DNA of 64,000 bases. It comes from Chryseobacterium lactis. Lineage in GTDB: Bacteria; Bacteroidota; Bacteroidia; Flavobacteriales; Weeksellaceae. The notes beneath the pieces are model-generated. The model was given only the letters and a program-made list of their open reading frames with translations. It was not told where the DNA came from and ran no database searches. Location: assembly GCF_003815875.1 (NCBI RefSeq), contig NZ_CP033924.1:4340001-4404000 (forward strand), written 5' to 3'. The position numbers and the translations under genes are program-made. Within the stretch, counting starts at the first letter, position 1, and each line of letters opens with the position of its first letter. This document shows positions 1-64,000 of this stretch, piece after piece.

Positions 1-890
1 AAACGGAAAGGACCATCCACTGGCAGGAAGAGATCGGAATTGATGTACTGGTTCATGGAGAATTTGAACGTAATGATATGGTTGAATATTTTGGCGAACA
101 GCTTTCCGGATTTGCCTTTACCCAAAACGGATGGGTTCAGAGCTATGGAAGCCGTTGTGTAAAACCACCTGTCATTTACGGTGATGTACACCGCCCCCAT
201 CCTATGACGGTGTATTGGTCAGAATATGCTCAATCGGTGACAAAAAAATGGGTAAAAGGAATGTTAACCGGCCCTGTAACTATTCTTCAATGGTCTTTTG
301 TACGGGATGATCAGCCTCGCTCATCAACGTGTAAACAAATTGCTCTCGCCATTCGTGATGAGGTGAATGACCTTGAAAAAGCAGGGATCAGAATCATCCA
401 GATCGATGAACCCGCGATCAGAGAAGGTCTTCCGTTAAGAAAATCAGAATGGCAAACTTATCTGAAATGGGCCGTGGAAGCTTTTAGAATTTCGGCTAGT
501 GGTGTTGAGGATGCCACTCAAATCCATACCCATATGTGTTATTCTGAATTCAACGATATTATCCAGAATATTGCAGATATGGATGCCGATGTCATTACCA
601 TAGAATGTTCCAGAAGCCAGATGGAGCTGTTAAATGCTTTCGCTGATTTTAAATATCCGAATGAAATTGGCCCCGGTGTATATGACATTCATTCTCCCAG
701 AGTTCCTTCAAAAGAAGAAATGGTAGCACTACTGAGAAAAGCACAGGCGGTTATTCCCGCACAACAACTTTGGGTAAACCCCGATTGTGGACTAAAAACA
801 CGCCACTGGGATGAAACAGAGAAGGCTTTAAAAGCTATGGTAGAAGCCTCGCGAGAAGCCAGTCTTGAATATGCAGTTCAGGAAAAATAA
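1..890 (+). CDS. metE: Cobalamin-independent methionine synthase MetE, C-terminal part (5' end outside window)
   Basis: This enzyme transfers the methyl group of 5-methyltetrahydropteroyl-tri-L-glutamate to homocysteine, the last step of methionine synthesis, in the cytosol. The open frame enters at base 3, reading [20 protein letters not shown] and then a MetE-typical [15 protein letters not shown] stretch, so the window holds about the last 296 residues of a roughly 770-residue protein. The C-terminal barrel carries the expected zinc ligands: His and Cys in [10 protein letters not shown], Glu in ITIECSRS and Cys in NPDCGLKTR. The first in-frame ATG at 78 is internal. A terminator follows 21 bases after the stop. 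The missing N-terminal half and any upstream regulator cannot be judged here. The family assignment is secure. Confidence 0.96.
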
Positions 891-910
891 AAAAAAATTT
901 GATTGTCATA

Positions 911-940
911 AAATCAGGGGATTAATCTCCTGATTTTTTT
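911..940 (+). terminator. Rho-independent terminator of metE
   Basis: Arms AAATCAGG (911-918) and CCTGATTT (929-936) extend inward by a short imperfect stem and are followed by a T run. The hairpin lies 20 bases after the metE stop and before the convergent gene that ends at 987. Confidence 0.8.
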
Positions 941-986
941 ATTATCACAATTTATATTCCGGGAGGTTGTGTAAGAATTCATCCGC

Positions 987-2438
987 TTAAAGTTTATTAA
1001 AGAACTGATAAATATCTATTTCGCTCGAAATGTTAAGGCGTCGTCGAAGCCTGCGCTTTCTTTGTTGGACAGATGTATGCAATATAAAAGTATAGCTGGC
1101 AATCTCTTTGGATGAAAAATTTAATTTTAGCATGGCACAAAATACAAGTTCTGAGCTTTCAAGATGAGGATTTATATCCATCAATTTGGTTATAAAGCCG
1201 GGATAAACCTCTTTAAACCTGGACAGAAATGAAGAATCATTCTTTTTTGCCAAATCCAAAATTTCTTCATAGCGTTTATCTAAAATTTGTCCCTGCAACT
1301 CAGTGGCTTTATTATGCAGTATCTCTCTTCTTATCTGTAAAGTCTTTACTTGTCTGTATGAATATATGATGATGATCAAACAAAGAATCCCTAAAGAAAT
1401 AATGGTGTACTGCATCCGTCCATGTTGTTTCTCATCATCCTTTTTAATCTCCGCGATAAATTTTTCCATGACTGGTTTAAGGATTGATTTCTGGCTATAT
1501 TCTATTTTTTCTTTTTCATGACTGTATAGATCTTCATAATAATGTGCTTTTTGTTTGTTTCCGATTTCTTTATAAAGCCTGGTCATCCAGCTATACAATT
1601 CTGAAAAATAAAAAGAACCATATACCTTGTTAATAGCATTAAGCGCCTGTAAAGATGCTAAATAATCAACCTCTGATTCTTTGTATTGATGTTGATTGAA
1701 ATAATATTTTCCTTTGATGAGATTAATATGATAATTAAGATAGTCCGGCTGATCAGCGATTTTATGAAGATCTACAGCATGTTGTGCTTTTTGCAAATAG
1801 GTAAAAGCAGAGTCAAGCTTACCTGATGTACGATAAAATTCTGCCATATCACAGAGAATCTCTGCCCGATCATCGGTAAGCTCTAGAGCTTTATGAAAAT
1901 AAGTTGTACAAGAATCTCTTTGGGAACTGAAATATAAATATGCCCCTCTATCTTTATAAAACAATGATAAATAGTACTTTTTTTGTTCTACATCTCCAAG
2001 CTGGCTAACGGTTTTAATAGCTTTGGCATTATAATAAAGAGAGTTATCATGCATATTAAGATACCTGCTCAATCTGGCATAAGATTCATGCAAAATGGCT
2101 TCAGTCCTAATATCGGGAAAGGTTTCGAGAATCTTTTCTGTTTTTTTTAATAGAAAAACTGCATACTTTGTGTTTCCGGACGAAATACTTAATTCTGCAA
2201 GATTAGTGTAGCATAGCATCTTATCCCGTTCATATCCATTTTGCTCTGAAATTTTTAAATATTCTCTCTGCAAATTAACATACTCCGTATATTTCCCTGA
2301 TTTTAATAGCTTATGACTTTCCTTTATTAATGACCAGCTCAATGTTTTATCCAGACCTTCTTTTTGAGAAGAATGGCAAGACAAAATTATACTAATAAGT
2401 AAGAGAAGCATACTGTATTTATTGATACTACTTTTCAT
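987..2438 (-). CDS. TPR-containing membrane-anchored regulator with C-terminal helix-turn-helix
   Basis: Probable regulator of 483 aa. The N-terminus MKSSINKYSMLLLLISIILS is followed by Cys, which looks like a lipoprotein signal (ILSC). Residues about 40-320 are helical TPR-like repeats (for example YFHKALELTDDRAEILCDMA). A single membrane segment at about 343-362 (TIISLGILCLIIIIYSY) is followed by a coiled segment and a LuxR-like C-terminal helix-turn-helix (LNFSSKEIASYTFILHTSVQ, then an RKRRLRRRL basic stretch). Bacteroidota commonly carry such TPR-TM-HTH proteins, in which the periplasmic repeats sense and the cytosolic domain binds DNA. It is divergent from the secreted serine hydrolase at 2871, a natural target candidate by inference. 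The ligand is unknown. Confidence 0.75.
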   Translation of the reverse strand: MKSSINKYSMLLLLISIILSCHSSQKEGLDKTLSWSLIKESHKLLKSGKYTEYVNLQREYLKISEQNGYERDKMLCYTNLAELSISSGNTKYAVFLLKKTEKILETFPDIRTEAILHESYARLSRYLNMHDNSLYYNAKAIKTVSQLGDVEQKKYYLSLFYKDRGAYLYFSSQRDSCTTYFHKALELTDDRAEILCDMAEFYRTSGKLDSAFTYLQKAQHAVDLHKIADQPDYLNYHINLIKGKYYFNQHQYKESEVDYLASLQALNAINKVYGSFYFSELYSWMTRLYKEIGNKQKAHYYEDLYSHEKEKIEYSQKSILKPVMEKFIAEIKKDDEKQHGRMQYTIISLGILCLIIIIYSYRQVKTLQIRREILHNKATELQGQILDKRYEEILDLAKKNDSSFLSRFKEVYPGFITKLMDINPHLESSELVFCAMLKLNFSSKEIASYTFILHTSVQQRKRRLRRRLNISSEIDIYQFFNKL

Positions 2439-2870
2439 TTCCCATCAAATGTTTTTTGTGTTCTTTTGATTACTAATTTCCTTTCTCTTTGATACGTTGC
2501 TCATACTCTTAATTATGAGTTTTTATGAGATAATTTCTATTTTAATATTACAAAATATATCAAAACAATAATCAAAATCTGAGAATAGCCTACTAATATT
2601 ATAATTTCAGTAAAAAAATAATTCACTATTTAGATACTTACTAAAAAAATAAAAGATTTTAAATCGAAATTAGTTTTTTATACTTCTGTTCGATCTTTAA
2701 AAATTTTAAAAAGAGGCCAATTTTGCTCATACTTTTTTTTATTATGACGTTAAGTAAAAAATTTCAATACACACTCAGAGACTATTTCATCCAGATTTAC
2801 TTGTAATCAGATTTGTTTTAATACCATAAAAATTTACCGTAGCTTTAACCTTATCAATAAACAGACTCAT
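2439..2870. promoter_or_regulatory. AT-rich divergent intergenic region
   Basis: These 432 bp separate the TPR-HTH regulator (minus) from the serine hydrolase (plus) and contain no convincing gene. There is a modest hairpin, CTCATA (2500-2505) with TATGAG (2524-2529), and a near-match to the -7 box, TAGCTTTA (2840-2847), about 24 bp before the hydrolase ATG. The region presumably holds both promoters, but none matches the consensus fully. Confidence 0.4.
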
Positions 2871-3941
2871 ATGAAATCTATTCTTCTTGGTATTAGTTTT
2901 TGTGTAAGCTTTTCTCTGCTATCAGCTCAAACTGATGGGGCGATGAAACAAACTAGACAAGATTCTTTTCTATCACAAAATGACAGAAATCTGGAACAAT
3001 GGCTGAAAGAAAATAAAATTCCTACTCTTGGACTTGGTATTATTAAAAACGGAAAAGTGGAGAAAGCTAAAGTGTACGGCGATTATCAGAACGGAAAATT
3101 TTCCCCGGATAATATGCGATTTAATGTAGCCTCATTAACCAAACCGGTTACCGCCATGATTGCTTTGAAACTGGCAAGCGAAGGAAAATGGGATATAGAT
3201 GAACCTCTTTACAAATATTGGACAGATCCGGACATAGCCAATGATCCCCGAAACAAAATGCTAACTACGAGACTTATTGTAAGCCATCAGACAGGCTTTC
3301 CAAACTGGCGTGCATTAAACCCAAATGGGAAACTGGGTTTTCAGTTTGATCCCGGGACGAAATATCAATATTCAGGAGAAGGTTTTGAATATTTACGAAA
3401 GGCTTTAGAAAATAAATTCCATAAACCTCTTAGTCAACTTGGACAGGAATTGATCTTTAAACCTTTACGAATGAAAGATACCTCTTATATCTGGGATGAA
3501 ACGACGGATGCCTCCCGTATTGCAATTGGATATGATAAAGATGGAAAAGCTTATGAACCTGTTAAAAGAGGAACAGCCAATGGTGCCGATGATTTGATGA
3601 CAACTGTTTCGGATTATAGCCACTTTCTAATTAGTGTCATGAATGGTGAGGGACTTTCTAAAAAGATTTTTTCGGAGATGCAAACCGGTCAGATAGCTAC
3701 AGAAAAGGGAAAACATTTCGGACTTGGGTTTGAATTGTATGATCTTGGGAATGACACCACCGCCTTGTCTCATGGTGGATCAGATGAAGGAGTACGAACT
3801 TTATTCGTGATTATTCCCAAAACTAAAGAAGGTATTGTCATTTTTACCAATAGCGACGAAGGAACTAAAGTCTATAAAAAGCTTCTCACTGATTTTATGG
3901 GAAATTACGGAAAGAAAATTGTTGAAATTGAAATGAAATAA
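2871..3941 (+). CDS. Exported serine hydrolase, beta-lactamase/penicillin-binding-like (class C fold)
   Basis: A 356-aa protein of the beta-lactamase-related serine hydrolase family. It begins with a signal peptide (MKSILLGISFCVSFSLLSAQ, cleavage after SAQ). The catalytic SxxK motif is S88-LTK-91 (NVASLTKPVT). The second-motif tyrosine is in KYQYSGEGFEYL and the third motif is HGG in LSHGGSDEG. Members include esterases, D-aminopeptidases, carboxypeptidases and true lactamases, so the substrate cannot be assigned; true AmpC enzymes have YxN and KTG instead of the YSG and HGG seen here, which argues for an esterase or peptidase. It is divergent from the TPR-HTH regulator. The product probably acts in the periplasm or at the cell surface. 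Confidence 0.85.
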   Translation: MKSILLGISFCVSFSLLSAQTDGAMKQTRQDSFLSQNDRNLEQWLKENKIPTLGLGIIKNGKVEKAKVYGDYQNGKFSPDNMRFNVASLTKPVTAMIALKLASEGKWDIDEPLYKYWTDPDIANDPRNKMLTTRLIVSHQTGFPNWRALNPNGKLGFQFDPGTKYQYSGEGFEYLRKALENKFHKPLSQLGQELIFKPLRMKDTSYIWDETTDASRIAIGYDKDGKAYEPVKRGTANGADDLMTTVSDYSHFLISVMNGEGLSKKIFSEMQTGQIATEKGKHFGLGFELYDLGNDTTALSHGGSDEGVRTLFVIIPKTKEGIVIFTNSDEGTKVYKKLLTDFMGNYGKKIVEIEMK

Positions 3942-4136
3942 GAAAATGCACCAGGGAAACTGATTATCCAATACACTTTTCATTAATAAAAATAAAATAA
4001 CCAGAAATTGTCTTTAAGGGAGCTAAGAGTAAGATAGACAGTCTTAAAAGCGGTAAAATAATTCTAACAGTACTTATCATTTCACATTAAAACAAATTAA
4101 TAATGAATAAGTTATGATTTTTTAAATTTAATTCCT

Positions 4137-4144
4137 TAATTTTG
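4137..4144 (+). promoter_or_regulatory. -7 promoter box for the KTSC protein gene
   Basis: TAATTTTG matches the Bacteroidota sigma-A -7 consensus TAnnTTTG and lies 25 bases upstream of the ATG at 4170. No clear -33 TTG is present at the usual spacing. Confidence 0.55.
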
Positions 4145-4169
4145 CACCCCGAAAATAAGGATAGATCAT

Positions 4170-4616
4170 ATGAAAAAACTTGGCGAACACAGAACACTTC
4201 TTGGAGTTGATAAAAATGTAACTTTAAAAGAATTAAAGACCATTTACAGGAATACGATGAAAGATACGCATCCTGATAAGTTTATCAATGACGAAGCCGG
4301 AAAACTTGAAGCAGAAGAAAAAAGTAAATCTGTGATTGAAGCCTATCATTTCCTGGTAAGCATTAATGCAGAAACTCAGGAGAAATATAAGGAAGAATAT
4401 ACTGAAACGATTACCAAATCCAATATTCAGGATTTTTATCTTGAAAAAGCAATATTGACGGTTCAGCATTTGAACGGAGAAATGTATGAATATATTGGTG
4501 TTCCAAGAAATACTTATATCAAAATGGTGAATGCGGATTCTCCAAGCCGTTTTGCAAGAAGACATATCTATGGAAATTTTATCTACAGAAAGTCCGGTGA
4601 GGCAATGGCAGATTAA
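4170..4616 (+). CDS. J-domain-like protein with C-terminal KTSC domain
   Basis: A 148-aa cytosolic protein with two parts. Residues about 5-70 resemble a DnaJ-type J domain: helix II LKELKTIYRNTMKDT leads into an HPD tripeptide (THPDKF), the motif that stimulates the DnaK ATPase. Residues about 82-144 resemble the KTSC domain, a short domain of unknown function often found alone or at the C-terminus of lysyl-tRNA synthetase-like or phage proteins (YEYIGVPRNTYIKMVNADSP, then SRFARRHIYGNFIYRK). It stands alone, with its own -7 box and terminator. The domain calls are made by eye; the pairing of a J domain with KTSC is the noteworthy part. Confidence 0.75.
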   Translation: MKKLGEHRTLLGVDKNVTLKELKTIYRNTMKDTHPDKFINDEAGKLEAEEKSKSVIEAYHFLVSINAETQEKYKEEYTETITKSNIQDFYLEKAILTVQHLNGEMYEYIGVPRNTYIKMVNADSPSRFARRHIYGNFIYRKSGEAMAD

Positions 4617-4638
4617 TTTTTCACATAAAAAATAAATG

Positions 4639-4670
4639 AAGACTTTCGGTGTATTCCGGAAGTCTTTTTT
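4639..4670 (+). terminator. Terminator of the KTSC gene
   Basis: AAGACTT (4639-4645) pairs with AAGTCTT (4660-4666), with additional CGG/CCG pairing inside, followed by a T run. It lies 22 bases after the stop codon. Confidence 0.8.
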
Positions 4671-4688
4671 TATTGTGAAAATGGAAAA

Positions 4689-4723
4689 ATAGTATGTTTG
4701 GCTAAAGCCGAGATTCATACTAT
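4689..4723. repeat. Palindromic REP-like unit with GGCTAAAGCC core
   Basis: Outer arms ATAGTATG (4689-4696) and CATACTAT (4716-4723) enclose the near-palindrome GGCTAAAGCC (4700-4709). The same core occurs at the left end of the adjacent IS (4735-4744) and three more times to its right. Confidence 0.6.
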
Positions 4724-4733
4724 AAAATTAAAC

Positions 4734-4761
4734 GGGCTAAAGCCTAGTGGTGTTCGGAAGA
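4734..4761. repeat. IS left inverted repeat
   Basis: 28 bp matching the reverse complement of 6065-6092 at 27 positions; the mismatch is at 4753. Its outer 12 bases carry the GGCTAAAGCC core shared with neighbouring palindromes. Confidence 0.75.
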
Positions 4762-4825
4762 TTTTTTCTTCCGATTTTCATTTTTGGTTACTTAAGTTTT
4801 ATCTTTGATAAGTATACTTATTAAT

Positions 4826-6046
4826 ATGTCCATTTTCAACGAACACAAAATTTCAGTTTCCCAGTTGTTAAGCTTTATTCCTGAAGCCCTTTTATCCCAT
4901 CTTTCAGCCAATACTAAAGTAGATCATTATTCTAAAGTTCTTCAAGGCAGAAAGATGTTTTATCTTCTATTATTTGCCATTACCAGCAGTGAAAAATTAA
5001 GCCAGCGAACACTGGAAGACACATTTAAAGATCCTGTATTTAAGGCTTTATTCAATCTTGATGAAACTGAAACTGTCAGACGCAGTTCTATTTCTGAGAG
5101 GCTTTCGAAAATCGATTCAGGATACTTTAAAGAAATCTACGATTGTATTTATAATATGTTCTGTGATTCCTATAACCCGGCAGAAAGAGAAAAATATGAT
5201 TTAATAAGAACAGATAGCACTGTTATTGGTGAAGCCGCTGGAAAATTAAAAGAAGGCATTGCTCAAAACGGAGGTAAGAAATTTATTAAGTACAGTGTCT
5301 TATTTGATGGACTACTTCCTTGTGGAGTTGAAATTTACAATACTCCCAAATACTGTGCAGAAGATAATGCTCTTTCTGAAGCTGTATTGCAACATGTGAA
5401 AAGAGAAAAAGAACATGCCAATATTTATATTATAGATAAAGGATTGGGTTCTGCCCAAAGAATGAAAGAATTTGATGATAAAGGGGTGTTTTTTGTTATA
5501 AGATCTAAAGAAAATAGAAAACATGAAGAAATAAAGTCTTTTATTGAAAAAGATCAGAATATCGACTTAGGAGAAATTGTACTGATAAAAGACAGTTTAG
5601 TAAAGCTATATTCGTCAAAACCTGTCCCAACTCAAAAAGGGAAAACTTATAATAAAGAGGAACAAATTGAAACACATTTCAGATTGGTTGTAGTAAGCAG
5701 CAAACAGCAACCTGAAAAAGAATTTTGGTTTCTGACCAATGACTTTCAAATCTCTGCAAAAGATATTGCGAATTATTATCGAAAAAGATGGGATATTGAA
5801 GTTTTTTTTAGATTTCTAAAACAGGAACTTCATGCAAGTCATCTTCTTTCACTCAATAAAAATGGTATAGAAGTAATGATTTACATGACTCTTATTACAG
5901 CTATGCTTATACTGATCTATAAAAAAGCAAATAATATAGGATATAAAACAGCCAAAAGAAGATTTGCTATGGAGATAAGAAACCTTGCCATATCCATATT
6001 AATAATAGGGGCAGGTGGAAATCCTGATAAAGTCTTTAAAACTTAA
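4826..6046 (+). CDS. IS4-family DDE transposase
   Basis: This 406-aa transposase catalyses cut-and-paste movement of the element. The catalytic triad is visible: first Asp in LIRTDSTVIGE, second Asp in YIIDKGLGS, and Glu in the IS4 signature Y-x2-R-x3-E-x6-K (YRKRWDIEVFFRFLK). A hydrophobic C-terminal helix (MIYMTLITAMLILIYK) is usual for this family. I start at the ATG at 4826 (MSIFNEHK) rather than the upstream TTG at 4805. The frame is intact, with no stops or frameshifts, so the element could be active. It sits between the KTSC gene and the RND operon, transcribed away from the former and convergent with the latter. Confidence 0.92.
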   Translation: MSIFNEHKISVSQLLSFIPEALLSHLSANTKVDHYSKVLQGRKMFYLLLFAITSSEKLSQRTLEDTFKDPVFKALFNLDETETVRRSSISERLSKIDSGYFKEIYDCIYNMFCDSYNPAEREKYDLIRTDSTVIGEAAGKLKEGIAQNGGKKFIKYSVLFDGLLPCGVEIYNTPKYCAEDNALSEAVLQHVKREKEHANIYIIDKGLGSAQRMKEFDDKGVFFVIRSKENRKHEEIKSFIEKDQNIDLGEIVLIKDSLVKLYSSKPVPTQKGKTYNKEEQIETHFRLVVVSSKQQPEKEFWFLTNDFQISAKDIANYYRKRWDIEVFFRFLKQELHASHLLSLNKNGIEVMIYMTLITAMLILIYKKANNIGYKTAKRRFAMEIRNLAISILIIGAGGNPDKVFKT

Positions 6047-6064
6047 AATAAAATGGTCGGACAT

Positions 6065-6092
6065 TCTTCCGACCACCACTAGGCTTTAGCCC
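6065..6092. repeat. IS right inverted repeat
   Basis: 28 bp complementary to 4734-4761 with one mismatch. It lies 18 bases after the transposase stop. Confidence 0.75.
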
Positions 6093-6200
6093 GCTCCTAT
6101 TGATATAGCATCATGGTATAGAACATTTTAGGAAAAGACATCAATAGAAATGGGCTTTAGCCCATTTACATGTCAAAAGATCCATTTGGCTTTAGCCAAA
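6081..6200. repeat. Cluster of GGCTTTAGCC palindromes right of the IS
   Basis: Three cores occur at 6082-6091, 6153-6162 and 6188-6197, two of them in longer palindromes: AAATGGGCT/AGCCCATTT (6148-6167) and TTTGGCT/AGCCAAA (6185-6200). CTATTGAT (6096-6103) pairs with ATCAATAG (6140-6147), so the first two cores form the base of one folded unit. The layout resembles REP/BIME elements. No coding sequence is present between the IS and the RND terminator. Confidence 0.6.
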
Positions 6201-6240
6201 ACTTAGATTCATAACCACAATTACTATTTCATCCAGAAAC

Positions 6241-6272
6241 AAAAAGCGCCTCAGAAATTCTGAAGCGCTTTC
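6241..6272 (-). terminator. Terminator of the RND efflux operon
   Basis: AAGCGCCTCAG (6244-6254) pairs with CTGAAGCGCTT (6260-6270) with one wobble. Read on the minus strand, it is followed by a T run. It starts 25 bases after the pump gene stop. Confidence 0.85.
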
Positions 6273-6295
6273 GGTTAATTAATTATAGGTTTAAT

Positions 6296-9200
6296 TTATT
6301 TGTCTAAATGTTTAGGCGTAAATCCGTCTTCATTCAGTTCTCTGTGTACGTATTCTGCTTTCATTTCAGCTTCATAGTCTACTTTGGTATCTTTCCCCAT
6401 TCTTCGTAGAATAGAATCAAATAATGAGTACACTACCGGTACGATAATCAAGGTAAGGAATAGAGACGATGTCAAACCACCGATTACTACCCATGCAAGA
6501 CCTTTGTTCATCTCTGCTCCTGCTCCGGTTGCCAATGCAATCGGTAACATCCCGAAGATCATCGCGATTGTTGTCATCAGGATCGGACGAAGACGGGCGT
6601 GGTTAGCCTGAATTAACGCATCATGGGTGGTTGCTCCCGCTGCTTTTCTTGCATTCGTAAAGTCAACGATCATAATCGCGTTCTTCGCCACAAGACCAAT
6701 CAACATGATCATTCCCAGCATCGTGAAGATGTTTAATGAATTAGCAGTCAAAGCAAGGATAACCATTACTCCGATCATTGCTAACGGAATAGAGAACAAT
6801 ACGACGAAAGGATACACAAAACTGTCATATAATGACACCATTACCAGATATACCAATACGATAGCTGCTAATAATGCAATCCCTAAGGTACCGAAACCTT
6901 CCTGCTGGTTTTCCATATCACCACTCCAGATATAATCTACCCCGATAGGTTTTTTACCATTCATAAATTTGGCTGCCCACTCGTTGGCAACGTCTCCAAC
7001 AGGTCTACCTACCGCTTTAGCTCTTACTTTTACTGAAGGAGATTTATCTCTACGTTCAAGCAAACTCGGCCCTGAACCCATTTTCACATCAGCAAACTGG
7101 CTCAGACGAACCTGCTGCCCTTGTGGGTTTGTAAACATTAGATTTTTAACATCATCAATAGATTGTCTGTTGACGTCTCCAAAGCGAATGTTAATGTCAT
7201 ATTCATATTCTCCGGCTTTGAATTTCCCATCAGTGTTTCCGTTAAATGCGGTTTGCATAGTCTGTCCTACACTTGAAACATTCAGGCCTAAAGAAGCCAT
7301 TTTATCTCTATCAAGAGTTACCTGTACTTCAGGGTTACCTGAGTCTGTAGATAATTCTGCATCTACTGCTCCGGGAACTTTTTTCAATAATTCCAGGATT
7401 CTTGTCGCTTCTTTTACAGCCGTTGCATTATCCGGAGCGGTTACTACCATTTCAATCGGAGCATTTTCCGCCCCCATGATACCGATCGGAGCTGTTTTAA
7501 ATTCAACACCTGTGAATTTCTCTTCTAATGCTCTTTTTACTTTTGCAGCTTTGATGTTTGTACTTTCCGAACGTTCAGATTTATCTGTTAAATTTACCTG
7601 AACCTCTGATTGGTACGTTGTCGCCTGAGCTCCACCAAAACCTGTTGATTGCTGACCAACTGTTGTAATTAAGTCTACAACGTCTTTATCATTTCTCAAA
7701 TACTTCTCTACATCCAGCGTCAATTGGTTGGTCTTTTCAATGGTAGCATCTTTCGAAAGCTCCATTTGTACCAGGAACTGACCACGGTCAATCGGTGGGA
7801 AGAACTCTCCTCCAATGAACCCGAATATTACCAGTGAGAATGAACTGATCAAAACAATGAACGTAATTACTACTGTTGAAATTCTTCTTAATGTTGTTTT
7901 CAAACACCATTCAAGAATGCCAGTAATCCAGTGAGTAAATTTGTCAATAAGACTTTCAAACCAAAGGATAAATTTCTCGAACCAGTTTTTACCTGTCAGG
8001 TGCTCCAGTTTACCAAATCTTGAAGATAACCAAGGAATAATAGTAAATGAGGCCAACAATGATAATAAGGTTGCAATAACCACCGTGACGCAGAACTGAG
8101 CCAAAATATTAGCAACAAGACCCGAACTCATCGCAATCGGTAAGAATACCACTACAATTACCAAGGTAATCGCCGCTACTGTAAATCCGATTTCCGAAGC
8201 TCCGTCATAGGCTGCCCTGATCTTACTTTTACCCATTTCCATGTGACGGTAAATGTTTTCAAGTACCACAATCGCATCATCCACCAGAATACCTACCACA
8301 AGCGAAAGTCCCAGTAAACTCATTAAGTTCAATGTATATCCCATCAAATTCATTCCGATGAACGCTGCTACCAATGAAGCAGGGATGGAAACCATTACAA
8401 TAAATGCATTTCTGATACTGTGAAGGAACAATAGCATTACAATTGCTACAAGAATAATCGCCAGGAATAAGTCGAAAATAACGTGGTTAGCTGATTCCAG
8501 GGTAAAATCTGTAGTATCATTTACTACTTTTACTTTTATTCCCTGAATTTTATATGCTTCTTCTACTGTTTTAATTGTTTTCTGAACACTTTCAGATACA
8601 GCCACCGCGTTGGCGTCAGACTGCTTTTTAACCTGCATTAAAATCGTTGGAAACTGATTGAATCTTGCTACTTTTTCAACATCTTTCTGAGAGTCAAAAA
8701 CCGTTGCAACATCAGATAAACGCACCTGAGCTCCATTTTTATTGGAAACAACAAGGCTGTTCATTTCTGCAATCGACTTATATTTTCCGGATAATCTGAT
8801 CGTAGATTTTGTAGTTCTGGTTTTCAAACTTCCTGTAGGGAAATCTAAGTTTGAGGCCAAAATCGCCTGCTGCACATCACCAATTGAAAGGCCATACCCC
8901 TGTAATTTTTTCTCATCAAGATTCACCTGAATTTCTCTTTCCTGACCTCCTACAAGATCAACCTGTGCAACCCCATTCACACGGGAGAAAATCGGTTCGA
9001 TCTTTTTATCTAATAGGTCATAAAGGTCTTTACTATTCAGTTTATCAGATGAGATACTCATCGTGATAATGGGTAAGTCATCTAAAGAGAATTTATTCAG
9101 TGATGGTGCTTTCACGTCTTTAGGGAAATCTGCCAGAATAGCATTTACCTTACGTTGTGCATCATTTAAAGCAAAATCTACATCAGCTCCGTTATTCAGC

Positions 9201-9481
9201 TGTACCATAATTACGGATAAGCTTTCATAGGAAGAAGATTCTACTTTCTTTACATTTTCCAAAGAACCAACGGCATCCTCAATCTTTCGGGTGACGGAAG
9301 TTTCCACCTCTGCAGGTGATGCTCCCGGATAAACCGTAGAAATAGTTACCATATTGGTTTCAAATTTCGGAATCAATTCGTATCCCATGAGCGTATAACT
9401 CAGGATACCTCCCAGCGTTAGAATTGTAAATAATACAATTACCAACGAGGGTCTTTTAATCGATATTTCTGCTAACTTCAT
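6296..9481 (-). CDS. RND efflux pump, inner-membrane transporter (AcrB/HAE1 family)
   Basis: A 1061-aa proton-driven exporter that pulls drugs or other amphiphilic compounds from the periplasm and outer leaflet into a TolC channel. It has the family layout: a TM1 start (MKLAEISIKRPSLVIVLFTI), a large periplasmic porter domain, TM4 with the proton-relay Asp pair (VGILVDDAIVVLENI), a second porter domain, and TM10 with the conserved Lys (MLIGLVAKNAIMIVDFTNAR). Length is typical. It is the last gene of the operon: the adaptor gene ends 8 bp upstream, and a terminator follows. The substrate cannot be read from sequence; HAE1-type multidrug export is the best guess. Confidence 0.95.
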   Translation of the reverse strand: MKLAEISIKRPSLVIVLFTILTLGGILSYTLMGYELIPKFETNMVTISTVYPGASPAEVETSVTRKIEDAVGSLENVKKVESSSYESLSVIMVQLNNGADVDFALNDAQRKVNAILADFPKDVKAPSLNKFSLDDLPIITMSISSDKLNSKDLYDLLDKKIEPIFSRVNGVAQVDLVGGQEREIQVNLDEKKLQGYGLSIGDVQQAILASNLDFPTGSLKTRTTKSTIRLSGKYKSIAEMNSLVVSNKNGAQVRLSDVATVFDSQKDVEKVARFNQFPTILMQVKKQSDANAVAVSESVQKTIKTVEEAYKIQGIKVKVVNDTTDFTLESANHVIFDLFLAIILVAIVMLLFLHSIRNAFIVMVSIPASLVAAFIGMNLMGYTLNLMSLLGLSLVVGILVDDAIVVLENIYRHMEMGKSKIRAAYDGASEIGFTVAAITLVIVVVFLPIAMSSGLVANILAQFCVTVVIATLLSLLASFTIIPWLSSRFGKLEHLTGKNWFEKFILWFESLIDKFTHWITGILEWCLKTTLRRISTVVITFIVLISSFSLVIFGFIGGEFFPPIDRGQFLVQMELSKDATIEKTNQLTLDVEKYLRNDKDVVDLITTVGQQSTGFGGAQATTYQSEVQVNLTDKSERSESTNIKAAKVKRALEEKFTGVEFKTAPIGIMGAENAPIEMVVTAPDNATAVKEATRILELLKKVPGAVDAELSTDSGNPEVQVTLDRDKMASLGLNVSSVGQTMQTAFNGNTDGKFKAGEYEYDINIRFGDVNRQSIDDVKNLMFTNPQGQQVRLSQFADVKMGSGPSLLERRDKSPSVKVRAKAVGRPVGDVANEWAAKFMNGKKPIGVDYIWSGDMENQQEGFGTLGIALLAAIVLVYLVMVSLYDSFVYPFVVLFSIPLAMIGVMVILALTANSLNIFTMLGMIMLIGLVAKNAIMIVDFTNARKAAGATTHDALIQANHARLRPILMTTIAMIFGMLPIALATGAGAEMNKGLAWVVIGGLTSSLFLTLIIVPVVYSLFDSILRRMGKDTKVDYEAEMKAEYVHRELNEDGFTPKHLDK

Positions 9482-9488
9482 AAACCTA

Positions 9489-10550
9489 CTACTTTATAAT
9501 GTTTACCTTAGATCCGTTATCCAGGTTGATCTGTCCACTGGTTACGATTTGCTCACCTCCATTCAATCCGCTTAAAACCTGAACTTTATCACCGTAAATT
9601 TTTCCAACAGTCACTTTAATCATTTTAGCCACTCCGTTTTCAACAACAAATAGCTGTCCTGAACTCACTCCGTTTACAAATGCTTCTGCAGGAACGGTCA
9701 ACATATTCTGAGTTTCTGCACCGTGATTTGTTTTAAATGTAGCTGTGGCATACATACCGGCTTTTAGGTTTCCTCTGTTCTGAACTTCGATTTCAACCGG
9801 GAAATTCAAAGAAGCATCACTTTTAGGAGCGATAAATGTAATTCTACCAACGAAAGAATCCTCCGGTAAAACATTCACATTAATCGGAACTTCCTGACCC
9901 AGCTGAATTCTTCCGATCTGGCTTTCATCCACTAAAACAGATAGCTTTAAACTGTTAATATTAACAATTTCAAACATTGAAGTACCAACGGAAACAACAG
10001 TTCCAGGTTCAACCATTTTTTTATTAATCGTACCACTGATTCCGGCACGGATGCTTGTATCGTTTACTCTTACACCCTGAGCTTTTACTGCAACCTGCAT
10101 GTTTTTCAGCTGCAGCCTTGAGTTATCCAGTTGTTGTTTTGTAACCCCTCCGGTTTTATATGCGTTTTCGTAACGTTGGTTGTCGATTATTGCATTCTGT
10201 AAGTTATTTTGAGCCTGACTCACATCAACTTCAATCGCATCTCTTTTGATCGTTGCCAAAGTCTGACCTGCAGAAACTCTTGAACCCTCTTTTACCAAAA
10301 CATTAACGATACGACCTGCAATTTCAGAAGACTGATTCATTTCCTGCTTAGGAAGAAAAGTTCCGTTTGCTGAATAATCCGTATCAATATTTTCTCTTGA
10401 AACAGTTACGATATTGACGTTGATTTTATCTACCTGCTTGGCAACCTCTTTTACTTCTTTGGTTTGCTTCTCTTTGTTACCAGCAATTTTATAAGCCGCT
10501 AAACCTACAAGTACAGCTGCTACGATGATATATATTAAAGTTTTTTTCAT
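9489..10550 (-). CDS. RND efflux periplasmic adaptor (membrane fusion protein)
   Basis: A 353-aa AcrA/HlyD-family adaptor that bridges the pump and the TolC channel in the periplasm. An N-terminal membrane anchor (LIYIIVAAVLVGLAAYKIAG) is followed by the split lipoyl domain (IVNVLVKEGSRVSAGQTLAT and the RAGISGTINKKMVEPGTVVS half) around a short coiled hairpin, then beta-barrel and membrane-proximal domains (TVPAEAFVNG). There is no lipobox. It lies 6 bp downstream of the TolC gene and 7 bp upstream of the pump gene, so co-translation is likely. Confidence 0.94.
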   Translation of the reverse strand: MKKTLIYIIVAAVLVGLAAYKIAGNKEKQTKEVKEVAKQVDKINVNIVTVSRENIDTDYSANGTFLPKQEMNQSSEIAGRIVNVLVKEGSRVSAGQTLATIKRDAIEVDVSQAQNNLQNAIIDNQRYENAYKTGGVTKQQLDNSRLQLKNMQVAVKAQGVRVNDTSIRAGISGTINKKMVEPGTVVSVGTSMFEIVNINSLKLSVLVDESQIGRIQLGQEVPINVNVLPEDSFVGRITFIAPKSDASLNFPVEIEVQNRGNLKAGMYATATFKTNHGAETQNMLTVPAEAFVNGVSSGQLFVVENGVAKMIKVTVGKIYGDKVQVLSGLNGGEQIVTSGQINLDNGSKVNIIK

Positions 10551-10556
10551 TGTTTA

Positions 10557-11924
10557 TTATAGGTTTTGTAGTGTGTTTAACTCTCCTTTTGCTTTAATGA
10601 CTTTGATCTCAGCTTGTTTATAATCCAGCAGTGCATTGGCATAGTTTTGTTTAGCCTGCGTGAGAGCATTTTCAGTATCCAGAACTTCAGTAAGCGTTGC
10701 CAACCCGTACTGATAGTTAGACTGCGTATTTTTCTGTACTTTTTCTGCCAGATCTACGTTGTCTTTCATGCTTTGGATATTGATGATGGCATTTTCCATA
10801 TTGGAGATCGCATTTTTATAATCTAAGCTCAGGTTAAGCTTTTTATTTTGAATATCCTGATCCAGATCCTGAATATCAATTTCAGCCTGTTGAATCTGAG
10901 CTTTGGTCGCACCTCCCATAAAAATAGGAATCTTAATCGCTACCCCAATAGAAGCATAGTCTCCCCAGTTGGTTCCCTGATTTGATCCTGATGTATAGGG
11001 GAATTTATTTCCCAGTCCTTGCCATCCGTAGTTTGCAGTAAGTCCTACCGTAGGATAAAGATTGGCTACCGTTGCTTTTTTGCTGTACTCTAAAAGTTCT
11101 CTTTGTTTGTTTAAAACTTTTAATTCTGAACGGGTTTCCAAATTAACATTCGTTCCCAGGAGTTCAGAATTAGGTACAATTTCTTTTTGTTCAAGCTCAA
11201 TAGAGTTTTCAATAGGAATTCCCATATAAAACTTCAATGAGTTCTTTGAAACCTCAACAGCATTAATCAATTGCTGCTTGTTGGATTTAATATTGGTAAG
11301 CTGAACATTCGTACGATCCAGATCTATTGGTTTTGCCAACCCGTTATCTACCAAACTTTTGATTACATTTCTAACGCGTTCAGTATTTGAATAACTATCT
11401 TCTACCGTTTTAAGATTCTCTTCCTGAACAAATACCTGATAGTATGCAGTCGCAACGTTCTCAATGATTTGTTCATTGGTCAATTCGGAATTTAAAAGGT
11501 AAAATTCTCTGGTTGATTTGGCTGCCTTAAGACCAATAAAAACTCTCTGATCAAAAATATTCTGGTTAAGAGTCACCACGTTTACAGATTGCCATTTTGT
11601 TCCGAAAGCAACCGGAATAAGCTCTCCGGGCTTACCTACGATCTCTCCGGGAAGAACAGTCTTTTGTAAAATAGGATTGTAGGTGTTATTTATAGTTGCA
11701 CTGATCTGAGGTAAAGCACCGGCTCTGGCCTCATCAATCTTATATTCGGCTTTTTTGACTTGTAAGGCGGCTTTTTTAGCTTCTGCCTTATTTTGAAGTG
11801 CCTGCTTAATTGCTTCCTGCAGAGAAACCTGCTGCTGGGCTGACACCGATGAAAAGCCGAAAATCATAAATGCTGCAGCTATCCCAATTTTTAGCTTTAT
11901 AGCAGTTATCCGTTTTCTTTTCAT
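10557..11924 (-). CDS. TolC-family outer-membrane efflux channel
   Basis: A 455-aa TolC/OEP-type channel, the exit duct of the pump. It has an N-terminal signal segment (KIGIAAAFMIFGFSSVSAQQ) and two similar long alpha-helical halves, typical of the trimeric tunnel, with the usual mid-protein signature (NLYPTVGLTANYGW) and C-terminal helix rich in Gln and Asn (TLTEVLDTENALTQAKQNYA). It is the first structural gene of the operon after the TetR gene, from which it is separated by 92 bp, enough for an internal promoter, although none matching the consensus is obvious. Confidence 0.93.
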   Translation of the reverse strand: MKRKRITAIKLKIGIAAAFMIFGFSSVSAQQQVSLQEAIKQALQNKAEAKKAALQVKKAEYKIDEARAGALPQISATINNTYNPILQKTVLPGEIVGKPGELIPVAFGTKWQSVNVVTLNQNIFDQRVFIGLKAAKSTREFYLLNSELTNEQIIENVATAYYQVFVQEENLKTVEDSYSNTERVRNVIKSLVDNGLAKPIDLDRTNVQLTNIKSNKQQLINAVEVSKNSLKFYMGIPIENSIELEQKEIVPNSELLGTNVNLETRSELKVLNKQRELLEYSKKATVANLYPTVGLTANYGWQGLGNKFPYTSGSNQGTNWGDYASIGVAIKIPIFMGGATKAQIQQAEIDIQDLDQDIQNKKLNLSLDYKNAISNMENAIINIQSMKDNVDLAEKVQKNTQSNYQYGLATLTEVLDTENALTQAKQNYANALLDYKQAEIKVIKAKGELNTLQNL

Positions 11925-12016
11925 AATTTTATACTTCGTTTATTCTTTTACTTGTTTGTTCGTTTGTTATTTACTTCTAAATGACGAATCATTTTAAGAA
12001 ATACTTTAGTTTTCAC

Positions 12017-12610
12017 TTAATTTTTAAATAGCATACTGATAATAATTCCTTTTCGCTCTGAAATAATCTTGTCATATTCTTCATCACTGATCATTAAATT
12101 CTCCATAAACAATGGTCTTATGGCACTTGGAAAGACTAATAACGAAACCATATTCAGAATAAACTGAACGGGTGCCATTTTTTCGATGTTTCCCAATTCC
12201 ATTTCTTTTTCAATATCCCTGTACATCTGGTTGAGGATATCTTCTTCAATTTCTCTTTGGTGGCAGGTTCCTTTATTGATCTGCGAAACGATATACGTTT
12301 CCAGATAAGGATACTGAAGGCTTGTTGCAAGACTTCCTTCAATAAACTTGCTGATCTTTTCTTTAAAAGGAAGATCTGCATTCTGGATAATTTTTGACTT
12401 TTCCTGCTCTACTTTCTGAGCTTCATCAAAGATGATTTGAATCAGCTTATCTCTTGATCGGAAATAATAATTGATAAGAGTTCTGTTTACTCCGGCTGCA
12501 TCGGCAATCTCTTGCGTGGTAGCATCAAATTTTCCTTTCACAAAGAACAAATTCTTCGCTGTCTCCTTGATCAATTCCTGTGTTTGGTCTTTTTTTGCTT
12601 GATTTGACAT
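12017..12610 (-). CDS. TetR/AcrR-family repressor of the efflux operon
   Basis: A 197-aa TetR-type regulator. Its N-terminal DNA-binding domain reads LIKETAKNLFFVKGKFDATT, then a helix-turn-helix (QEIADAAGVNRTLINYYFRS); the C-terminal helical domain would bind the inducer. I start at the ATG at 12610 (MSNQAKKDQ), because the longer frame runs back through the promoter. It is first in the direction of the RND operon, and the promoter upstream of it is flanked by palindromes, so autoregulation together with control of the pump genes is the simplest reading. The inducer is unknown. Confidence 0.9.
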   Translation of the reverse strand: MSNQAKKDQTQELIKETAKNLFFVKGKFDATTQEIADAAGVNRTLINYYFRSRDKLIQIIFDEAQKVEQEKSKIIQNADLPFKEKISKFIEGSLATSLQYPYLETYIVSQINKGTCHQREIEEDILNQMYRDIEKEMELGNIEKMAPVQFILNMVSLLVFPSAIRPLFMENLMISDEEYDKIISERKGIIISMLFKN

Positions 12611-12612
12611 TT

Positions 12613-12691
12613 TTGTTAAACAAATTTGTGCAAAATTAAACATTTTTCATTTTTGACAAAATTGTTAAACAAAAAAATTAAACAAATTTGT
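12613..12691 (-). promoter_or_regulatory. Promoter of the TetR-RND operon with flanking palindromic operators
   Basis: On the minus strand a -33 TTTG (12657-12660) and a -7 TAATTTTG (12631-12638) are 18 bp apart. On both sides lie paired dyads: TTGTTAAACAA at 12613-12623 and again at 12662-12672, and ACAAATTTGT at 12620-12629 and 12682-12691. The inner copies fall between the -7 box and the TetR start codon and the outer copies lie upstream of -33. That is what would be expected of repressor sites, though binding is inferred. Confidence 0.65.
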
Positions 12692-12790
12692 ATGATTTGC
12701 ATCATGTTTTTCCGAATTCCGATCATTGAGGTTAACCAGATATTTTTTATGAAAACATCATTACTGTCAATTAATCAAGTATATAACAAC

Positions 12791-12830
12791 AAAAAAGAGA
12801 TCGCCAATTTGACGATCTCCATATTTTTTT
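12791..12830. terminator. Terminator downstream of the cvfB-like gene, T runs on both strands
   Basis: GAGATCG (12797-12803) pairs with CGATCTC (12813-12819). A run of A at 12791-12796 gives a T run on the minus strand, which suits the gene ending at 12864; a plus-strand T run also follows. Confidence 0.75.
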
Positions 12831-12863
12831 AACTAAATAGTTTACTTTTCTCCGGTAAGATTA

Positions 12864-13688
12864 TTATAGTAATTTGATTTTATCTTCCGAAATATCAATA
12901 ATCTTATCTCTGTAAAGACCTCCGATGGCCTTTTTGAAATTCTTTTTACTCATCTGAAGTTCTGCTTTAATTTCTTCAGGAGAAGACTTATCTGATACAT
13001 ACAGAAGTCCGTAGTTTTCTTCCAGTTTATTTAAGATCTGTTGTTTGAACTCATCAATATTTTCAAATCCTTCCGGCTGCAGGGATATGTCTATTTTACC
13101 ATCTTCACGAATTGCTTTAATATAGCCCGTTTCTTCAGATAAAGGATATAACTTTTTGAACACGTCAGACACATAAATTAATCCGATGTATTTTTTATTG
13201 ATAACCACATTCCAGCCCAATTCACTTTCATTCATCATAATCAGATCCACCTTATCTCCTTTCTGGAATGGTAAATCTTCATATTGAGGATTTCTTTTGA
13301 ATTTCGTTGTCCCTGTAATCAGCTCCATATTTTCTTCTACATAGATATACACCAGATATCTTTTTCCTTCAATAATCTTGGTTTTCTGCTGCTTATAAGG
13401 AATGAATAAATCTTTAATGATTCCCCAATCCATAAAAGCACCGCTTGGAAGACTTTGTACACAGCTCATCACGGCAAACTCGCCTACTTCAGCTAATGGA
13501 ATTTCAGTGGTTGCTTTCAATTTATCATCATCCTGATATACGAAAGCCTCAACTTCTTCTCCTATTTCTTTTTCCTCCGGAATAAAGATTTTGGGTAAAA
13601 AAGCCTTTTCACCGGAATCGTCTGTTAGGACCCATCCTGAATTATTTTTTTCTGAAATTTTTAAACTTTGAGTTTTTCCGAGTTGCAT
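12864..13688 (-). CDS. S1-like RNA-binding protein, CvfB/YitL family
   Basis: A 274-aa cytosolic protein with the CvfB layout: OB-fold/S1-type repeats in the first 200 residues (EKAFLPKIFIPEEKEIGEEV; GWNVVINKKYIGLIYVSDVF; SEETGYIKAIREDGKIDISL) and a C-terminal winged-helix domain (PEEIKAELQMSKKNFKKAIG). In Firmicutes, CvfB binds RNA and affects virulence gene expression; its role in Bacteroidota is not established. I start at the ATG at 13688 (MQLGKTQSL). The upstream TTG that lengthens the frame is itself part of the -7 promoter box. Confidence 0.88.
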   Translation of the reverse strand: MQLGKTQSLKISEKNNSGWVLTDDSGEKAFLPKIFIPEEKEIGEEVEAFVYQDDDKLKATTEIPLAEVGEFAVMSCVQSLPSGAFMDWGIIKDLFIPYKQQKTKIIEGKRYLVYIYVEENMELITGTTKFKRNPQYEDLPFQKGDKVDLIMMNESELGWNVVINKKYIGLIYVSDVFKKLYPLSEETGYIKAIREDGKIDISLQPEGFENIDEFKQQILNKLEENYGLLYVSDKSSPEEIKAELQMSKKNFKKAIGGLYRDKIIDISEDKIKLL

Positions 13689-13706
13689 TGATGATAAATT
13701 AGCTGA

Positions 13707-13714
13707 CAAAGGTA
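13707..13714 (-). promoter_or_regulatory. -7 promoter box for the cvfB-like gene
   Basis: TACCTTTG on the minus strand is a full TAnnTTTG match 18 bases before the ATG at 13688. It leaves a very short leader. The -33 position does not show TTG. Confidence 0.55.
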
Positions 13715-13798
13715 CGGAAATTTGAAGATTTCAGCCTACTTAATCCCGCTCTAATCTTTTTTAAAAAAATTAATCTTTCAATAAGCCGATAAAACCAG

Positions 13799-13806
13799 TA
13801 CATTTG
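13799..13806 (+). promoter_or_regulatory. -7 promoter box for the gene at 13823
   Basis: TACATTTG matches TAnnTTTG and ends 16 bases before the ATG. No clear -33 box. Confidence 0.5.
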
Positions 13807-13822
13807 AATAAAATACTAAAAC

Positions 13823-14272
13823 ATGAAAAAATTCTGGATGATCATATTCCTTCTTTCCACATGGGTTGTAAATGCACAAATACTCGAAAAAACGGCCATT
13901 AATCTTGGATATCGGTATACAGGAAGAAATGTTTTACAGGCCGGATTAGAATTCAGAATCGGAGATTCCAGTTATAAATCGCTTGTCCTTGGCCCTTCCA
14001 TGTTGTATACCCGCATTAACCGTGAAGATAAATTCCTTCCTGAAGCGAATATATATTACACCAATAACGGGCAGCTGTACGGAGTTTCCATCAATCAATA
14101 TGCGCTAGAGCCAAGAATCGGGATTTCCTTATTTAATATTTTCTTTCTTAATACCGGGTATGCTTTTCCGATACACAAAGAGAAGTATTTTAAAGGAATA
14201 ACCTTTGGAATCCAGTTTAATATTGCTCCGGCCAAGGCTTCAAAGTTTTATGATCAGATGAAAATGATGTAA
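13823..14272 (+). CDS. Small exported protein, outer-membrane beta-barrel-like, unknown function
   Basis: A 149-aa protein of unrecognised family. It has a clear signal peptide (MKKFWMIIFLLSTWVVNAQ). The remainder alternates polar and aromatic residues in short strands ending in Phe or Tyr (NLGYRYTGRNVLQAGLEFRI; LFNIFFLNTGYAFPIHKEKY; GITFGIQFNIAP), as in small outer-membrane barrels. It lacks the usual C-terminal aromatic residue. It is a single gene between the divergent cvfB-like gene and the convergent SDR gene. Its role cannot be inferred from context. Confidence 0.7.
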   Translation: MKKFWMIIFLLSTWVVNAQILEKTAINLGYRYTGRNVLQAGLEFRIGDSSYKSLVLGPSMLYTRINREDKFLPEANIYYTNNGQLYGVSINQYALEPRIGISLFNIFFLNTGYAFPIHKEKYFKGITFGIQFNIAPAKASKFYDQMKMM

Positions 14273-14329
14273 GCTAATTTCTATATACTTCAAAATCAAA
14301 CATATACCATCCCGGAAACATCTGTTTTC

Positions 14330-15121
14330 TCAGATAACCTTCAAAACCCCGCTATCAGCTCTTAAACTTGCTCCATTTGTTGCTACAGAAAGGGAGCTGG
14401 AAAGGTATACTGCAAGATTAGCAATTTCCTCTGGATGGATGAATCTCTGTAAAAGAATATGTGGATTTGAATTTTGAATAATGATATCCTTCATTTGTTC
14501 AACGGTGAGGTTTTGTGCTTTAGCAATTTGTTCGACAGTTTCAGCAACTCCGTCGGAATAAGTAGGACCTCCAAGAATTGTATTAACGGTAACTGCTGTC
14601 CCCTTTGTAAGTTTGGATAATCCATTACTTAATGCCGACATTGCAGCCTTTGTCACTCCATAATGGATCATATTTTCAGGAATATTCACCCCTGATTCAC
14701 TGCTGATAAAAATAATTCTACCTGAATTCCTTTTGATCATTCCGGGCAGTAGTTGTCTTGATAACCGCACTCCACTCATTACATTGATTTCAAAATAATG
14801 ATACCAGTCTTCATCTGTCACATCATAAAAATCATTTATTCCAAAAATCCCTACATTATTGATGAGAATATCAATATCCGTTAATTCTTCAGATAATTTG
14901 ACAGCATCTTCTCTCTGAGCAAAATCAGCTACAACAGCTGATATTTCTCCTTCCGGAAACTGTTGCTGAAGTTTCTTTTTGGCCTGTTTAATTTTTTTGT
15001 CATTTCTTCCGTTGATAATGACTGATGCTCCTTCTTCCAATAATTGTTGGGCTATAGAAAATCCTATTCCCTGTGTGGCACCGCTAATAAATGCTTTCTT
15101 CCCTTTTAATTGTAAATTCAT
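14330..15121 (-). CDS. Short-chain dehydrogenase/reductase
   Basis: A 263-aa classical SDR oxidoreductase using NAD(P)H. The Rossmann glycine motif is GATQGIGFS (residues about 15-22), the NNVG structural motif is present (DILINNVGIFG), the catalytic Ser lies in IIFISSESG and YxxxK is in HYGVTKAAM. RND at positions 38-40 (INGRNDKK) suggests NADP preference. The substrate is unknown. It lies 44 bp downstream of a TetR-type gene on the same strand and probably shares its promoter, so its expression is likely induced by the ligand of that repressor, perhaps an aldehyde or ketone. Confidence 0.92.
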   Translation of the reverse strand: MNLQLKGKKAFISGATQGIGFSIAQQLLEEGASVIINGRNDKKIKQAKKKLQQQFPEGEISAVVADFAQREDAVKLSEELTDIDILINNVGIFGINDFYDVTDEDWYHYFEINVMSGVRLSRQLLPGMIKRNSGRIIFISSESGVNIPENMIHYGVTKAAMSALSNGLSKLTKGTAVTVNTILGGPTYSDGVAETVEQIAKAQNLTVEQMKDIIIQNSNPHILLQRFIHPEEIANLAVYLSSSLSVATNGASLRADSGVLKVI

Positions 15122-15165
15122 TGTTTTACTTTTGTAATGATCGTTAAATAAATAATTAAAAAAAT

Positions 15166-15747
15166 TTAATTCAGTAACTGCAATTGTAATTCTATCTGAG
15201 TTTTTAAAATCTTCTTGTCCGGATATATTCTACGAAGGGAATTAATTCCACACCAAAACGTGATCAGATATTTTCCCAAAATCTCTGCCGGAAGTATTGA
15301 TTTCACAGTTCCTTTTTTTTGCTGAGCTTCAATAACGGAGGTATAAAGTTTTTCAGTTTCTCTTAATATATCTATGGCTTCTTCCTTTAATTCCTCATCC
15401 ACAAATGTCATTTCAACAAGAGTATTGGCTACAATACAGCCTTTCATATGAGTTTCGTTTTCAGCAATGGCCGTGCTCATAAAGAAATCTTTAATGAGAG
15501 CAACCGGATCTTCACTTTTTTCCAGAACCTCCTTAAATGCCTGCAGTTCTTCTCTTCTTTGCTGAAGACTTTTTTTAAAGAGTTCTTTTTTCCCTCCCTT
15601 GAATGTATTGTACAAACTCCCGGCTCCGGCTCCGGTAGCAAGGCTCAGATCGGCAAGCGAAGTTGCAGTAAATCCTTTTTCCCAGAAAAGCTTTTGAGCT
15701 TTTAGAATTAATTCATTGTCCTGAAAAATATTTGGTCTCCCTTTCAT
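15166..15747 (-). CDS. TetR/AcrR-family regulator, probable repressor of its own operon
   Basis: A 193-aa TetR-type protein. The start MKGRPNIF is the familiar KGRP opening of this family, followed by the helix-turn-helix (SLADLSLATGAGAGSLYNTF) and a C-terminal ligand domain (MKGCIVANTLVEMTFVDEEL, as in TetR_C regulators of the YxaF/LmrA kind). The longest open frame would start at 15813, but that would run through the promoter and operator. The start at 15747 is preferred and actually lies within the perfect inverted repeat at 15745-15778. It is followed by the SDR gene, 44 bp downstream. Confidence 0.9.
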   Translation of the reverse strand: MKGRPNIFQDNELILKAQKLFWEKGFTATSLADLSLATGAGAGSLYNTFKGGKKELFKKSLQQRREELQAFKEVLEKSEDPVALIKDFFMSTAIAENETHMKGCIVANTLVEMTFVDEELKEEAIDILRETEKLYTSVIEAQQKKGTVKSILPAEILGKYLITFWCGINSLRRIYPDKKILKTQIELQLQLLN

Positions 15748-15778
15748 TATTTTTGTAATAGTCATTACAAAAATAATG
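15745..15778 (-). promoter_or_regulatory. Perfect 15-bp inverted repeat operator overlapping -7 box and start codon
   Basis: CATTATTTTTGTAAT (15745-15759) and ATTACAAAAATAATG (15764-15778) are perfect complements around a 4-bp spacer. On the minus strand the upstream arm contains the -7 box TATTTTTG (15768-15775), and the downstream arm contains the ATG of the TetR gene (15745-15747). Repressor bound here would block both promoter melting and elongation. Confidence 0.8.
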
Positions 15779-15949
15779 AAAAAATAGATATGAGAGATGA
15801 AATCTTTTCTCAATTAAAAAAAATTCTGTATTCCAGAGGGGGCTTTAGAGTATTTTATTAAAGAGTTTAATGAATGATCGAAAAGGTTAAAATCCCAATT
15901 GACAGGGTATTTCAGCGACTTTTAAGTGCGAAAGAGTTAATTATTTTCA

Positions 15950-16789
15950 TTATAATTTAGAAATATAATCCATCAGTTCACGTCTACTGTTTTCAAAATC
16001 AAAAGCATCCGTCACTACAAAGTATTTGTTTTTATCCACACAATTACCATACATTGATTTAGCCAGGGCCAGTTTGTTTTTATCAAAACTCATAGATTTT
16101 ACAAGATCCCTGATCTGGGCAGCGGTAAACATGGAGGTACGCATTTGCTGGTTAATGAACTTTATTTTTCCATCATCAAAGCTTTCTTTTCTCTTTAACA
16201 TGTCGAAAAACTGCTGGAAAGTATTATTATCCATTACATTTCCCGGATTGTTCCAGTTTCCGGACTGATTCCCATAAGGGTTGTTCCATACGTCATTCCA
16301 GTCGTTGAAACCATATTGTCCCTGAACAGGATACGAATCCAGCAGATATAGGCCTTCATTCGTGAAAAAATCAAGCACCACTCTGCTGTTATTCCGGAGC
16401 ATCAATGTTGTTCTGTAAATAAGAAAGCCATTGGCATAGATTGATACTGGCATTCTGCCGGATTGCAGGTCGAAAAATCTGTACTTTCCGGAGCCATTTG
16501 CTATCATCTGGTCACCGACTTCAACCATAAAAAATCCTTGTTCCGGGATCCGTAAAAAAACTTCTGCATACCCGTAGTTTCTATTCCATTGGTAGGATGG
16601 GTTCTTTATTTTATTTCTTGGATCAAAAGCATTACGATCGGGAATATTATTCTGTATTCTGGAATGGTCAGGCGACCTCATTTCTGTTGTTGAGGCTTCG
16701 TTTTTTAACAGCTCTCCAGCTTTTCCCGCTTCCTGTGCAAAGGAGCTGATACCCAACAAAAGCATTAAACTAATAAAAATTTTCTTCAT
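15950..16789 (-). CDS. Exported DUF4476-domain protein
   Basis: A 279-aa protein with a signal peptide (MKKIFISLMLLLGISSFAQ). The N-terminal half is a Tyr/Asn-rich beta region (RNYGYAEVFLRIPEQGFFMV; GSGKYRFFDLQSGRMPVSIY), and residues about 190-279 match the helical DUF4476 domain in style (QQFFDMLKRKESFDDGKIKF; AAQIRDLVKSMSFDKNKLAL; DAFDFENSRRELMDYISKL). DUF4476 is widespread in Bacteroidota and has no established function. It is monocistronic: lpdA upstream on the same strand is separated by a terminator. Confidence 0.8.
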   Translation of the reverse strand: MKKIFISLMLLLGISSFAQEAGKAGELLKNEASTTEMRSPDHSRIQNNIPDRNAFDPRNKIKNPSYQWNRNYGYAEVFLRIPEQGFFMVEVGDQMIANGSGKYRFFDLQSGRMPVSIYANGFLIYRTTLMLRNNSRVVLDFFTNEGLYLLDSYPVQGQYGFNDWNDVWNNPYGNQSGNWNNPGNVMDNNTFQQFFDMLKRKESFDDGKIKFINQQMRTSMFTAAQIRDLVKSMSFDKNKLALAKSMYGNCVDKNKYFVVTDAFDFENSRRELMDYISKL

Positions 16790-16828
16790 GTTTTATTTTC
16801 TTAGAGGACAGTCCATTTTTATGCCAAA

Positions 16829-16859
16829 AAAAAGAGAAATCAAATTGATTTCTCTTTTT
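16829..16859 (-). terminator. Terminator of lpdA
   Basis: AAAGAGAAATC (16831-16841) pairs with GATTTCTCTTT (16847-16857) around a 5-base loop, with T runs on either strand. It is 34 bases beyond the lpdA stop in the minus direction. Confidence 0.85.
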
Positions 16860-16892
16860 TATATCTGGATGATTAAACTTTTTAATCAAATA

Positions 16893-18296
16893 TTAAATAT
16901 GGATAGGTCTTTTTCCTGTTGCATCCAATGCAGCTTCTTTAATAGCTTCTGCATATGTTGGGTGAGCATGAGAACTTCTTGCGATATCTTCTGCACTTGC
17001 ACGGAATTCCATAGCAATTACGCCTTCTGCAATAAGGTCAGCGGCTCTTGCACCAATGATATGCATTCCTAATACCTCATCTGTTTTTTCGTCTGCAATA
17101 ATTTTAACAAGACCATCAACATCACCACTTGCACGACTTCTTCCTAATGCTCTCATTGGGAAAGATCCTACTTTGTAAGCAACACCTTCTTCTTTCAATT
17201 GCTCTTCAGTTTTACCTACTCCGGCAACTTCAGGCCAAGTGTACACAACACCTGGGATCAGGTTATAGTTGATGTGAGGTTTCTGACCTGCTAATATTTC
17301 AGCAACTAAAGTTCCTTCTTCACTCGCTTTATGAGCAAGCATTGCTCCTTTAATTACATCTCCGATTGCATAGATATTGGCAACATTGGTCTGTAAATGA
17401 TCGTTTACTTTCACTCTACCTCTTTCGTCAAGTTCTACACCTGCTTTTTCAAGACCAAGACCTTCTGTATATGGTTTTCTTCCTACAGAAACCAAACAGT
17501 AATCTCCTTCTACAACTACTTCTTCTCCTTTTTTATCTTTAGCAGTAACTTTCACAGTGTCTCCGTTTCTTTCAACAGCAGAAACAGCAGTAGAAAGCAT
17601 AAACTTCATTCCTTGTTTTTTAAGAACTTTAGTCAATTCCTTGCTTAAAGCCCCATCCATTCCAGGAATAATTTTATCCATAAACTCAACTACAGTTACC
17701 TGAGATCCTAATCTTAAGTATACAGATCCTAATTCAAGACCGATTACTCCACCTCCGATAACTACTAAATGTTTAGGAATTTCCTTAAGATTTAAAGCTT
17801 CAGTAGAGGTAATTACCCTTTCCTTATCCAGAGAAATGAAAGGTAAAGAAGATGGTTTAGAACCAGTTGCAATAATGGTATATTTTGATTCAATTGTTTC
17901 AGAAGAACCGTCTTTCTTTGTGATTTTGATCTGAGTAGCAGATTCAAAACTTCCTACTCCTTCAAAAACAGTAATTTTGTTTTTGTCCATCAGGAAATTG
18001 ATTCCCTTAGTCGTTTGATCAACAACTTCGTTCTTACGCTCGATTATTCTTGCAATATCTGCCTGCGGCTCATTGATAATAATTCCGTGGCTTGCAAAAT
18101 TGTGTTTTGCATTCTCGAAATGCTCAGAGCTATCAAGAAGTGCTTTTGACGGAATACATCCAACGTTAAGACAAGTTCCGCCTAAAGTTGAATATTTTTC
18201 AATAATTGCTGTTTTGAAACCTAATTGTGCTGCACGGATTGCAGCTACATAACCACCGGGACCAGAACCTATTACGGTAACATCGAATTGACTCAT
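16893..18296 (-). CDS. lpdA: Dihydrolipoyl dehydrogenase (E3)
   Basis: This 467-aa FAD flavoenzyme re-oxidises dihydrolipoyl groups with NAD+ in pyruvate and 2-oxoglutarate dehydrogenase complexes and possibly the glycine cleavage system. It shows the FAD-binding GSGPGGYVAA near the start, the redox-active disulfide in GGTCLNVGCIPSKALL, the NAD-binding GGGVIGLELGSVYLRLG, the second FAD motif (IYAIGDV) and the C-terminal His-Glu dyad in SHAHPTYAEAI. Length is typical. No E1 or E2 genes are nearby, so it probably serves more than one complex. Its promoter is one of the best matches to consensus in the window. Confidence 0.97.
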   Translation of the reverse strand: MSQFDVTVIGSGPGGYVAAIRAAQLGFKTAIIEKYSTLGGTCLNVGCIPSKALLDSSEHFENAKHNFASHGIIINEPQADIARIIERKNEVVDQTTKGINFLMDKNKITVFEGVGSFESATQIKITKKDGSSETIESKYTIIATGSKPSSLPFISLDKERVITSTEALNLKEIPKHLVVIGGGVIGLELGSVYLRLGSQVTVVEFMDKIIPGMDGALSKELTKVLKKQGMKFMLSTAVSAVERNGDTVKVTAKDKKGEEVVVEGDYCLVSVGRKPYTEGLGLEKAGVELDERGRVKVNDHLQTNVANIYAIGDVIKGAMLAHKASEEGTLVAEILAGQKPHINYNLIPGVVYTWPEVAGVGKTEEQLKEEGVAYKVGSFPMRALGRSRASGDVDGLVKIIADEKTDEVLGMHIIGARAADLIAEGVIAMEFRASAEDIARSSHAHPTYAEAIKEAALDATGKRPIHI

Positions 18297-18339
18297 GTTA
18301 TTTTATGAATTTGTTTATTACTATCTATCTTAATTCTCA

Positions 18340-18370
18340 CAAATTTACATATAAATTACCAAGCACCAAA
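18340..18370 (-). promoter_or_regulatory. Consensus promoter of lpdA
   Basis: -33 TTTG (18367-18370) and -7 TAAATTTG (18340-18347), separated by exactly 19 bp on the minus strand, match the Bacteroidota sigma-A pattern. The ATG is 43 bases downstream of the -7 box. Confidence 0.75.
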
Positions 18371-18423
18371 GTGAGTTTTATCAATTTTGAGTTCGAAAAA
18401 TTTTAAATACCTTAACGCGGTTA

Positions 18424-18771
18424 TTAGTCTACTATTACTTTGCCTTGTCCTATTGTTCCCGAACTGTCAAAAAATGAACCTCCATACACATACCATTCAA
18501 GGTTTTCAAGATATTCCACTGCATTTTCCGGAGTAATCTGTGAGCGATCTTTTTTAGAAACAATTCCTTTGTACCATCTTCCTGATTTTGAATAATGCTC
18601 ATATTCAACAAAATAATGAATCCATATTCTCTGGCATAACTTACACTGTTGAATACTTACTTCGCCGTATCTTCCGTTGGTATGATCTATCCCTAATTCC
18701 GAACTTCTGTATTCAGTATAATTGTGGTCAGGTTTTTCACAAGCACATCCTATTTTAGGAATCATTTTCAT
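18424..18771 (-). CDS. Small cysteine-containing protein of unknown function
   Basis: A 115-aa soluble protein that I do not recognise. It contains an N-terminal CACEKPDHNY segment and a CKLC pair (SIQQCKLCQRIWIHYFVEYE), which together could bind zinc, plus many aromatic residues. A -7 box TATTTTTG lies at 18791-18798, 19 bases before the ATG at 18771. It is probably monocistronic. No functional inference is possible from the neighbours (lpdA downstream, glycosyltransferase upstream). Confidence 0.7.
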   Translation of the reverse strand: MKMIPKIGCACEKPDHNYTEYRSSELGIDHTNGRYGEVSIQQCKLCQRIWIHYFVEYEHYSKSGRWYKGIVSKKDRSQITPENAVEYLENLEWYVYGGSFFDSSGTIGQGKVIVD

Positions 18772-18900
18772 TCTATTTTTATTTGAAACGCAAAAATACT
18801 AAAAACCCAGTAACCAGAACTTACGATTGGCAGTGCAGATAAAGTAAAAAGTCTTTTTGTTTAAGGAAGAATTCGAGAATAGGGGTTATTTATTCAAAAA

Positions 18901-19074
18901 CTAAATATTTTCTTCGTGTCCTTCTTTCAAATACATTGTCGTAAAAACCGGTGGCTTTTCTTTTGGGGCATTATCAAAACGAAGAGTACTAACGTTTTTA
19001 GTTTTATAGAAAGCATCTCCTTCCCTTTTCCTATATCTGAAAAACAGACTCTCCGGGTTGTCACAAGCCTTTAT
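18901..19074 (-). pseudogene. Possible 57-codon gene or remnant lacking an ATG
   Basis: Between the glycosyltransferase and the 115-aa gene lie about 311 bp without an annotated gene. In one minus-strand frame they read a protein-like 57-codon stretch (KACDNPESLFFRYRKREGDA at its start, FDNAPKEKPPVFTTMYLKEG near its end) ending in TAG at 18901-18903. The only candidate start is ATA at 19072-19074; the upstream in-frame stop is at 19087-19089. It may be a gene whose ATG mutated to ATA, a remnant, or a chance frame. There is no proof that it is translated. Confidence 0.35.
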
Positions 19075-19082
19075 GTTATTGA

Positions 19083-20165
19083 TTATTTATTCATCAGATC
19101 CAATAATACTTTCTCGTATTCATTCAAAATAATATTTTTAGAAAATCTCGATTTAATAGAATTTTTTATTGCATCCCGATTATAATTTTTTTGTAAAATC
19201 ATCATGATTCTTTTAGCAAAATCTTCATAATTTTCAATATTTGAAACTTCTCCATTCACTGTATTCTGGATGATTTCATTAATTCCACCGGGGCAATTGT
19301 TGGCTAAAGAATAGGTACCACAGGCTCCGGCTTCCAGAAGTACATTCGGAAACCCTTCGTATCTTGAAGAAAGGATAAATAAATCTGCATATTTTAAAAA
19401 TTGATAGGGATTATCTTGTCTGCCGTGAAAAACAACATTTTTCAGATCCAGAAAGTCTTTCATTTGATAAAGGACTTCTTTGTCTTTTCCATCACCTAAA
19501 ATATGCAATAAAATATTTTCATTTTTAAGTCTGGAAAAAACTTTCAGAAGATTATCAAATCCCTTTCTGGCAGACAGGTTGCCGATAGCCACTACATTTT
19601 TGTAGTTGTATTTAAAACTCTCCGGCTTTAGGACATTGGCCATTTTTTCGTCAATAAAATCAAAGTCAACCGGATTATTAATCTTAACAATTCTTTTCTT
19701 CTTAATATTAAAATTATCCACCAGATCCTTCATCATATCATCACTTTGGGCAATAATTTTCTGGTAGTTATTGTAAAAATTATAAAAGAATTTGATTTCT
19801 TTTCTGGTAACATGCTCAGTTACTACATTGGTTTCTCTTGCAATGAATTTTGTTCTCGGAAAAAGTTTAATAAATAATGCTAAATAAGCATTTACTTCTC
19901 CAAATCCCGAGAATACGATATCAGGTTTTCTCCTGTAAATCTCACCCAATATAGGTCTTAACGAATGTCTGATTCTCTCTGTATTGATATCGATAACTTC
20001 AACATCTTTCTTGAGGAAATTAAGATATCCACCACGTTTACGCAACAACAAAATCTTAGGTTCAAATCGATCCCTCGACAGGTGATTGGCAATCGTAGTG
20101 ACAATTCTTTCTGCACCGCCTGTCTCCAGATCCGGCAGAATAAATATGACAGAGATTTTTTTCAT
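19083..20165 (-). CDS. GT4-type glycosyltransferase
   Basis: A 360-aa GT-B fold enzyme that transfers a sugar from a nucleotide donor, probably in cell-surface glycan synthesis at the cytosolic face. The N-terminal domain has the retaining-GT4 opening (FILPDLETGGAERIVTTIAN), and the C-terminal donor-binding domain has AIGNLSARKGFDNLLKVFSR, HILGDGKDKEVL and the E-x7-E motif in SSRYEGFPNVLLEAGACG. It stands alone rather than in a polysaccharide cluster, so donor and acceptor are unknown. The 3' neighbour on this strand is the ATG-less frame at 18901. Confidence 0.92.
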   Translation of the reverse strand: MKKISVIFILPDLETGGAERIVTTIANHLSRDRFEPKILLLRKRGGYLNFLKKDVEVIDINTERIRHSLRPILGEIYRRKPDIVFSGFGEVNAYLALFIKLFPRTKFIARETNVVTEHVTRKEIKFFYNFYNNYQKIIAQSDDMMKDLVDNFNIKKKRIVKINNPVDFDFIDEKMANVLKPESFKYNYKNVVAIGNLSARKGFDNLLKVFSRLKNENILLHILGDGKDKEVLYQMKDFLDLKNVVFHGRQDNPYQFLKYADLFILSSRYEGFPNVLLEAGACGTYSLANNCPGGINEIIQNTVNGEVSNIENYEDFAKRIMMILQKNYNRDAIKNSIKSRFSKNIILNEYEKVLLDLMNK

Positions 20166-20235
20166 CAGTTAAAGTTACTAAAAAGTTTCATTATCTTTCA
20201 AATATTGGAATGCTGAAGATTTTCTATGACTAAAA

Positions 20236-20263
20236 AGTCATTGCGAGCAAAGCGAAGCAATCT
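20236..20263. repeat. Solo interspersed-repeat-like sequence
   Basis: AGTCATTGCGAGCAAAGCGA followed by AGCAATCTC contains ATTGC/GCAAT arms and a GC-rich centre unlike its AT-rich surroundings. Very similar CATTGCGAGC...GCAATC repeats are known in several bacterial genomes. It lies between recQ and the glycosyltransferase gene. Only one copy is in this window. Confidence 0.45.
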
Positions 20264-20278
20264 CATTCATTACAATAA

Positions 20279-20304
20279 AAAAACTCTTCAGCTGAAGAGT
20301 TTTT
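20279..20304 (-). terminator. Terminator of recQ (perfect palindrome)
   Basis: AAAAACTCTTCAG (20279-20291) is the exact complement of CTGAAGAGTTTTT (20292-20304). A-rich and T-rich ends make it usable on both strands. It lies 24 bases beyond the recQ stop. Confidence 0.8.
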
Positions 20305-20327
20305 ATGATTTTTCTATATTCCATTCC

Positions 20328-22532
20328 TTAGTTGGCAACGTCGCTGATAAATTTAATTCTCAGCATTCTTACTTCTTCATCAGACAATTCATCTCCGAAC
20401 TCATCAAGCAAAACTTTCATACTGTCGCTTTCAGACTCGTTCATGAATTCCATAAAGCCGTCTACGATATCTTCATCAAAATTGTCTTCAATATAATAAT
20501 CGATATTCAACTTTGTTCCCTGATACACAATCCTTTCCATTTCTTTCAGAAGTTCATCCATAGAAAGGTTTTTGGCTCTGGCGATATCTTCAAGATCAAT
20601 TTTTTTATCAGTACTCTGAATAATGAAAACTTTATGGCTGGATTTATTAGCCACCTGCTTCAATACCATATCCTGAGTACGTTCTATATTATTATCTTCA
20701 ACATATGTTTTAATGTAATCGGCGAACTCTTTACCATATTTTTTGGCTTTTCCTTCTCCTACCCCATAAATTTTAGCAATCTCATCTACGGTAACCGGGT
20801 ACTGAACTGTCATATCCTCCAAACTCGGATCCATAAATACCGTATAAGGTGGAATACCGTGTTTTTTGGCTACTTTTTTTCTCAGTTCTTTTAAGAGGTT
20901 AAACAGATTCTGATCCATGCCTCCGCTGGCCAGCTGCTGTACCTGATCGCTTTCTGCTTTCGCCTGGTTAAGGTCAAACTCTCTATCTTCAGCAATTTGA
21001 AATACTTCCTTTGATTTGCCACTCAGTACAATTCTGCCTTTTTCTTCAATCTTTAAAACCCCGTAGGTTTCAATATCTTTTTGTAAAAAATTCTGAACAG
21101 TAGCCTGTCTCAAAATTGTTTTCCAGTAATTATCTTTTTCTTCTTTTCCAAAGCCAAAATGACGATTCTGCTCCAATTTATAGGATTTTGTTACCGCAGT
21201 TTCCTTTCCTACGATTACAGAAATAATATCTTTGGCTTTAAATTTTTCACCTGTATCATTGATCAGTTCCAGGACCCTTTCGAGGTCGGCAGTTGCATCC
21301 TTTAGTTTTGGAGGATTTGAAGAGTTATCACACATGCTTGCTCCATCTCCGGTTACCGGATCGAAACTTTCTCCAAAATAGTATAGAATGTATTGTCTTC
21401 TGCTCATTGAGGTCTCCGCATAACCTACCACCTCATTCAAAAGTTGCAACCCGATTTCCCGCTCAGAAACAGGCTTTTGAGCCAGAAACTTTTCAAGCTT
21501 TTCAATATCCTTTGGATCATAGAATGCGAGACAATGACCTTCACCACCATCTCTTCCTGCTCTTCCGGTTTCCTGGTAATAGCTTTCAAGGGATTTCGGG
21601 AAGTCGTAATGGATAACAAAACGAACATCCGGTTTATCAATTCCCATCCCGAAAGCAATGGTTGCCACAATGACATCCACTTCTTCCATCAGAAACTTGT
21701 CCTGATTCGCTACCCTTACCTTTTGATCAAGACCTGCATGATAAGGAAGCGCATTGATTCCGTTTACCTGCAATAGCTGGGCAAATTCTTCAACTTTTCT
21801 ACGGCTCAGGCAATATATAATTCCTGATTTTCCCTTATGTTGATTGATAAATCTAACGATCTCTTTATCTACATTAATTTTAGGACATACTTCATAATAT
21901 AGATTAGGACGGTTGAAACTTTCTTTAAATACCAATGCATTCGTCATTCCCAATGTTTTCTGGATATCATCCTGGACTTTAGGAGTTGCGGTTGCCGTTA
22001 AAGCAATCACCGGCACACTGGCGATCCTGTCAATGATTTGTTTCAGATTCCTGTATTCAGGTCTGAAATCGTGCCCCCATTCTGAAATACAGTGGGCTTC
22101 GTCAATGGCAAAGAAAGAAATTTTAACGTCTTTCAAAAAGTCCAGATAATCATCTTTAATCAATGATTCAGGAGCTACATACAACAATTTGGTTTTTCCA
22201 CTTCTAATATCGTCAAAAACCTGTTTTGTCTGTGTCTTGTTTAATGATGAATTCAATACATGTGCTACCCCATCTTCTGATGATAGGCCATTCACTGCAT
22301 CAACCTGATTCTTCATTAACGCTATTAATGGCGAAACGACTATCGCGGTACCTTCCGAAATAAGTGCCGGAAGTTGATAACATAATGATTTACCACCACC
22401 TGTAGGCATCAAAACAAATATATCTTTCCCATTCAGGAGATTGTCTATGATTTGTTCTTGCTGACCTTTAAATGTAGAAAACCCAAAATACTTTTTCAAT
22501 TCGCCTGATAAATTGGCTTTTTTTGCGCTCAT
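20328..22532 (-). CDS. recQ: ATP-dependent DNA helicase RecQ
   Basis: A 734-aa 3'-5' superfamily-2 helicase for recombination and replication-fork repair. It has Walker A (LMPTGGGKSLCYQLPA, residues 42-57), a DEAH box (FAIDEAHCISEWGHDF), motif VI (YYQETGRAGRDGGEGHCLAF), then the zinc-binding RQC domain with winged helix and a C-terminal HRDC-like region (LRKKVAKKHGIPPYTVF; VDEIAKIYGVGEGKAKKYG). An acidic tail follows HRDC, as in many Bacteroidota RecQ proteins, which run about 730 aa compared with about 610 in E. coli. It is divergent from kdsD. Confidence 0.96.
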   Translation of the reverse strand: MSAKKANLSGELKKYFGFSTFKGQQEQIIDNLLNGKDIFVLMPTGGGKSLCYQLPALISEGTAIVVSPLIALMKNQVDAVNGLSSEDGVAHVLNSSLNKTQTKQVFDDIRSGKTKLLYVAPESLIKDDYLDFLKDVKISFFAIDEAHCISEWGHDFRPEYRNLKQIIDRIASVPVIALTATATPKVQDDIQKTLGMTNALVFKESFNRPNLYYEVCPKINVDKEIVRFINQHKGKSGIIYCLSRRKVEEFAQLLQVNGINALPYHAGLDQKVRVANQDKFLMEEVDVIVATIAFGMGIDKPDVRFVIHYDFPKSLESYYQETGRAGRDGGEGHCLAFYDPKDIEKLEKFLAQKPVSEREIGLQLLNEVVGYAETSMSRRQYILYYFGESFDPVTGDGASMCDNSSNPPKLKDATADLERVLELINDTGEKFKAKDIISVIVGKETAVTKSYKLEQNRHFGFGKEEKDNYWKTILRQATVQNFLQKDIETYGVLKIEEKGRIVLSGKSKEVFQIAEDREFDLNQAKAESDQVQQLASGGMDQNLFNLLKELRKKVAKKHGIPPYTVFMDPSLEDMTVQYPVTVDEIAKIYGVGEGKAKKYGKEFADYIKTYVEDNNIERTQDMVLKQVANKSSHKVFIIQSTDKKIDLEDIARAKNLSMDELLKEMERIVYQGTKLNIDYYIEDNFDEDIVDGFMEFMNESESDSMKVLLDEFGDELSDEEVRMLRIKFISDVAN

Positions 22533-22564
22533 CTAATTTTCTATTGCTAAATTTGCATCTAACC

Positions 22565-22572
22565 CAAAGTTA
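22565..22572 (-). promoter_or_regulatory. -7 promoter box for recQ
   Basis: TAACTTTG on the minus strand matches TAnnTTTG and lies 32 bases upstream of the recQ ATG. A plus-strand TAAATTTG at 22548-22555 could serve the divergent isomerase gene, but it is 134 bases away from that start. Confidence 0.5.
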
Positions 22573-22689
22573 TAAAAATTCTGCTTAAAATAAAAGCGAA
22601 CGAATTTATAAAAAATAAAACTTATATTAAATTTTCTTTTTAAAATATAACGTTTTTTAAGAACTTTTTTGTATACCTATCAAAGTAAA

Positions 22690-23649
22690 ATGGAGAGAAC
22701 CAACATTATATCAATTGCTAAAAGTACTTTAGAAATTGAAATTTCAGAGCTTGAAAAATTAAAAAACAGAATTGATGACCAATTTGCCCGGGCAGTAGAG
22801 ATCATTCATTCAGCAAATGGGAAGCTTATTGTGGTAGGAATTGGAAAATCTGCCCATGTTGGTAATAAAATTGTTGCCACTTTGAATTCTACCGGTACTC
22901 CTTCACAATTTCTTCATGCTTCTGAAGCTATTCACGGAGATTTGGGAGTTATTCAGAAGCAAGATGTCGTTTTATGTATCTCCAATTCAGGAAATTCTCC
23001 TGAAATTGCAAATCTGGTTCCTTATTTAAGAGATTATTCATCCGCTTTAATCGGAATGACAGGAAATAAAAGCAGTAAACTTGCCGAGTTTTCTGAAGTT
23101 ATATTAGATACTCACGTAGATGTAGAGGCTTGTCCTAACAAACTGGCCCCTACCAGCTCCACCACTATTCAAATGGCTCTTGGTGATGCCCTGGCAGTGG
23201 CTTTAATGGAACTCAATGATTTTAAAGCAAATGATTTTGCCAAATTTCATCCCGGGGGAAGTTTAGGTAAAAATCTGACTTCGAAGGTAGAACAGTTTCT
23301 TTCTTCACAGAAACCTCAGGTAACAGAGGATGCTTCGATAAGAGACGTGATTATCTCGATCAGTGCCTCAAGCCATGGAATTACAGTAGTTGCCCGTGAG
23401 GAGGAGATTATCGGAGTCATTACAGACGGAGATTTAAGAAGAATGCTGATGAAAGGAGAAGACATCAGTAAAGTATCGGCTAAAGATATTATGTCTTTAC
23501 ATCCAAGAACTATTGAAAAAGAAGCGTTGGCTAAAGAAGCCATGAAAATTTTGAAAGAAAATAATATCGGACAGCTTGTGGTAACTGAAAATGGAAAATA
23601 CTTCGGAATCATTGATCTGCATAAGTTGCTTGATGAAGGAATAAATTAA
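22690..23649 (+). CDS. kdsD: KpsF/GutQ-family arabinose-5-phosphate isomerase
   Basis: A 319-aa isomerase that converts ribulose 5-phosphate to arabinose 5-phosphate, the precursor of the Kdo sugar of lipopolysaccharide. The SIS domain (about 35-170) contains VVGIGKSAHVGNKIVATLNS and LCISNSGNSPEIANLVPYLR; two CBS domains follow (about 205-319: VTEDASIRDVIISISASSHG; DIMSLHPRTIEKEALAKEAM). I start at the ATG at 22690 (MERTNIIS) rather than the TTG at 22669. It is divergent from recQ, and the Crp/Fnr gene begins 10 bp after its stop, so the two may be cotranscribed. Confidence 0.92.
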   Translation: MERTNIISIAKSTLEIEISELEKLKNRIDDQFARAVEIIHSANGKLIVVGIGKSAHVGNKIVATLNSTGTPSQFLHASEAIHGDLGVIQKQDVVLCISNSGNSPEIANLVPYLRDYSSALIGMTGNKSSKLAEFSEVILDTHVDVEACPNKLAPTSSTTIQMALGDALAVALMELNDFKANDFAKFHPGGSLGKNLTSKVEQFLSSQKPQVTEDASIRDVIISISASSHGITVVAREEEIIGVITDGDLRRMLMKGEDISKVSAKDIMSLHPRTIEKEALAKEAMKILKENNIGQLVVTENGKYFGIIDLHKLLDEGIN

Positions 23650-23659
23650 CCACGTTGGT

Positions 23660-24223
23660 ATGAATCACTTTCTGAAAGAACATATCAGTGAAATCATCCA
23701 TCTGACTGATGATGAATTTGAAACAATACAATCACTTTTCGTAAAAAGGAAATTCAGGAAAAGACAGTTTCTTATACAGGAAAATCAGCCAGTAAAAGAA
23801 ATATATCTGATAGAAAAGGGATTTATTAAAAGTAGTTTCATTGACAGCACAGGAAAAGAACATATTCTTCAGTTTGCAGCACCCAATTGGTGGATCTCAG
23901 ATTTTGCGGCTTTCTTTAAACAGGATTTGTCGTCAGTAGCTGTAGATTGTATTGAAGATTCTGAAGTGTACGCTATATCTTATGAAAATCTAAATCATCT
24001 TTGTTCAAAAATTCCAAAGACAGAACATTTTTTCAGAATAAAATCCAATTTCGGATATGTAGCGTTGCAACAAAGAATTCTTTCATTAATGAGCAAAACC
24101 GCTAAAGAACGATATGAAGATTTTATAAAACAATATCCGGGCTTTATAGATCATATCCCCAAACAGCTTATAGCAAGCTATCTTGGGGTTTCAAGAGAAA
24201 CGTTAAGCAGACTATATTCTTAG
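23660..24223 (+). CDS. Crp/Fnr-family transcriptional regulator
   Basis: A 187-aa regulator with an N-terminal cyclic-nucleotide-binding-like beta roll (about 20-110: RKRQFLIQENQPVKEIYLIE; ILQFAAPNWWISDFAAFFKQ) and a short C-terminal helix-turn-helix (IPKQLIASYLGVSRETLSRL). It lacks Fnr cluster cysteines, and I cannot see a definite cAMP pocket, so its signal is unknown. It starts 10 bp after kdsD. A perfect TGTGA-N6-TCACA dyad follows the stop codon at once, upstream of a DJ-1-type gene, which suggests control of that gene. Confidence 0.9.
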   Translation: MNHFLKEHISEIIHLTDDEFETIQSLFVKRKFRKRQFLIQENQPVKEIYLIEKGFIKSSFIDSTGKEHILQFAAPNWWISDFAAFFKQDLSSVAVDCIEDSEVYAISYENLNHLCSKIPKTEHFFRIKSNFGYVALQQRILSLMSKTAKERYEDFIKQYPGFIDHIPKQLIASYLGVSRETLSRLYS

Positions 24224-24250
24224 ATGTGACCTGGGTCACATCTTTTTTTT
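24222..24250 (+). promoter_or_regulatory. Perfect dyad matching the Crp consensus, also a terminator-like hairpin
   Basis: AGATGTGACC (24222-24231) and GGTCACATCT (24234-24243) are perfect complements separated by TG and followed by eight T. The core TGTGACCTGGGTCACA equals the classic Crp site pattern TGTGA-N6-TCACA. It starts within the stop codon of the Crp/Fnr gene. It could be the terminator of that gene, an operator for the next gene, or both. Confidence 0.65.
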
Positions 24251-24318
24251 GACCTATATCCTTATATCAACTGCCGGAAATTTCCAACCTTTGTATTATA
24301 AATTTTAAAACAAAAGCA

Positions 24319-25005
24319 ATGAAAAAGAAAGCATTAATTGTAGTGACAAGTGTAGAAAAATACCCAAATATGGATCGTGCAACCGGGCTATGGCTGGGTG
24401 AAGCCGTTCATTTTTATGAAAAGCTGCATGAAAAAGGGTACGAAATTGATTTCGTGAGCCCAAAAGGAGGTTATACACCACTTGATCCTATTTCTTTACA
24501 GATGTTTGTACAGCCAGTAGACTGGAAATATTATGCAGATAAAACATTCAGGGAAAAGCTGGGAAACGCTTTAACACCTGAAGATATTAATCCGGAAGAA
24601 TACAACGTTATTTACTATTCCGGTGGACATGGGGTGGTATGGGATTTTCCGGATAATGAAAAACTACAGGAAATTGCCCGTACAATTTATGAAAATGGAG
24701 GAATTATTTCTTCCGTATGCCATGGAGCTGTAGGACTTTTCAATATTAAACTTTCTGACGGAGAATTATTAATTAAAGGAAAAACAGTTACCGGATTTTC
24801 AAATTCGGAAGAAATTGCAGCAGAGCTTGCCGATCACATGCCATATCTTACTGAAGATGTTTTGAAAAGTAAGGGTGCTCATTATGTAAAGGCTGATCAG
24901 GATTTTGTCCCTTTTGCCATTGCAGACGGAAAACTGATCACCGGTCAGAATCCTCAGTCTGGAGGGCAGGTCGCAGAAAAAGTACTGGAAATCCTGGAAA
25001 AGTAA
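24319..25005 (+). CDS. DJ-1/PfpI-superfamily protein (Hsp31-like)
   Basis: A 228-aa class-I glutamine-amidotransferase-like protein. The nucleophile elbow Cys-His is in IISSVCHGAVGLFN, and the nearby acidic residue is the Glu of GLWLGEAVHFYEK. Long inserts (FVSPKGGYTPLDPISLQMF; PEEYNVIYYSGGHGVVWDFP) place it nearer the Hsp31/glyoxalase-III branch than PfpI proteases. Such proteins detoxify methylglyoxal or act as stress chaperones, but which activity applies is not readable here. It lies downstream of the Crp/Fnr gene and its dyad, and a strong terminator follows it. Confidence 0.88.
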   Translation: MKKKALIVVTSVEKYPNMDRATGLWLGEAVHFYEKLHEKGYEIDFVSPKGGYTPLDPISLQMFVQPVDWKYYADKTFREKLGNALTPEDINPEEYNVIYYSGGHGVVWDFPDNEKLQEIARTIYENGGIISSVCHGAVGLFNIKLSDGELLIKGKTVTGFSNSEEIAAELADHMPYLTEDVLKSKGAHYVKADQDFVPFAIADGKLITGQNPQSGGQVAEKVLEILEK

Positions 25006-25035
25006 TTGAAGACCGATAGTACTAAAAATCATATA

Positions 25036-25070
25036 CAGCCAAACAAGATTCTTGATTGGCTGTTTTTTTT
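25036..25070 (+). terminator. Terminator of the DJ-1-type gene
   Basis: CAGCCAA (25036-25042) pairs with TTGGCTG (25056-25062), with CAAG/CTTG pairing inside, then eight T. It begins 30 bases after the stop. Confidence 0.85.
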
Positions 25071-25177
25071 AAACACTATAAAATCCCGACAGGCCAAATC
25101 TTGAAAAATCATCAGCAATAAATTCTAAATACTGATTATTATTTCATAATTTCGCAGACTTAAACTGCTAACCTACG

Positions 25178-26035
25178 ATGGTTGGTATTTTAGATAGATT
25201 CTATTATATGGACAATAATAAAGACATGTCCTTCTTAGGGCATATAGGGGAATTAAGAGGACATCTAGTCCGTTCGATTATTGCTATCGTAGTTGCCGCT
25301 TTTGTGGTTGGATTTAATATCAACTGGATTATGGACCATATCTTTTTTGGACCTACAAGAAATGATTTTCCCACCTTCAGAATTGTGAATCATTTTTCGA
25401 GAATGATTTTAGGAGAAGACAGTATTCATCTTCCAAAAGATTTTCCTGTTCGTGTACAAAGACTGTATCAACAGTTTAATGTAATGATGGCGGTTTCTGT
25501 TTTTGGAGGAATGGTAGCAGCATTTCCTTATATTGTCTGGGAATTATGGCGTTTTATCGGGCCTGCTTTACATCCGAGAGAAAGGAAAAACTCCATCTAT
25601 ATTATCAATGCTGTTTGGATGCTTTTTATGACCGGTGTTTTATGCGGTTATTTCTTAATCCTTCCTTTTGCGGTGAATTTTGGGGTTATTTTTAAAATTT
25701 CAGATATTATTGTTCCGCTTTATGACCTGAGTGATTATACGACATTGTTCTTACAGGTGGTCTTGGGTATGGGAGTTATTTTCCTATTTCCTATTCTGAT
25801 TTATTTCCTTACCAGCATTGGAATCCTGACACCGACGTTTATGAAAACATATCGTCGTCATGCCATCGTCTTGATTATGGTCGTAGCAGCAATCATTACT
25901 CCGGCAGATGTTTTAAGTATGATAATGGCTGCACTCCCGCTATTGATTCTGTATGAATTCAGTATCATGATGTGTAATTTCACTTATAAAAGAGTACAAA
26001 AAAGCAACGGAAATCTTCCTGCTGTACAGAAATAA
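25178..26035 (+). CDS. tatC: Twin-arginine translocase subunit TatC
   Basis: This 285-aa inner-membrane protein is the receptor for twin-arginine signal peptides in folded-protein export. It has the conserved start region (MSFLGHIGELRGHLVRSIIA), six hydrophobic segments, and the family signature around RFIGPALHPRERK. The periplasmic loop between TM1 and TM2 is long (FGPTRNDFPTFRIVNHFSRM), as in Bacteroidota. The first ATG is used; an internal ATG at 25208 (MDNNKDMSF) is equally plausible and fits the usual length better. No tatA is present nearby. It stands as a single gene with its own terminator. Confidence 0.94.
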   Translation: MVGILDRFYYMDNNKDMSFLGHIGELRGHLVRSIIAIVVAAFVVGFNINWIMDHIFFGPTRNDFPTFRIVNHFSRMILGEDSIHLPKDFPVRVQRLYQQFNVMMAVSVFGGMVAAFPYIVWELWRFIGPALHPRERKNSIYIINAVWMLFMTGVLCGYFLILPFAVNFGVIFKISDIIVPLYDLSDYTTLFLQVVLGMGVIFLFPILIYFLTSIGILTPTFMKTYRRHAIVLIMVVAAIITPADVLSMIMAALPLLILYEFSIMMCNFTYKRVQKSNGNLPAVQK

Positions 26036-26054
26036 TTGCATTACTACAATATAT

Positions 26055-26091
26055 AAAGAGTCGGTTTCTTATCCAGAGGCCGGCTCTTTTT
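26055..26091 (+). terminator. Terminator of tatC
   Basis: AAAGAG-CGG (26055-26064) pairs with CCG-CTCTTT (26080-26089) around a 15-base loop and is followed by T. The remaining 215 bp before the protease gene are AT-rich, with no gene seen. Confidence 0.75.
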
Positions 26092-26306
26092 CATTATTCA
26101 GTCAACTGAATTTAAAATGTTTATGTATTTTTTTTCTTAAAATGCATTTATAACGAAAAAAAATATTAAAATTACTATTTATACATGTTTTTATTCCTAA
26201 CAATGAATAAAAAATTAGAAATTAAATACATTTATGAATATTTTACCATTTTATTAATTAAATTTACCAAAAATTCACAAAACAATTCAGTTTACACCAA
26301 AATATT

Positions 26307-29267
26307 ATGAAAAAGAAAATTATTTTCGTATTTGCGTTGGCTATGGGGCTAACGAGTTTGCAAGCACAACGTTGGGAGCCGGTATCTCAAAAGATTAATC
26401 CGATAAGGAAAGAAGTCAATGTAATTTATTCTTACAAAGTTGATCTCAACTCCTTAAGAGAACTTCTAAAAAATGCTCCGGAAGCAGGTCAGGGAAGTCC
26501 GGTGGTCATTTCTCTTCCCACCACTGACGGGAGAGTTGAAAGATTCTCGGTGTACAGTGCGCCGGTTGTCGCAAAATCAATGGCAGACCGATATCAGTTG
26601 GGAGCCTATTCCGGAGTTGGGTTGGATAATCCTACCAAACAAGTTAGATTCAGTACTGCTCCTAATGACTTTCAATCCATGCTTTTTGATACTAAGACCG
26701 GGCAGTATGAATTCATAGAGCCTATCAATAAGGAAAAGGACGTCTTTGGAGTATTCTTTAAATCTAACAAAACATCAGACGGTACTCCTTTTGAATGTAA
26801 AGCCACAGAGCCTGAGCAATCGAAAAAGCAAATGAAAAAGCTGCTCAATTCCAAAAGTGTTTTGGAAAAATCAGGAACTTTTAATAAAAGTACAGATCAA
26901 AAATACCGGACTTACAGGTTAGCAGTCTCTGTAAATGGTGAATACACTCAACTGGCAGGAGGTGTTCCGCAGGCAGCAGCCCGCATCAATGCCACGATCA
27001 ACAGAGTTAATGCGGTTTACGAAAAGGATCTTGGAATTCATATGATTGTACAGGATTTACCACAACTCATTTTCACCGATCCGGCTACCGATCCTTATTC
27101 TAATGTTATTGCCAATGCCAATGGCTCATATTCTGCACCTAATTCATGGAATCTTGAAGTTCAACGAACTCTTACCACTACTCCCGGTGTTGGAAACGGA
27201 GCTTATGATGTAGGCCATTTTTTCGGACATAGAGGTGGTGGTGGATCAGCAGGTGATATTGGAAATGTCTGTAGAAACCCTTCCAGTAACAATGATGCGA
27301 CTTCAAAAGGAGCAGGGATCACCTCCCCTAGTGTAAATGATCAACCTTTCGGAGATGCTTTTGATATTGATTATGTGGCGCATGAACTGGGTCACCAGTT
27401 TGGCGGACGTCATACAATGTCTGTTGTACACCCGCAAACAGACCGCCCTATAGAACCAGGATCCGGATCCACCATCATGGGATATGCCGGAATTACCCAG
27501 GCCAATGTTCAAATGCATTCTGATGCTTATTTTCATGTATTAAATATTGAGCAAATACAACAATATGTAAATTCTCAAACCTGTGGTATTGTTACCCCTG
27601 TTGCCAATACTCCACCGGTGATACAACCGATTGTTAACAAAACCATACCAAAAGGCACAGCATTCGTATTGACAGCAAGTGCAGCAGATGCTCAAAACGA
27701 TCCTATGACTTATACATGGGAGCAGTATGATATTGCTTTAACTAAGTTTAATATCCCGGATGCTACCCGTACTAATGGAGCCAACTTCAGATCTTTATCT
27801 CCTACAGATTCTCCAACCCGATATTTTCCAAAGCTTTCCAGTGTACTGAACGGTAACCTTACCAATCTTTCAGAATGGGAAACGGTTTCCAATGTAAGCA
27901 GGGAAATGAACTTCAAGGTAACTGTAAGAGACAACAACCCTGATATTGCTCAGCAGCAGACTCAAAGCAGTTTAGTTAAACTGAATATTGGAAATGACGG
28001 TCCATTTAAAGTAACCTCATCTTCAGTATATAATAATACTCCGGGAGCCATCACATGGGATATTGCCAATACCAATAACAATGTTTATAATGTATCCAAT
28101 GTTAAAATAGATTATACAACAGATAATGGAGCTTCCTGGACAGTCATCACCGCATCTACCCCTAATGACGGTGTAGAACCCTATTCTTTCGCTTCACTGG
28201 CTACCGGTGCAAGCTTAAAGATAAGAGTAAGTGCTATTGACAATGTATTCTATGCTATAGGAAATGCTACCGTTGCTACTGCCGAAGCTTGTTCTTCAAC
28301 AGCTCCTGCAGGTGTTGCTGCTTCTGAAATCACAAGATCTTCAGCTAATATAAAGTGGACTGCCTTACAAGGCGCCACTTATTCTTTACAGTATAGAAAA
28401 ACCGGAAGTGCAACGTGGACGACTGTTCCTGTAGCAACAAATTCTTATTCATTCACAGGACTTGATGAGGCTACTCAATACGAAGTACAGATTGCCAATG
28501 TGTGTGGTTCCACTACCGGAAGTTACTCGGCATCTACCAATTTTACAACACTTTCATTTAGTACTTGTGCTGTTTCTTCAAATTCTTCGGATGAATTTAT
28601 ATCCAACGTTACGGTAACTCCTACGGGAATGCCTGCCGTTTCTAACAATAGCGGAGCATCTGCCTACACCAATTACACGACTGATGCTACGAAACTGATT
28701 ACTCTTAAAAAAGGTTCTTCCGGCAATACAGTGAGTGTTGCAAAACAATGGACAGGAACCAAATACGACGAAGGGGTAACGGTATGGATCGATTTCAACA
28801 GAGATGGCTCATTCTCTGATTCTGAAAAAATCTTTACAAGTATTCCTAATAAACTAACTCCTGTTTCAGGTACTTTCAGTGTTCCTGTAGATGCTTATAC
28901 TGGAGGAAATGTGATTATGAGAGTAATGTTGGCTTACAATACCCAGCCTTTGGATGCGTGTACAAGCCCTGAATATGGTGAAACTGAGGATTACCCTGTT
29001 TTGGTACAGGATGCATTGAGCACCAGAGAAGTCGCTAAGGATAATTCTTCAATTCAAATTTATCCTAACCCGGCTACCGATGTACTCTATATCAATAAAG
29101 TATCTCCAAAAGCTCAATTTACAATCACCAATATGACCGGACAAGTTGTAATGAATGGTCAGATTACGGATAATAAAGTTTCTGTATCAAAGCTGACTAC
29201 AGGTGCTTATATCATTTCAATTGAAGATAAAGGAACAACTTCAAACCTGAAATTTGTTAAAAAATAA
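26307..29267 (+). CDS. Secreted reprolysin-like zinc metalloprotease with FN3, GEVED and T9SS sorting domains
   Basis: A 986-aa secreted protease. Signal peptide MKKKIIFVFALAMGLTSLQA; propeptide to about residue 200; metzincin domain with zinc motif HELGHQFGGRH (359-369) and a Met-turn in STIMGYAG; a cadherin/PKD-like segment at about 430-560 (TPPVIQPIVNKTIPKGTAFV); a fibronectin type III domain at about 670-755 (TEACSSTAPAGVAASEITRS); a GEVED-type beta domain at about 757-900 (GVTVWIDFNRDGSFSDSEKI); and a C-terminal T9SS type A tail (IQIYPNPATDVLYINK, ending KFVKK). It should cross the outer membrane through T9SS and act outside the cell. It is the first of three consecutive metallopeptidase genes, each with its own terminator. 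Confidence 0.94.
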   Translation: MKKKIIFVFALAMGLTSLQAQRWEPVSQKINPIRKEVNVIYSYKVDLNSLRELLKNAPEAGQGSPVVISLPTTDGRVERFSVYSAPVVAKSMADRYQLGAYSGVGLDNPTKQVRFSTAPNDFQSMLFDTKTGQYEFIEPINKEKDVFGVFFKSNKTSDGTPFECKATEPEQSKKQMKKLLNSKSVLEKSGTFNKSTDQKYRTYRLAVSVNGEYTQLAGGVPQAAARINATINRVNAVYEKDLGIHMIVQDLPQLIFTDPATDPYSNVIANANGSYSAPNSWNLEVQRTLTTTPGVGNGAYDVGHFFGHRGGGGSAGDIGNVCRNPSSNNDATSKGAGITSPSVNDQPFGDAFDIDYVAHELGHQFGGRHTMSVVHPQTDRPIEPGSGSTIMGYAGITQANVQMHSDAYFHVLNIEQIQQYVNSQTCGIVTPVANTPPVIQPIVNKTIPKGTAFVLTASAADAQNDPMTYTWEQYDIALTKFNIPDATRTNGANFRSLSPTDSPTRYFPKLSSVLNGNLTNLSEWETVSNVSREMNFKVTVRDNNPDIAQQQTQSSLVKLNIGNDGPFKVTSSSVYNNTPGAITWDIANTNNNVYNVSNVKIDYTTDNGASWTVITASTPNDGVEPYSFASLATGASLKIRVSAIDNVFYAIGNATVATAEACSSTAPAGVAASEITRSSANIKWTALQGATYSLQYRKTGSATWTTVPVATNSYSFTGLDEATQYEVQIANVCGSTTGSYSASTNFTTLSFSTCAVSSNSSDEFISNVTVTPTGMPAVSNNSGASAYTNYTTDATKLITLKKGSSGNTVSVAKQWTGTKYDEGVTVWIDFNRDGSFSDSEKIFTSIPNKLTPVSGTFSVPVDAYTGGNVIMRVMLAYNTQPLDACTSPEYGETEDYPVLVQDALSTREVAKDNSSIQIYPNPATDVLYINKVSPKAQFTITNMTGQVVMNGQITDNKVSVSKLTTGAYIISIEDKGTTSNLKFVKK

Positions 29268-29289
29268 TCAATCAAATTATTGATTTCAT

Positions 29290-29317
29290 GCCCGGCAAAC
29301 ATTTGTCGGGCTTTTTT
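29290..29317 (+). terminator. Terminator of the metzincin gene
   Basis: GCCCGGCAAA (29290-29299) pairs with TTTGTCGGGC (29302-29311), one wobble, followed by TTTTTT. Confidence 0.88.
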
Positions 29318-29344
29318 ATATTGATATTTTAGGTCTTTTACGAT

Positions 29345-29373
29345 TTTGCTGTAAATTAAATTTTCTATTTTTG
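29345..29373 (+). promoter_or_regulatory. Promoter of the M1 peptidase gene
   Basis: -33 TTTG (29345-29348) and -7 TATTTTTG (29366-29373) are 17 bp apart, slightly shorter than the common 19. The ATG is 25 bases beyond. Confidence 0.6.
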
Positions 29374-29398
29374 AATAGATTATTAATAAAGTTTAAAA

Positions 29399-31030
29399 AT
29401 GAAAAAGCTGTCATATACACTTTTGTTTGTTTCCGGGATTGCCTTCGGACAATTCTTTGAAAAAGGTAAGGTTTTCACTAAACAAGATACTTTAAAAGGT
29501 TCTAATACTGAATTCAGAAATTTTTGGGATGTTAAGAAGTACGACCTTTCTGTGGAACCTGATTTTGTTCAGAAAAGCATTAAAGGAAACAATAAAATCA
29601 GCTTTGAAATCATTAAAGATATTACAAATCCCACTTTTCAGATTGACCTTCAGCAACCGATGAAAGCGGATAAGGTAAGTGGAAATTTCCCTATTACCAA
29701 CTACAAACAGGATGGTGATTTTATTTTCGTCACCGCTAATAAAAAATTTAAAAAAGGAGAAAAATACTCGATTGACGTTGCCTATTCCGGAAATCCTCAT
29801 ATCGCCGAAAAAGCTCCATGGGATGGTGGATGGGTTTTCACAAAGGATGAAAAAGGCAATCCCTGGATGAGTGTTGCAGATGAAGGTATTGGAGCTTCTA
29901 TCTGGCTTCCTACCAAAGATATCTGGAGTGATGAACCTGACAACGGTATCATCATGAAAATCATTACTCCCAATGATCTTGTAGGGGTTGGAAACGGAAG
30001 ACTGATCGACAAAAAAACAGAAGGCACCAAGACGACCTACACCTGGCAGGTAAAAAATCCAATTAACGCCTACTCTATTATACCGAATATCGGTAAATAT
30101 GTAAATTTTAAAGATACTTTCGACGGGGAAAAAGGAAAACTGGATCTGGATTACTGGGTACTGGATTATAATCTTGATAAGGCGAAAAAACAATTTCAAC
30201 AGGTAAAACCTATGCTTTCTGCATTTGAATACTGGTTTGGTCCTTATCCATTTTATGAGGATTCTTACAAATTGGTAGATTCTCCCTACTTAGGTATGGA
30301 GCACCAAAGCAATGTAGCATATGGAAACAACTACCAGAATGGGTATCGCGGAAAAGATTTATCCGGGACGGGAGTTGGCCTTAATTGGGATTATATCATC
30401 ATCCACGAAAGCGGCCACGAATGGTTTGCCAATAATATTACCGCAAAAGATCAGGCAGATATGTGGATTCATGAAAGTTTCACGATGTATTCTGAAGTTC
30501 TTTTCACGGAAAGGTACATGGATAAAAAGTCTGCTGATATCTATCTCATCGGACTTCGCCATATAATCGACAACGATATTCCTATCATCGGGCAATATGG
30601 AGTAAGAAATGAAGGCAGTGGTGATATGTATCCGAAAGGAGCCAATATGCTTCATACGATGAGACAGATGATCAATGATGATGAAAAATTCAGACAGATC
30701 TTAAGAGGATTAAGCAAAGAGTTTTATCACCAAACAGTTACTACAAAACAAGTGGAAGATTATATTTCATCGAAATCAGGAATTGACTTCTCGACGGTTT
30801 TTGATCAATATCTCAGAACGATAAAAATTCCCACTCTTGAATATACTCAAACCGGAGACAGCTTGAAATTCAGATATACTGAGATAGTGAAAAATCTAAA
30901 ACTACCAATAATCATTGATGGAGATCAAACCATTACTCCAACGGAAGAATGGCAAACGGTAAAACTTAAAAGCAGCATTCCTGTTGAATGGAATAAAAAT
31001 TATTATATCAATTATAAAAATGTTCAGTAA
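29399..31030 (+). CDS. Exported M1-family metallopeptidase (aminopeptidase N-like)
   Basis: A 543-aa zinc aminopeptidase with a signal peptide (MKKLSYTLLFVSGIAFGQ). An N-terminal beta domain precedes the thermolysin-like catalytic domain: substrate motif LGMEHQSN in place of GAMEN, zinc site HESGH (336-340) and third ligand Glu359 in MWIHESF, with the standard spacing of 18 residues. It is shorter than pepN-type enzymes because the large C-terminal helical domain is missing, as in other Bacteroidota periplasmic M1 proteins. It has no T9SS tail, so periplasmic action is likely, presumably trimming imported or surface peptides. Confidence 0.92.
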   Translation: MKKLSYTLLFVSGIAFGQFFEKGKVFTKQDTLKGSNTEFRNFWDVKKYDLSVEPDFVQKSIKGNNKISFEIIKDITNPTFQIDLQQPMKADKVSGNFPITNYKQDGDFIFVTANKKFKKGEKYSIDVAYSGNPHIAEKAPWDGGWVFTKDEKGNPWMSVADEGIGASIWLPTKDIWSDEPDNGIIMKIITPNDLVGVGNGRLIDKKTEGTKTTYTWQVKNPINAYSIIPNIGKYVNFKDTFDGEKGKLDLDYWVLDYNLDKAKKQFQQVKPMLSAFEYWFGPYPFYEDSYKLVDSPYLGMEHQSNVAYGNNYQNGYRGKDLSGTGVGLNWDYIIIHESGHEWFANNITAKDQADMWIHESFTMYSEVLFTERYMDKKSADIYLIGLRHIIDNDIPIIGQYGVRNEGSGDMYPKGANMLHTMRQMINDDEKFRQILRGLSKEFYHQTVTTKQVEDYISSKSGIDFSTVFDQYLRTIKIPTLEYTQTGDSLKFRYTEIVKNLKLPIIIDGDQTITPTEEWQTVKLKSSIPVEWNKNYYINYKNVQ

Positions 31031-31037
31031 ATAAAGT

Positions 31038-31076
31038 AAAAAGGCAAAACTGTTTAACCGCGGATTTGCCTTTTTT
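31038..31076 (+). terminator. Terminator of the M1 peptidase gene
   Basis: AAAAAGGCAAA (31038-31048) pairs with TTTGCCTTTTT (31065-31075) around a 16-base loop. Confidence 0.82.
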
Positions 31077-31166
31077 CTTTTCATCTAAATTTTAAGAAAA
31101 GTTTAATACTCCATTTCGTAACAAAACGAGAAAAAGTGCAACTATTTAACTATAAAATAAATCTTA

Positions 31167-33023
31167 ATGAGAAAAACAGCACTTAGCTTAGGCCTTTTTG
31201 CCGCTTTTTTAGCCAATGCACAGTCTATAAAAACAACGATTGACCTGGTCAACGTAAAAGATGATAAAGTAGCCGTTACTATGGAATTCCCTAAAATGAA
31301 ATCAGGGGATGTTAAATTCCATTTTCCTAAAACAGTTCCCGGAACCTATTCTGAGGATGATTACGGAAGATTTATAGAAGGCATCAAGTTTTACGACAAC
31401 AAAGGCAGTGAGCTTAAGTATACGAAAGTTAATGACAATACCTACGCTTTAAAGAATGCTCAAAACCTTAGCAAAATTTCCTATCTGGTAAATGATAGCT
31501 TTGACGAGGAAACCGACACCTCAAAACATAAGGCCGTATTTTCACCTTCAGGAACAGATATTGAGCAAGGAAAAGTATACATGATCAATACGCATGGATT
31601 CATTGGATATATTGATAATATGCAGGATGTTCCTTACCAGCTGGTGGTTCAGAAACCTACTGATTTCTATGGAACAACGGCATTGGTAGATCAGGATAAG
31701 TCCGAATCAACAGATACTTTTACTTTGGCTAATTATGCCAAGGTTACTGATTCTCCGCTGATGTATACAAAACCGGATTACATCACTTTCAATGCAGGAG
31801 GAATGGAGCTTGTACTAGGTGTTTATTCACCTACCGGAAAATATAAAGCCGCCGATTTTAAAGAGAACCTGGAAAAAATGGTAATCGCTCAAAAGAAATT
31901 TCTGGGTGATATGAATACCAATAAGAAATATGCAATCATGCTTTACCTTTCAGGTGGCGACGGACCTAAGATTAAAGGTTTCGGAGCTTTGGAACACCAC
32001 GAATCAACAAGTGTGGTTCTTCCTGAAATGATGCCGAAAGATGCCATCGACAAGACCATTACTGATGTGGTTTCGCATGAATTCTTCCACACGGTTAATC
32101 CTTTGAAAACACATTCTGAAGAGATTCATTATTTCGATTATGCAGATCCAAAAATGTCTCAGCATCTATGGATGTACGAAGGCGGAACGGAGTATTTTGC
32201 CAACTTATTCCAGATTCAGGAAGGTCTCATCAATAAAGATGAGTTTCTTCAAAGAATTGGTGAAAAAATTGCCAACTCCAAAAACTATGATGATACCATG
32301 CCGTTTACGGTAATGAGTAAAAATGTACTGAAAGCTCCTTATAAAGATCAATACAGAAATGTTTATGAAAAAGGAACTCTTTTAGCCATGTGTCTGGACA
32401 TTGAATTGAGAAAATTATCAAACGGAGAAATGGGCTATCGTGATATGATCAGAAAGCTGTCTCAGAGATTCGGAGAAAATAAACCTTTCAAAGATGATAA
32501 ATTAATTGATGAGTTAGTAACTGTGACCGGCTATCCTCAGGTAAAGGATTTTTACACTAAATATATTGCCGGAAATCAGCCGACTCCTTATGCCGATTAT
32601 CTGAATATGGTGGGAGTAGAGATTCAAAAACAGGACAGCCGACCTATTTTCTGGTTTATCAAAAACCCTAATCAAACCGGGTTTGATGATAAAAACAATG
32701 CGTTTGCTTTTGATGAAAGCTCTGCATTATCTCCATTTGCAAAAAGCATCGGATTTAAAATTACCGACCAGGTTCTTGCTTTGGATGGAAAAACGGTAGA
32801 CATTAAAAACGTTCAGGACTTTATCAGTTATACCCAAACGATCAAAGACGGACAAAATGTGACGGTAACTATCCTTAGAGACAATGCCGGTAAAAAAGAC
32901 AAAATGACACTCACAGGAAAAGCCATTCTGGATAAGATGACTACGGAAACGCTGAAGTTTAAAGCCAACCCAAGTCCTGCAGAATTAAAACTGCAGAGTC
33001 AGTGGCTGACTGGTAAAAAATAA
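31167..33023 (+). CDS. Exported M61-family metallopeptidase with PDZ domain
   Basis: A 618-aa enzyme of the glycyl-aminopeptidase family (M61). Signal peptide MRKTALSLGLFAAFLANAQ; N-terminal beta domain (VTMEFPKMKSGDVKFHFPKT); catalytic domain with HEFFH (304-308) inside VVSHEFFHTVNPLK and a downstream Glu in MYEGGTEYFANL; and a PDZ-like domain at about 500-600 (IGFKITDQVLALDGKTVDIK). M61 enzymes release N-terminal residues from peptides. No sorting tail, so probably periplasmic. It follows the M1 gene, and a bidirectional terminator separates it from the convergent kinase gene. Confidence 0.93.
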   Translation: MRKTALSLGLFAAFLANAQSIKTTIDLVNVKDDKVAVTMEFPKMKSGDVKFHFPKTVPGTYSEDDYGRFIEGIKFYDNKGSELKYTKVNDNTYALKNAQNLSKISYLVNDSFDEETDTSKHKAVFSPSGTDIEQGKVYMINTHGFIGYIDNMQDVPYQLVVQKPTDFYGTTALVDQDKSESTDTFTLANYAKVTDSPLMYTKPDYITFNAGGMELVLGVYSPTGKYKAADFKENLEKMVIAQKKFLGDMNTNKKYAIMLYLSGGDGPKIKGFGALEHHESTSVVLPEMMPKDAIDKTITDVVSHEFFHTVNPLKTHSEEIHYFDYADPKMSQHLWMYEGGTEYFANLFQIQEGLINKDEFLQRIGEKIANSKNYDDTMPFTVMSKNVLKAPYKDQYRNVYEKGTLLAMCLDIELRKLSNGEMGYRDMIRKLSQRFGENKPFKDDKLIDELVTVTGYPQVKDFYTKYIAGNQPTPYADYLNMVGVEIQKQDSRPIFWFIKNPNQTGFDDKNNAFAFDESSALSPFAKSIGFKITDQVLALDGKTVDIKNVQDFISYTQTIKDGQNVTVTILRDNAGKKDKMTLTGKAILDKMTTETLKFKANPSPAELKLQSQWLTGKK

Positions 33024-33026
33024 ATG

Positions 33027-33057
33027 AAAAAGCGGGAAGTATTTCCCGCTTTTTTTA
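33027..33057. terminator. Bidirectional terminator between convergent genes
   Basis: AGCGGGAA (33031-33038) pairs with TTCCCGCT (33043-33050), flanked by A on the left and T on the right, so it works for the M61 gene (plus) and the kinase gene ending at 33075 (minus). Confidence 0.88.
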
Positions 33058-33074
33058 TGCTTATGTTGTTCAAA

Positions 33075-34241
33075 TTATTCTCTTCTGATAGCTATTCTGA
33101 AAGTACTGCCCTTTCCTACTTCGGTTTGAGAAATCTTAATATCTCCGTTATGATATTCGTGGATCACTCGTCTCGCCAGTGACAATCCTAATCCCCAACC
33201 TCTTTTTTTGGTAGAATACCCAGGTTTAAAGGCATTTCTGGCCTGTTGTTTGGTCATTCCGCTTCCGTTATCCTTTACTTCTACGAGAATATTTTTATTC
33301 CTTTCAAAAACTGACATGATAATCGTTCCCTCACCTTTCATGGCGTCTACAGCATTCTTTACAAGATTTTCAATCACCCAGCTCATCAGGATTTTATTAT
33401 GAGGAACCAGCAAGGTATAAGTAGGAAGATGTAAAGTAAAATTGATTTTCCTGGAAATTCTTGTCTTTAAATAATCATAGTTTTCCTGAATGGTTTCATT
33501 AAAGTTCATATCATTCAGTTCCGGAACAGAGCCTATTTTAGAAAAACGTTCAGATATTGTTCTCAATCTTTCGATATCTTTTTCTATTTCATGCACTCCT
33601 TCTGATTCCGGATTATCCAGTTTCATAATCTCCATCCATCCAATCATGGATGATAAGGGTGTACCGATCTGATGGGCTGTTTCTTTAGCCAAACCTGCCC
33701 ACAGATATCCTTCATCCGTTTTTTTGATGGTTCTGAAAAACCAGAAAGAGAAACCAAAATACAGAAGAATAAATAATCCTAAAATATAAGGTGAATACCG
33801 TAAGTTATTAAGTAATCTGGAGTTATCATAGTATACAAACTGATTATTTCCGTCAGGTACTTTAATCTCTATCGGATCATAATTTTTCTCCATATTCAGG
33901 ATCAGACTCTGCAGTTTCCGGGGATCCTTTATCGTACTCTCAGGAATATTTCTGTAATATCCCAGGTCAAGAATCGGATTTTTATATTTATCTGTTACAA
34001 TAAAAGGAATGGTATTATTAATATTAAGAATCTCCGGCAGAAGATCAAGAACATCGGTATCCGGCGTTTTTACTTCCTGCTGAATTCTGATTGCTTTAGA
34101 AAGCAGGCTTATCCTTTTGATTTCCTCTTTTCTTAGAAAATTAATAAGCGACGTAGAAGCTACCACGATGGCAATTACCAACGTCGTCATGACCACAAAA
34201 ATGATCCAGTTATTGAGTCTTGTAAGTATGGATTTCCTCAA
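33075..34241 (-). CDS. Orphan membrane sensor histidine kinase
   Basis: A 388-aa kinase with TM segments at about 11-35 and 151-169 around a roughly 115-residue periplasmic sensor, then the catalytic core: H box with His190 (AKETAHQIGTPLSSMIGWME), N box (WVIENLVKNAVDAM), G1 (DNGSGM), F box (FKPGYSTKK) and G2 (GWGLGLSLARRV). All boxes are intact, so it should autophosphorylate. No response regulator gene is nearby. It begins 6 bp after the PBP4-type gene on the same strand and is very likely cotranscribed with it, which hints at cell-wall sensing; that link is inference. Confidence 0.92.
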   Translation of the reverse strand: MRKSILTRLNNWIIFVVMTTLVIAIVVASTSLINFLRKEEIKRISLLSKAIRIQQEVKTPDTDVLDLLPEILNINNTIPFIVTDKYKNPILDLGYYRNIPESTIKDPRKLQSLILNMEKNYDPIEIKVPDGNNQFVYYDNSRLLNNLRYSPYILGLFILLYFGFSFWFFRTIKKTDEGYLWAGLAKETAHQIGTPLSSMIGWMEIMKLDNPESEGVHEIEKDIERLRTISERFSKIGSVPELNDMNFNETIQENYDYLKTRISRKINFTLHLPTYTLLVPHNKILMSWVIENLVKNAVDAMKGEGTIIMSVFERNKNILVEVKDNGSGMTKQQARNAFKPGYSTKKRGWGLGLSLARRVIHEYHNGDIKISQTEVGKGSTFRIAIRRE

Positions 34242-34247
34242 GTTATT

Positions 34248-35621
34248 TTATTTTAAAACATTCAGAATTTTCTGCAACTCTGTACTTCCGCTTCCCTGAT
34301 AGTTGTTGATAATAATCGAAAACACGTATTTTTTACCATCTTTTGCAGTATGATACCCGGCAAAAGATTTGGTATCTCTCATGGTTCCGCTTTTCATTTT
34401 CATTCCGTTGTCCTGCATCGGAAACCCGTCGTAATAAGCTTCAAACCATGATTGTTTTCTGGCATACAACAGAGCCTGCACTTCAGCCTTGGCTGCTACA
34501 TAATTCTGAGGAGAAAGCCCGCTTCCGTCTGCAAAATTGATCATATTCGGATTGATTCCTTTTGACTTCCAGAATTCTTTCAAATAGGCAACACCGCTTT
34601 TGAAACTGGAATTACCTTTTTTTTCTTTTCCTAAAGTTTTGATCAAAGTTTCTCCGTACATATTGATGCTTTTCCTCAAAAACCAATAGACAATTTTGTC
34701 CAGAGACGGAGATTCATATGTTAGAATAATATTATTTTTGGGAGCTTCCAATGCTTGTTTGCCTTCTATTTCGAGTTGTGAATTGGTAACTACTTTTCCT
34801 GATAATTCAATACCCGATTCCTTCAGCCACTGCCTTACCTCTGTTGCCAATTGCAAAGGGGGATTGGGCACAGAACCTGAGACGGTAACCGTTTTTCCTC
34901 CGGGAAGCATTCCATTAATTAACGCTACATTGGAATGAGGTGCCGTAAAAATCAAACTTTGGTCTGAGCTTCCACCTGTTTCCAGATCATTCAACCATTT
35001 TACACCTTCCAAAGGATAAGAAAAACCTTTAAAATCGGTTCCATTGATATTGATATCGAATTGATTTTCTCTCCAGTTTACACCCCAAACTCCTGCTCCA
35101 TAGTAATTCCCTAAGTCATCCCACGGCCATCCACCGGGAACCGTCTGATGGTCAAAATAGGAATCATCAACAACCAGATCGCCTGATATTTTTGTAATAC
35201 CGGCATTTTTAACAGCTTCTATCAGCTTCTTCTTAAAATTTTCGGGTTTATAGGCATCGTAACGCCAGCTTCCTAATGTAGGATCACCATTTGAACTGAT
35301 AAAAAGATTGCCGTTCAAAAGACCTCCGGATATACTTCCGGAATAACTGGAAGTTGTTTTAAAAGTATAATTTTTACCCAATGTTTCCAGGGCAGCAGCA
35401 GCTGTAAAAATTTTCTGTGTTGATGCCGTAGAGAGTCCTTTATTACCCTGGTATTCGTAAACAAAGTTTCCGCTTTCATCAGAGACATAAAATGACAGTC
35501 CGGAAGCTACAGCTGATGAGGATTCCATAAGATCCTTCGTTACTTTATCCAGTTTTTGGGCAATATTCTGAGCAGCAACCATCTGAACTGAAAGGGCTAG
35601 CACTGCAAATGTCTTTTTCAT
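34248..35621 (-). CDS. dacB: D-alanyl-D-alanine carboxypeptidase/endopeptidase, PBP4 type (S13)
   Basis: A 457-aa periplasmic peptidoglycan hydrolase that trims or cuts pentapeptide cross-links. Signal peptide MKKTFAVLALSVQMVAAQ. Catalytic SxxK is Ser67-TQK (LSTASTQKIFTAAAA), the SxN motif is in RKSINMYGETLIK, and KTG appears as KSG in GMKMKSGTMRDTKSFAGY. The insert domains between motifs 1 and 2 (SYFDHQTVPGGWPWDDLGNY) are characteristic of the S13 family. A histidine kinase gene follows after 6 bp. No promoter match to the full consensus is obvious upstream. Confidence 0.93.
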   Translation of the reverse strand: MKKTFAVLALSVQMVAAQNIAQKLDKVTKDLMESSSAVASGLSFYVSDESGNFVYEYQGNKGLSTASTQKIFTAAAALETLGKNYTFKTTSSYSGSISGGLLNGNLFISSNGDPTLGSWRYDAYKPENFKKKLIEAVKNAGITKISGDLVVDDSYFDHQTVPGGWPWDDLGNYYGAGVWGVNWRENQFDININGTDFKGFSYPLEGVKWLNDLETGGSSDQSLIFTAPHSNVALINGMLPGGKTVTVSGSVPNPPLQLATEVRQWLKESGIELSGKVVTNSQLEIEGKQALEAPKNNIILTYESPSLDKIVYWFLRKSINMYGETLIKTLGKEKKGNSSFKSGVAYLKEFWKSKGINPNMINFADGSGLSPQNYVAAKAEVQALLYARKQSWFEAYYDGFPMQDNGMKMKSGTMRDTKSFAGYHTAKDGKKYVFSIIINNYQGSGSTELQKILNVLK

Positions 35622-35722
35622 TACATTGTATTTTCGTTCTTAATTTTACTAAGGTTCGGTTTTAACTTACCAGATGGCAGTTCGCCGAAACCTTTATATC
35701 TTTAAAATGATATCAAATATAG

Positions 35723-36571
35723 TTAAAAATGCAGTTTTTCATATTCTCTGAGATCATGATACTCAAAAAGAATCTGATGGTCAGGTGATTTTTCAAATGA
35801 TCTGTCACACTTAAAACACTTTTCAAAGTCATCTTCATCAATAAAAATATCGATCTGACAGTTTTTTATATAATTTTCTTTTACTCCGTAATCTTCAATA
35901 AAAGGTTTGGAATCATTCCATGGTTCATTATAACAACGTAAACAACATTCTTTATGAACCGCCTTATATCCGCAAATTTCACAGTACTGCAGATTCATAA
36001 ATAAATTCGTAATATTTTTCTGCATATCCAAAGGGAACAGTTCCCGCGGAAGAATTTTCAAAAGCAGATAATAATTAGGTTCATATGAAGAAAAGGAAAA
36101 TGTCTTCTCTTTTGTGTAAAGTTGTAATTTCTGAAGATCATCCTCAACTTCAACCTTAACGATTTCCCGGATATTGATAATTGCTTTTTTTCTGATTTTA
36201 ATATTCCGTTCATCATCAATCTCAATACTAATTTTCTGATCCAGGTAATGATTCAGGCACAGGGTGGCTTCCCATAAATCACCATATCGCTTTTTACCTT
36301 CACTTCCACAGATTTCGCAGGTTTCTGCAGATAGAATCAGATATTTATTGGTTATATTTTTAATAACCGTATTAAGGTCCGGGTTTTCAGAATAAGTATG
36401 GCATCGCAGTTCTCCCAATTTTTCTTGTCCAAAAACGTCATTGTCAAGATTCCAGCCTCCTATGGCAAACTCGAACAACATTTGCCTGATAATTTCATTC
36501 CAACCCGTACTGTTTACCGAAAAATTTTTAAGGTTACGTTCTATAAAACGGTCAATATCATCCTGCTTCAT
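35723..36571 (-). CDS. Unknown protein with several CxxC zinc-binding-like pairs
   Basis: A 282-aa soluble protein that I cannot assign to a family. It contains three or four metal-binding-like cysteine clusters: CEICGSEGKKRYGDLWEATL with a following C and H (about 118-140), CEICGYKAVHKECCLRC (about 212-228) and CFKCDRSF (about 262-270). The repeated CEICG knuckles, each followed by a further Cys/His set, suggest treble-clef or rubredoxin-like zinc sites. Its ATG overlaps the pepE stop (TAATG) by one base, so translation is probably coupled to pepE. No function is proposed. Confidence 0.75.
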   Translation of the reverse strand: MKQDDIDRFIERNLKNFSVNSTGWNEIIRQMLFEFAIGGWNLDNDVFGQEKLGELRCHTYSENPDLNTVIKNITNKYLILSAETCEICGSEGKKRYGDLWEATLCLNHYLDQKISIEIDDERNIKIRKKAIINIREIVKVEVEDDLQKLQLYTKEKTFSFSSYEPNYYLLLKILPRELFPLDMQKNITNLFMNLQYCEICGYKAVHKECCLRCYNEPWNDSKPFIEDYGVKENYIKNCQIDIFIDEDDFEKCFKCDRSFEKSPDHQILFEYHDLREYEKLHF

Positions 36572-37263
36572 TATACTAAACTTCCTGCCTCTATTTCATA
36601 AGGCTCTTTATCTTTTTCAAAAATCCTTGTCAGCTCACTTCCTTCCACAGTGATAGTATCACCAATTCTTCTGATCCAGTTTCCTTCCCTAAGGCCTACT
36701 ACTTTGATGTCATTTTGGGTAAGAAATTCCATAATACGGGTTTCTCTTGTTTCGCCGTTATGCTTCAAATCAGGGTGTGGATCAAGATAGTGTGGATTGA
36801 TATTAAACGGAACCAACCCCATACACTCAAAACTTGGCGGATACACAATCGGCATATCATTAGTGGTTTTCATATTCTGACCACCGATATTACTTCCTGC
36901 ACTGCATCCGAGATATGCTTTCCCACCCGATACATTTTCTTTTAAAACAGATAATAATCCTTCTTCGTGTAATGTTTTAACCAATAAAAAAGTATTTCCG
37001 CCACCTGTAAAGTATCCTTTTGCCTGATTCAGAGCTTCAGCTTGCTTCTCAAATTCGTGTAGTCCTTTTACTTTAATATTGATGGTTTCAAAGAAAGAGC
37101 GGGCTTTCGCCGTATAGTCGTCATGGGAAATTCCGCCTGGTCTGGCAAAGGGAATAAAAACGATTTCGTCAATTCCGGCATATAACGTGATAAGTTCTTC
37201 TTTCAGATATTCTAAATATTCGCCACCAAAAAGTGTTGAAGTTGAAGCTAATATGATATTCAT
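36571..37263 (-). CDS. pepE: Dipeptidase E (peptidase S51 family)
   Basis: A 230-aa cytosolic serine peptidase that splits dipeptides with N-terminal aspartate. The family's GGGNTF loop is in KGYFTGGGNTFLLV, and the nucleophile Ser is in AYLGCSAGSNIGG; FNINPHYLDPHPD carries the conserved His/Asp region. Length matches bacterial PepE (about 230). It is the first gene of a two-gene operon with the CxxC protein, whose ATG overlaps its stop by one base. A consensus promoter lies 38 bases upstream. Confidence 0.93.
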   Translation of the reverse strand: MNIILASTSTLFGGEYLEYLKEELITLYAGIDEIVFIPFARPGGISHDDYTAKARSFFETINIKVKGLHEFEKQAEALNQAKGYFTGGGNTFLLVKTLHEEGLLSVLKENVSGGKAYLGCSAGSNIGGQNMKTTNDMPIVYPPSFECMGLVPFNINPHYLDPHPDLKHNGETRETRIMEFLTQNDIKVVGLREGNWIRRIGDTITVEGSELTRIFEKDKEPYEIEAGSLV

Positions 37264-37300
37264 ACAAGGAAATTATATTAATTATTAAAAAGTTGAACAA

Positions 37301-37331
37301 CAAAGATAAACTCAAACTGCAACGAATCAAA
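37301..37331 (-). promoter_or_regulatory. Consensus promoter of the pepE operon
   Basis: -33 TTTG (37328-37331) and -7 TATCTTTG (37301-37308) on the minus strand are separated by exactly 19 bp. Confidence 0.75.
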
Positions 37332-37456
37332 AATTAATCTAAAAAAAACATCTTAACCGTTAATATTTTCTAAAAAACCCTAAAGCTTCTAAAAATTGAT
37401 CTTTTCTGGAATTATTATTGAATTTTAGAATGTAAGAATTTTAAAAATATACGATT

Positions 37457-38017
37457 ATGAAAATGGCGACAGTTAATATTAAAAATCTATTTTTAGGTTT
37501 AATCCTTGTAGGAGGTGTAAGTTTTGTGAATGCTCAGACTACACAGACAGATAGTACACAAAGCACTGCTAATACAGTTGCAACGACTCAGCAAAGCAAT
37601 CCTACCATCGAAACCCTTAAAAAGCAAATTGCAACCAATCCAAAGGATACGGAATCATTAGCTAAGTTAGCTACTGCCTATCAGGAAGCTTCAGACTGGA
37701 CTAATGCTGTAGCTACATGGAAAAAGATCTCTGTTTTATTACCGGATTGGGCTCCTTCATATTATAGCCAGGCTTACGCCTACCAATCGGCTAAAGACGA
37801 TGCCAATGCAAAAATTGCTTATGAAAAGTATATTGCTACGGTAAAACCGGAAGAAGTGGAACAGAATAAAAAGAATCTGGCTTATGCGTATTTCTATCTT
37901 GCTTTTACGGAACAACAAAACGATCCTAATAAAGCAAAAGAGCATATCGCTAAGTCCATACAATATGACCCAACCAACCAGGATGCGATTAAACTTAGCA
38001 AAACTCTAAACTCTTAA
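37457..38017 (+). CDS. Exported TPR protein
   Basis: A 186-aa protein with a signal peptide (NLFLGLILVGGVSFVNAQ), a Thr/Gln/Ser-rich linker (residues 27-52) and about three tetratricopeptide repeats (NPKDTESLAKLATAYQEASD; PDWAPSYYSQAYAYQSAKDD; PNKAKEHIAKSIQYDPTNQD). TPRs bind partner proteins; no partner is evident from the neighbours. It is a single gene with its own terminator, probably periplasmic. Confidence 0.82.
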   Translation: MKMATVNIKNLFLGLILVGGVSFVNAQTTQTDSTQSTANTVATTQQSNPTIETLKKQIATNPKDTESLAKLATAYQEASDWTNAVATWKKISVLLPDWAPSYYSQAYAYQSAKDDANAKIAYEKYIATVKPEEVEQNKKNLAYAYFYLAFTEQQNDPNKAKEHIAKSIQYDPTNQDAIKLSKTLNS

Positions 38018-38024
38018 TAATAGT

Positions 38025-38051
38025 AAAAACCGGAAAAATTTTCCGGTTTTT
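38025..38051 (+). terminator. Terminator of the TPR gene
   Basis: AAAAACCGGAAAA (38025-38037) is the complement of TTTTCCGGTTTTT (38039-38051). It begins 8 bases after the stop. Confidence 0.88.
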
Positions 38052-38139
38052 GTTTTTTCAGCTGAATTGTAATTTTATTTTTTTTAACGCAAAAGGCTTT
38101 TTGATTCGCTAGATTATTTACGTCAAAATTAAAATCTTA

Positions 38140-38628
38140 CTATTTAATCTTCTTTCCAAAGAAGTCTTCTTCTCCGTGCAGATGTCGGATAATTTTTTCA
38201 ATATTACGTTGGATGCTGACTTCAGTTTTCAGATTGTGAATATACCGAATCAGCTCATGTCTTCTCGACGGTATCAGTTTTTCAAAGTTTATCGTTGCCA
38301 GGTGACTTTCTTTGATCGCTTTTTCAAGCTGGGGATGTATGGAAATAGAACGGTCAGAATCATCATATTCCAAAGTAACGTCAATGGTTTCACCAATTCT
38401 TTTGGGAGAATTTTTAAGCATAATGGTATTGATATACAACCGCCATTCTCCTAAATATTTCATCAGATTTTGTTGAAATTCCTTTCCGTTTACCTTTCCT
38501 TTCACAGGAATCGGGCTTTTATTTCTTCCGGAATCTTCAAAAATTTTATTTAAAATCTCTTCCGGAATAAAAACGAAAGGATTAATCCCGATAATCTCCA
38601 ATGGAGCTGTGAAATGGTTGTGCTTCAT
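38140..38628 (-). CDS. YdeI/OmpD-associated-family protein with DUF1905 domain
   Basis: A 162-aa cytosolic protein. Residues about 5-90 resemble DUF1905 (FTAPLEIIGINPFVFIPEEI; SPIPVKGKVNGKEFQQNLMK), and the C-terminal half resembles the YdeI/OmdA helical domain (HPQLEKAIKESHLATINFEK; SRRHELIRYIHNLKTEVSIQ, a motif in which SxxxELxxYIxxxK is typical). E. coli YdeI was linked to antimicrobial-peptide resistance and OmpD association; the biochemical role is unclear. I start at the ATG at 38628 (MKHNHFTA) rather than the GTG at 38634. Confidence 0.82.
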   Translation of the reverse strand: MKHNHFTAPLEIIGINPFVFIPEEILNKIFEDSGRNKSPIPVKGKVNGKEFQQNLMKYLGEWRLYINTIMLKNSPKRIGETIDVTLEYDDSDRSISIHPQLEKAIKESHLATINFEKLIPSRRHELIRYIHNLKTEVSIQRNIEKIIRHLHGEEDFFGKKIK

Positions 38629-38820
38629 AATCACAAATTTATAATGATTTAATCTAAATTACAAAGCAAAATTGAAGCTTTACAATTCAAAAAACAGCAC
38701 CATTTTTATTTCATTATAATCAATCTGCCACTCAAAATGTACCATACTCCCGTTCTAATACTTACTGTATTCAATCGTTCAAAACCCGTAAAATCATACC
38801 CCAGAACTCAATTAATTCCC

Positions 38821-38828
38821 TATCTTTG
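38821..38828 (+). promoter_or_regulatory. -7 promoter box for the aldolase gene
   Basis: TATCTTTG matches TAnnTTTG and ends 23 bases before the ATG at 38852. No TTG at -33. Confidence 0.55.
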
Positions 38829-38851
38829 TAACAATAAATCTATTTAACAAA

Positions 38852-39505
38852 ATGAAATTTTTTATTGACACAGCTAATTTAGAGCAAATCAAGGAAGCTA
38901 GAGATCTTGGAATTTTAGATGGTGTAACAACCAACCCTTCATTAATGGCTAAAGAAGGAATTCAGGGAGCTGAAGCAATTAAAAACCATTATAAAACGAT
39001 CTGCGAGCTTGTAGATGGAGATATTTCTGCTGAAGTACTTTCTACAACGTATGAAGAAATGATCAAAGAAGGAGACGAATTGGCTGCTATTCACCCGAAT
39101 ATTGTAGTAAAAATTCCAATGATCAAAGACGGTATCAAAGCATTAAAATATTTTTCTGACAAAGGAATCAGAACTAACTGTACTTTAATTTTCTCTCCTG
39201 GGCAGGCTCTTTTGGCAGCTAAGGCGGGGGCAAATTATGTTTCTCCATTCCTGGGAAGATTAGATGATATTTCAACAGATGGATTAAACCTTATCCAGGA
39301 AATCAGATTAATTTTCGATAATTATATGTTCGAAACTGAAATTCTTGCAGCTTCTATCCGTCACTCAATGCACATCATCGACTGTGCTAAAATCGGAGCG
39401 GATGTTATTACTTCTCCACTTCCTCCGATCTTGAGCTTATTAAAGCATCCTTTAACGGATAGCGGACTGGCTCAGTTTATTGCTGATTCTCAGAAATTAT
39501 CATAA
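38852..39505 (+). CDS. Transaldolase / fructose-6-phosphate aldolase-like protein
   Basis: A 217-aa class-I aldolase of the small transaldolase (TalC/MipB) family. The opening [20 protein letters not shown], the GVTTNPSL motif, the Schiff-base lysine in NIVVKIPMI and the [20 protein letters not shown] stretch are diagnostic. Such enzymes move a dihydroxyacetone unit between sugar phosphates in the pentose phosphate pathway. Members annotated as transaldolase and as F6P aldolase differ by few active-site residues, so I leave the gene symbol open. It is a single gene with its own -7 box and terminator. Confidence 0.92.
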
Positions 39506-39528
39506 GACAAGCAACAATTTTAAATATA

Positions 39529-39566
39529 AAAATCCCGAAACAATCTGTTCCGGGATTTTCTTTTTT
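39529..39566. terminator. Bidirectional terminator
   Basis: AAAATCCCG (39529-39537) pairs with CGGGATTTT (39551-39559), with A-rich left and T-rich right flanks. It separates the aldolase gene (plus) from the acetyltransferase gene (minus, ending at 39586). Confidence 0.85.
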
Positions 39567-39585
39567 ATGGCATTGAAATAACATT

Positions 39586-40143
39586 CTATCCAATACTTTT
39601 GACCACTTTACAAGGGTTTCCTACGGCTACTGCATTTTCAGGAATATCTTTAGTCACAACACTTCCTGCACCGATCACCGCGTTATCTCCGATTTTCACT
39701 CCGGGCAAAACGACAACATTTCCTCCAAGCCATACATTGTTTCCCACGGTAATAGGATGAGCATATTCCAGTCCTTCATTTCTTTGCTTTACATCCAGCG
39801 GATGACCGGCTGTATAAAAACTACAATTAGGTCCTATGAAAACATGGTCTCCAAATTTCACTTTGGCACAATCTAATATAACAAGATTATGATTGGCATA
39901 AAAATTCTCTCCAACCTCAATATTATATCCGTAATCACACCAGAAAGTAGGTTCTATGCATATATTTTCTTTGGCAGAGCCAAGAATTTTCCGGACGATT
40001 TCATTTCTTTTTTCAGAATCAGAATTTTTCAATCCATTGTATTCCTGGCACAGATCTTTGCATGAAATACGTTCCTGAATCAGCTGCTGATCATAGTTAG
40101 CATTATATAAAAGTCCCACTGCACATTTTTCTTTTTCTGTCAT
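39586..40143 (-). CDS. Sugar O-acetyltransferase (maltose/galactoside acetyltransferase-like)
   Basis: A 185-aa left-handed beta-helix acetyltransferase that uses acetyl-CoA. It has the Maa/LacA N-terminal helices (MTEKEKCAVGLLYNANYDQQ), NYGYNIEVGENFYANHNLV-type hexapeptide coils, the catalytic His in SFYTAGHPLDV and the coil IGAGSVVTKDIPENAVAVGN. Its acceptor sugar is unknown. The longer frame begins at a TTG at 40158; the ATG at 40143 gives the family-typical start. Confidence 0.9.
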   Translation of the reverse strand: MTEKEKCAVGLLYNANYDQQLIQERISCKDLCQEYNGLKNSDSEKRNEIVRKILGSAKENICIEPTFWCDYGYNIEVGENFYANHNLVILDCAKVKFGDHVFIGPNCSFYTAGHPLDVKQRNEGLEYAHPITVGNNVWLGGNVVVLPGVKIGDNAVIGAGSVVTKDIPENAVAVGNPCKVVKSIG

Positions 40144-40253
40144 TGCATCAAAGTTCAAGGGTTAATGTTATAAAAATATAGATATTTGCCCTAGTAAGAC
40201 CAATATTTACGCTGTAACTTCTATCCTATTCCCACGCAATTCACCATATACAG

Positions 40254-41159
40254 TTAATTTACCAGATCCGGCTCAATCGGATTGTTATCTTTTTTAAGGT
40301 TTTCTTTTACCCTTTTCTCCATTTCTCTGAATACCTGATTAGGATCAGAAATTTCCTTACCGTCAGCGGTTCTTACTTTAAAAGCTACTTTAGTCCCCGA
40401 ATCACCTCCATTTTTCATCATCATCTCTCTCATACTTTTAGTAGGATCGTTTACATAGGATTTCCAGGCTTTTTTAAACTGATCTTTGGAAACTTCAATT
40501 TCTTTGCTACCCAATCCCAATACTTTTACATTTTCAGGGACCTGCATTTCTTTTTCGCTACTCATTGATTCTACCTTTTTATTTCCTACCAGCATCATGC
40601 TGTGAGATCCTGTAGCATCTTCCAGTTTGATGATAAGTCCCGGAAGTCCATAAAATATGTAGGGCCCATCCTGAAAAGGAATATCCGTTGAAAACCAGGC
40701 GATCCATTCTCTGCCCCCTAAGTTAGTGACAGCCTTTTGGGCATTATACTCTCCTATCTTTTGCTTGTCGGGAGCTATTTTCCATTCCGGTTTTTGGTCT
40801 TCCCGTATTTTATAATGATCCATAGCAATGCTCCTGAAAAGGTAGGTTTTAAAGTCAGGGTACTGTTTGGTCACTTTATAAGAGACCTGTCCCGGCTTTT
40901 CCCGTTTATTAATACTAATACTCCCGCCTCCAACTTTCAGCTGTTTTTCAAGCTCTGCTCTTCCTGTAGAATCTGCCACAAATTTATCATGACTGTAATA
41001 ACTGGATCCGGTTTTATCAATATCCAGTAACATCATTTCCTTTTTCACCTCTTCTTTATGATCAGAATCGGGAATAAATTTATATTCATAAAAGAATCTG
41101 TTGGTCTGAGCGCTGGCAAACGTTCCCAGTAATAAAAAAAGTAGAATGTTATTTTTCAT
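40254..41159 (-). CDS. GLPGLI-family exported protein
   Basis: A 301-aa protein of a Bacteroidota-specific family named after its GLPGLI motif, seen here in IFYGLPGLIIKLEDATGSHS. Signal peptide MKNNILLFLLLGTFASAQ. The motif is preceded by the usual W-x-AWFS segment (REWIAWFSTDIPFQDGPYIF). Function is unknown. I start at the ATG at 41159, not the upstream frame extension to 41201. It follows the BlaI-M56 pair on the same strand with a 56-bp gap that holds a terminator-like hairpin, so it may be expressed at a reduced level from that operon. Confidence 0.9.
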   Translation of the reverse strand: MKNNILLFLLLGTFASAQTNRFFYEYKFIPDSDHKEEVKKEMMLLDIDKTGSSYYSHDKFVADSTGRAELEKQLKVGGGSISINKREKPGQVSYKVTKQYPDFKTYLFRSIAMDHYKIREDQKPEWKIAPDKQKIGEYNAQKAVTNLGGREWIAWFSTDIPFQDGPYIFYGLPGLIIKLEDATGSHSMMLVGNKKVESMSSEKEMQVPENVKVLGLGSKEIEVSKDQFKKAWKSYVNDPTKSMREMMMKNGGDSGTKVAFKVRTADGKEISDPNQVFREMEKRVKENLKKDNNPIEPDLVN

Positions 41160-41172
41160 AATAATGAGTGAT

Positions 41173-41206
41173 AAAAAAAGCTTTGCCAACCGTATTGACA
41201 AAGCTT
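41173..41206 (-). terminator. Terminator or attenuator between the M56 and GLPGLI genes
   Basis: AAGCTTTG (41178-41185) pairs with CAAAGCTT (41199-41206), and on the minus strand a T run follows. It lies 9 bases after the M56 stop and 13 bases before the GLPGLI start. Confidence 0.8.
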
Positions 41207-41215
41207 GATTAAACT

Positions 41216-43117
41216 TTATTTCTTGGTCTGAATTTTTATTTCACCTTCAGCTCCCTTTACCATCTTTCCTTTGTAGACATTCACGCTGGCTATATTGTCA
41301 GGACTTAAAGCGTTAGCTTCTTCTTTCGAAACTTCTTTTCCGTCTATATAATATTTGATATTATCTCCTCCGCTTACCTTGAATTTTTTAACCCCATTCA
41401 AAGCTATATTTCCGCTGCCATCTTTTTTAATATAATCGGCCTGCATCACCATTACTCTGGGAGAACCTTTGCTGAAGTCAGTTTCTTTAAAGTTTTTAAA
41501 AGCTATCATGGTAGATTTTTCTCTTTCCAACCTTGCTTTTGCATTTTCTATCCTTGCCGCATCATTTTCTCTTCTTGCTTTGTCGTTCTCTATTCTTGCC
41601 TTTTCACCTTCCAATCTGGCTTTTTCGCCTTCTTTCATCGCTTTTTGAGCATCCTTTCTGGCTTTTTCACTTTCCTTCAATGCTTGTTTGGCCTCTTTCA
41701 TTGCCTGGCGTACTTCTTCTTTTTCCTTCGGACCCAGATCGCTGTAAGATACCGTATGATTTTTATAGTAAATCACTCGTGAGCTTTTGGGAGCAGCAGG
41801 AGGAGCCGGCGGTGTAGATGGAGCGATTCCTGGTTCTGATGGAGCTGCCGGCGGATCCGGGAAGTCAACATCAACATCTAAATTCGACAGATCCGGTATT
41901 TCAACCTTCATATTTTCAATTTCCTGCAATTTATTTTTCCATTCAGGAGATTTGAAATACTCGGTAGTTGCTTTAAGAGCTTGATTATCGGCCAGCTTTC
42001 CTATTTCTCCGGCAAGCTTGCTAATCTCTTTAATTTTCTTATCAAAAGCGTCAGTTCCCGGTTTTAGTTTATCCAGTTCTTTCCCTTTTTTATCAATTTT
42101 CTTCTCAATTGCAGATAGTTTTTTCTCATCATCTGAATTTAAAGCCTTTGGCTCTTTAACATTTTCCGCTCCTGCTTTTTCAGATCTCACTGTATCTTTT
42201 TGCATTTGAGAAACCACTTTTTTGATAGACAGATTGGTTTCTTCAATTTCTCTGTTTTTAGCATTTACCAGATAAGCAAAAGCTACTGAAAATAAAACCG
42301 GTAATGCTAAAATTCTTCGCGCATATCCGAATTTGGTTTTTGGTTTTTGTAACATCTTAAGTCTTTTTTTAAGGTTTGAACTTAGAAACGGACTGGTGGC
42401 AGGCAACTGTGTTCCGGAAAAGTGGCTTGCTAAAAGCATCTGCGCAAATGCTTTGGTGTCCGAGTGTTTTACGGCTTTTTTATCAGCCAGGTATTCATGA
42501 ATTAAACTAATTTCTTTTTTGATCAAATGAAAGAACGGATTGAACCAGAAAACAGAGGTAATCACCTCAATAAAGATTTTATCGAATGAATGTTTCTGTT
42601 CAATATGTACCATTTCGTGCTTTAAAATCTGCTTTCCGACTTCAGAATTCAATGTGATTGTATTCTTCCAGAAAAGGTTTTTAAAGTATGAAAATGGTGC
42701 TTCAGTCAGGTTTGTACGGTAAAAATTGATCCCGTCAAAGCTTTCTTTCTGAAACTGTTTTTTAAACTGCTGGATTTTGAAAATCCCGTAGATCAACTTC
42801 CCTAAAAGATAGAGAGAAACCAGTCCCAGAGCTGAAAAAATAAGGTTAAAATAAAGGTTACCATTGTTTACGTTTTTTTCGGTATTAAAGTTTTGAATTT
42901 TATCAAGAAGCATATACATCTCATGATTCACCTCTATGGTAAAATCATCTACCTTGATAAGCGGCAATAGCAGCGATATCAGCATAGCAGACAACAGATA
43001 AAATCTGTTATAATGATGGAACGTCTTGTCTTTTAAAGACAACTGATAATACAAAAACGTTACACCAGAACATATAGTTACTTTTACAAAGTACAGAAGT
43101 ATTGCTTCCATAGTCAT
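41216..43117 (-). CDS. BlaR1/MecR1-like M56 metallopeptidase with heptad-repeat coil
   Basis: A 633-aa membrane protein. Transmembrane segments lie at about 6-25, 36-55, 90-112 and 275-290, with the M56 zinc motif HEMVH (167-171) in KHEMVHIEQKHSFD, facing the cytosol in BlaR1. Instead of the penicillin-binding sensor of BlaR1 it has a large periplasmic region: charged helices, a Pro-rich linker (PPAAPSEPGIAPSTPPAPPA, about 428-447), roughly seven tandem 7-residue units of the type EKARLEG at about 480-533, and a C-terminal plug-like segment (IASVNVYKGK). It starts one base inside the BlaI stop. By analogy, stimulus-activated proteolysis would inactivate BlaI. Confidence 0.92.
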   Translation of the reverse strand: MTMEAILLYFVKVTICSGVTFLYYQLSLKDKTFHHYNRFYLLSAMLISLLLPLIKVDDFTIEVNHEMYMLLDKIQNFNTEKNVNNGNLYFNLIFSALGLVSLYLLGKLIYGIFKIQQFKKQFQKESFDGINFYRTNLTEAPFSYFKNLFWKNTITLNSEVGKQILKHEMVHIEQKHSFDKIFIEVITSVFWFNPFFHLIKKEISLIHEYLADKKAVKHSDTKAFAQMLLASHFSGTQLPATSPFLSSNLKKRLKMLQKPKTKFGYARRILALPVLFSVAFAYLVNAKNREIEETNLSIKKVVSQMQKDTVRSEKAGAENVKEPKALNSDDEKKLSAIEKKIDKKGKELDKLKPGTDAFDKKIKEISKLAGEIGKLADNQALKATTEYFKSPEWKNKLQEIENMKVEIPDLSNLDVDVDFPDPPAAPSEPGIAPSTPPAPPAAPKSSRVIYYKNHTVSYSDLGPKEKEEVRQAMKEAKQALKESEKARKDAQKAMKEGEKARLEGEKARIENDKARRENDAARIENAKARLEREKSTMIAFKNFKETDFSKGSPRVMVMQADYIKKDGSGNIALNGVKKFKVSGGDNIKYYIDGKEVSKEEANALSPDNIASVNVYKGKMVKGAEGEIKIQTKK

Positions 43118-43482
43118 TAGTTTTTCTTTTTGAGTTCGTCCAATAGCATCTCAAGATCTTCTACGGTCATTTCATTCTTTTCTACAAGGAAAGAAACAGC
43201 ACTTTTATAAGAACCTTTAAAATAATTTTTCACTAGACTTTTCATTGTCTTCCCGGAATATTGTTCTTTTGAAACCAATGGGAAATACTCATGTTGTCTT
43301 CCATACACATTGAAGTCTACGAATTCTTTATCTTTCAATACTTTTAAAATGGTAGAAACAGTATTGGTATGCGGTTTCGGTTCCGGAAAAAGATCAAGAA
43401 CATCTTTAAGAAATCCTTTTTCAATTTTCCATAAATACTGCATCACCTGCTCTTCTGCTTTTGTCAAAGTCTGAATTTTCAT
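43117..43482 (-). CDS. BlaI/MecI/CopY-family repressor
   Basis: A 121-aa winged-helix repressor: KAEEQVMQYLWKIEKGFLKD and the recognition region HTNTVSTILKVLKDKEFVDF, then the dimerisation half with the protease-sensitive region (SFLVEKNEMTVEDLEMLLDE). It overlaps the M56 gene by one base, the usual pairing in which the membrane peptidase relieves repression. Its own promoter carries a TACA-N2-TGTA dyad, so the operon is probably self-repressed. Confidence 0.94.
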   Translation of the reverse strand: MKIQTLTKAEEQVMQYLWKIEKGFLKDVLDLFPEPKPHTNTVSTILKVLKDKEFVDFNVYGRQHEYFPLVSKEQYSGKTMKSLVKNYFKGSYKSAVSFLVEKNEMTVEDLEMLLDELKKKN

Positions 43483-43545
43483 ATTCTTTCATTTATTATG
43501 ATGATACAAAACGATCAAAATTTCATATCACTAAGAAATTAGTTA

Positions 43546-43577
43546 TACAAATGTAGAAATAAAATCGAATCCAACAA
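43546..43577 (-). promoter_or_regulatory. Promoter and probable BlaI operator
   Basis: On the minus strand, -33 TTG (43575-43577) and -7 TACATTTG (43548-43555) are 19 bp apart. The -7 box lies inside TACAAATGTA (43546-43555), a TACA-N2-TGTA dyad like the recognition core of BlaI/MecI repressors. The rest of the 331-bp gap up to 43813 is AT-rich, with only a near-match promoter (TTTG 43764-43767, TATTTTAG 43789-43796) for the plus-strand gene. Confidence 0.65.
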
Positions 43578-43813
43578 CTATTTTTTTAGTGATAAAACCT
43601 GATTTAAATATAATCGACTGATTATCAATTAAATAAATTTATTTAAAATATATTAAATTAGTAATAGAGTGAAATCATCACCTAGCTATTTGGCAGGAAA
43701 ATAATAGTTTCTGCTTTAAATTCTTAAAACTTGTTAATTTTTATTAAATAAAATTAAATTGAATTTGTTTTAACCGGGAAATTATATTTATTTTAGTGCT
43801 TTAAAAATTTCTC

Positions 43814-44395
43814 ATGAAAAGATATAATTTATTGATTGTACTATTACTGCTTATTTTCAACGTTACTACAGCGCAAAAGAAGAATTCTCCGGCTGCAGAT
43901 CTTAGCATATTAAAGGATACAAAATCAAAAATCGAAGCTACCGTTCCATTAGTTATTAAGCATCTTCAGGCCATCGCCACTAAAGAGGGCGACAACAACA
44001 TTGTGACGAACGGGAAAATCGCTGTGGGTAAAGAATATGGTGTTCTGGAATCAGAATGGTATTTATACAGAAATAATATGAAGAACTGTATCTTAAATAA
44101 TTCTTCGAAAAAAGCTAAAAAATGTATGGACTACCATACTCAGTATTTAAGAAATACATTCATCAATTACAACAATTATATTTCAAACCTTACAAGAAAG
44201 AACGGCTATTTAGGAGTAGAAGGTGATACAAAATTTGAGTTTAAGCCTGCTGATATCACTACAAAGCTAAGTGAAGCTTATTCCAATGCCAGTGATGCTG
44301 CAGGAAGAATGAAGGCAGATCAGAAAAGAGAGTTCTTGGGACAAACGATGTCTGATGACAATAAACTGACTCCTTACGCTCAGTTGGCTCAATAA
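43814..44395 (+). CDS. Exported helical protein of unknown function
   Basis: A 193-aa protein with a signal peptide (MKRYNLLIVLLLLIFNVTTA). The mature part appears mainly helical and polar, with two Cys 15 residues apart (NCILNNSSKKAKKCMDYHTQ) that could form a disulfide. I recognise no family. It is a single gene, divergent from BlaI and followed by a strong terminator. Confidence 0.7.
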   Translation: MKRYNLLIVLLLLIFNVTTAQKKNSPAADLSILKDTKSKIEATVPLVIKHLQAIATKEGDNNIVTNGKIAVGKEYGVLESEWYLYRNNMKNCILNNSSKKAKKCMDYHTQYLRNTFINYNNYISNLTRKNGYLGVEGDTKFEFKPADITTKLSEAYSNASDAAGRMKADQKREFLGQTMSDDNKLTPYAQLAQ

Positions 44396-44418
44396 AATAA
44401 CCACCTGTTTAAAATACA

Positions 44419-44450
44419 AAAAGAGAACTGCAGATGCAGTTCTCTTTTTT
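44419..44450 (+). terminator. Terminator of the gene at 43814
   Basis: AAAAGAGAACTGCA (44419-44432) is the complement of TGCAGTTCTCTTTT (44435-44448), followed by T. Confidence 0.88.
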
Positions 44451-44458
44451 ATTAGAGC

Positions 44459-44633
44459 AAAAAATCTCCACCAGAAAAAGCAGTTTTGTGGTACTAATCA
44501 TAAAACTTTGGGGAAAAAGTAGAAAATGTGGCGGAGATTTTTTTGCATACACTCTACAGATCAACTGTCCTACCCATGACCTGTAGAGCGGTACAAAAAT
44601 AGAATTATGCGGTATACCTTTAAAAGGAATACC
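44459..44633. other. Multi-hairpin intergenic region, possible structured RNA or small mobile remnant
   Basis: This 353-bp gene-free gap (44396-44748) is unusually rich in dyads. Outer stem AAAAAATCTCCACCA (44459-44473) with TGGCGGAGATTTTTT (44529-44543), one mismatch, encloses AGTTTTGTG (44482-44490) with CATAAAACT (44499-44507), one wobble. A second stem is CTCTACAG (44552-44559) with CTGTAGAG (44581-44588). A third is GGTAT-CCTTT (44611-44621) with AAAGG-ATACC (44623-44633). CTGTAGAR occurs three times (44581, 44633, 44655). No open frame is convincing. It could be a small RNA, a decayed MITE or nested terminators. Confidence 0.45.
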
Positions 44634-44748
44634 TGTAGAATTAAATAACAGAAACTGTAGAAGTAATACTACCTAAACTAATATAAGAAAGCTGAGACCT
44701 GAAAAAGGAATAGCTTATCCTACTTCATTCAATTTTTAGCATTTCTAT

Positions 44749-45195
44749 TTATTTCCACCAATGATAATAATTGTGCAGGCCATCATATTCGAACCCACAA
44801 CGTGGATATAATGTATTTCCGATATCGTTGGCTTTTTCCGTTTCAAGCATAAGACCACAGGCTCCTGTCTCTTCGCACCATTGCTTACTACGATCAATCA
44901 GAGCAACAGAAAGCCCCTTTCCTCTGTAATCAGGATGTACAAACAAGTCACTCAGCAGCCATTGCTTCTGTAGTTTTGTATAATGAAACAGCTTGTAGAG
45001 CTGAACAAAGCCTACAGCCTTTCCATCGGCTATGGCCAAAAAAATATCAGACTCACTGTTTAAAAATCTTTCTTTAAGAAAAGCCTTTCCTTTTTCCAAA
45101 TCCGATTCCTGTCTGTAAAAAACTCTGTAAAGATTGAATAATTCTGCCGTCTCATCAAGATCTTCAAGACTTGCTTTTTTAATGCTGTAATTCAT
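44749..45195 (-). CDS. GNAT-family N-acetyltransferase
   Basis: A 148-aa acetyl-CoA-dependent acetyltransferase. Motif A reads LLSDLFVHPDYRGKGLSVAL (Q/RxxGxG/A type), followed by a motif-B end (NTLYPRCGFEYDGLHNYYHW). The substrate, a small molecule or protein amine, is unknown. It is a single gene, divergent from the 2OG oxygenase gene. Confidence 0.9.
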   Translation of the reverse strand: MNYSIKKASLEDLDETAELFNLYRVFYRQESDLEKGKAFLKERFLNSESDIFLAIADGKAVGFVQLYKLFHYTKLQKQWLLSDLFVHPDYRGKGLSVALIDRSKQWCEETGACGLMLETEKANDIGNTLYPRCGFEYDGLHNYYHWWK

Positions 45196-45358
45196 CGTTA
45201 TTTTTATTTTTAATTAACAGCACAAAAATATCTGTAATGAGGACTGCTTTTATGATCCAGATTGAAGCTATATCAATAGTCCAGCATTTTTTTAAATCTA
45301 CCTCCGTCAATATCGCATGTTTCGGATTTTATACGTGAGTTGAACTTCAGAACTTTGT

Positions 45359-46090
45359 ATGGATAAAACAAAAGAAATGATCAATATTATACAGAAAATT
45401 AAAAATACCGATTGGCCTCTTATTACTGAAGAAATGCATCAAAAAGGATATTCCGTCATTTCCAATCTATTATCTGAGGAAGATTGTGATTCATTACGAT
45501 CAGCCTATAATCAGCCGGATCTATATCGTAAAACGGTCGTGATGGCAAGACATCGTTTCGGATTAGGAGAATACAAATATTTCAATTATCCACTTCCTGA
45601 TCTCATTCAGACCGTACGAACTCAAATATATCCTTATCTCGCTCCCATTGCTAATTCCTGGTTCAAGGCTTTGCATATTAATATTCAGTATCCGTTACAG
45701 CATGAAGAATTTTTAAAACAATGCCATTCCAATCAGCAGCAAAAGGCAACTCCTTTGATTCTAAAATATGAAAAGGGAGGTTTCAATACTTTACATCAGG
45801 ATTTATACGGAGATATTTATTTTCCAATCCAAATCGTATTGATGTTAAGTGACCCTGAAAAAGATTTTACAGGTGGTGAGTTTGTGCTTACCCAGCAGGT
45901 TCCAAGGGCTCAGTCAAAGGCGATTGTTTTACAGCCTAAGAAAGGAGATATTCTTATTTTCACAACCAATTTTAAACCCGAAAAAGGAAACAAAGGATAT
46001 TACAGGGTCAATATGAAGCACGGGGTAAGTGAAGTAAAAGAAGGAAGTCGATACGCTTTGGGAATTATTTTTCATGATGCTACAAGCTAG
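45359..46090 (+). CDS. 2OG-Fe(II) oxygenase, resembling the Oxygenase-NA group
   Basis: A 243-aa 2-oxoglutarate-dependent dioxygenase. The iron-binding HxD is in NTLHQDLYGDIYFP; the distal His is in NMKHGVSEV and the 2-oxoglutarate-binding Arg in EGSRYALGIIFHDA. Overall features (GYSVISNLLSEEDCDSLRSA; VVMARHRFGLGEYKYFNYPL; DPEKDFTGGEFVLTQQVPRA) fit the family that comparative genomics predicted to act on nucleic acids and that is often found beside Ada. Seventy-six bp downstream lies an Ada-type metal-binding stub, which supports an alkylation-repair role by context. The substrate is unproven; a protein hydroxylase is the alternative. Confidence 0.85.
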   Translation: MDKTKEMINIIQKIKNTDWPLITEEMHQKGYSVISNLLSEEDCDSLRSAYNQPDLYRKTVVMARHRFGLGEYKYFNYPLPDLIQTVRTQIYPYLAPIANSWFKALHINIQYPLQHEEFLKQCHSNQQQKATPLILKYEKGGFNTLHQDLYGDIYFPIQIVLMLSDPEKDFTGGEFVLTQQVPRAQSKAIVLQPKKGDILIFTTNFKPEKGNKGYYRVNMKHGVSEVKEGSRYALGIIFHDATS

Positions 46091-46166
46091 ATGGGTGTTT
46101 TTTATCCTACTATTAGAACTGACTTTATGTTTATACGCATCAATTTTGAATATTTTAAATTAGAAT

Positions 46167-46415
46167 ATGTTATTGCACTTACAACTCTCAGACTCTGAAG
46201 TATGGAAAAAAATCCATAGCCGGGAAATTCGTTTTGGTGGAAACAGAAAATTAAAGATTTACGGATTACTTCGCTGTACATCCGGAAAAAGGATGAAAAG
46301 AGAAAACAGAGCTTTCTTTAAAAACGAAAAAGAAGCCACACAAAATGGTTATCGTCCTTGTGGTCACTGTATAAGAGAAGAATATACAAAATGGAAAAAG
46401 ACGGGAACAATATGA
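46167..46415 (+). CDS. Stand-alone Ada-like metal-binding domain protein
   Basis: An 82-aa protein that matches the N-terminal Ada zinc domain in outline: WKKIHSREIRFGGNRKLKIY, a Cys in GLLRCTSGKRMKRENRAF, and the CGHC pair in NGYRPCGHCIREEY. In Ada, the first Cys pair is C-x3-C, and one of those cysteines accepts methyl groups from DNA phosphotriesters; here only one Cys is left in the first pair, so the site has at most three Cys ligands. There is no methyltransferase or AraC domain. It follows the 2OG oxygenase gene. Confidence 0.8.
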   Translation: MLLHLQLSDSEVWKKIHSREIRFGGNRKLKIYGLLRCTSGKRMKRENRAFFKNEKEATQNGYRPCGHCIREEYTKWKKTGTI

Positions 46416-46557
46416 AAAGTGAAAAGACAACCAGAGTATGTAAGCCTGTGTAATTCTTAAATCTTACATAAAGAATTCAACTAAAAACAAAACACTTTAT
46501 CTTCAAAATAACCAAACTTTTGCCTGACCCCCAATTTTGACACTCCATTTCAGGAAT

Positions 46558-46588
46558 AAAAAAAAGAGAAGCAATTAATGCTTCTCTT
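46558..46588 (-). terminator. Terminator of the tRNA operon
   Basis: On the minus strand, 7 bases after the last tRNA, AAGAGAAGC (46564-46572) pairs with GCTTCTCTT (46580-46588) around a 7-base loop, followed by a T run. Confidence 0.88.
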
Positions 46589-46594
46589 CTTTAG

Positions 46595-46667
<73 letters not shown>

Positions 46668-46705
46668 GTGTATTTTTAGAGTGCTTACCGAAAGCACTTG
46701 CTTAG

Positions 46706-46778
<73 letters not shown>

Positions 46779-46816
46779 GTGTATTTTTAGAGTGTTTACC
46801 GAAAACACTTGCTTAG

Positions 46817-46889
<73 letters not shown>

Positions 46890-46928
46890 GTGTATTTTTA
46901 GAGTGCTTACCGAAAGCACTTAACTTAG

Positions 46929-47001
<73 letters not shown>

Positions 47002-47039
47002 GTGTATTTTTAGAGTGTTTACCGAAAACACTTACTTAG

Positions 47040-47112
<73 letters not shown>

Positions 47113-47123
47113 ATATTGGATTG

Positions 47124-47131
47124 CAAATGTA
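47124..47131 (-). promoter_or_regulatory. -7 promoter box of the tRNA operon
   Basis: TACATTTG on the minus strand, 11 bases before the 5' end of the first mature tRNA. No clear -33 TTG. Confidence 0.6.
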
Positions 47132-47201
47132 CGACTTTTTTTTAAAAATCCTAATTTTTCTTTTAAATAAAGGACTTTTATGAAAACTATTTTATTATTT
47201 G

Positions 47202-47209
47202 TATCTTTG
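47202..47209 (+). promoter_or_regulatory. -7 promoter box of the tsaC operon
   Basis: TATCTTTG matches TAnnTTTG and lies only 4 bases before the ATG at 47214, so the transcript would be leaderless or nearly so unless a further upstream promoter exists. The TTG that extends the open frame to 47199 overlaps this box. Confidence 0.55.
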
Positions 47210-47213
47210 TTTT

Positions 47214-47825
47214 ATGGCAAAAATCTTGAAAATTTACCCCGATAACCCACAGGAAAATCTTGTGAATGAGGTTATTAAAACGTTAAAAAATGGTGGATTA
47301 ATTATCTATCCTTCTGATACAATCTATGCCCTGGGCTGCAACATTTTTGACATTAAAGCCATGGAAAAACTGGCTCAATTGAAAAAAATGAAGCTTGAAA
47401 AGTCAAAATTCTCGATTATATGTAATGATCTGAGCCATCTTTCTGACTTTACAAGGCCTATTGATACGTCAGTTTTCAGGTTTCTGAAAAATCATCTTCC
47501 GGGGCCTTTTACCTTTATTCTGGATGCCAACAAAAGTTTGCCGCTGGCTTATAAAGGACATAAAACAATTGGTATCCGTGTTCCGGCCCACCCGATTCCA
47601 CAGCTTATCGTTGAGAAATTAGGTCATCCTATTGCGTCAACGTCTATCCATGATGACGATGAAATTATTGAATACTCTACAGATCCTGAGCTTATTGCTG
47701 AAAAATATGATCACCTCGTGGATATTGTCATCGATTCAGGATATGGAGATAATGTAGCCTCAACTATTGTAGACCTTACTTCGGGAGAACCGGAAGTTAT
47801 CCGTCAGGGGAAAGGAATTATTTAA
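47214..47825 (+). CDS. tsaC: L-threonylcarbamoyladenylate synthase (TsaC/YrdC family)
   Basis: This 203-aa cytosolic enzyme makes threonylcarbamoyl-AMP from threonine, bicarbonate and ATP for the t6A37 modification of ANN-decoding tRNAs. The family motifs are ALKNGGLIIYPSDTIYALGC-like (here TLKNGGLIIYPSDTIYALGC), KKMKLEKSKFSIICNDLSHL, NHLPGPFTFILDANKSLP and TIGIRVPAHPIPQLIVEKLG. The length fits TsaC without the Sua5 domain. I start at the ATG at 47214 (MAKILKIY). It heads a plus-strand run of tsaC, CPBP, yaaA and prmC that is divergent from the tRNA genes. Confidence 0.94.
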   Translation: MAKILKIYPDNPQENLVNEVIKTLKNGGLIIYPSDTIYALGCNIFDIKAMEKLAQLKKMKLEKSKFSIICNDLSHLSDFTRPIDTSVFRFLKNHLPGPFTFILDANKSLPLAYKGHKTIGIRVPAHPIPQLIVEKLGHPIASTSIHDDDEIIEYSTDPELIAEKYDHLVDIVIDSGYGDNVASTIVDLTSGEPEVIRQGKGII

Positions 47826-47840
47826 GGTAAGGGATATATT

Positions 47841-48551
47841 TTGAAGGATTTAAGTCTTAACAGAAAATATTCTGTGGGAATTCTGCTCACTTTTGTGCTT
47901 TTAGCCTCAGTGATGCTATACGCTTTTCCTGCTATTAGTTTTTTTACAGGAATAAAAAGTAATACGGCAGGCAGCTTTTATATCAGCAGAATTGTATTGT
48001 GGGTAGTCTTAATCATTATATTTCTCTACACTCTTTTTGTTGAAAGAGGATCCTTTTTACTCCAGGAAGAGAAAAAATATGCTGTCTCATTTTATGCTAA
48101 AGCTGTCATTGGATTATATCTGGCTTCCGTTTTTGGCAGTGCTTTTCTCAATATATTAGTTCACCTGGTAACGCATGAAAACACCAGCGACAAACTGGTT
48201 GCGATCTCCTATCTTTTTAAAAATGATTATTTTTTAATTATTTTTACATGCCTTACGGCTGGCGTTATGGAAGAATTGCTGATGAGAGGATATATGCAGC
48301 CCAGAATAGAGAAAATATATAACAGTTCTATTGCAGGCATCGTTATTTCAGCTGTTTTATTCGGAATCCTTCACAGTACCTATGGAACTATCGGACAGGT
48401 GGTAATCACCTCCTTTATTGGAATTGTTTTCGCCCTGTTTTATAAAAAATATTCAAATATTAAAATTCTGATCATCTGTCATTTTATGATTGACTTTGTC
48501 TCGCTGATGATCATGAACTTTATTGATTTTAAACACTTATCTGTATTTTAA
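47841..48551 (+). CDS. CPBP-family intramembrane glutamic endopeptidase
   Basis: A 236-aa membrane protein with about six hydrophobic segments and the CPBP (Abi/CAAX-like) motifs: EExxxR in VMEELLMRGYMQPR, FxxxH in LFGILHSTYG and HxxxD in ICHFMIDFVSLM. Bacterial members are putative intramembrane proteases, some tied to bacteriocin self-immunity; nothing here points to a substrate. The only plausible start is the TTG at 47841: the frame is open back to the tsaC stop, in the same reading frame, and no ATG occurs before residue 27. It is probably cotranscribed with tsaC (15-bp gap) and yaaA. Confidence 0.88.
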   Translation: MKDLSLNRKYSVGILLTFVLLASVMLYAFPAISFFTGIKSNTAGSFYISRIVLWVVLIIIFLYTLFVERGSFLLQEEKKYAVSFYAKAVIGLYLASVFGSAFLNILVHLVTHENTSDKLVAISYLFKNDYFLIIFTCLTAGVMEELLMRGYMQPRIEKIYNSSIAGIVISAVLFGILHSTYGTIGQVVITSFIGIVFALFYKKYSNIKILIICHFMIDFVSLMIMNFIDFKHLSVF

Positions 48552-48555
48552 CATT

Positions 48556-49314
48556 ATGAAAATTGTAACATCACCTGCAAAATTAATGAACGTAGAAAAC
48601 TCAACCGATCTGTTGAAATCTTCTACTCCTAAATTCATTGAAGATGCAGCATTTATACAATCTTATTTAAAAGAAAAATCACCCAAATATCTGTCAGAAT
48701 TGATGGAAATATCCCCCAAACTGGCGGATGAAAACTGGGAAAGAAATCAAAAATGGAAATCAAAACCTACCGCAAAGGAGTCTGCTCCTGCTATGTATGC
48801 CTTTACAGGAGAGGTTTACAGAGGTTTGGATGCCAAAACACTGGAGAAAGATGCCGTAGATTACCTGCAAAAGAATTACCGGATGCTTTCCGGGCTATAT
48901 GGCTTGTTGAAACCATCTGATAAAGTAATGCTTTACAGGCTTGAAATGGGCCGTCCTTTTGTATTTGACCAGTATAAAAACCTGTACGAGTTCTGGAGAG
49001 AAAAAATCACAGAGCAACTGAATTCTGAAATGAAAAAAGGAGAAATTCTTCTTCACCTAGCCAGCAACGAATATGGAAAAGTAATCGACAGAAAAAAATT
49101 AAATCATCCTGTTGTTGATTTTGATTTTTATGAATTAAAAGAAGGGAAACTGAAAACCATCGTAGTATACACCAAACATGCGAGAGGACTTATGGTACGA
49201 TTCTGTGCGGAAACTCAGGCTAAAACATTGGAAGATGTAAAAGCATTCAACTATGAAGGATACAGAATTGATGAAGAAAAGTCAACAGATACAAAACTGG
49301 TTTTTACAAGATAG
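48556..49314 (+). CDS. yaaA: Peroxide stress protein YaaA (DUF328/UPF0246)
   Basis: A 252-aa cytosolic protein of the YaaA family, which in E. coli lowers free iron and limits Fenton damage under hydrogen peroxide stress. Family features are the start MKIVTSPAKLMN, the PAMYAFTGEVYRGLDAKTLE region, RMLSGLYGLLKPSDKVMLYR, LEMGRPFVF and HLASNEYGKVIDRKKL. I start at the ATG at 48556; the longer frame overlaps the CPBP gene. The prmC ATG follows directly after its stop codon. Confidence 0.94.
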   Translation: MKIVTSPAKLMNVENSTDLLKSSTPKFIEDAAFIQSYLKEKSPKYLSELMEISPKLADENWERNQKWKSKPTAKESAPAMYAFTGEVYRGLDAKTLEKDAVDYLQKNYRMLSGLYGLLKPSDKVMLYRLEMGRPFVFDQYKNLYEFWREKITEQLNSEMKKGEILLHLASNEYGKVIDRKKLNHPVVDFDFYELKEGKLKTIVVYTKHARGLMVRFCAETQAKTLEDVKAFNYEGYRIDEEKSTDTKLVFTR

Positions 49315-50163
49315 ATGACGATTTCAGCATTTAAAAAATATTTCAAAAGTGAGCTTTCCGACCTTTATACTGAGTCGGAAAGTACTTTTTTATCTTCCAC
49401 ATTCTTACATAAAATTGTTGGTTTTGATAACTTCGAGCAAAGAAGATTTTCTGAGCAGGACATTTTGATTGATGATGAAAAGCAGCTTATTGGTCTGGTT
49501 TCAGCATTAAAAACAGGAAGGCCTTATCAGCAGATTTTGGGTGAGACTGAATTTTACGGGATGAAATTCTTTGTAGATGAAAATGTATTAATTCCGCGCC
49601 CTGAAACTGAAGAACTGCTTGAGATAGCTATTCGGGAAATCCGAAATTTAAAGAATAAAGAACAAGGATTGAGAATTCTGGATATCGGAACCGGAAGCGG
49701 CGTAATTCCTTTGGTGTTAAAAAAGCATTTTCCTGAAGCCAAAGTTTTTTCTATTGATTTTTCCGGGAAAGCGTTACAAACTGCTCAACGCAATGCTGAA
49801 TATCATAATCTTGACGTTCAGTTTATTCATGCGGATTACCTGAATTTTGAACTGACTGAAAGCTATGACATTATTATTTCAAATCCTCCATACATCGGCA
49901 TTGAGGAAGAAGTTGAAATTGAAAATTCAGTGAAAGGTTTTGAACCTACAATGGCACTCTTCTCTCCTACCTCAGATGCATTGATCTTTTATCGGAAAAT
50001 TGCAGAAGATGCTCAAAAGTATCTCAATGAGGAAGGTCTTTTATTTTTAGAAATCAATCAGAAATTAGGACCTGAAACACTGGAATTATACCATTCTCTG
50101 ACTGACGCTCAACTATTGAAGGACTTATCGGAAAACGACAGATTCATTTATGGAAGAAAATAA
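49315..50163 (+). CDS. prmC: Peptide chain release factor N5-glutamine methyltransferase
   Basis: A 282-aa SAM-dependent enzyme that methylates the GGQ glutamine of release factors RF1 and RF2. It has an N-terminal helical domain, SAM motif I (ILDIGTGSGVIPLVLKKHFP), and the catalytic NPPY in YDIIISNPPYIGIEEE, followed by the family's FEPTMALFSPTSDALIFYRK. The ATG abuts the yaaA stop (TAGATG), so the two are probably translationally coupled. Confidence 0.95.
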   Translation: MTISAFKKYFKSELSDLYTESESTFLSSTFLHKIVGFDNFEQRRFSEQDILIDDEKQLIGLVSALKTGRPYQQILGETEFYGMKFFVDENVLIPRPETEELLEIAIREIRNLKNKEQGLRILDIGTGSGVIPLVLKKHFPEAKVFSIDFSGKALQTAQRNAEYHNLDVQFIHADYLNFELTESYDIIISNPPYIGIEEEVEIENSVKGFEPTMALFSPTSDALIFYRKIAEDAQKYLNEEGLLFLEINQKLGPETLELYHSLTDAQLLKDLSENDRFIYGRK

Positions 50164-50227
50164 GTAAATTGATATTTTCAAATTGCTATACAGAATTTTT
50201 TCTAAAATACTATTAAACTCAATCACC

Positions 50228-50587
50228 ATGCTCATCAAATCACATCATATCAACGATATCAAAATTGCAGAAGTTATCTCTGAAGGTCTATTGATTCATT
50301 CTGCACAGGACGGACTGGATCTTATGGGAGACGTCTATTATCAAGGGTTTGATAAAGTAATTATTTATGAAAAAAATATTACTCCGGATTTTTTTGATCT
50401 GAAAACAAAGATGGCCGGTGACATTCTACAGAAGTTTTCAAATTATCGCATTGCGCTGGCTATTGTCGGAGATTTTAGCAAATATGAAAGTAAAAGTCTG
50501 AAGGATTTTATCTTTGAAAGCAATAAAACAAAACATATCAATTTCGTTGCGATGCTGGAAGAAGCTCTGGAAAACTTCTCAAAATAA
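50228..50587 (+). CDS. DUF4180-like small protein
   Basis: A 119-aa cytosolic protein resembling DUF4180 (KIAEVISEGLLIHSAQDGLD; GDVYYQGFDKVIIYEKNITP; FSNYRIALAIVGDFSKYESK; FIFESNKTKHINFVAMLEEA). Function is unknown; the fold is probably alpha/beta, as in STAS-like proteins. I start at the ATG at 50228 (MLIKSHHIND); the frame extension to 50183 has no ATG of its own that looks better. It may be the last gene of the tsaC-prmC run (64-bp gap). Confidence 0.8.
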   Translation: MLIKSHHINDIKIAEVISEGLLIHSAQDGLDLMGDVYYQGFDKVIIYEKNITPDFFDLKTKMAGDILQKFSNYRIALAIVGDFSKYESKSLKDFIFESNKTKHINFVAMLEEALENFSK

Positions 50588-51167
50588 TACCTGTAAAGCA
50601 ATAGAAAAGAGATGAATAAGGGAGAGAAAGGCTTTTATTCTTTGTATATATTATTAATTAAAAAATTTTAATATGCATAGCTTATTAAATTTAAACTATT
50701 TAATATACAAAATAACTAATATTAGACACATTAAAATAAAATAATATTAACAAATCAAATAAAACAAAATTTTATTACAATAAAATGGAGAAATAAAATA
50801 AATTATTTGTACTTTTGAAAAAATTAAAAAAAACACACTTTATGAATATTACTGATAATACTACTACTCCAAAGTAGTAAAATTGCCTGCTATTTTTCAA
50901 CTCTGATAGCACAATCCACAAAGGACAATATTATTTTTCAAATTTTGAAACCATGTATATTACCTGGTCTCAGCCTTATTTTGAAAAATAGGTATACTAT
51001 ACCGATACCCTGCATTCAACCCGGTTGATTGCTTTGGATATCTGTTTTCAAAAAACTACATAATCCGGAAATCCAATGAGAGCATCTTTTAAAAAATTAA
51101 AAGTATGATTATGCTTTTAATAAGTAATATAGGCAACTATTATTAACAATAAATACACTACACTACG
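50588..51167 (+). promoter_or_regulatory. Long AT-rich leader with competing hairpins before the surface-protein operon
   Basis: This 580-bp region has no normal gene. It contains an 11-codon frame at 50842-50877 (MNITDNTTTPK, four Thr codons) whose end overlaps the hairpin TACTAC/GTAGTA (50863-50880). Then TGCTAT (50888-50893) can pair with ATAGCA (50906-50911), or CTATTTTTCAA (50890-50900) with TTGAAAAATAG (50981-50991), not both. TATTTTTCAAA (50932-50942) competes for the same downstream arm. A small palindrome GGTATA/TATACC follows (50991-51003). It looks like an attenuator-like 5' leader, not proven. Confidence 0.45.
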
Positions 51168-51743
51168 ATGAAAAACATCTTTCTAAAAACCGCATTTTTA
51201 TTGGTAAGTGCGTTTTCGTATGCCCAAGTTGGGATTAATACCCCTACACCAGACGGAAGTGCAGCACTTGACATCTACAGTCAAAACAAAGGAATGCTGG
51301 TACCCCGTCTTACCACTGCCAAAAGGGATGCTATTCCTAATCCGGCGACTTCTCTTATCATCTATGATACAGACAAAAAGTGCCTGAGCCAGAATATAGG
51401 TACTCCAACCACTCCCGATTGGTTATGCATCAGTGGAAGCGCTGTCAGAATGTTTTATATGCCAAGTGTTTCCTTTGATACTTCACAAAATGCCACCGGA
51501 CAGACCAAAGATTTATATACTCTTTATAAAAATCAGTTTGGCTCGCCTAAGGCTAAAAGTACAAGTGCACCGGCTTCAATCCCTTTTTTCCCTTCCAGTA
51601 AAGATTTATACTATTATGTAACGGATGCTGATCCTAATGTCTTCAGCAATATTTCAATTTCTGATTCGGGAGTGATGACTTATAATGTAAAAGCAGCTGC
51701 GACGGATTGTTCATTCATCAATATTGTTTTCGTTGTTAAATAA
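51168..51743 (+). CDS. Exported fibre/adhesin-like protein with flavobacterial VGINTxxP motif
   Basis: A 191-aa protein with a signal peptide (MKNIFLKTAFLLVSAFSYAQ). The mature N-terminus (VGINTPTPDGSAALDIYSQN, then KGMLVPRLTTAKRDAIPNPA and SLIIYDTDKKCL) is a widespread Bacteroidota motif at the start of secreted proteins that resemble tail-fibre or adhesin proteins. The C-terminal part is short and Ser/Asp-rich. Function is unknown; a surface or matrix role is likely. It is followed after 7 bp by the lectin-like protein gene. Confidence 0.8.
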   Translation: MKNIFLKTAFLLVSAFSYAQVGINTPTPDGSAALDIYSQNKGMLVPRLTTAKRDAIPNPATSLIIYDTDKKCLSQNIGTPTTPDWLCISGSAVRMFYMPSVSFDTSQNATGQTKDLYTLYKNQFGSPKAKSTSAPASIPFFPSSKDLYYYVTDADPNVFSNISISDSGVMTYNVKAAATDCSFINIVFVVK

Positions 51744-51750
51744 CTTTGCT

Positions 51751-53307
51751 ATGATAAAGAACAATCTCATATTATATCGGAAAAAGTTCTTGTTTGCAAG
51801 CTTACTGTTCATCTTTTCTCAACATCTTTTAGCTCAGAATGAACAAGGAACGGGTTATCCCTATTTTGTAAGTTTTACAGAGGGATTACAACCTCAGGAG
51901 GCTTACAAAGTAACGACAACCGGTGTTCAGAACGATGCCACATTTACTACAGAAGGCTTACGATTAACCAGAAATGTGAACAATACATCCGGAGGGGTTA
52001 TATTGGCTGACAGGATATTTAAAAGTGATCAGGGGATTAAATTTGAATTTGAATATGTAATCTACGGAGGAAACTCCAATGGTGGAGACGGAATTTCTAT
52101 ATTTCTTGTAGACGGATCAATTCCTAAGCAACAGCTCAATATCGGATATTTCGGAGGAGGACTTGGCTATACCTTTGTCCTGAGAAACCCAAGACAAGGA
52201 GGAAATTTAGAAGGATTAAGAGGTGCTTATTTAGGTATCGGACTGGATGAGTTTGGAAATTTTAAAACCAGATTCCGTCAGGGTGACAGAACAAGAAACG
52301 GGCTTACTGATGTATCAATAGCCGGTTGGCGAAGTAACATCACCTTGAGAGGTAAGCGTGGAAACCAATATCTTTCATCTTCTGAACCTGCCGGCTACAA
52401 TGGTTATCCGTTACTTTACAGCACGGCAACCAATACGGCGCCTTCAAGCAACAACCGTTCTGTGTACCTGGATGTTCAGACCGGGAAGCATGTTGGTATT
52501 AAAAGCCCCAACTTTAGCCAATTCAACATGGAAAGTGGCGGAAACTCAATTCCTCAAAATGAAACTGATGCAAGATTCCGTAAAGCCTATGTCACATTGG
52601 TTCCTAATCCAGCAGGTGGTTATAATATCACGCTGGAGATTCAGCATGGCAATGTAAAAGAGAAAATCGTTGATAATTATTATTATCCTACTTCTTTAAA
52701 ATATACGGAAAATGCGGTACAAAATAATCAGGTAAGAACATTGGATACATCACCTCCTGCTACTTTCAGAATTGGATTTGCAGCGTCAACAGGCGATGCC
52801 AAAAACATTCACCTTTTAAAAAATTTAGGGGTTACCAGACCTTATGCAGCTGAAGTAACCGACGATTTATTTGCAGGATGTCCGAATATAAAATCTACGT
52901 ATTCTCCTTTATTAAATGATGCAGCCTACTCTTCAATAAACGGTCAAAATCCACCGACTGCTTCCTATGATAATATTGATTTCAATTCGTTCCGGTTTCT
53001 GGATATCAACGGAAATGTCATTCCAAATATCGTAGGTGGAGTGTATACCAATAATGAAGGAACATGGACTTATTCTCCATCGACGGGAAAATTGTCTTTC
53101 AAACCTGCCAATGGATTTATTGGAACCGCCCAAATAATGTATGACATTAAAGGTGGCGGAAGAAATGGTACTGAAGCTCCTTACAATAGTGAGAGTTACA
53201 GATCATTACCGGCATTAATACAGGTCAATATTTCAAGTGCAAATAATTGTAGTAAGGCTTGTGTTATTTCTAATAAGAATGTAACTCAAAAGCTATTTCC
53301 CAGATAG
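51751..53307 (+). CDS. Exported L-type-lectin-like protein with CshA-type repeat-like C-terminus
   Basis: A 518-aa secreted protein. A basic N-terminus with a hydrophobic core (KFLFASLLFIFSQHLLAQ) forms the signal. Residues about 25-350 resemble a legume-lectin-like sandwich (KFEFEYVIYGGNSNGGDGIS; IGYFGGGLGYTFVLRN; GAYLGIGLDEFGNF). Residues about 370-500 resemble a CshA-type fibril repeat (NEGTWTYSPSTGKLSFKPAN, then GFIGTAQIMYDIKG). No T9SS tail is seen at the C-terminus (ending NVTQKLFPR), which is odd for such a protein and may mean truncation or a partner-dependent route. I start at the ATG at 51751; it is an operon with the preceding gene. Confidence 0.8.
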   Translation: MIKNNLILYRKKFLFASLLFIFSQHLLAQNEQGTGYPYFVSFTEGLQPQEAYKVTTTGVQNDATFTTEGLRLTRNVNNTSGGVILADRIFKSDQGIKFEFEYVIYGGNSNGGDGISIFLVDGSIPKQQLNIGYFGGGLGYTFVLRNPRQGGNLEGLRGAYLGIGLDEFGNFKTRFRQGDRTRNGLTDVSIAGWRSNITLRGKRGNQYLSSSEPAGYNGYPLLYSTATNTAPSSNNRSVYLDVQTGKHVGIKSPNFSQFNMESGGNSIPQNETDARFRKAYVTLVPNPAGGYNITLEIQHGNVKEKIVDNYYYPTSLKYTENAVQNNQVRTLDTSPPATFRIGFAASTGDAKNIHLLKNLGVTRPYAAEVTDDLFAGCPNIKSTYSPLLNDAAYSSINGQNPPTASYDNIDFNSFRFLDINGNVIPNIVGGVYTNNEGTWTYSPSTGKLSFKPANGFIGTAQIMYDIKGGGRNGTEAPYNSESYRSLPALIQVNISSANNCSKACVISNKNVTQKLFPR

Positions 53308-53314
53308 TTTTAAA

Positions 53315-54289
53315 TTATATTAATGGTTTTTTACTTTTAAAATAATCAATAGCATCTTCAATGGCTCGATCAGTAGATTGATAATGCATATTCAATTCTT
53401 CTACCGACTTCTGATTGGAGTAATAATTACGAACCTGGAGTGCTTTCATATTGGAAGTACACAGGTTCGTCTTTATATTCAGCATTCTTAAGCCATCTCC
53501 TATCCGGCCAAAGAAATTCAGGATGGAATCAGGAATCGGGATCATAACAGGAGTTTGATTGGTGATTATATTTATTTTTTTGAAAAAATCTTTAAAACTG
53601 AGATTCTCACCCGCCAAAAGGTATTTTTCACCATTTTTCCCTTTTTCAATGGCTTTTACGACTCCATCTGCAGCATCTTCAACATGAACAAAATTTTTCC
53701 CACCCTTCGGATAAAATACAACCCTCTTTTTCCATGCCCAGAAGATGAGCTTTCCCGAACTGGGCTTGTTGTCGTAAGGACCGATCATAAAGGTTGGATT
53801 GAGAATAACTACTTCTGTATTTTTATGTTGTTTCAAAAGATAATTTTCAGCCTCCAGTTTACTTTGGGCATACAACGATCGGGTGAAAGGATAGGCCTGA
53901 GGCTTCCTTTCATTTCCGGGTTTATCATCACTTCCATAGCCCATCGTATTGGCTGAACTGATGAAAAGAAATTTTCTTACCCCGCAAGCTTCTGCCTGAG
54001 TAAACAAATCAGCCACACTATCACAATTCACTTTCTGATACTCCTTATAACTTAGCAGGTCCTGACGAGTTTCTGCAGCAATATGAATGAAACAATCGAC
54101 CTGATATAAAAATAAGGAGATATCAGCAGACAAATCTCCTTCAACCAGTTCTAAATTCTCGTCCTTTTTACCCAAATAGCTGCTTTTCTTGCGCACCAGA
54201 GCAATAACAGAATAACCATCTTTTAATAATTTAATAATAACATTAGCTCCCAGAAGCCCACTGGCTCCGGTAACAAAAACTTTTTTCAT
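53315..54289 (-). CDS. NAD-dependent epimerase/dehydratase-type extended SDR
   Basis: A 324-aa extended SDR. The NAD(P)-binding motif is VTGASGLLGANVIIKLLKDG; the catalytic Ser and Tyr-x3-Lys are in FLFISSANTMGY and RSLYAQSKLEAENY. It resembles dihydroflavonol-4-reductase-like proteins in length and layout. The substrate is unknown. It lies 43 bp downstream of another SDR gene on the same strand and converges with the lectin-like gene, whose stop is 7 bp away. Confidence 0.9.
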   Translation of the reverse strand: MKKVFVTGASGLLGANVIIKLLKDGYSVIALVRKKSSYLGKKDENLELVEGDLSADISLFLYQVDCFIHIAAETRQDLLSYKEYQKVNCDSVADLFTQAEACGVRKFLFISSANTMGYGSDDKPGNERKPQAYPFTRSLYAQSKLEAENYLLKQHKNTEVVILNPTFMIGPYDNKPSSGKLIFWAWKKRVVFYPKGGKNFVHVEDAADGVVKAIEKGKNGEKYLLAGENLSFKDFFKKINIITNQTPVMIPIPDSILNFFGRIGDGLRMLNIKTNLCTSNMKALQVRNYYSNQKSVEELNMHYQSTDRAIEDAIDYFKSKKPLI

Positions 54290-54332
54290 ATACTTCTTTT
54301 TTCTAAAACCACTTATAATTCATAGTATGGTT

Positions 54333-55118
54333 TTATGCTTCAATCTCTCTTTTGATGGCCTGGGTCATTAATGGAAGTTTTATCCAGATCGGTAAAATTT
54401 TCATCACCAGCCAGCTTATTGGATTCACCATAATTACGGAATCTTTTTTAAATAACTGACGAATACAATAGGATGCCACATTATCGGGATCTAAAAGTGT
54501 CAGTCTTCCCATGAATCCCTGCTTTTCAATCCGTTTGCAGACATCGGTATTGGTTTTCATCGCACCAGGATTCACAACACTTACAAAAACGTTGGTATCT
54601 TTTAATTCTTCATGTAAGCCTCTCGAAAATGAATGGATAAAAGTTTTGGATGCCGGATAGACCGTTTTAAAGCCAATCGGAGAAAAAGCCGCCATGCTTG
54701 AAACATTTAAAATAAACGCTTTGGGCTGCCTTAAAAGATTCGGGAGCAGTTGATGAGTAATAAGTGACGTTGCTGTTACATTTACCTGCAATATGGTATT
54801 AATATAGTCCGGCGTCGCCTCTGTAAACTTCTTTGTTCCACCAATACCTGCATTATTGATTAACATGTGAATATTGAAAGAAGCATTGATCCATTCTGTA
54901 AGCTTCATTACATTCTCCTTAACAGACAGGTCGACTTCATAATAATGAGACTTGATGGCATAGGTGTCTTCAAGTTCTTTTGAAAGCTCTTCCAGGTTCT
55001 GATCCGGAAGGCTTACCAGGATTACATTGATATGTTTCTTTGCCAGGTTTTCTGCAAATGCTTTTCCCAACCCCTGACTGGCTCCTGTAACGACTGCATA
55101 TGATTCTTTGGTATCCAT
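54333..55118 (-). CDS. Short-chain dehydrogenase/reductase with C-terminal membrane-associated helix
   Basis: A 261-aa SDR with VTGASQGLGKAFAENLAKKH, the NNAG motif (HMLINNAGIGG), catalytic Ser (FILNVSSMAAFS) and YxxxK (KTVYPASKTFIHSFSRGL). The C-terminal segment (IMVNPISWLVMKILPIWIKL) is amphipathic or hydrophobic, as in the DltE/YqjQ-type SDRs that act on lipids or acyl chains. It probably forms an operon with the following epimerase-type gene. Confidence 0.9.
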   Translation of the reverse strand: MDTKESYAVVTGASQGLGKAFAENLAKKHINVILVSLPDQNLEELSKELEDTYAIKSHYYEVDLSVKENVMKLTEWINASFNIHMLINNAGIGGTKKFTEATPDYINTILQVNVTATSLITHQLLPNLLRQPKAFILNVSSMAAFSPIGFKTVYPASKTFIHSFSRGLHEELKDTNVFVSVVNPGAMKTNTDVCKRIEKQGFMGRLTLLDPDNVASYCIRQLFKKDSVIMVNPISWLVMKILPIWIKLPLMTQAIKREIEA

Positions 55119-55276
55119 AAGATTAAATTTTACGATACAAAGCTATCATTCGGAAGGCCTTTTAATGTTCTGGATTATCAGAGTGAACTCATTTTCAGAA
55201 AAACGTAACATCAAATCAAAATTCTGATTATCAATATTTTAAAAACAAATAAAAGTAATACTTTATAAATCGGAAC

Positions 55277-56365
55277 TTATTTTTTAAACTCAGAAGGAGT
55301 TTGTCCGGTCACTTTTTTAAAAGTAGTATTAAAGGAAGTCTTGGAATTGAAGCCGGACTCATAAGCTATTCCGAGAATGGAAAGTTTACTGTCAGTTTGC
55401 TTTAGTAATCTTTTTGCATAGTTTACCCTGAATTCATTCACATATTGGAAAAAGTTCTTCCCAAAGCCAGTATTGATCACATAAGACAAATGATGGGTGG
55501 AAACAGACAGCATTTCTGCAAGTTTGATCAGATTTAATTCGCTGTCAAGATATGGTTTCTGAAGCTCCATCACCTCGTCAAGCTGTGTTTTGATTCTTGT
55601 AAGTTCATCATCAGAGATCAGTTTTCTTTTCACCTCGTCTGAATCAACATCTTCATTAATGGAAATCAATTCATTACGTTGTTTTTCTTCTAAAGGATAA
55701 ATTTCTTTTTGCTTTAATGAATAGTATCCTACACAATAAATAACCAGCAGAAAAACGGCATTAATAAAGAAATTTAAAGCTTTGGGATCATAAAACAGGT
55801 TGTAAATGACATAGATGATGTTTACAATAAGAAGGACCAGGATAATGTATTCCAGCCAATTCAAATTAATTCCTTCCGTATTGGAAGAAAACTGTTGAAT
55901 TTTTTTCTGATGTTTCCTGATCGTGATATAGGAAAGCAATGTATAAAATACTGCCTGAAAAAGAATAAGGCTAATACTCAAATATTCAAATGGGTTGTTG
56001 TAACCTAAGGCGACTCCCCAAAGACAACCCAGAAATGCTGCGGGAAACAGTAGAAATTTGACATCCGTGATTTTGAAAGTAAAGGATGGATTGGTAAAGA
56101 ATAATACACTGAAATAAAAAAAGATCGGAGTCAGATATTGGATAAACTTAACCAACAGGATAGAATGAACTTCCACAGGTGATCCAGTGATTAAGAACAA
56201 AACCTCATCCAGCCAGAAACTGGACCATAAAAAGAGAAACAGCCCAAACCAGAAATTGGCTTTTTTGTTTACTTTTAAAGGATTGGCCAATGTCAATAGA
56301 GACAAGAAAACCAATGAACCATAGATAAGTATCACGATGAAACTGTTTAATTCTGATGTGTTCAT
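55277..56365 (-). CDS. Membrane-bound AraC-family regulator
   Basis: A 362-aa protein with about seven N-terminal membrane segments (residues 8-230: IVILIYGSLVFLSLLTLANP; IILVLLIVNIIYVIYNLFYD; NAVFLLVIYCVGYYSL) and a C-terminal AraC/XylS double helix-turn-helix (LAEMLSVSTHHLSYVINTGF; LGIAYESGFNSKTSFNTTFK; TGQTPSEFKK). Regulators of this 7TM-AraC type are common in Flavobacteria; signals are unknown. It lies 158 bp upstream of the SDR pair in the same orientation and may control it. Confidence 0.9.
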   Translation of the reverse strand: MNTSELNSFIVILIYGSLVFLSLLTLANPLKVNKKANFWFGLFLFLWSSFWLDEVLFLITGSPVEVHSILLVKFIQYLTPIFFYFSVLFFTNPSFTFKITDVKFLLFPAAFLGCLWGVALGYNNPFEYLSISLILFQAVFYTLLSYITIRKHQKKIQQFSSNTEGINLNWLEYIILVLLIVNIIYVIYNLFYDPKALNFFINAVFLLVIYCVGYYSLKQKEIYPLEEKQRNELISINEDVDSDEVKRKLISDDELTRIKTQLDEVMELQKPYLDSELNLIKLAEMLSVSTHHLSYVINTGFGKNFFQYVNEFRVNYAKRLLKQTDSKLSILGIAYESGFNSKTSFNTTFKKVTGQTPSEFKK

Positions 56366-56396
56366 TGGTTTTGATATTTTAAGTAAAAATAATCTT

Positions 56397-57050
56397 TTAT
56401 CCTATTCGTTTCCTTACAAATATTTCATATGCTAAATAAATTAAAGGAAGTGACATGATTCCGATATAAATTCCATTGTGCATTGCTTGTTCCGGTGCAT
56501 TGGCTACAGCGTATACCAACCCCAGAAAAGCACCTCCCAAATGAGCAGCGTGTCCTATATTATCATGAGGTTTTGGATTAAGCATCATATACACAGAATA
56601 TCCGAAATATCCCAACCCAAAAATATATCCAGGGATCGCAATCGGAATGAAAAACATATAAATTCCGATATCAGGCATTAATGCGATGGATGCAAAAAGA
56701 ACTCCCGAAACTCCTCCACTCGCTCCAACTGCGGAATACCACGACTGCTTTTGGTAAATATACAATGACAGAAAATTCCCCAACAATATTGCTCCCAAAT
56801 AAACAATAATAAAACCTATGTTTCCAAAGCCCTGCATCACTATGGGTGCAAAGAAATACAAGGTCAGCATATTAAACACAAGGTGCATGATATCAGCATG
56901 CAGAAAGCCAGATGAAAGCAGACGGATATATTCTTTCTTATAGATAATAGCTCCTACATTGAATTTATATTTTTCGGTAATAGCAAAATTATTAAAAGCG
57001 ATGAAGCTGATAATAGATGTTATTGCGATACATAATATTATAATATTCAT
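56397..57050 (-). CDS. Rhomboid-family intramembrane serine protease
   Basis: A 217-aa protein with six predicted membrane helices. The catalytic Ser111 is in AVGASGGVSGVLFA and the His170 partner in IGHAAHLGGAFLG; the HxxxN oxyanion-region motif is H56-LVFN60. Rhomboids cut single-pass membrane proteins; the substrate is unknown. It starts 5 bp after the parC stop and may be cotranscribed with the topoisomerase genes. Confidence 0.92.
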   Translation of the reverse strand: MNIIILCIAITSIISFIAFNNFAITEKYKFNVGAIIYKKEYIRLLSSGFLHADIMHLVFNMLTLYFFAPIVMQGFGNIGFIIVYLGAILLGNFLSLYIYQKQSWYSAVGASGGVSGVLFASIALMPDIGIYMFFIPIAIPGYIFGLGYFGYSVYMMLNPKPHDNIGHAAHLGGAFLGLVYAVANAPEQAMHNGIYIGIMSLPLIYLAYEIFVRKRIG

Positions 57051-57055
57051 ATTTT

Positions 57056-59641
57056 TTAATTTTCAGGTTCATCACTCTGGAAAAGGTCTCCAATCATTCC
57101 TCCTTCTTCATCTATATCTCCGGTTGGTTCAGGATCTTCATATACTTCAGGCTCTTCCTCTACAGGTTCAGGAATTGTTATATTAATCGATTTTACCTTG
57201 AATTTCGTAAACTGATTACCGATGGCTTTTATTCCTTTTACTGTAATAAATTCATCAATATTTATAACTTCAGACTCACGTTCTTTGCCTTTATCTTTAG
57301 CAAAAATAATTTCTGCCGTTACCTCATTGGCTACAATAATGTTTTCAATAAATGACTTTGGATGCTCCGATGGCATGAAAGTCTGAACATTAATTGTATT
57401 TTCAAGTAAGAATCTTTTGATAAAATAGATATCTTTTTCACCATCGTAATAAATACAGGTAATCGGTTGTGCAGGTCTCCATTTTTCAAGCACTAAGTAT
57501 TCGTCATCAAAACGGTTACCAAGATCAAAAGAAACCAACTTCACCTCTCCGTTGGTATTGATGGTAAGGATTTTATCATCTCCTTTAAAACTTCCCAGTA
57601 ACGTACCTCTTGCATCTGCATTCAGTCTTCTTACGGTATCATCAAACCAGATTTTTCTTGGAGCCAGTGTAGAAACGCCTTCTTCTTTCATGTCTACTTT
57701 CTTCACCGCATACTTGGTCACCAGATTTCCTTTGGAATCACGTCCTTTAATGGCAAGATCAGAGAAATTAATTTCCATTTTATTCTTTCTGATTCTTGGA
57801 TTCGGTTTTAAAAGTACAGACACCGTTTCTGCTTCTCCGTTTGGATTTGCCGAAAAATAAAGTGTTTCTGATCCTTTTTTGTCTGATGCCAACGGATAAT
57901 CCGTATTTCTTGTTACCCCTGTTACAGAGAATCGCTTCATATAATAAGGACCTTCTCTGCCTTCACGATAAATCATGTTGTAGACTGTTCTCTTATCGTT
58001 TTTCTTCCAAATGGCAACATGAAGAATATCTTTCCCGACAAACGTTTTCGCTTCTACTTTTACGACTTTCATGCTTCCATCCTTTCGGAAAATGATGATA
58101 TCGTCTATATCAGAACAGTCAAACAGATACTGATCTTTTCTCAAAGAAGTTCCGATGAAACCTTCTTCAAAATTTGCATAGAATTTTTCATTGGCAACTG
58201 CTACTTTTGTAGCATCAATAGTATCGAAAATACGAAGTTCTGTTTTTCTTTGCTTGTCTTTTCCGTATTTCTTCTGGATATTTAAATAATAATCGATTGC
58301 ATAAGCGATCAGATTAGCAAGGTGATATTTTACCTGCTCTATTTTGCCTTCCAGCGCCGCAATATTTTCTTTAAATTTATCTAAATCAAATCTTGAAATC
58401 CTTTTAATTCTGATTTCAGTAAGTTTCAGAATATCTTCTTCAGTTACCGCTCTCAGCAAGTGTTTGGTGTGGGGTTTTAATCCTTTATCAATAGTTTTCA
58501 GGACATCATCCCAGGTTTTCACCTCTTCAATATCGTGGTAGATCCTGTTTTCAATAAAGATTCTTTCCAATGAAGAAAAATGCCAGCTTTCCTGAAGTTC
58601 ATGAAGCTCAATTTCAAGTTCTTTTTTAAGAAGAGAAACCGTGTGGTCTGTATTCATTTTCAGAATATCAGACACATTCATAAACATCGGCTTATCTCCA
58701 ACGATTACGCATGCATTCGGGGAAATAGTTACCTGGCAGTCTGTAAATGCATACAAAGCGTCAATAGTCTTATCCGGAGATACGTCATTGTGAATATGAA
58801 TCAGGATTTCTACTTTATCTGAAGTATTATCTTCAATCTTTTTGATCTTGATCTTTCCTTTCTCATTAGCTTTCAGGATAGAATCGATCAAATCACTTGT
58901 CGTCTTGGAGTAAGGAAGCTCGGAAATAACCAACGTATGTTTATCCGTTTGGGTAATTTTGGCTCTGGCTCTTACTTTTCCACCTCTGTGGCCATCATTA
59001 TATTCTGAAACGTCGAGATAACCTGCCGTTAAGAAATCCGGATACAACTCGAATTTTTTCCCTTTTAAATGGGCTACGGAAGCATTGATCAGTTCATTAA
59101 AGTTGTGCGGAAGGATTTTTGTAGAAAGTCCTACTCCAATTCCTTCAACGCCCTGAGCAAGAAGCAGCGGAAACTTTACCGGAAGGTCAACCGGTTCATT
59201 ATTTCTTCCATCATAGGATTTTGTCCACTCCGTAGTTTTTGGGTTAAAGACTACTTCCAAAGCGAAAGGAGTCAGTCTCGCTTCAATATACCTTGCAGCC
59301 GCCGCCGAATCTCCTGTATAGATATTTCCCCAGTTTCCCTGAGTATCTATCAATAATTCTTTCTGCCCGATCTGCACCATGGCATCCGTAATGGAAGCAT
59401 CACCGTGAGGGTGATATTTCATTGTATTTCCTACGATATTGGCGACCTTATTATAACGGCCGTCTTCCAGTTCCCTCATGGAGTGCATGATTCTTCGCTG
59501 TACCGGCTTTAATCCGTCAAACACCGAAGGAATTGCTCTATCCAAAATTACATAGGAAGCATAATCCAGAAACCAGTCTTTATAGAGACCTGAAACTTTC
59601 TTCAGGCTTTCACCTTCATGCGAATGTTCTTCTGTCGTCAT
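57056..59641 (-). CDS. parC: DNA topoisomerase IV subunit A
   Basis: An 861-aa type-IIA topoisomerase subunit that cleaves and rejoins DNA during decatenation. Key features are the opening GLYKDWFLDYASYVILDRAI, the quinolone-region helix (KYHPHGDASITDAMVQIGQ), the catalytic Tyr in AAARYIEARLTPFAL and a C-terminal beta-pinwheel domain ending in an acidic tail (EEEPEVYEDPEPTGDIDEEG). Pairing with parE upstream supports ParC rather than GyrA. I start at the ATG at 59641 (MTTEEHSHE); another ATG at 59668 lies deeper in the upstream gene. It overlaps that gene by 26 bp. Confidence 0.93.
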   Translation of the reverse strand: MTTEEHSHEGESLKKVSGLYKDWFLDYASYVILDRAIPSVFDGLKPVQRRIMHSMRELEDGRYNKVANIVGNTMKYHPHGDASITDAMVQIGQKELLIDTQGNWGNIYTGDSAAAARYIEARLTPFALEVVFNPKTTEWTKSYDGRNNEPVDLPVKFPLLLAQGVEGIGVGLSTKILPHNFNELINASVAHLKGKKFELYPDFLTAGYLDVSEYNDGHRGGKVRARAKITQTDKHTLVISELPYSKTTSDLIDSILKANEKGKIKIKKIEDNTSDKVEILIHIHNDVSPDKTIDALYAFTDCQVTISPNACVIVGDKPMFMNVSDILKMNTDHTVSLLKKELEIELHELQESWHFSSLERIFIENRIYHDIEEVKTWDDVLKTIDKGLKPHTKHLLRAVTEEDILKLTEIRIKRISRFDLDKFKENIAALEGKIEQVKYHLANLIAYAIDYYLNIQKKYGKDKQRKTELRIFDTIDATKVAVANEKFYANFEEGFIGTSLRKDQYLFDCSDIDDIIIFRKDGSMKVVKVEAKTFVGKDILHVAIWKKNDKRTVYNMIYREGREGPYYMKRFSVTGVTRNTDYPLASDKKGSETLYFSANPNGEAETVSVLLKPNPRIRKNKMEINFSDLAIKGRDSKGNLVTKYAVKKVDMKEEGVSTLAPRKIWFDDTVRRLNADARGTLLGSFKGDDKILTINTNGEVKLVSFDLGNRFDDEYLVLEKWRPAQPITCIYYDGEKDIYFIKRFLLENTINVQTFMPSEHPKSFIENIIVANEVTAEIIFAKDKGKERESEVINIDEFITVKGIKAIGNQFTKFKVKSINITIPEPVEEEPEVYEDPEPTGDIDEEGGMIGDLFQSDEPEN

Positions 59642-60125
59642 TTGTTTTTTTATCTTTTTTCTCTGCATTAGCTTTCACTACTTTGTTCAGAGAGAGTTTT
59701 AAATCGTTTACTTCTTTTTGGGTTAAATAAGAAATCTGGTACTTCAACATGGTAGATCCATTATTCTTACTTGAAACAGTGACATATAATCTTTTGATAA
59801 AGAAAATATTGACCACATCATATTTGATCAGTTTATATTTTGGAAATTCATCATGAAGAGGCTTGCTTAAAAAAGGAATGATATTTCTGTTTTTAAAATT
59901 TAATGCTTCTCCATCACTGTCATATTCGAAAATCTGTCGTCCGCTAACATGAAAGATTATCAACAAGAGAACGGGGATGATAATCAATAAGTAGCTTTCT
60001 TTTCCTAATGCATTGAATCTGTATTGGTTGGCCAAAAATCCAACTATTCCAAACATTACTGTCATCAAAAGCAATGTACTTACAGAATTGTAAACAGATG
60101 CTTTATTACGGTTACTAAGTCTCAT
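59616..60125 (-). CDS. Small membrane protein between parE and parC
   Basis: A 169-aa protein with two hydrophobic helices (STLLLMTVMFGIVGFLANQY at about 15-35; SYLLIIIPVLLLIIFHVSG at about 44-62) and a PH-like beta-rich cytosolic tail (FEYDSDGEALNFKNRNIIPF) ending in Lys/Asp-rich sequence. I recognise no family. Its 3' end overlaps parC by 26 bp and it lies 95 bp after parE, so the three are probably one transcript. Confidence 0.75.
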   Translation of the reverse strand: MRLSNRNKASVYNSVSTLLLMTVMFGIVGFLANQYRFNALGKESYLLIIIPVLLLIIFHVSGRQIFEYDSDGEALNFKNRNIIPFLSKPLHDEFPKYKLIKYDVVNIFFIKRLYVTVSSKNNGSTMLKYQISYLTQKEVNDLKLSLNKVVKANAEKKDKKTNDDRRTFA

Positions 60126-60220
60126 TTTTTTGGGTTGTAAGTTTTCTAAATCCTACTTTCATCCAAAATGTGTTTTTATCAATATTTGAGTCGTATTCAA
60201 CGACGAGGTTTCTCAGTCCT

Positions 60221-62107
60221 CTAATTTTCTACTTCATTGAGTATTTCTTTTTTATCAATACTGGTATCATCTTCTACAACAAGGTTTTCAAGAATAAATA
60301 CCTGTCTGTCCGGTGTATTTTTTCCCATATAAAACTCAAGAAGCTGCTCAATGGTCTGATCTTTTCCTACCACAACAGGTTCTAATCGTATATCCTTACC
60401 GATAAAGTGCTTGAATTCATCAGGAGAAATCTCTCCAAGACCTTTAAATCGGGTAATTTCAGGGTTTTTACCTAAATCATTTAACGCCTTTACCCTTTCT
60501 GCTTCACTATAGCAATATCTGGTTTCCTTTTTATTTCTAACTCTGAATAACGGAGTCTGAAGAATATAAAGGTGGCCATTTTTTATCAGATCAGGGAAAA
60601 ACTGCAGGAAGAATGTAATCATCAACAGACGAATGTGCATTCCGTCGACATCGGCATCAGTAGCAATAACTACCTGGTTATATCTTAGATCTTCCAGACT
60701 TTCTTCAATATTCAAGGCTGCCTGAAGAAGGTTAAATTCTTCATTTTCATAGACTACTTTCTTCGTAAGACCGTAGCAATTCAGAGGCTTCCCTTTCAAC
60801 GAGAATACGGCTTGTGTTTCCACATCTCTTGATTTGGTGATCGATCCTGATGCAGAATCTCCCTCGGTAATAAAGATCTGAGTTTCCCCTTTTCTTTCCG
60901 CTTTCTGGTCATTATAATGCTGTCTGCAGTCACGAAGCTTTTTATTGTGAAGAGATACTTTTTTAGCTCTTTCTCTTGCCAGTTTCTGGATTCCCGAAAG
61001 CTCCTTTCTTTCTCTTTCTGAAATTAGAATCTTTCTTTGGATCGCCTCTGCAATTTCCGGATTTTTATGCAAGAAATTATCAAGCTTACTCTTAAGGAAA
61101 TCTATAATAAAAGTTCTCACCGTTGGGCCGTTTGGTCCCATATCGTTAGATCCCAGTTTTGTTTTGGTCTGAGATTCAAAAACCGGTTCTTCCACATTGA
61201 TGGAAATCGCGGCGATAATCGATTTTCGGATGTCAGAAGCATCAAAATTTTTATTGAAAAACTCACGGATGGTCTTTACATAAGCTTCACGAAAAGCATT
61301 AAGGTGAGTACCTCCCTGAGTCGTATTCTGTCCGTTTACGAATGAGAAATAAGTTTCCGTCTGAGACTTATCAGAATGGGTAATAGCCACTTCAATATCT
61401 TCCTCTTTCAAGTGGACAATCGGATAAAGAATATCGCTTTCCAGCTCTTCTTCCAGGAGATCTTTCAACCCGTTTTCCGAAAAATAGGTTTCTCCGTTAA
61501 AAAGAATTTTCAATCCCGGATTCAGATACGCGTAATTGCGGAGCATTCTTTCGATATACTCTTTTCTATACTTAAAGTGCAGGAAAATATCACCGTCAGG
61601 AATAAAAGAAATTTCAGTTCCGTTTCTGTCTGAGGTTTCTTTTTCATCAAAACTTTCTGTGATGATTCCACGGGAGAACTCCGCTACTTTCATTTTTCCG
61701 TCACGGAAAGAACGTACTCTGAAGTAATCGGAAAGTGCATTAACAGCTTTGGTACCGACCCCGTTCAATCCCACGGATTTTTTGAACGCTTTACTATCGT
61801 ACTTTCCTCCGGTATTCATTTTGGAAACGGCATCTACTACCTTTCCTAAAGGAATTCCACGACCGAAGTCACGGATGGTAACTTTACCGTCGTCCACTTT
61901 TATTTCGATTCTTTTACCTGATTTCATCCTGAACTCATCGATAGAGTTATCCAGGATTTCTTTCAATAAAATATAAATACCGTCATCAGCGGAGGAACCG
62001 TCACCAAGCTTTCCGATGTACATACCGGGGCGCAGACGGATATGTTCCTGCCAATCGAGGGTTCTGATATTATCTTCTGAGTAGGTTGGATTTATTTCTT
62101 GTGACAT
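60221..62107 (-). CDS. parE: DNA topoisomerase IV subunit B
   Basis: A 628-aa GHKL ATPase subunit that drives strand passage. Features in order are the ATPase site ([56 protein letters not shown]), the transducer domain ([20 protein letters not shown]), and the TOPRIM/metal-binding region ([36 protein letters not shown]) with the C-terminal [13 protein letters not shown] start at the ATG at 62107 ([10 protein letters not shown]); the longer frame runs through the -7 box. Confidence 0.95.
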
Positions 62108-62127
62108 ATATGATTTCAGCAAACATA

Positions 62128-62135
62128 CAAAAGTA
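62128..62135 (-). promoter_or_regulatory. -7 promoter box of the parE-parC operon
   Basis: TACTTTTG on the minus strand matches TAnnTTTG, 20 bases before the parE ATG. No -33 TTG at the usual distance. The 284-bp divergent region to 62391 shows nothing else I can name. Confidence 0.55.
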
Positions 62136-62391
62136 CGAAATTGTCTAAAATTATCCGAATTTTCGAATTCATTTTTTATCAACATTTATCTCAAAACGAA
62201 CACAAGAGAAGTATTGAAGAACAACTACCCTATCTCTGAGCTTCCTGAAGTGTTTTGTTTCAAAATCAATTCAATATATACTTAAACAAAGTTTCTGTTT
62301 CAGCTTCCCTACCAAAGTTTTTATTTTTTCACTTTTACACTCAAACTGTTTTAAATAATTCATTAAATTCGATTCCATTAAATCTGATTTT

Positions 62392-63540
62392 ATGATACAA
62401 CTTCCTTTGTCAAAACTTTCTAATGTGGGAACCACTATTTTCAGTCAAATGACTCAACTGGCCAATGAAAATGAGGCGATCAATCTATCTCAGGGATTTC
62501 CTGATTTCATGCCGGATTCCGGGTTACTGGACCAGGTGGATTATTTTATTAAAAAAGGATTCAATCAATATGCTCCTCTTGGTGGAATGATTGGTTTAAA
62601 GGAAGAAATTGCACGAAAAATCGAGAACAGCCACCAAGCTACCTACCATCCGGATTCCGAAATAACAGTGACGGCAGGTGGTACTCAGGCTATATTTACA
62701 GCCATTGCCGCTTTTATAAAGAAAGATGATGAAGTCATTATTTTTGAACCGGCATACGATTGTTATGAACCTACTGTAGAGCTTTTCGGAGGCATTGTCA
62801 AGCGGTTTGAAATGAAAGCTCCCGATTATAAAATTGATTGGAGCGCAGTAAAAAATCTTGTCAATGAAAAAACGAAAATGATCATCCTCAACAATCCAAA
62901 CAATCCTTCGGGAAAGATATTGAATGAGGAAGATATCAGGGAATTGATTCAGCTGGTGGAAGGCACTTCCATTCTTATTTTAAGTGATGAAGTGTATGAA
63001 AATATTGTTTTTGACGGAAAGCAACACTTAAGCATTTGCAAATACCCGGAACTAAAAGAAAGAAGCCTTCTGGTAGCCTCTTTTGGAAAGCTTTTCCATG
63101 TGACCGGTTGGAAAGTAGGATATTGTGCCGCTCCTAAAAATTTAACCGATGAATTCAGGAAAGTTCATCAATTCAATGTCTTTTGTGTAAACACTCCTAT
63201 TCAGCTTGCTTTGGCAGCGTTTATGAAAAATGAAGAACATTACACCCACCTTAATCAGTTCTTTCAGGAAAAAAGAGATTTTTTAAGGAAAGGACTTGCC
63301 GGTACATCATTTGAACTGCTGGACTGTGAAGGAACCTACTTCCAGGCTGTAAAATACGATCAGATTTCAGACAAAAATGACTTTGATTTTGCTACTGAAC
63401 TTACGATCAATCATAAGGTGGCCACCGTACCCTTCTCATCATTCTATAAAAATAAACTCAACGAAAATATCATAAGATTATGTTTTGCCAAGAAACAGGA
63501 AACATTGGAGAGAGCAATTGAAAACTTATCAAGAATTTAA
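62392..63540 (+). CDS. PLP-dependent methionine-type aminotransferase (class I/II)
   Basis: A 382-aa fold-type-I aminotransferase. The N-terminal INLSQGFPDFMPDSG and NQYAPLGGMIGLKEEIARKI, the ring-binding segment ITVTAGGTQAIFTAIAAF, NNPNNPSGKIL, the PLP Asp in LILSDEVYENIVFD, the Schiff-base Lys in SFGKLFHVTGWKVGY and the carboxylate-binding Arg near the C-terminus (IIRLCFAKKQETL) match methionine/kynurenine aminotransferases such as YbdL. It may transaminate methionine or related amino acids with 2-oxo acids. It is a single gene divergent from parE. Confidence 0.93.
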   Translation: MIQLPLSKLSNVGTTIFSQMTQLANENEAINLSQGFPDFMPDSGLLDQVDYFIKKGFNQYAPLGGMIGLKEEIARKIENSHQATYHPDSEITVTAGGTQAIFTAIAAFIKKDDEVIIFEPAYDCYEPTVELFGGIVKRFEMKAPDYKIDWSAVKNLVNEKTKMIILNNPNNPSGKILNEEDIRELIQLVEGTSILILSDEVYENIVFDGKQHLSICKYPELKERSLLVASFGKLFHVTGWKVGYCAAPKNLTDEFRKVHQFNVFCVNTPIQLALAAFMKNEEHYTHLNQFFQEKRDFLRKGLAGTSFELLDCEGTYFQAVKYDQISDKNDFDFATELTINHKVATVPFSSFYKNKLNENIIRLCFAKKQETLERAIENLSRI

Positions 63541-63562
63541 TTTGTTTAAAAAAATATTATTC

Positions 63563-63597
63563 AAGAGCCATCCGATCGGTTGGCTCTTTGTTTTTTT
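63563..63597 (+). terminator. Terminator of the aminotransferase gene
   Basis: AAGAGCCA (63563-63570) pairs with TGGCTCTT (63581-63588), with CCGATCGG inside, followed by a T-rich tract. Confidence 0.88.
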
Positions 63598-63698
63598 GAA
63601 ACATTAAAAAACCCTCTTTTCTAATTTTATATACAGAAGTAGATAATTTAATTTTTTTTATATATCTTAGTGAAAACTAAACTTATAAAATTAAAACC

Positions 63699-63899
63699 AT
63701 GGAAAAGAAACTCTTCTCAAAAGGAAAAAAACTAAGCAAAAAAGAATTAAAAACAATCGCCGGAGGTATGTTGAATTGTATGGGACCTGGAGTTCCTTGT
63801 GAAGGCCCTCTTTGTGATCCGCCAATTGTATCAGACGACCCAAGAGCTTATTGTACAATTATCTCCCCACGTTGCGGACAAGTTGCCTGCAGACCATAA
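63699..63899 (+). CDS. Gly-Gly leader peptide, bacteriocin-like/RiPP precursor candidate
   Basis: A 66-aa peptide. The 23-residue leader MEKKLFSKGKKLSKKELKTI-AGG carries the hydrophobic LxxxELKxIxGG pattern recognised by C39-peptidase ABC exporters. The 43-residue core is rich in Cys and Pro: Cys at 27, 34, 39, 52, 59 and 64, enough for three disulfides or for thioether or other maturation. Chryseobacterium genomes carry many such short genes, often annotated as bacteriocin-like. A near-match -7 box TATCTTAG lies at 63663-63670. No modifying enzyme or exporter gene is within the window. Confidence 0.8.
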   Translation: MEKKLFSKGKKLSKKELKTIAGGMLNCMGPGVPCEGPLCDPPIVSDDPRAYCTIISPRCGQVACRP

Positions 63900-63930
63900 T
63901 TTTTCAAATTCACCAATTACAAACGAGGTT

Positions 63931-64000
63931 ATGAGAAATCTAAAAATAAAAAAGGGGATACAACTCACCAAAAAAGAGCTCATATTGATTAACGGTGGCT
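63931..64000 (+). CDS. Second Gly-Gly leader peptide, cut by the window end
   Basis: Starting at the ATG at 63931, the frame reads MRNLKIKKGIQLTKKELILI then NGG and runs out of the window. The leader is again exactly 23 residues to the double glycine, with the same LTKKEL helix as the upstream peptide (LSKKEL). It lies 31 bases after the first peptide stop with no terminator between, so cotranscription is likely. The core peptide is not visible. Confidence 0.7.
   Translation, partial: MRNLKIKKGIQLTKKELILINGG

Follow-up and report, generated by a model that had tools for sequence, protein, structure and literature searches.

At the right-hand edge of the window, the 64,000-nucleotide stretch of DNA analysed here (bases 4340001-4404000 of a complete single-contig genome of 5.62 Mb), two consecutive small frames lie 31 bp apart, as the preliminary description had reported. 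The first encodes a precursor, peptide 1, with a core that contains the six Cys residues described before, with Pro and Gly between them, and that ends in C-x-Q-x-x-C-R-P; the frame of the second, peptide 2, runs on past the edge. Further to the right, in L003 (bases 4402001-4420000; an L003 position is the window position minus 62000), five more intact peptide genes follow within 3.5 kb, which brings the number to seven (Table 1). The expectation that a multi-peptide system extends beyond the window was thereby borne out, and the reading as a tandem pair was replaced by that of a seven-gene array once L003 was read. A comparison of the leaders of the seven genes gave the consensus MKNQNxxxGKKLNKKELKxITGG, and the six intact genes have in common a C-x-x-x-x-C that is followed by R/Q/W and then P. 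The 23-residue leader ending in Gly-Gly that had been claimed for both frames in the window thus stands, but the exact K-x-L claimed with it does not occur in both, as peptide 2 has G-I-Q-L-T-K-K-E-L at this place.

Table 1. Positions of the array genes and of other features discussed in the text (window positions unless a locus or the genome is named).
Feature	Position	Strand	Remarks
Class I/II aminotransferase gene, 382 aa	62392..63540	+	left neighbour of array; in 17/17 relatives inspected
Upstream region of peptide 1	63640..63698	+	weak promoter-like TATATCTTAG about 36 bases before start; pattern only
Peptide 1 precursor, 66 residues	63699..63899	+	ORF; leader of 23 and core of 43 residues
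Peptide 1 leader, 23 residues	63699-63767	+	Gly-Gly end
Peptide 2	63931..64000	+	intact leader MRNLKIKKGIQLTKKELILINGG; frame runs past window to 64092 (L003 2092)
SDR gene	L003 2206-2970	-	between peptide 2 and later peptide genes
AraC-type regulator gene	L003 3058-3996	-	between peptide 2 and later peptide genes
Peptide genes 3-7	L003 4141-4332, 4376-4567, 4586-4747, 4804-4965, 5083-5328	+	
Lipoprotein-like gene	L003 5393-6601	-	between array and YchF gene
Type II CRISPR locus	L004 2707-7852	-	Cas1 and 1417-residue HNH/RuvC protein of Cas9 type
Whole peptide 2 orthologues	L123 4200-4397; L132 4074-4274; L133 3460-3657		relatives
L039	2.05 Mb		C39-ABC, HlyD adaptor, 506-residue VKOR-thioredoxin protein, helix-turn-helix protein (weak TPR match), two leader-type peptides
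L040			C39 exporter by radical SAM/SPASM gene; own unlike precursors
L041	1.61 Mb; precursors L041 4031-5539		C39 exporter by LanB- and LanC-type genes; own unlike precursors
L042	4.73 Mb; precursors L042 17543-18795		C39 exporter by LanB- and LanC-type genes; own unlike precursors
RF02914 before leader peptides	genome 2050627-2050661, 2048116-2048148, 703010-703042, 1072700-1072732, 1099616-1099648, 4722788-4722820, 651221-651253		last one slightly under gathering score

By its whole-protein score, peptide 1 falls within TIGR01847 (bacteriocin_sig; 16.1 bits, cut-off 15.7), and the leader of peptide 2 alone scores slightly below that cut-off (15.3 bits). Against NF047798 (leader_Chryseo, "bacteriocin-like protein"), peptide 1 reached 21.2 bits alone and 22.7 bits in a scan of the genome, both below the cut-off of 23.5. 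Five array genes matched this model in the genome scan with scores from 22.7 to 16.4, none reaching the cut-off, and the remaining two are absent from the 62 matches of that scan. Pfam gave no family for peptide 1 or peptide 2; PADLOC matched nothing for peptide 1, nor for the VKOR and lipoprotein-like proteins treated below, and for the exporter returned only matches of ATPase type. In an alignment of 55 homologues, which were picked for having six Cys, the six Cys columns are invariant, and an AlphaFold2 prediction on 55 sequences was poor (pLDDT 54) and yielded no usable core fold.

The in-frame product of peptide 2 has 53 residues and a single Cys. Its first 30 residues match the whole gene of the relative G171 in frame, its in-frame core differs from the family core, and the family core sits in another frame, where 16/23 residues are identical to the G171 orthologue. 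Unbroken orthologues with four Cys are present in the relatives G171, G138 and G203, and the gene could be either a frameshifted copy or the site of a sequence error.

A profile built from all seven array peptides retrieved 168 proteins at E <= 0.01, and the named organisms among the 120 matches listed are all Chryseobacterium, so that the host probably belongs to this genus; as judged from these comparisons, the likeness among the array-type peptides is far beyond chance. Within the genus, the family was found in 82/118 genomes at E <= 1e-6, with 1 to 9 matches each. The array region was compared in 17 of these 82 relatives, a non-random choice made for several closely spaced matches (the eighteenth region fetched, L138, holds the exporter locus in G098 instead). 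In all 17, the peptides are flanked by the aminotransferase, SDR, AraC and YchF genes, with extra genes inserted in a few, and the array occupies one conserved chromosomal site in the relatives inspected. The aminotransferase gene itself stands outside the peptide system. In 296 pairs, dN/dS is about 0.095 in the cores and about 0.115 in the leaders. Choosing only pairs with 60-98% core identity beforehand biases these values downwards, but dS in the same pairs is high, at about 1. The array is old and, judged by these substitution rates, under purifying selection. The lipoprotein-like gene next to the array, for which a D-rich repeat was noted by eye and a Pfam scan gave no family, was matched in 11/17 relatives, in one of them over 75 residues only; it is possibly a partner, an immunity candidate or a mere neighbour.

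Upstream of the array peptides, a promoter-like element was recognised that consists of GTGA and, 25-26 bases on, TAnnTTnG, and that ends some 30-35 bases ahead of the peptide that opens a sub-array. It is present in 10/13 upstream regions inspected (at L003 4079-4116 here and at corresponding positions in relatives), and its GTGA part has no match upstream of peptide 1. Among 60 leader-peptide upstream regions of the genome, the complete element matches one (shuffled mean 0.43); it therefore belongs to the array, and the idea of one promoter common to all leader peptides was rejected. TAnnTTnG alone is found in 21/60 of these regions against a shuffled mean of 4.7, an enrichment as would be expected of an ordinary promoter part.

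The preliminary description had taken the two frames for the likely start of a RiPP or bacteriocin-like cluster. The 32 kb to the right of the window edge (L003, L004) were read, 28 flanking proteins were scanned with Pfam (10 of L003, 8 of L004 and 10/16 larger ORFs right of 44 kb in the window), and the SDR and AraC genes were covered by an NCBIfam scan. Neither an exporter nor a HlyD adaptor, radical SAM enzyme, LanB/LanC protein or ATP-grasp ligase was found among the flanking proteins scanned, and no immunity, receptor or two-component gene was recognised adjoining the array. What the scans showed were housekeeping and surface-protein genes and a CRISPR locus. Because no exporter or modifying enzyme was found in these 32 kb, an ordinary RiPP cluster does not begin at this site, and this part of the earlier reading was abandoned. 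The CRISPR locus, of type II, lies about 18 kb to the right of the array.

The array is one part of a larger set, as about 60 related precursors are present in the genome: NF047798 gave 62 matches at E <= 1, 34 of them above the cut-off. The array leader has 23 residues and most other leaders of the genome have 18. Cysteines were counted in the frames of 61/62 matches plus three found by eye; the match left out lies inside a 438-residue frame, one member lacks Cys altogether, and for another the stretch read contains no ATG. Among the 63 Cys-bearing ORFs, 61 have an even number (4 Cys, n=20; 6 Cys, n=36; 8 Cys, n=5), the exceptions being the frameshifted peptide 2 and one ORF with 5 Cys. The cores form 32 clusters, 30 of which have mostly even numbers. 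Even numbers were likewise found in 115 of the 120 matches listed for the array profile and in 107/107 leader peptides at the array loci of 18 genomes, a set that includes at least two non-array members and from which peptide 2 was removed by the leader filter; relatives and paralogues in all these counts are non-independent. As a control, mechanically derived ORFs with at least 3 Cys comprised 25 even and 38 odd cases, 31 of the latter with exactly 3 Cys. With at least 4 Cys, the control had 25 even and 7 odd as compared with 61 and 1 for the peptides (P 0.002), and with at least 5 Cys it had 5 and 7 as compared with 41 and 1 (P 3e-5). As the control depends on the Cys threshold, a coin-toss estimate would overstate the even-Cys excess, which is nevertheless real. 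Closed disulfides would leave just such a gap at 5 and 7 Cys.

Leaders of this kind had been said to direct C39-peptidase exporters, and such exporters are indeed encoded in the genome, which has four C39-ABC genes. One of them, at L039, adjoins the genes for a HlyD-type adaptor and a VKOR-thioredoxin protein and is located about 2.35 Mb from the array. The C39 and redox Cys motifs are present in the L039 proteins. Whether exporters co-occur with the leaders was tested on the wider NF047798 family, and co-occurrence was found. In a single sample of 100 family genomes (leader probe NF047798; VKOR threshold E <= 1e-10), leaders were present in 17 at E <= 0.001 and in 16 above the cut-off, VKOR in 18 and C39 in 41. 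All 16 genomes with above-cut-off leaders, taken as the 17 without G016, the weakest, have a VKOR match, two of those counted being weak (28% identical in G057; fragments or 29% in G003). The VKOR-only genomes are G022, with a 59-residue fragment, and G055, with a 29% identical protein. The 41 C39-bearing genomes divide into 16 with leader and VKOR, one with a leader only (weak), one with VKOR only and 23 with neither; the co-occurrence was assessed by Fisher tests. G098 is a single contig with 17 leader matches and one C39 match, which is adjoined by the VKOR gene and a leader peptide, and this argues for one exporter with many precursors. In the 11 leader-bearing genomes examined, the best exporter match has 83-95% identity in all but G057, where it has 56%; in G003, G012 and G085 the match is in pieces. 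The array peptides thus have what marks C39-exported Gly-Gly peptides of the class II type, namely C39-ABC and HlyD genes in the genome and, for the NF047798 family and with VKOR as marker, co-occurrence with the leaders. The array family itself was searched within the genus, where the VKOR gene is present in 8/8 genomes tested, so that the link from the array to the L039 exporter is an extension, suggested by leader likeness and by presence in the same genomes.

We think that the array peptides are probably disulfide-bonded, cut after Gly-Gly and exported through this unlinked, VKOR-linked exporter. The small peptides would be translated, each with a 23-residue leader, which the C39 domain of the L039 peptidase-ABC exporter would read and cut after Gly-Gly. 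The core would then leave through the exporter and its HlyD-type adaptor, and the VKOR-thioredoxin protein encoded at L039 as well would oxidise the cysteines, forming two, three or four disulfides. A single exporter would in this way serve dozens of scattered precursors, and for this reason the array in the window would need none of its own. For the role of the peptides, antagonism of other bacteria seems somewhat more likely than signalling.

That the peptides are instead exported by another, or several, of the four C39 exporters would fit with the number of such genes and with an array leader that is somewhat unlike the NF047798 type, but we regard it as quite unlikely, as the remaining three loci hold their own precursors with unlike leaders and C39 alone tracks the leaders less closely than VKOR does (24/41 C39 genomes are leaderless). 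It is decidedly improbable that the cores are enzymatically modified before export, by thioether, lanthionine or DUF692 chemistry, with an enzyme encoded elsewhere. The genome does have a radical SAM/SPASM gene, two LanB-type proteins with LanC-like neighbours and one DUF692 gene, and peptide 1 weakly matches TIGR04149, an rSAM-modified RiPP family, with 16.8 bits at a cut-off of 25; however, the radical SAM and LanB genes adjoin their own, different precursors, and disulfides account for the even Cys numbers. Modifying enzymes paired with precursors are thus found at other loci of the genome and not beside the array. DUF692 modification was rejected, as the gene lies at 3.63 Mb, 0.78 Mb off, and the conserved CPACGMG C-terminus of ChrA, the DUF692 substrate described for this genus (PMC10214503), is absent from the array peptides.

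A function as secreted, pheromone-like signals rather than toxins deserves consideration, since no immunity gene is recognised adjoining the array, selection is purifying and not of the kind that drives fast change, and the family is found in 82/118 genomes of the genus and occupies a single site in all 17 relatives inspected. Yet no receptor or two-component gene was recognised by the array either, and up to nine family matches occur per genome, and overall we consider signalling rather unlikely. That the array consists of decaying remnants or chance ORFs is scarcely credible: peptide 2 is frameshifted, but the other six copies are whole, dN/dS is near 0.1 and a promoter-like element precedes the peptides in most upstream regions inspected.

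Among known systems, the bacteroidetocins (class IIf bacteriocins) are nearest in working to the array peptides as proposed here (PMC6671954). A bacteroidetocin is one peptide with a leader of 15-16 residues, encoded together with a membrane protein in a set of four linked genes, and killing of Bacteroidales is a bacteroidetocin feature (PMC6671954). Gly-Gly leaders and short Cys-rich cores (4 Cys in bacteroidetocins A and B) are common to both, as are a C39-ABC exporter with a thiol oxidoreductase and a Bacteroidetes host (PMC6671954). In contrast, the array comprises seven genes with a longer leader, 4-8 Cys and no linked exporter. As neither a membrane protein of that set nor a thiol oxidoreductase or C39-ABC exporter was found among the flanking proteins scanned and the array leader has 23 residues, the array may work like bacteroidetocins but is not classed there. 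In Treponema denticola, clustered genes with bacteriocin-type signal domains are described, the products of which were found in supernatants with no killing detected (PMC11879956). They resemble the array in their tandem genes with such a signal, but are three genes upstream of a transporter, are paired with lipoprotein genes and belong to another phylum (PMC11879956). The ChrA/DUF692 RiPP of Chryseobacterium comes from the same probable genus and has a Cys-containing precursor, whereas dedicated modifying enzymes and a conserved CPACGMG tail are its own (PMC10214503). With NF047798 and TIGR01847, the array peptides share a short K-rich leader that ends in Gly-Gly or Gly-Ala and a Cys-rich core after it; they differ from NF047798 in that peptide 1 is under the cut-off and the array core family is separate.

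Many Chryseobacterium homologues among the 120 matches listed are named bacteriocin-like in their sources. That NCBI names such proteins bacteriocin-like is already known, and what is newer is the picture of a repertoire with a single exporter: the genes are annotated singly as bacteriocin-like or hypothetical, and together they look like a large repertoire with one predicted gate. If this is true, strains of one common genus each hold dozens of unstudied disulfide peptides. In the open-access literature, nothing was found on Chryseobacterium bacteriocin-like double-glycine proteins, on a link of VKOR to bacteriocin ABC transporters in Bacteroidetes, on secreted cysteine-rich Chryseobacterium bacteriocin peptides or on DUF805b. 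Quite possibly, although we put it forward tentatively, about 60 disulfide-rich secreted peptides of about 32 core types, with one shared exporter and its own disulfide-forming enzyme, would be what venom or defensin gene families are elsewhere, with arrays such as this one diversifying and the exporter staying fixed.

At L042 there are five near-identical tandem precursors with the core AAFSCVGGSCNNNTK, which adjoin a LanB-type gene, two LanC-like genes, a luciferase-like monooxygenase gene and the C39 exporter; at L041, five divergent Cys-rich precursors have leaders like EINKEDILNLSQDESQKIIGG and adjoin LanC-like and LanB-type genes and the C39 exporter. The Rfam element RF02914 (DUF805b, cis-regulatory) lies about 20 bases before the starts of several leader-type peptides elsewhere in the genome, including both at L039, and has no match in L003, which holds the array of the window. 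Its use to mark the exporter system was considered and dropped: at E <= 0.001 it is present in 58/59 genus genomes and in 59/100 family genomes and, being carried by more of the latter than is the VKOR gene of the exporter, it is non-specific. In the genome studied here, 7/17 RF02914 matches precede leader-model peptides (positions compared by eye), and of 41 RF02914 loci inspected, an automatic test places 21 ahead of Gly-Gly-type peptides, with more recognised by eye, the others being followed by other short proteins.
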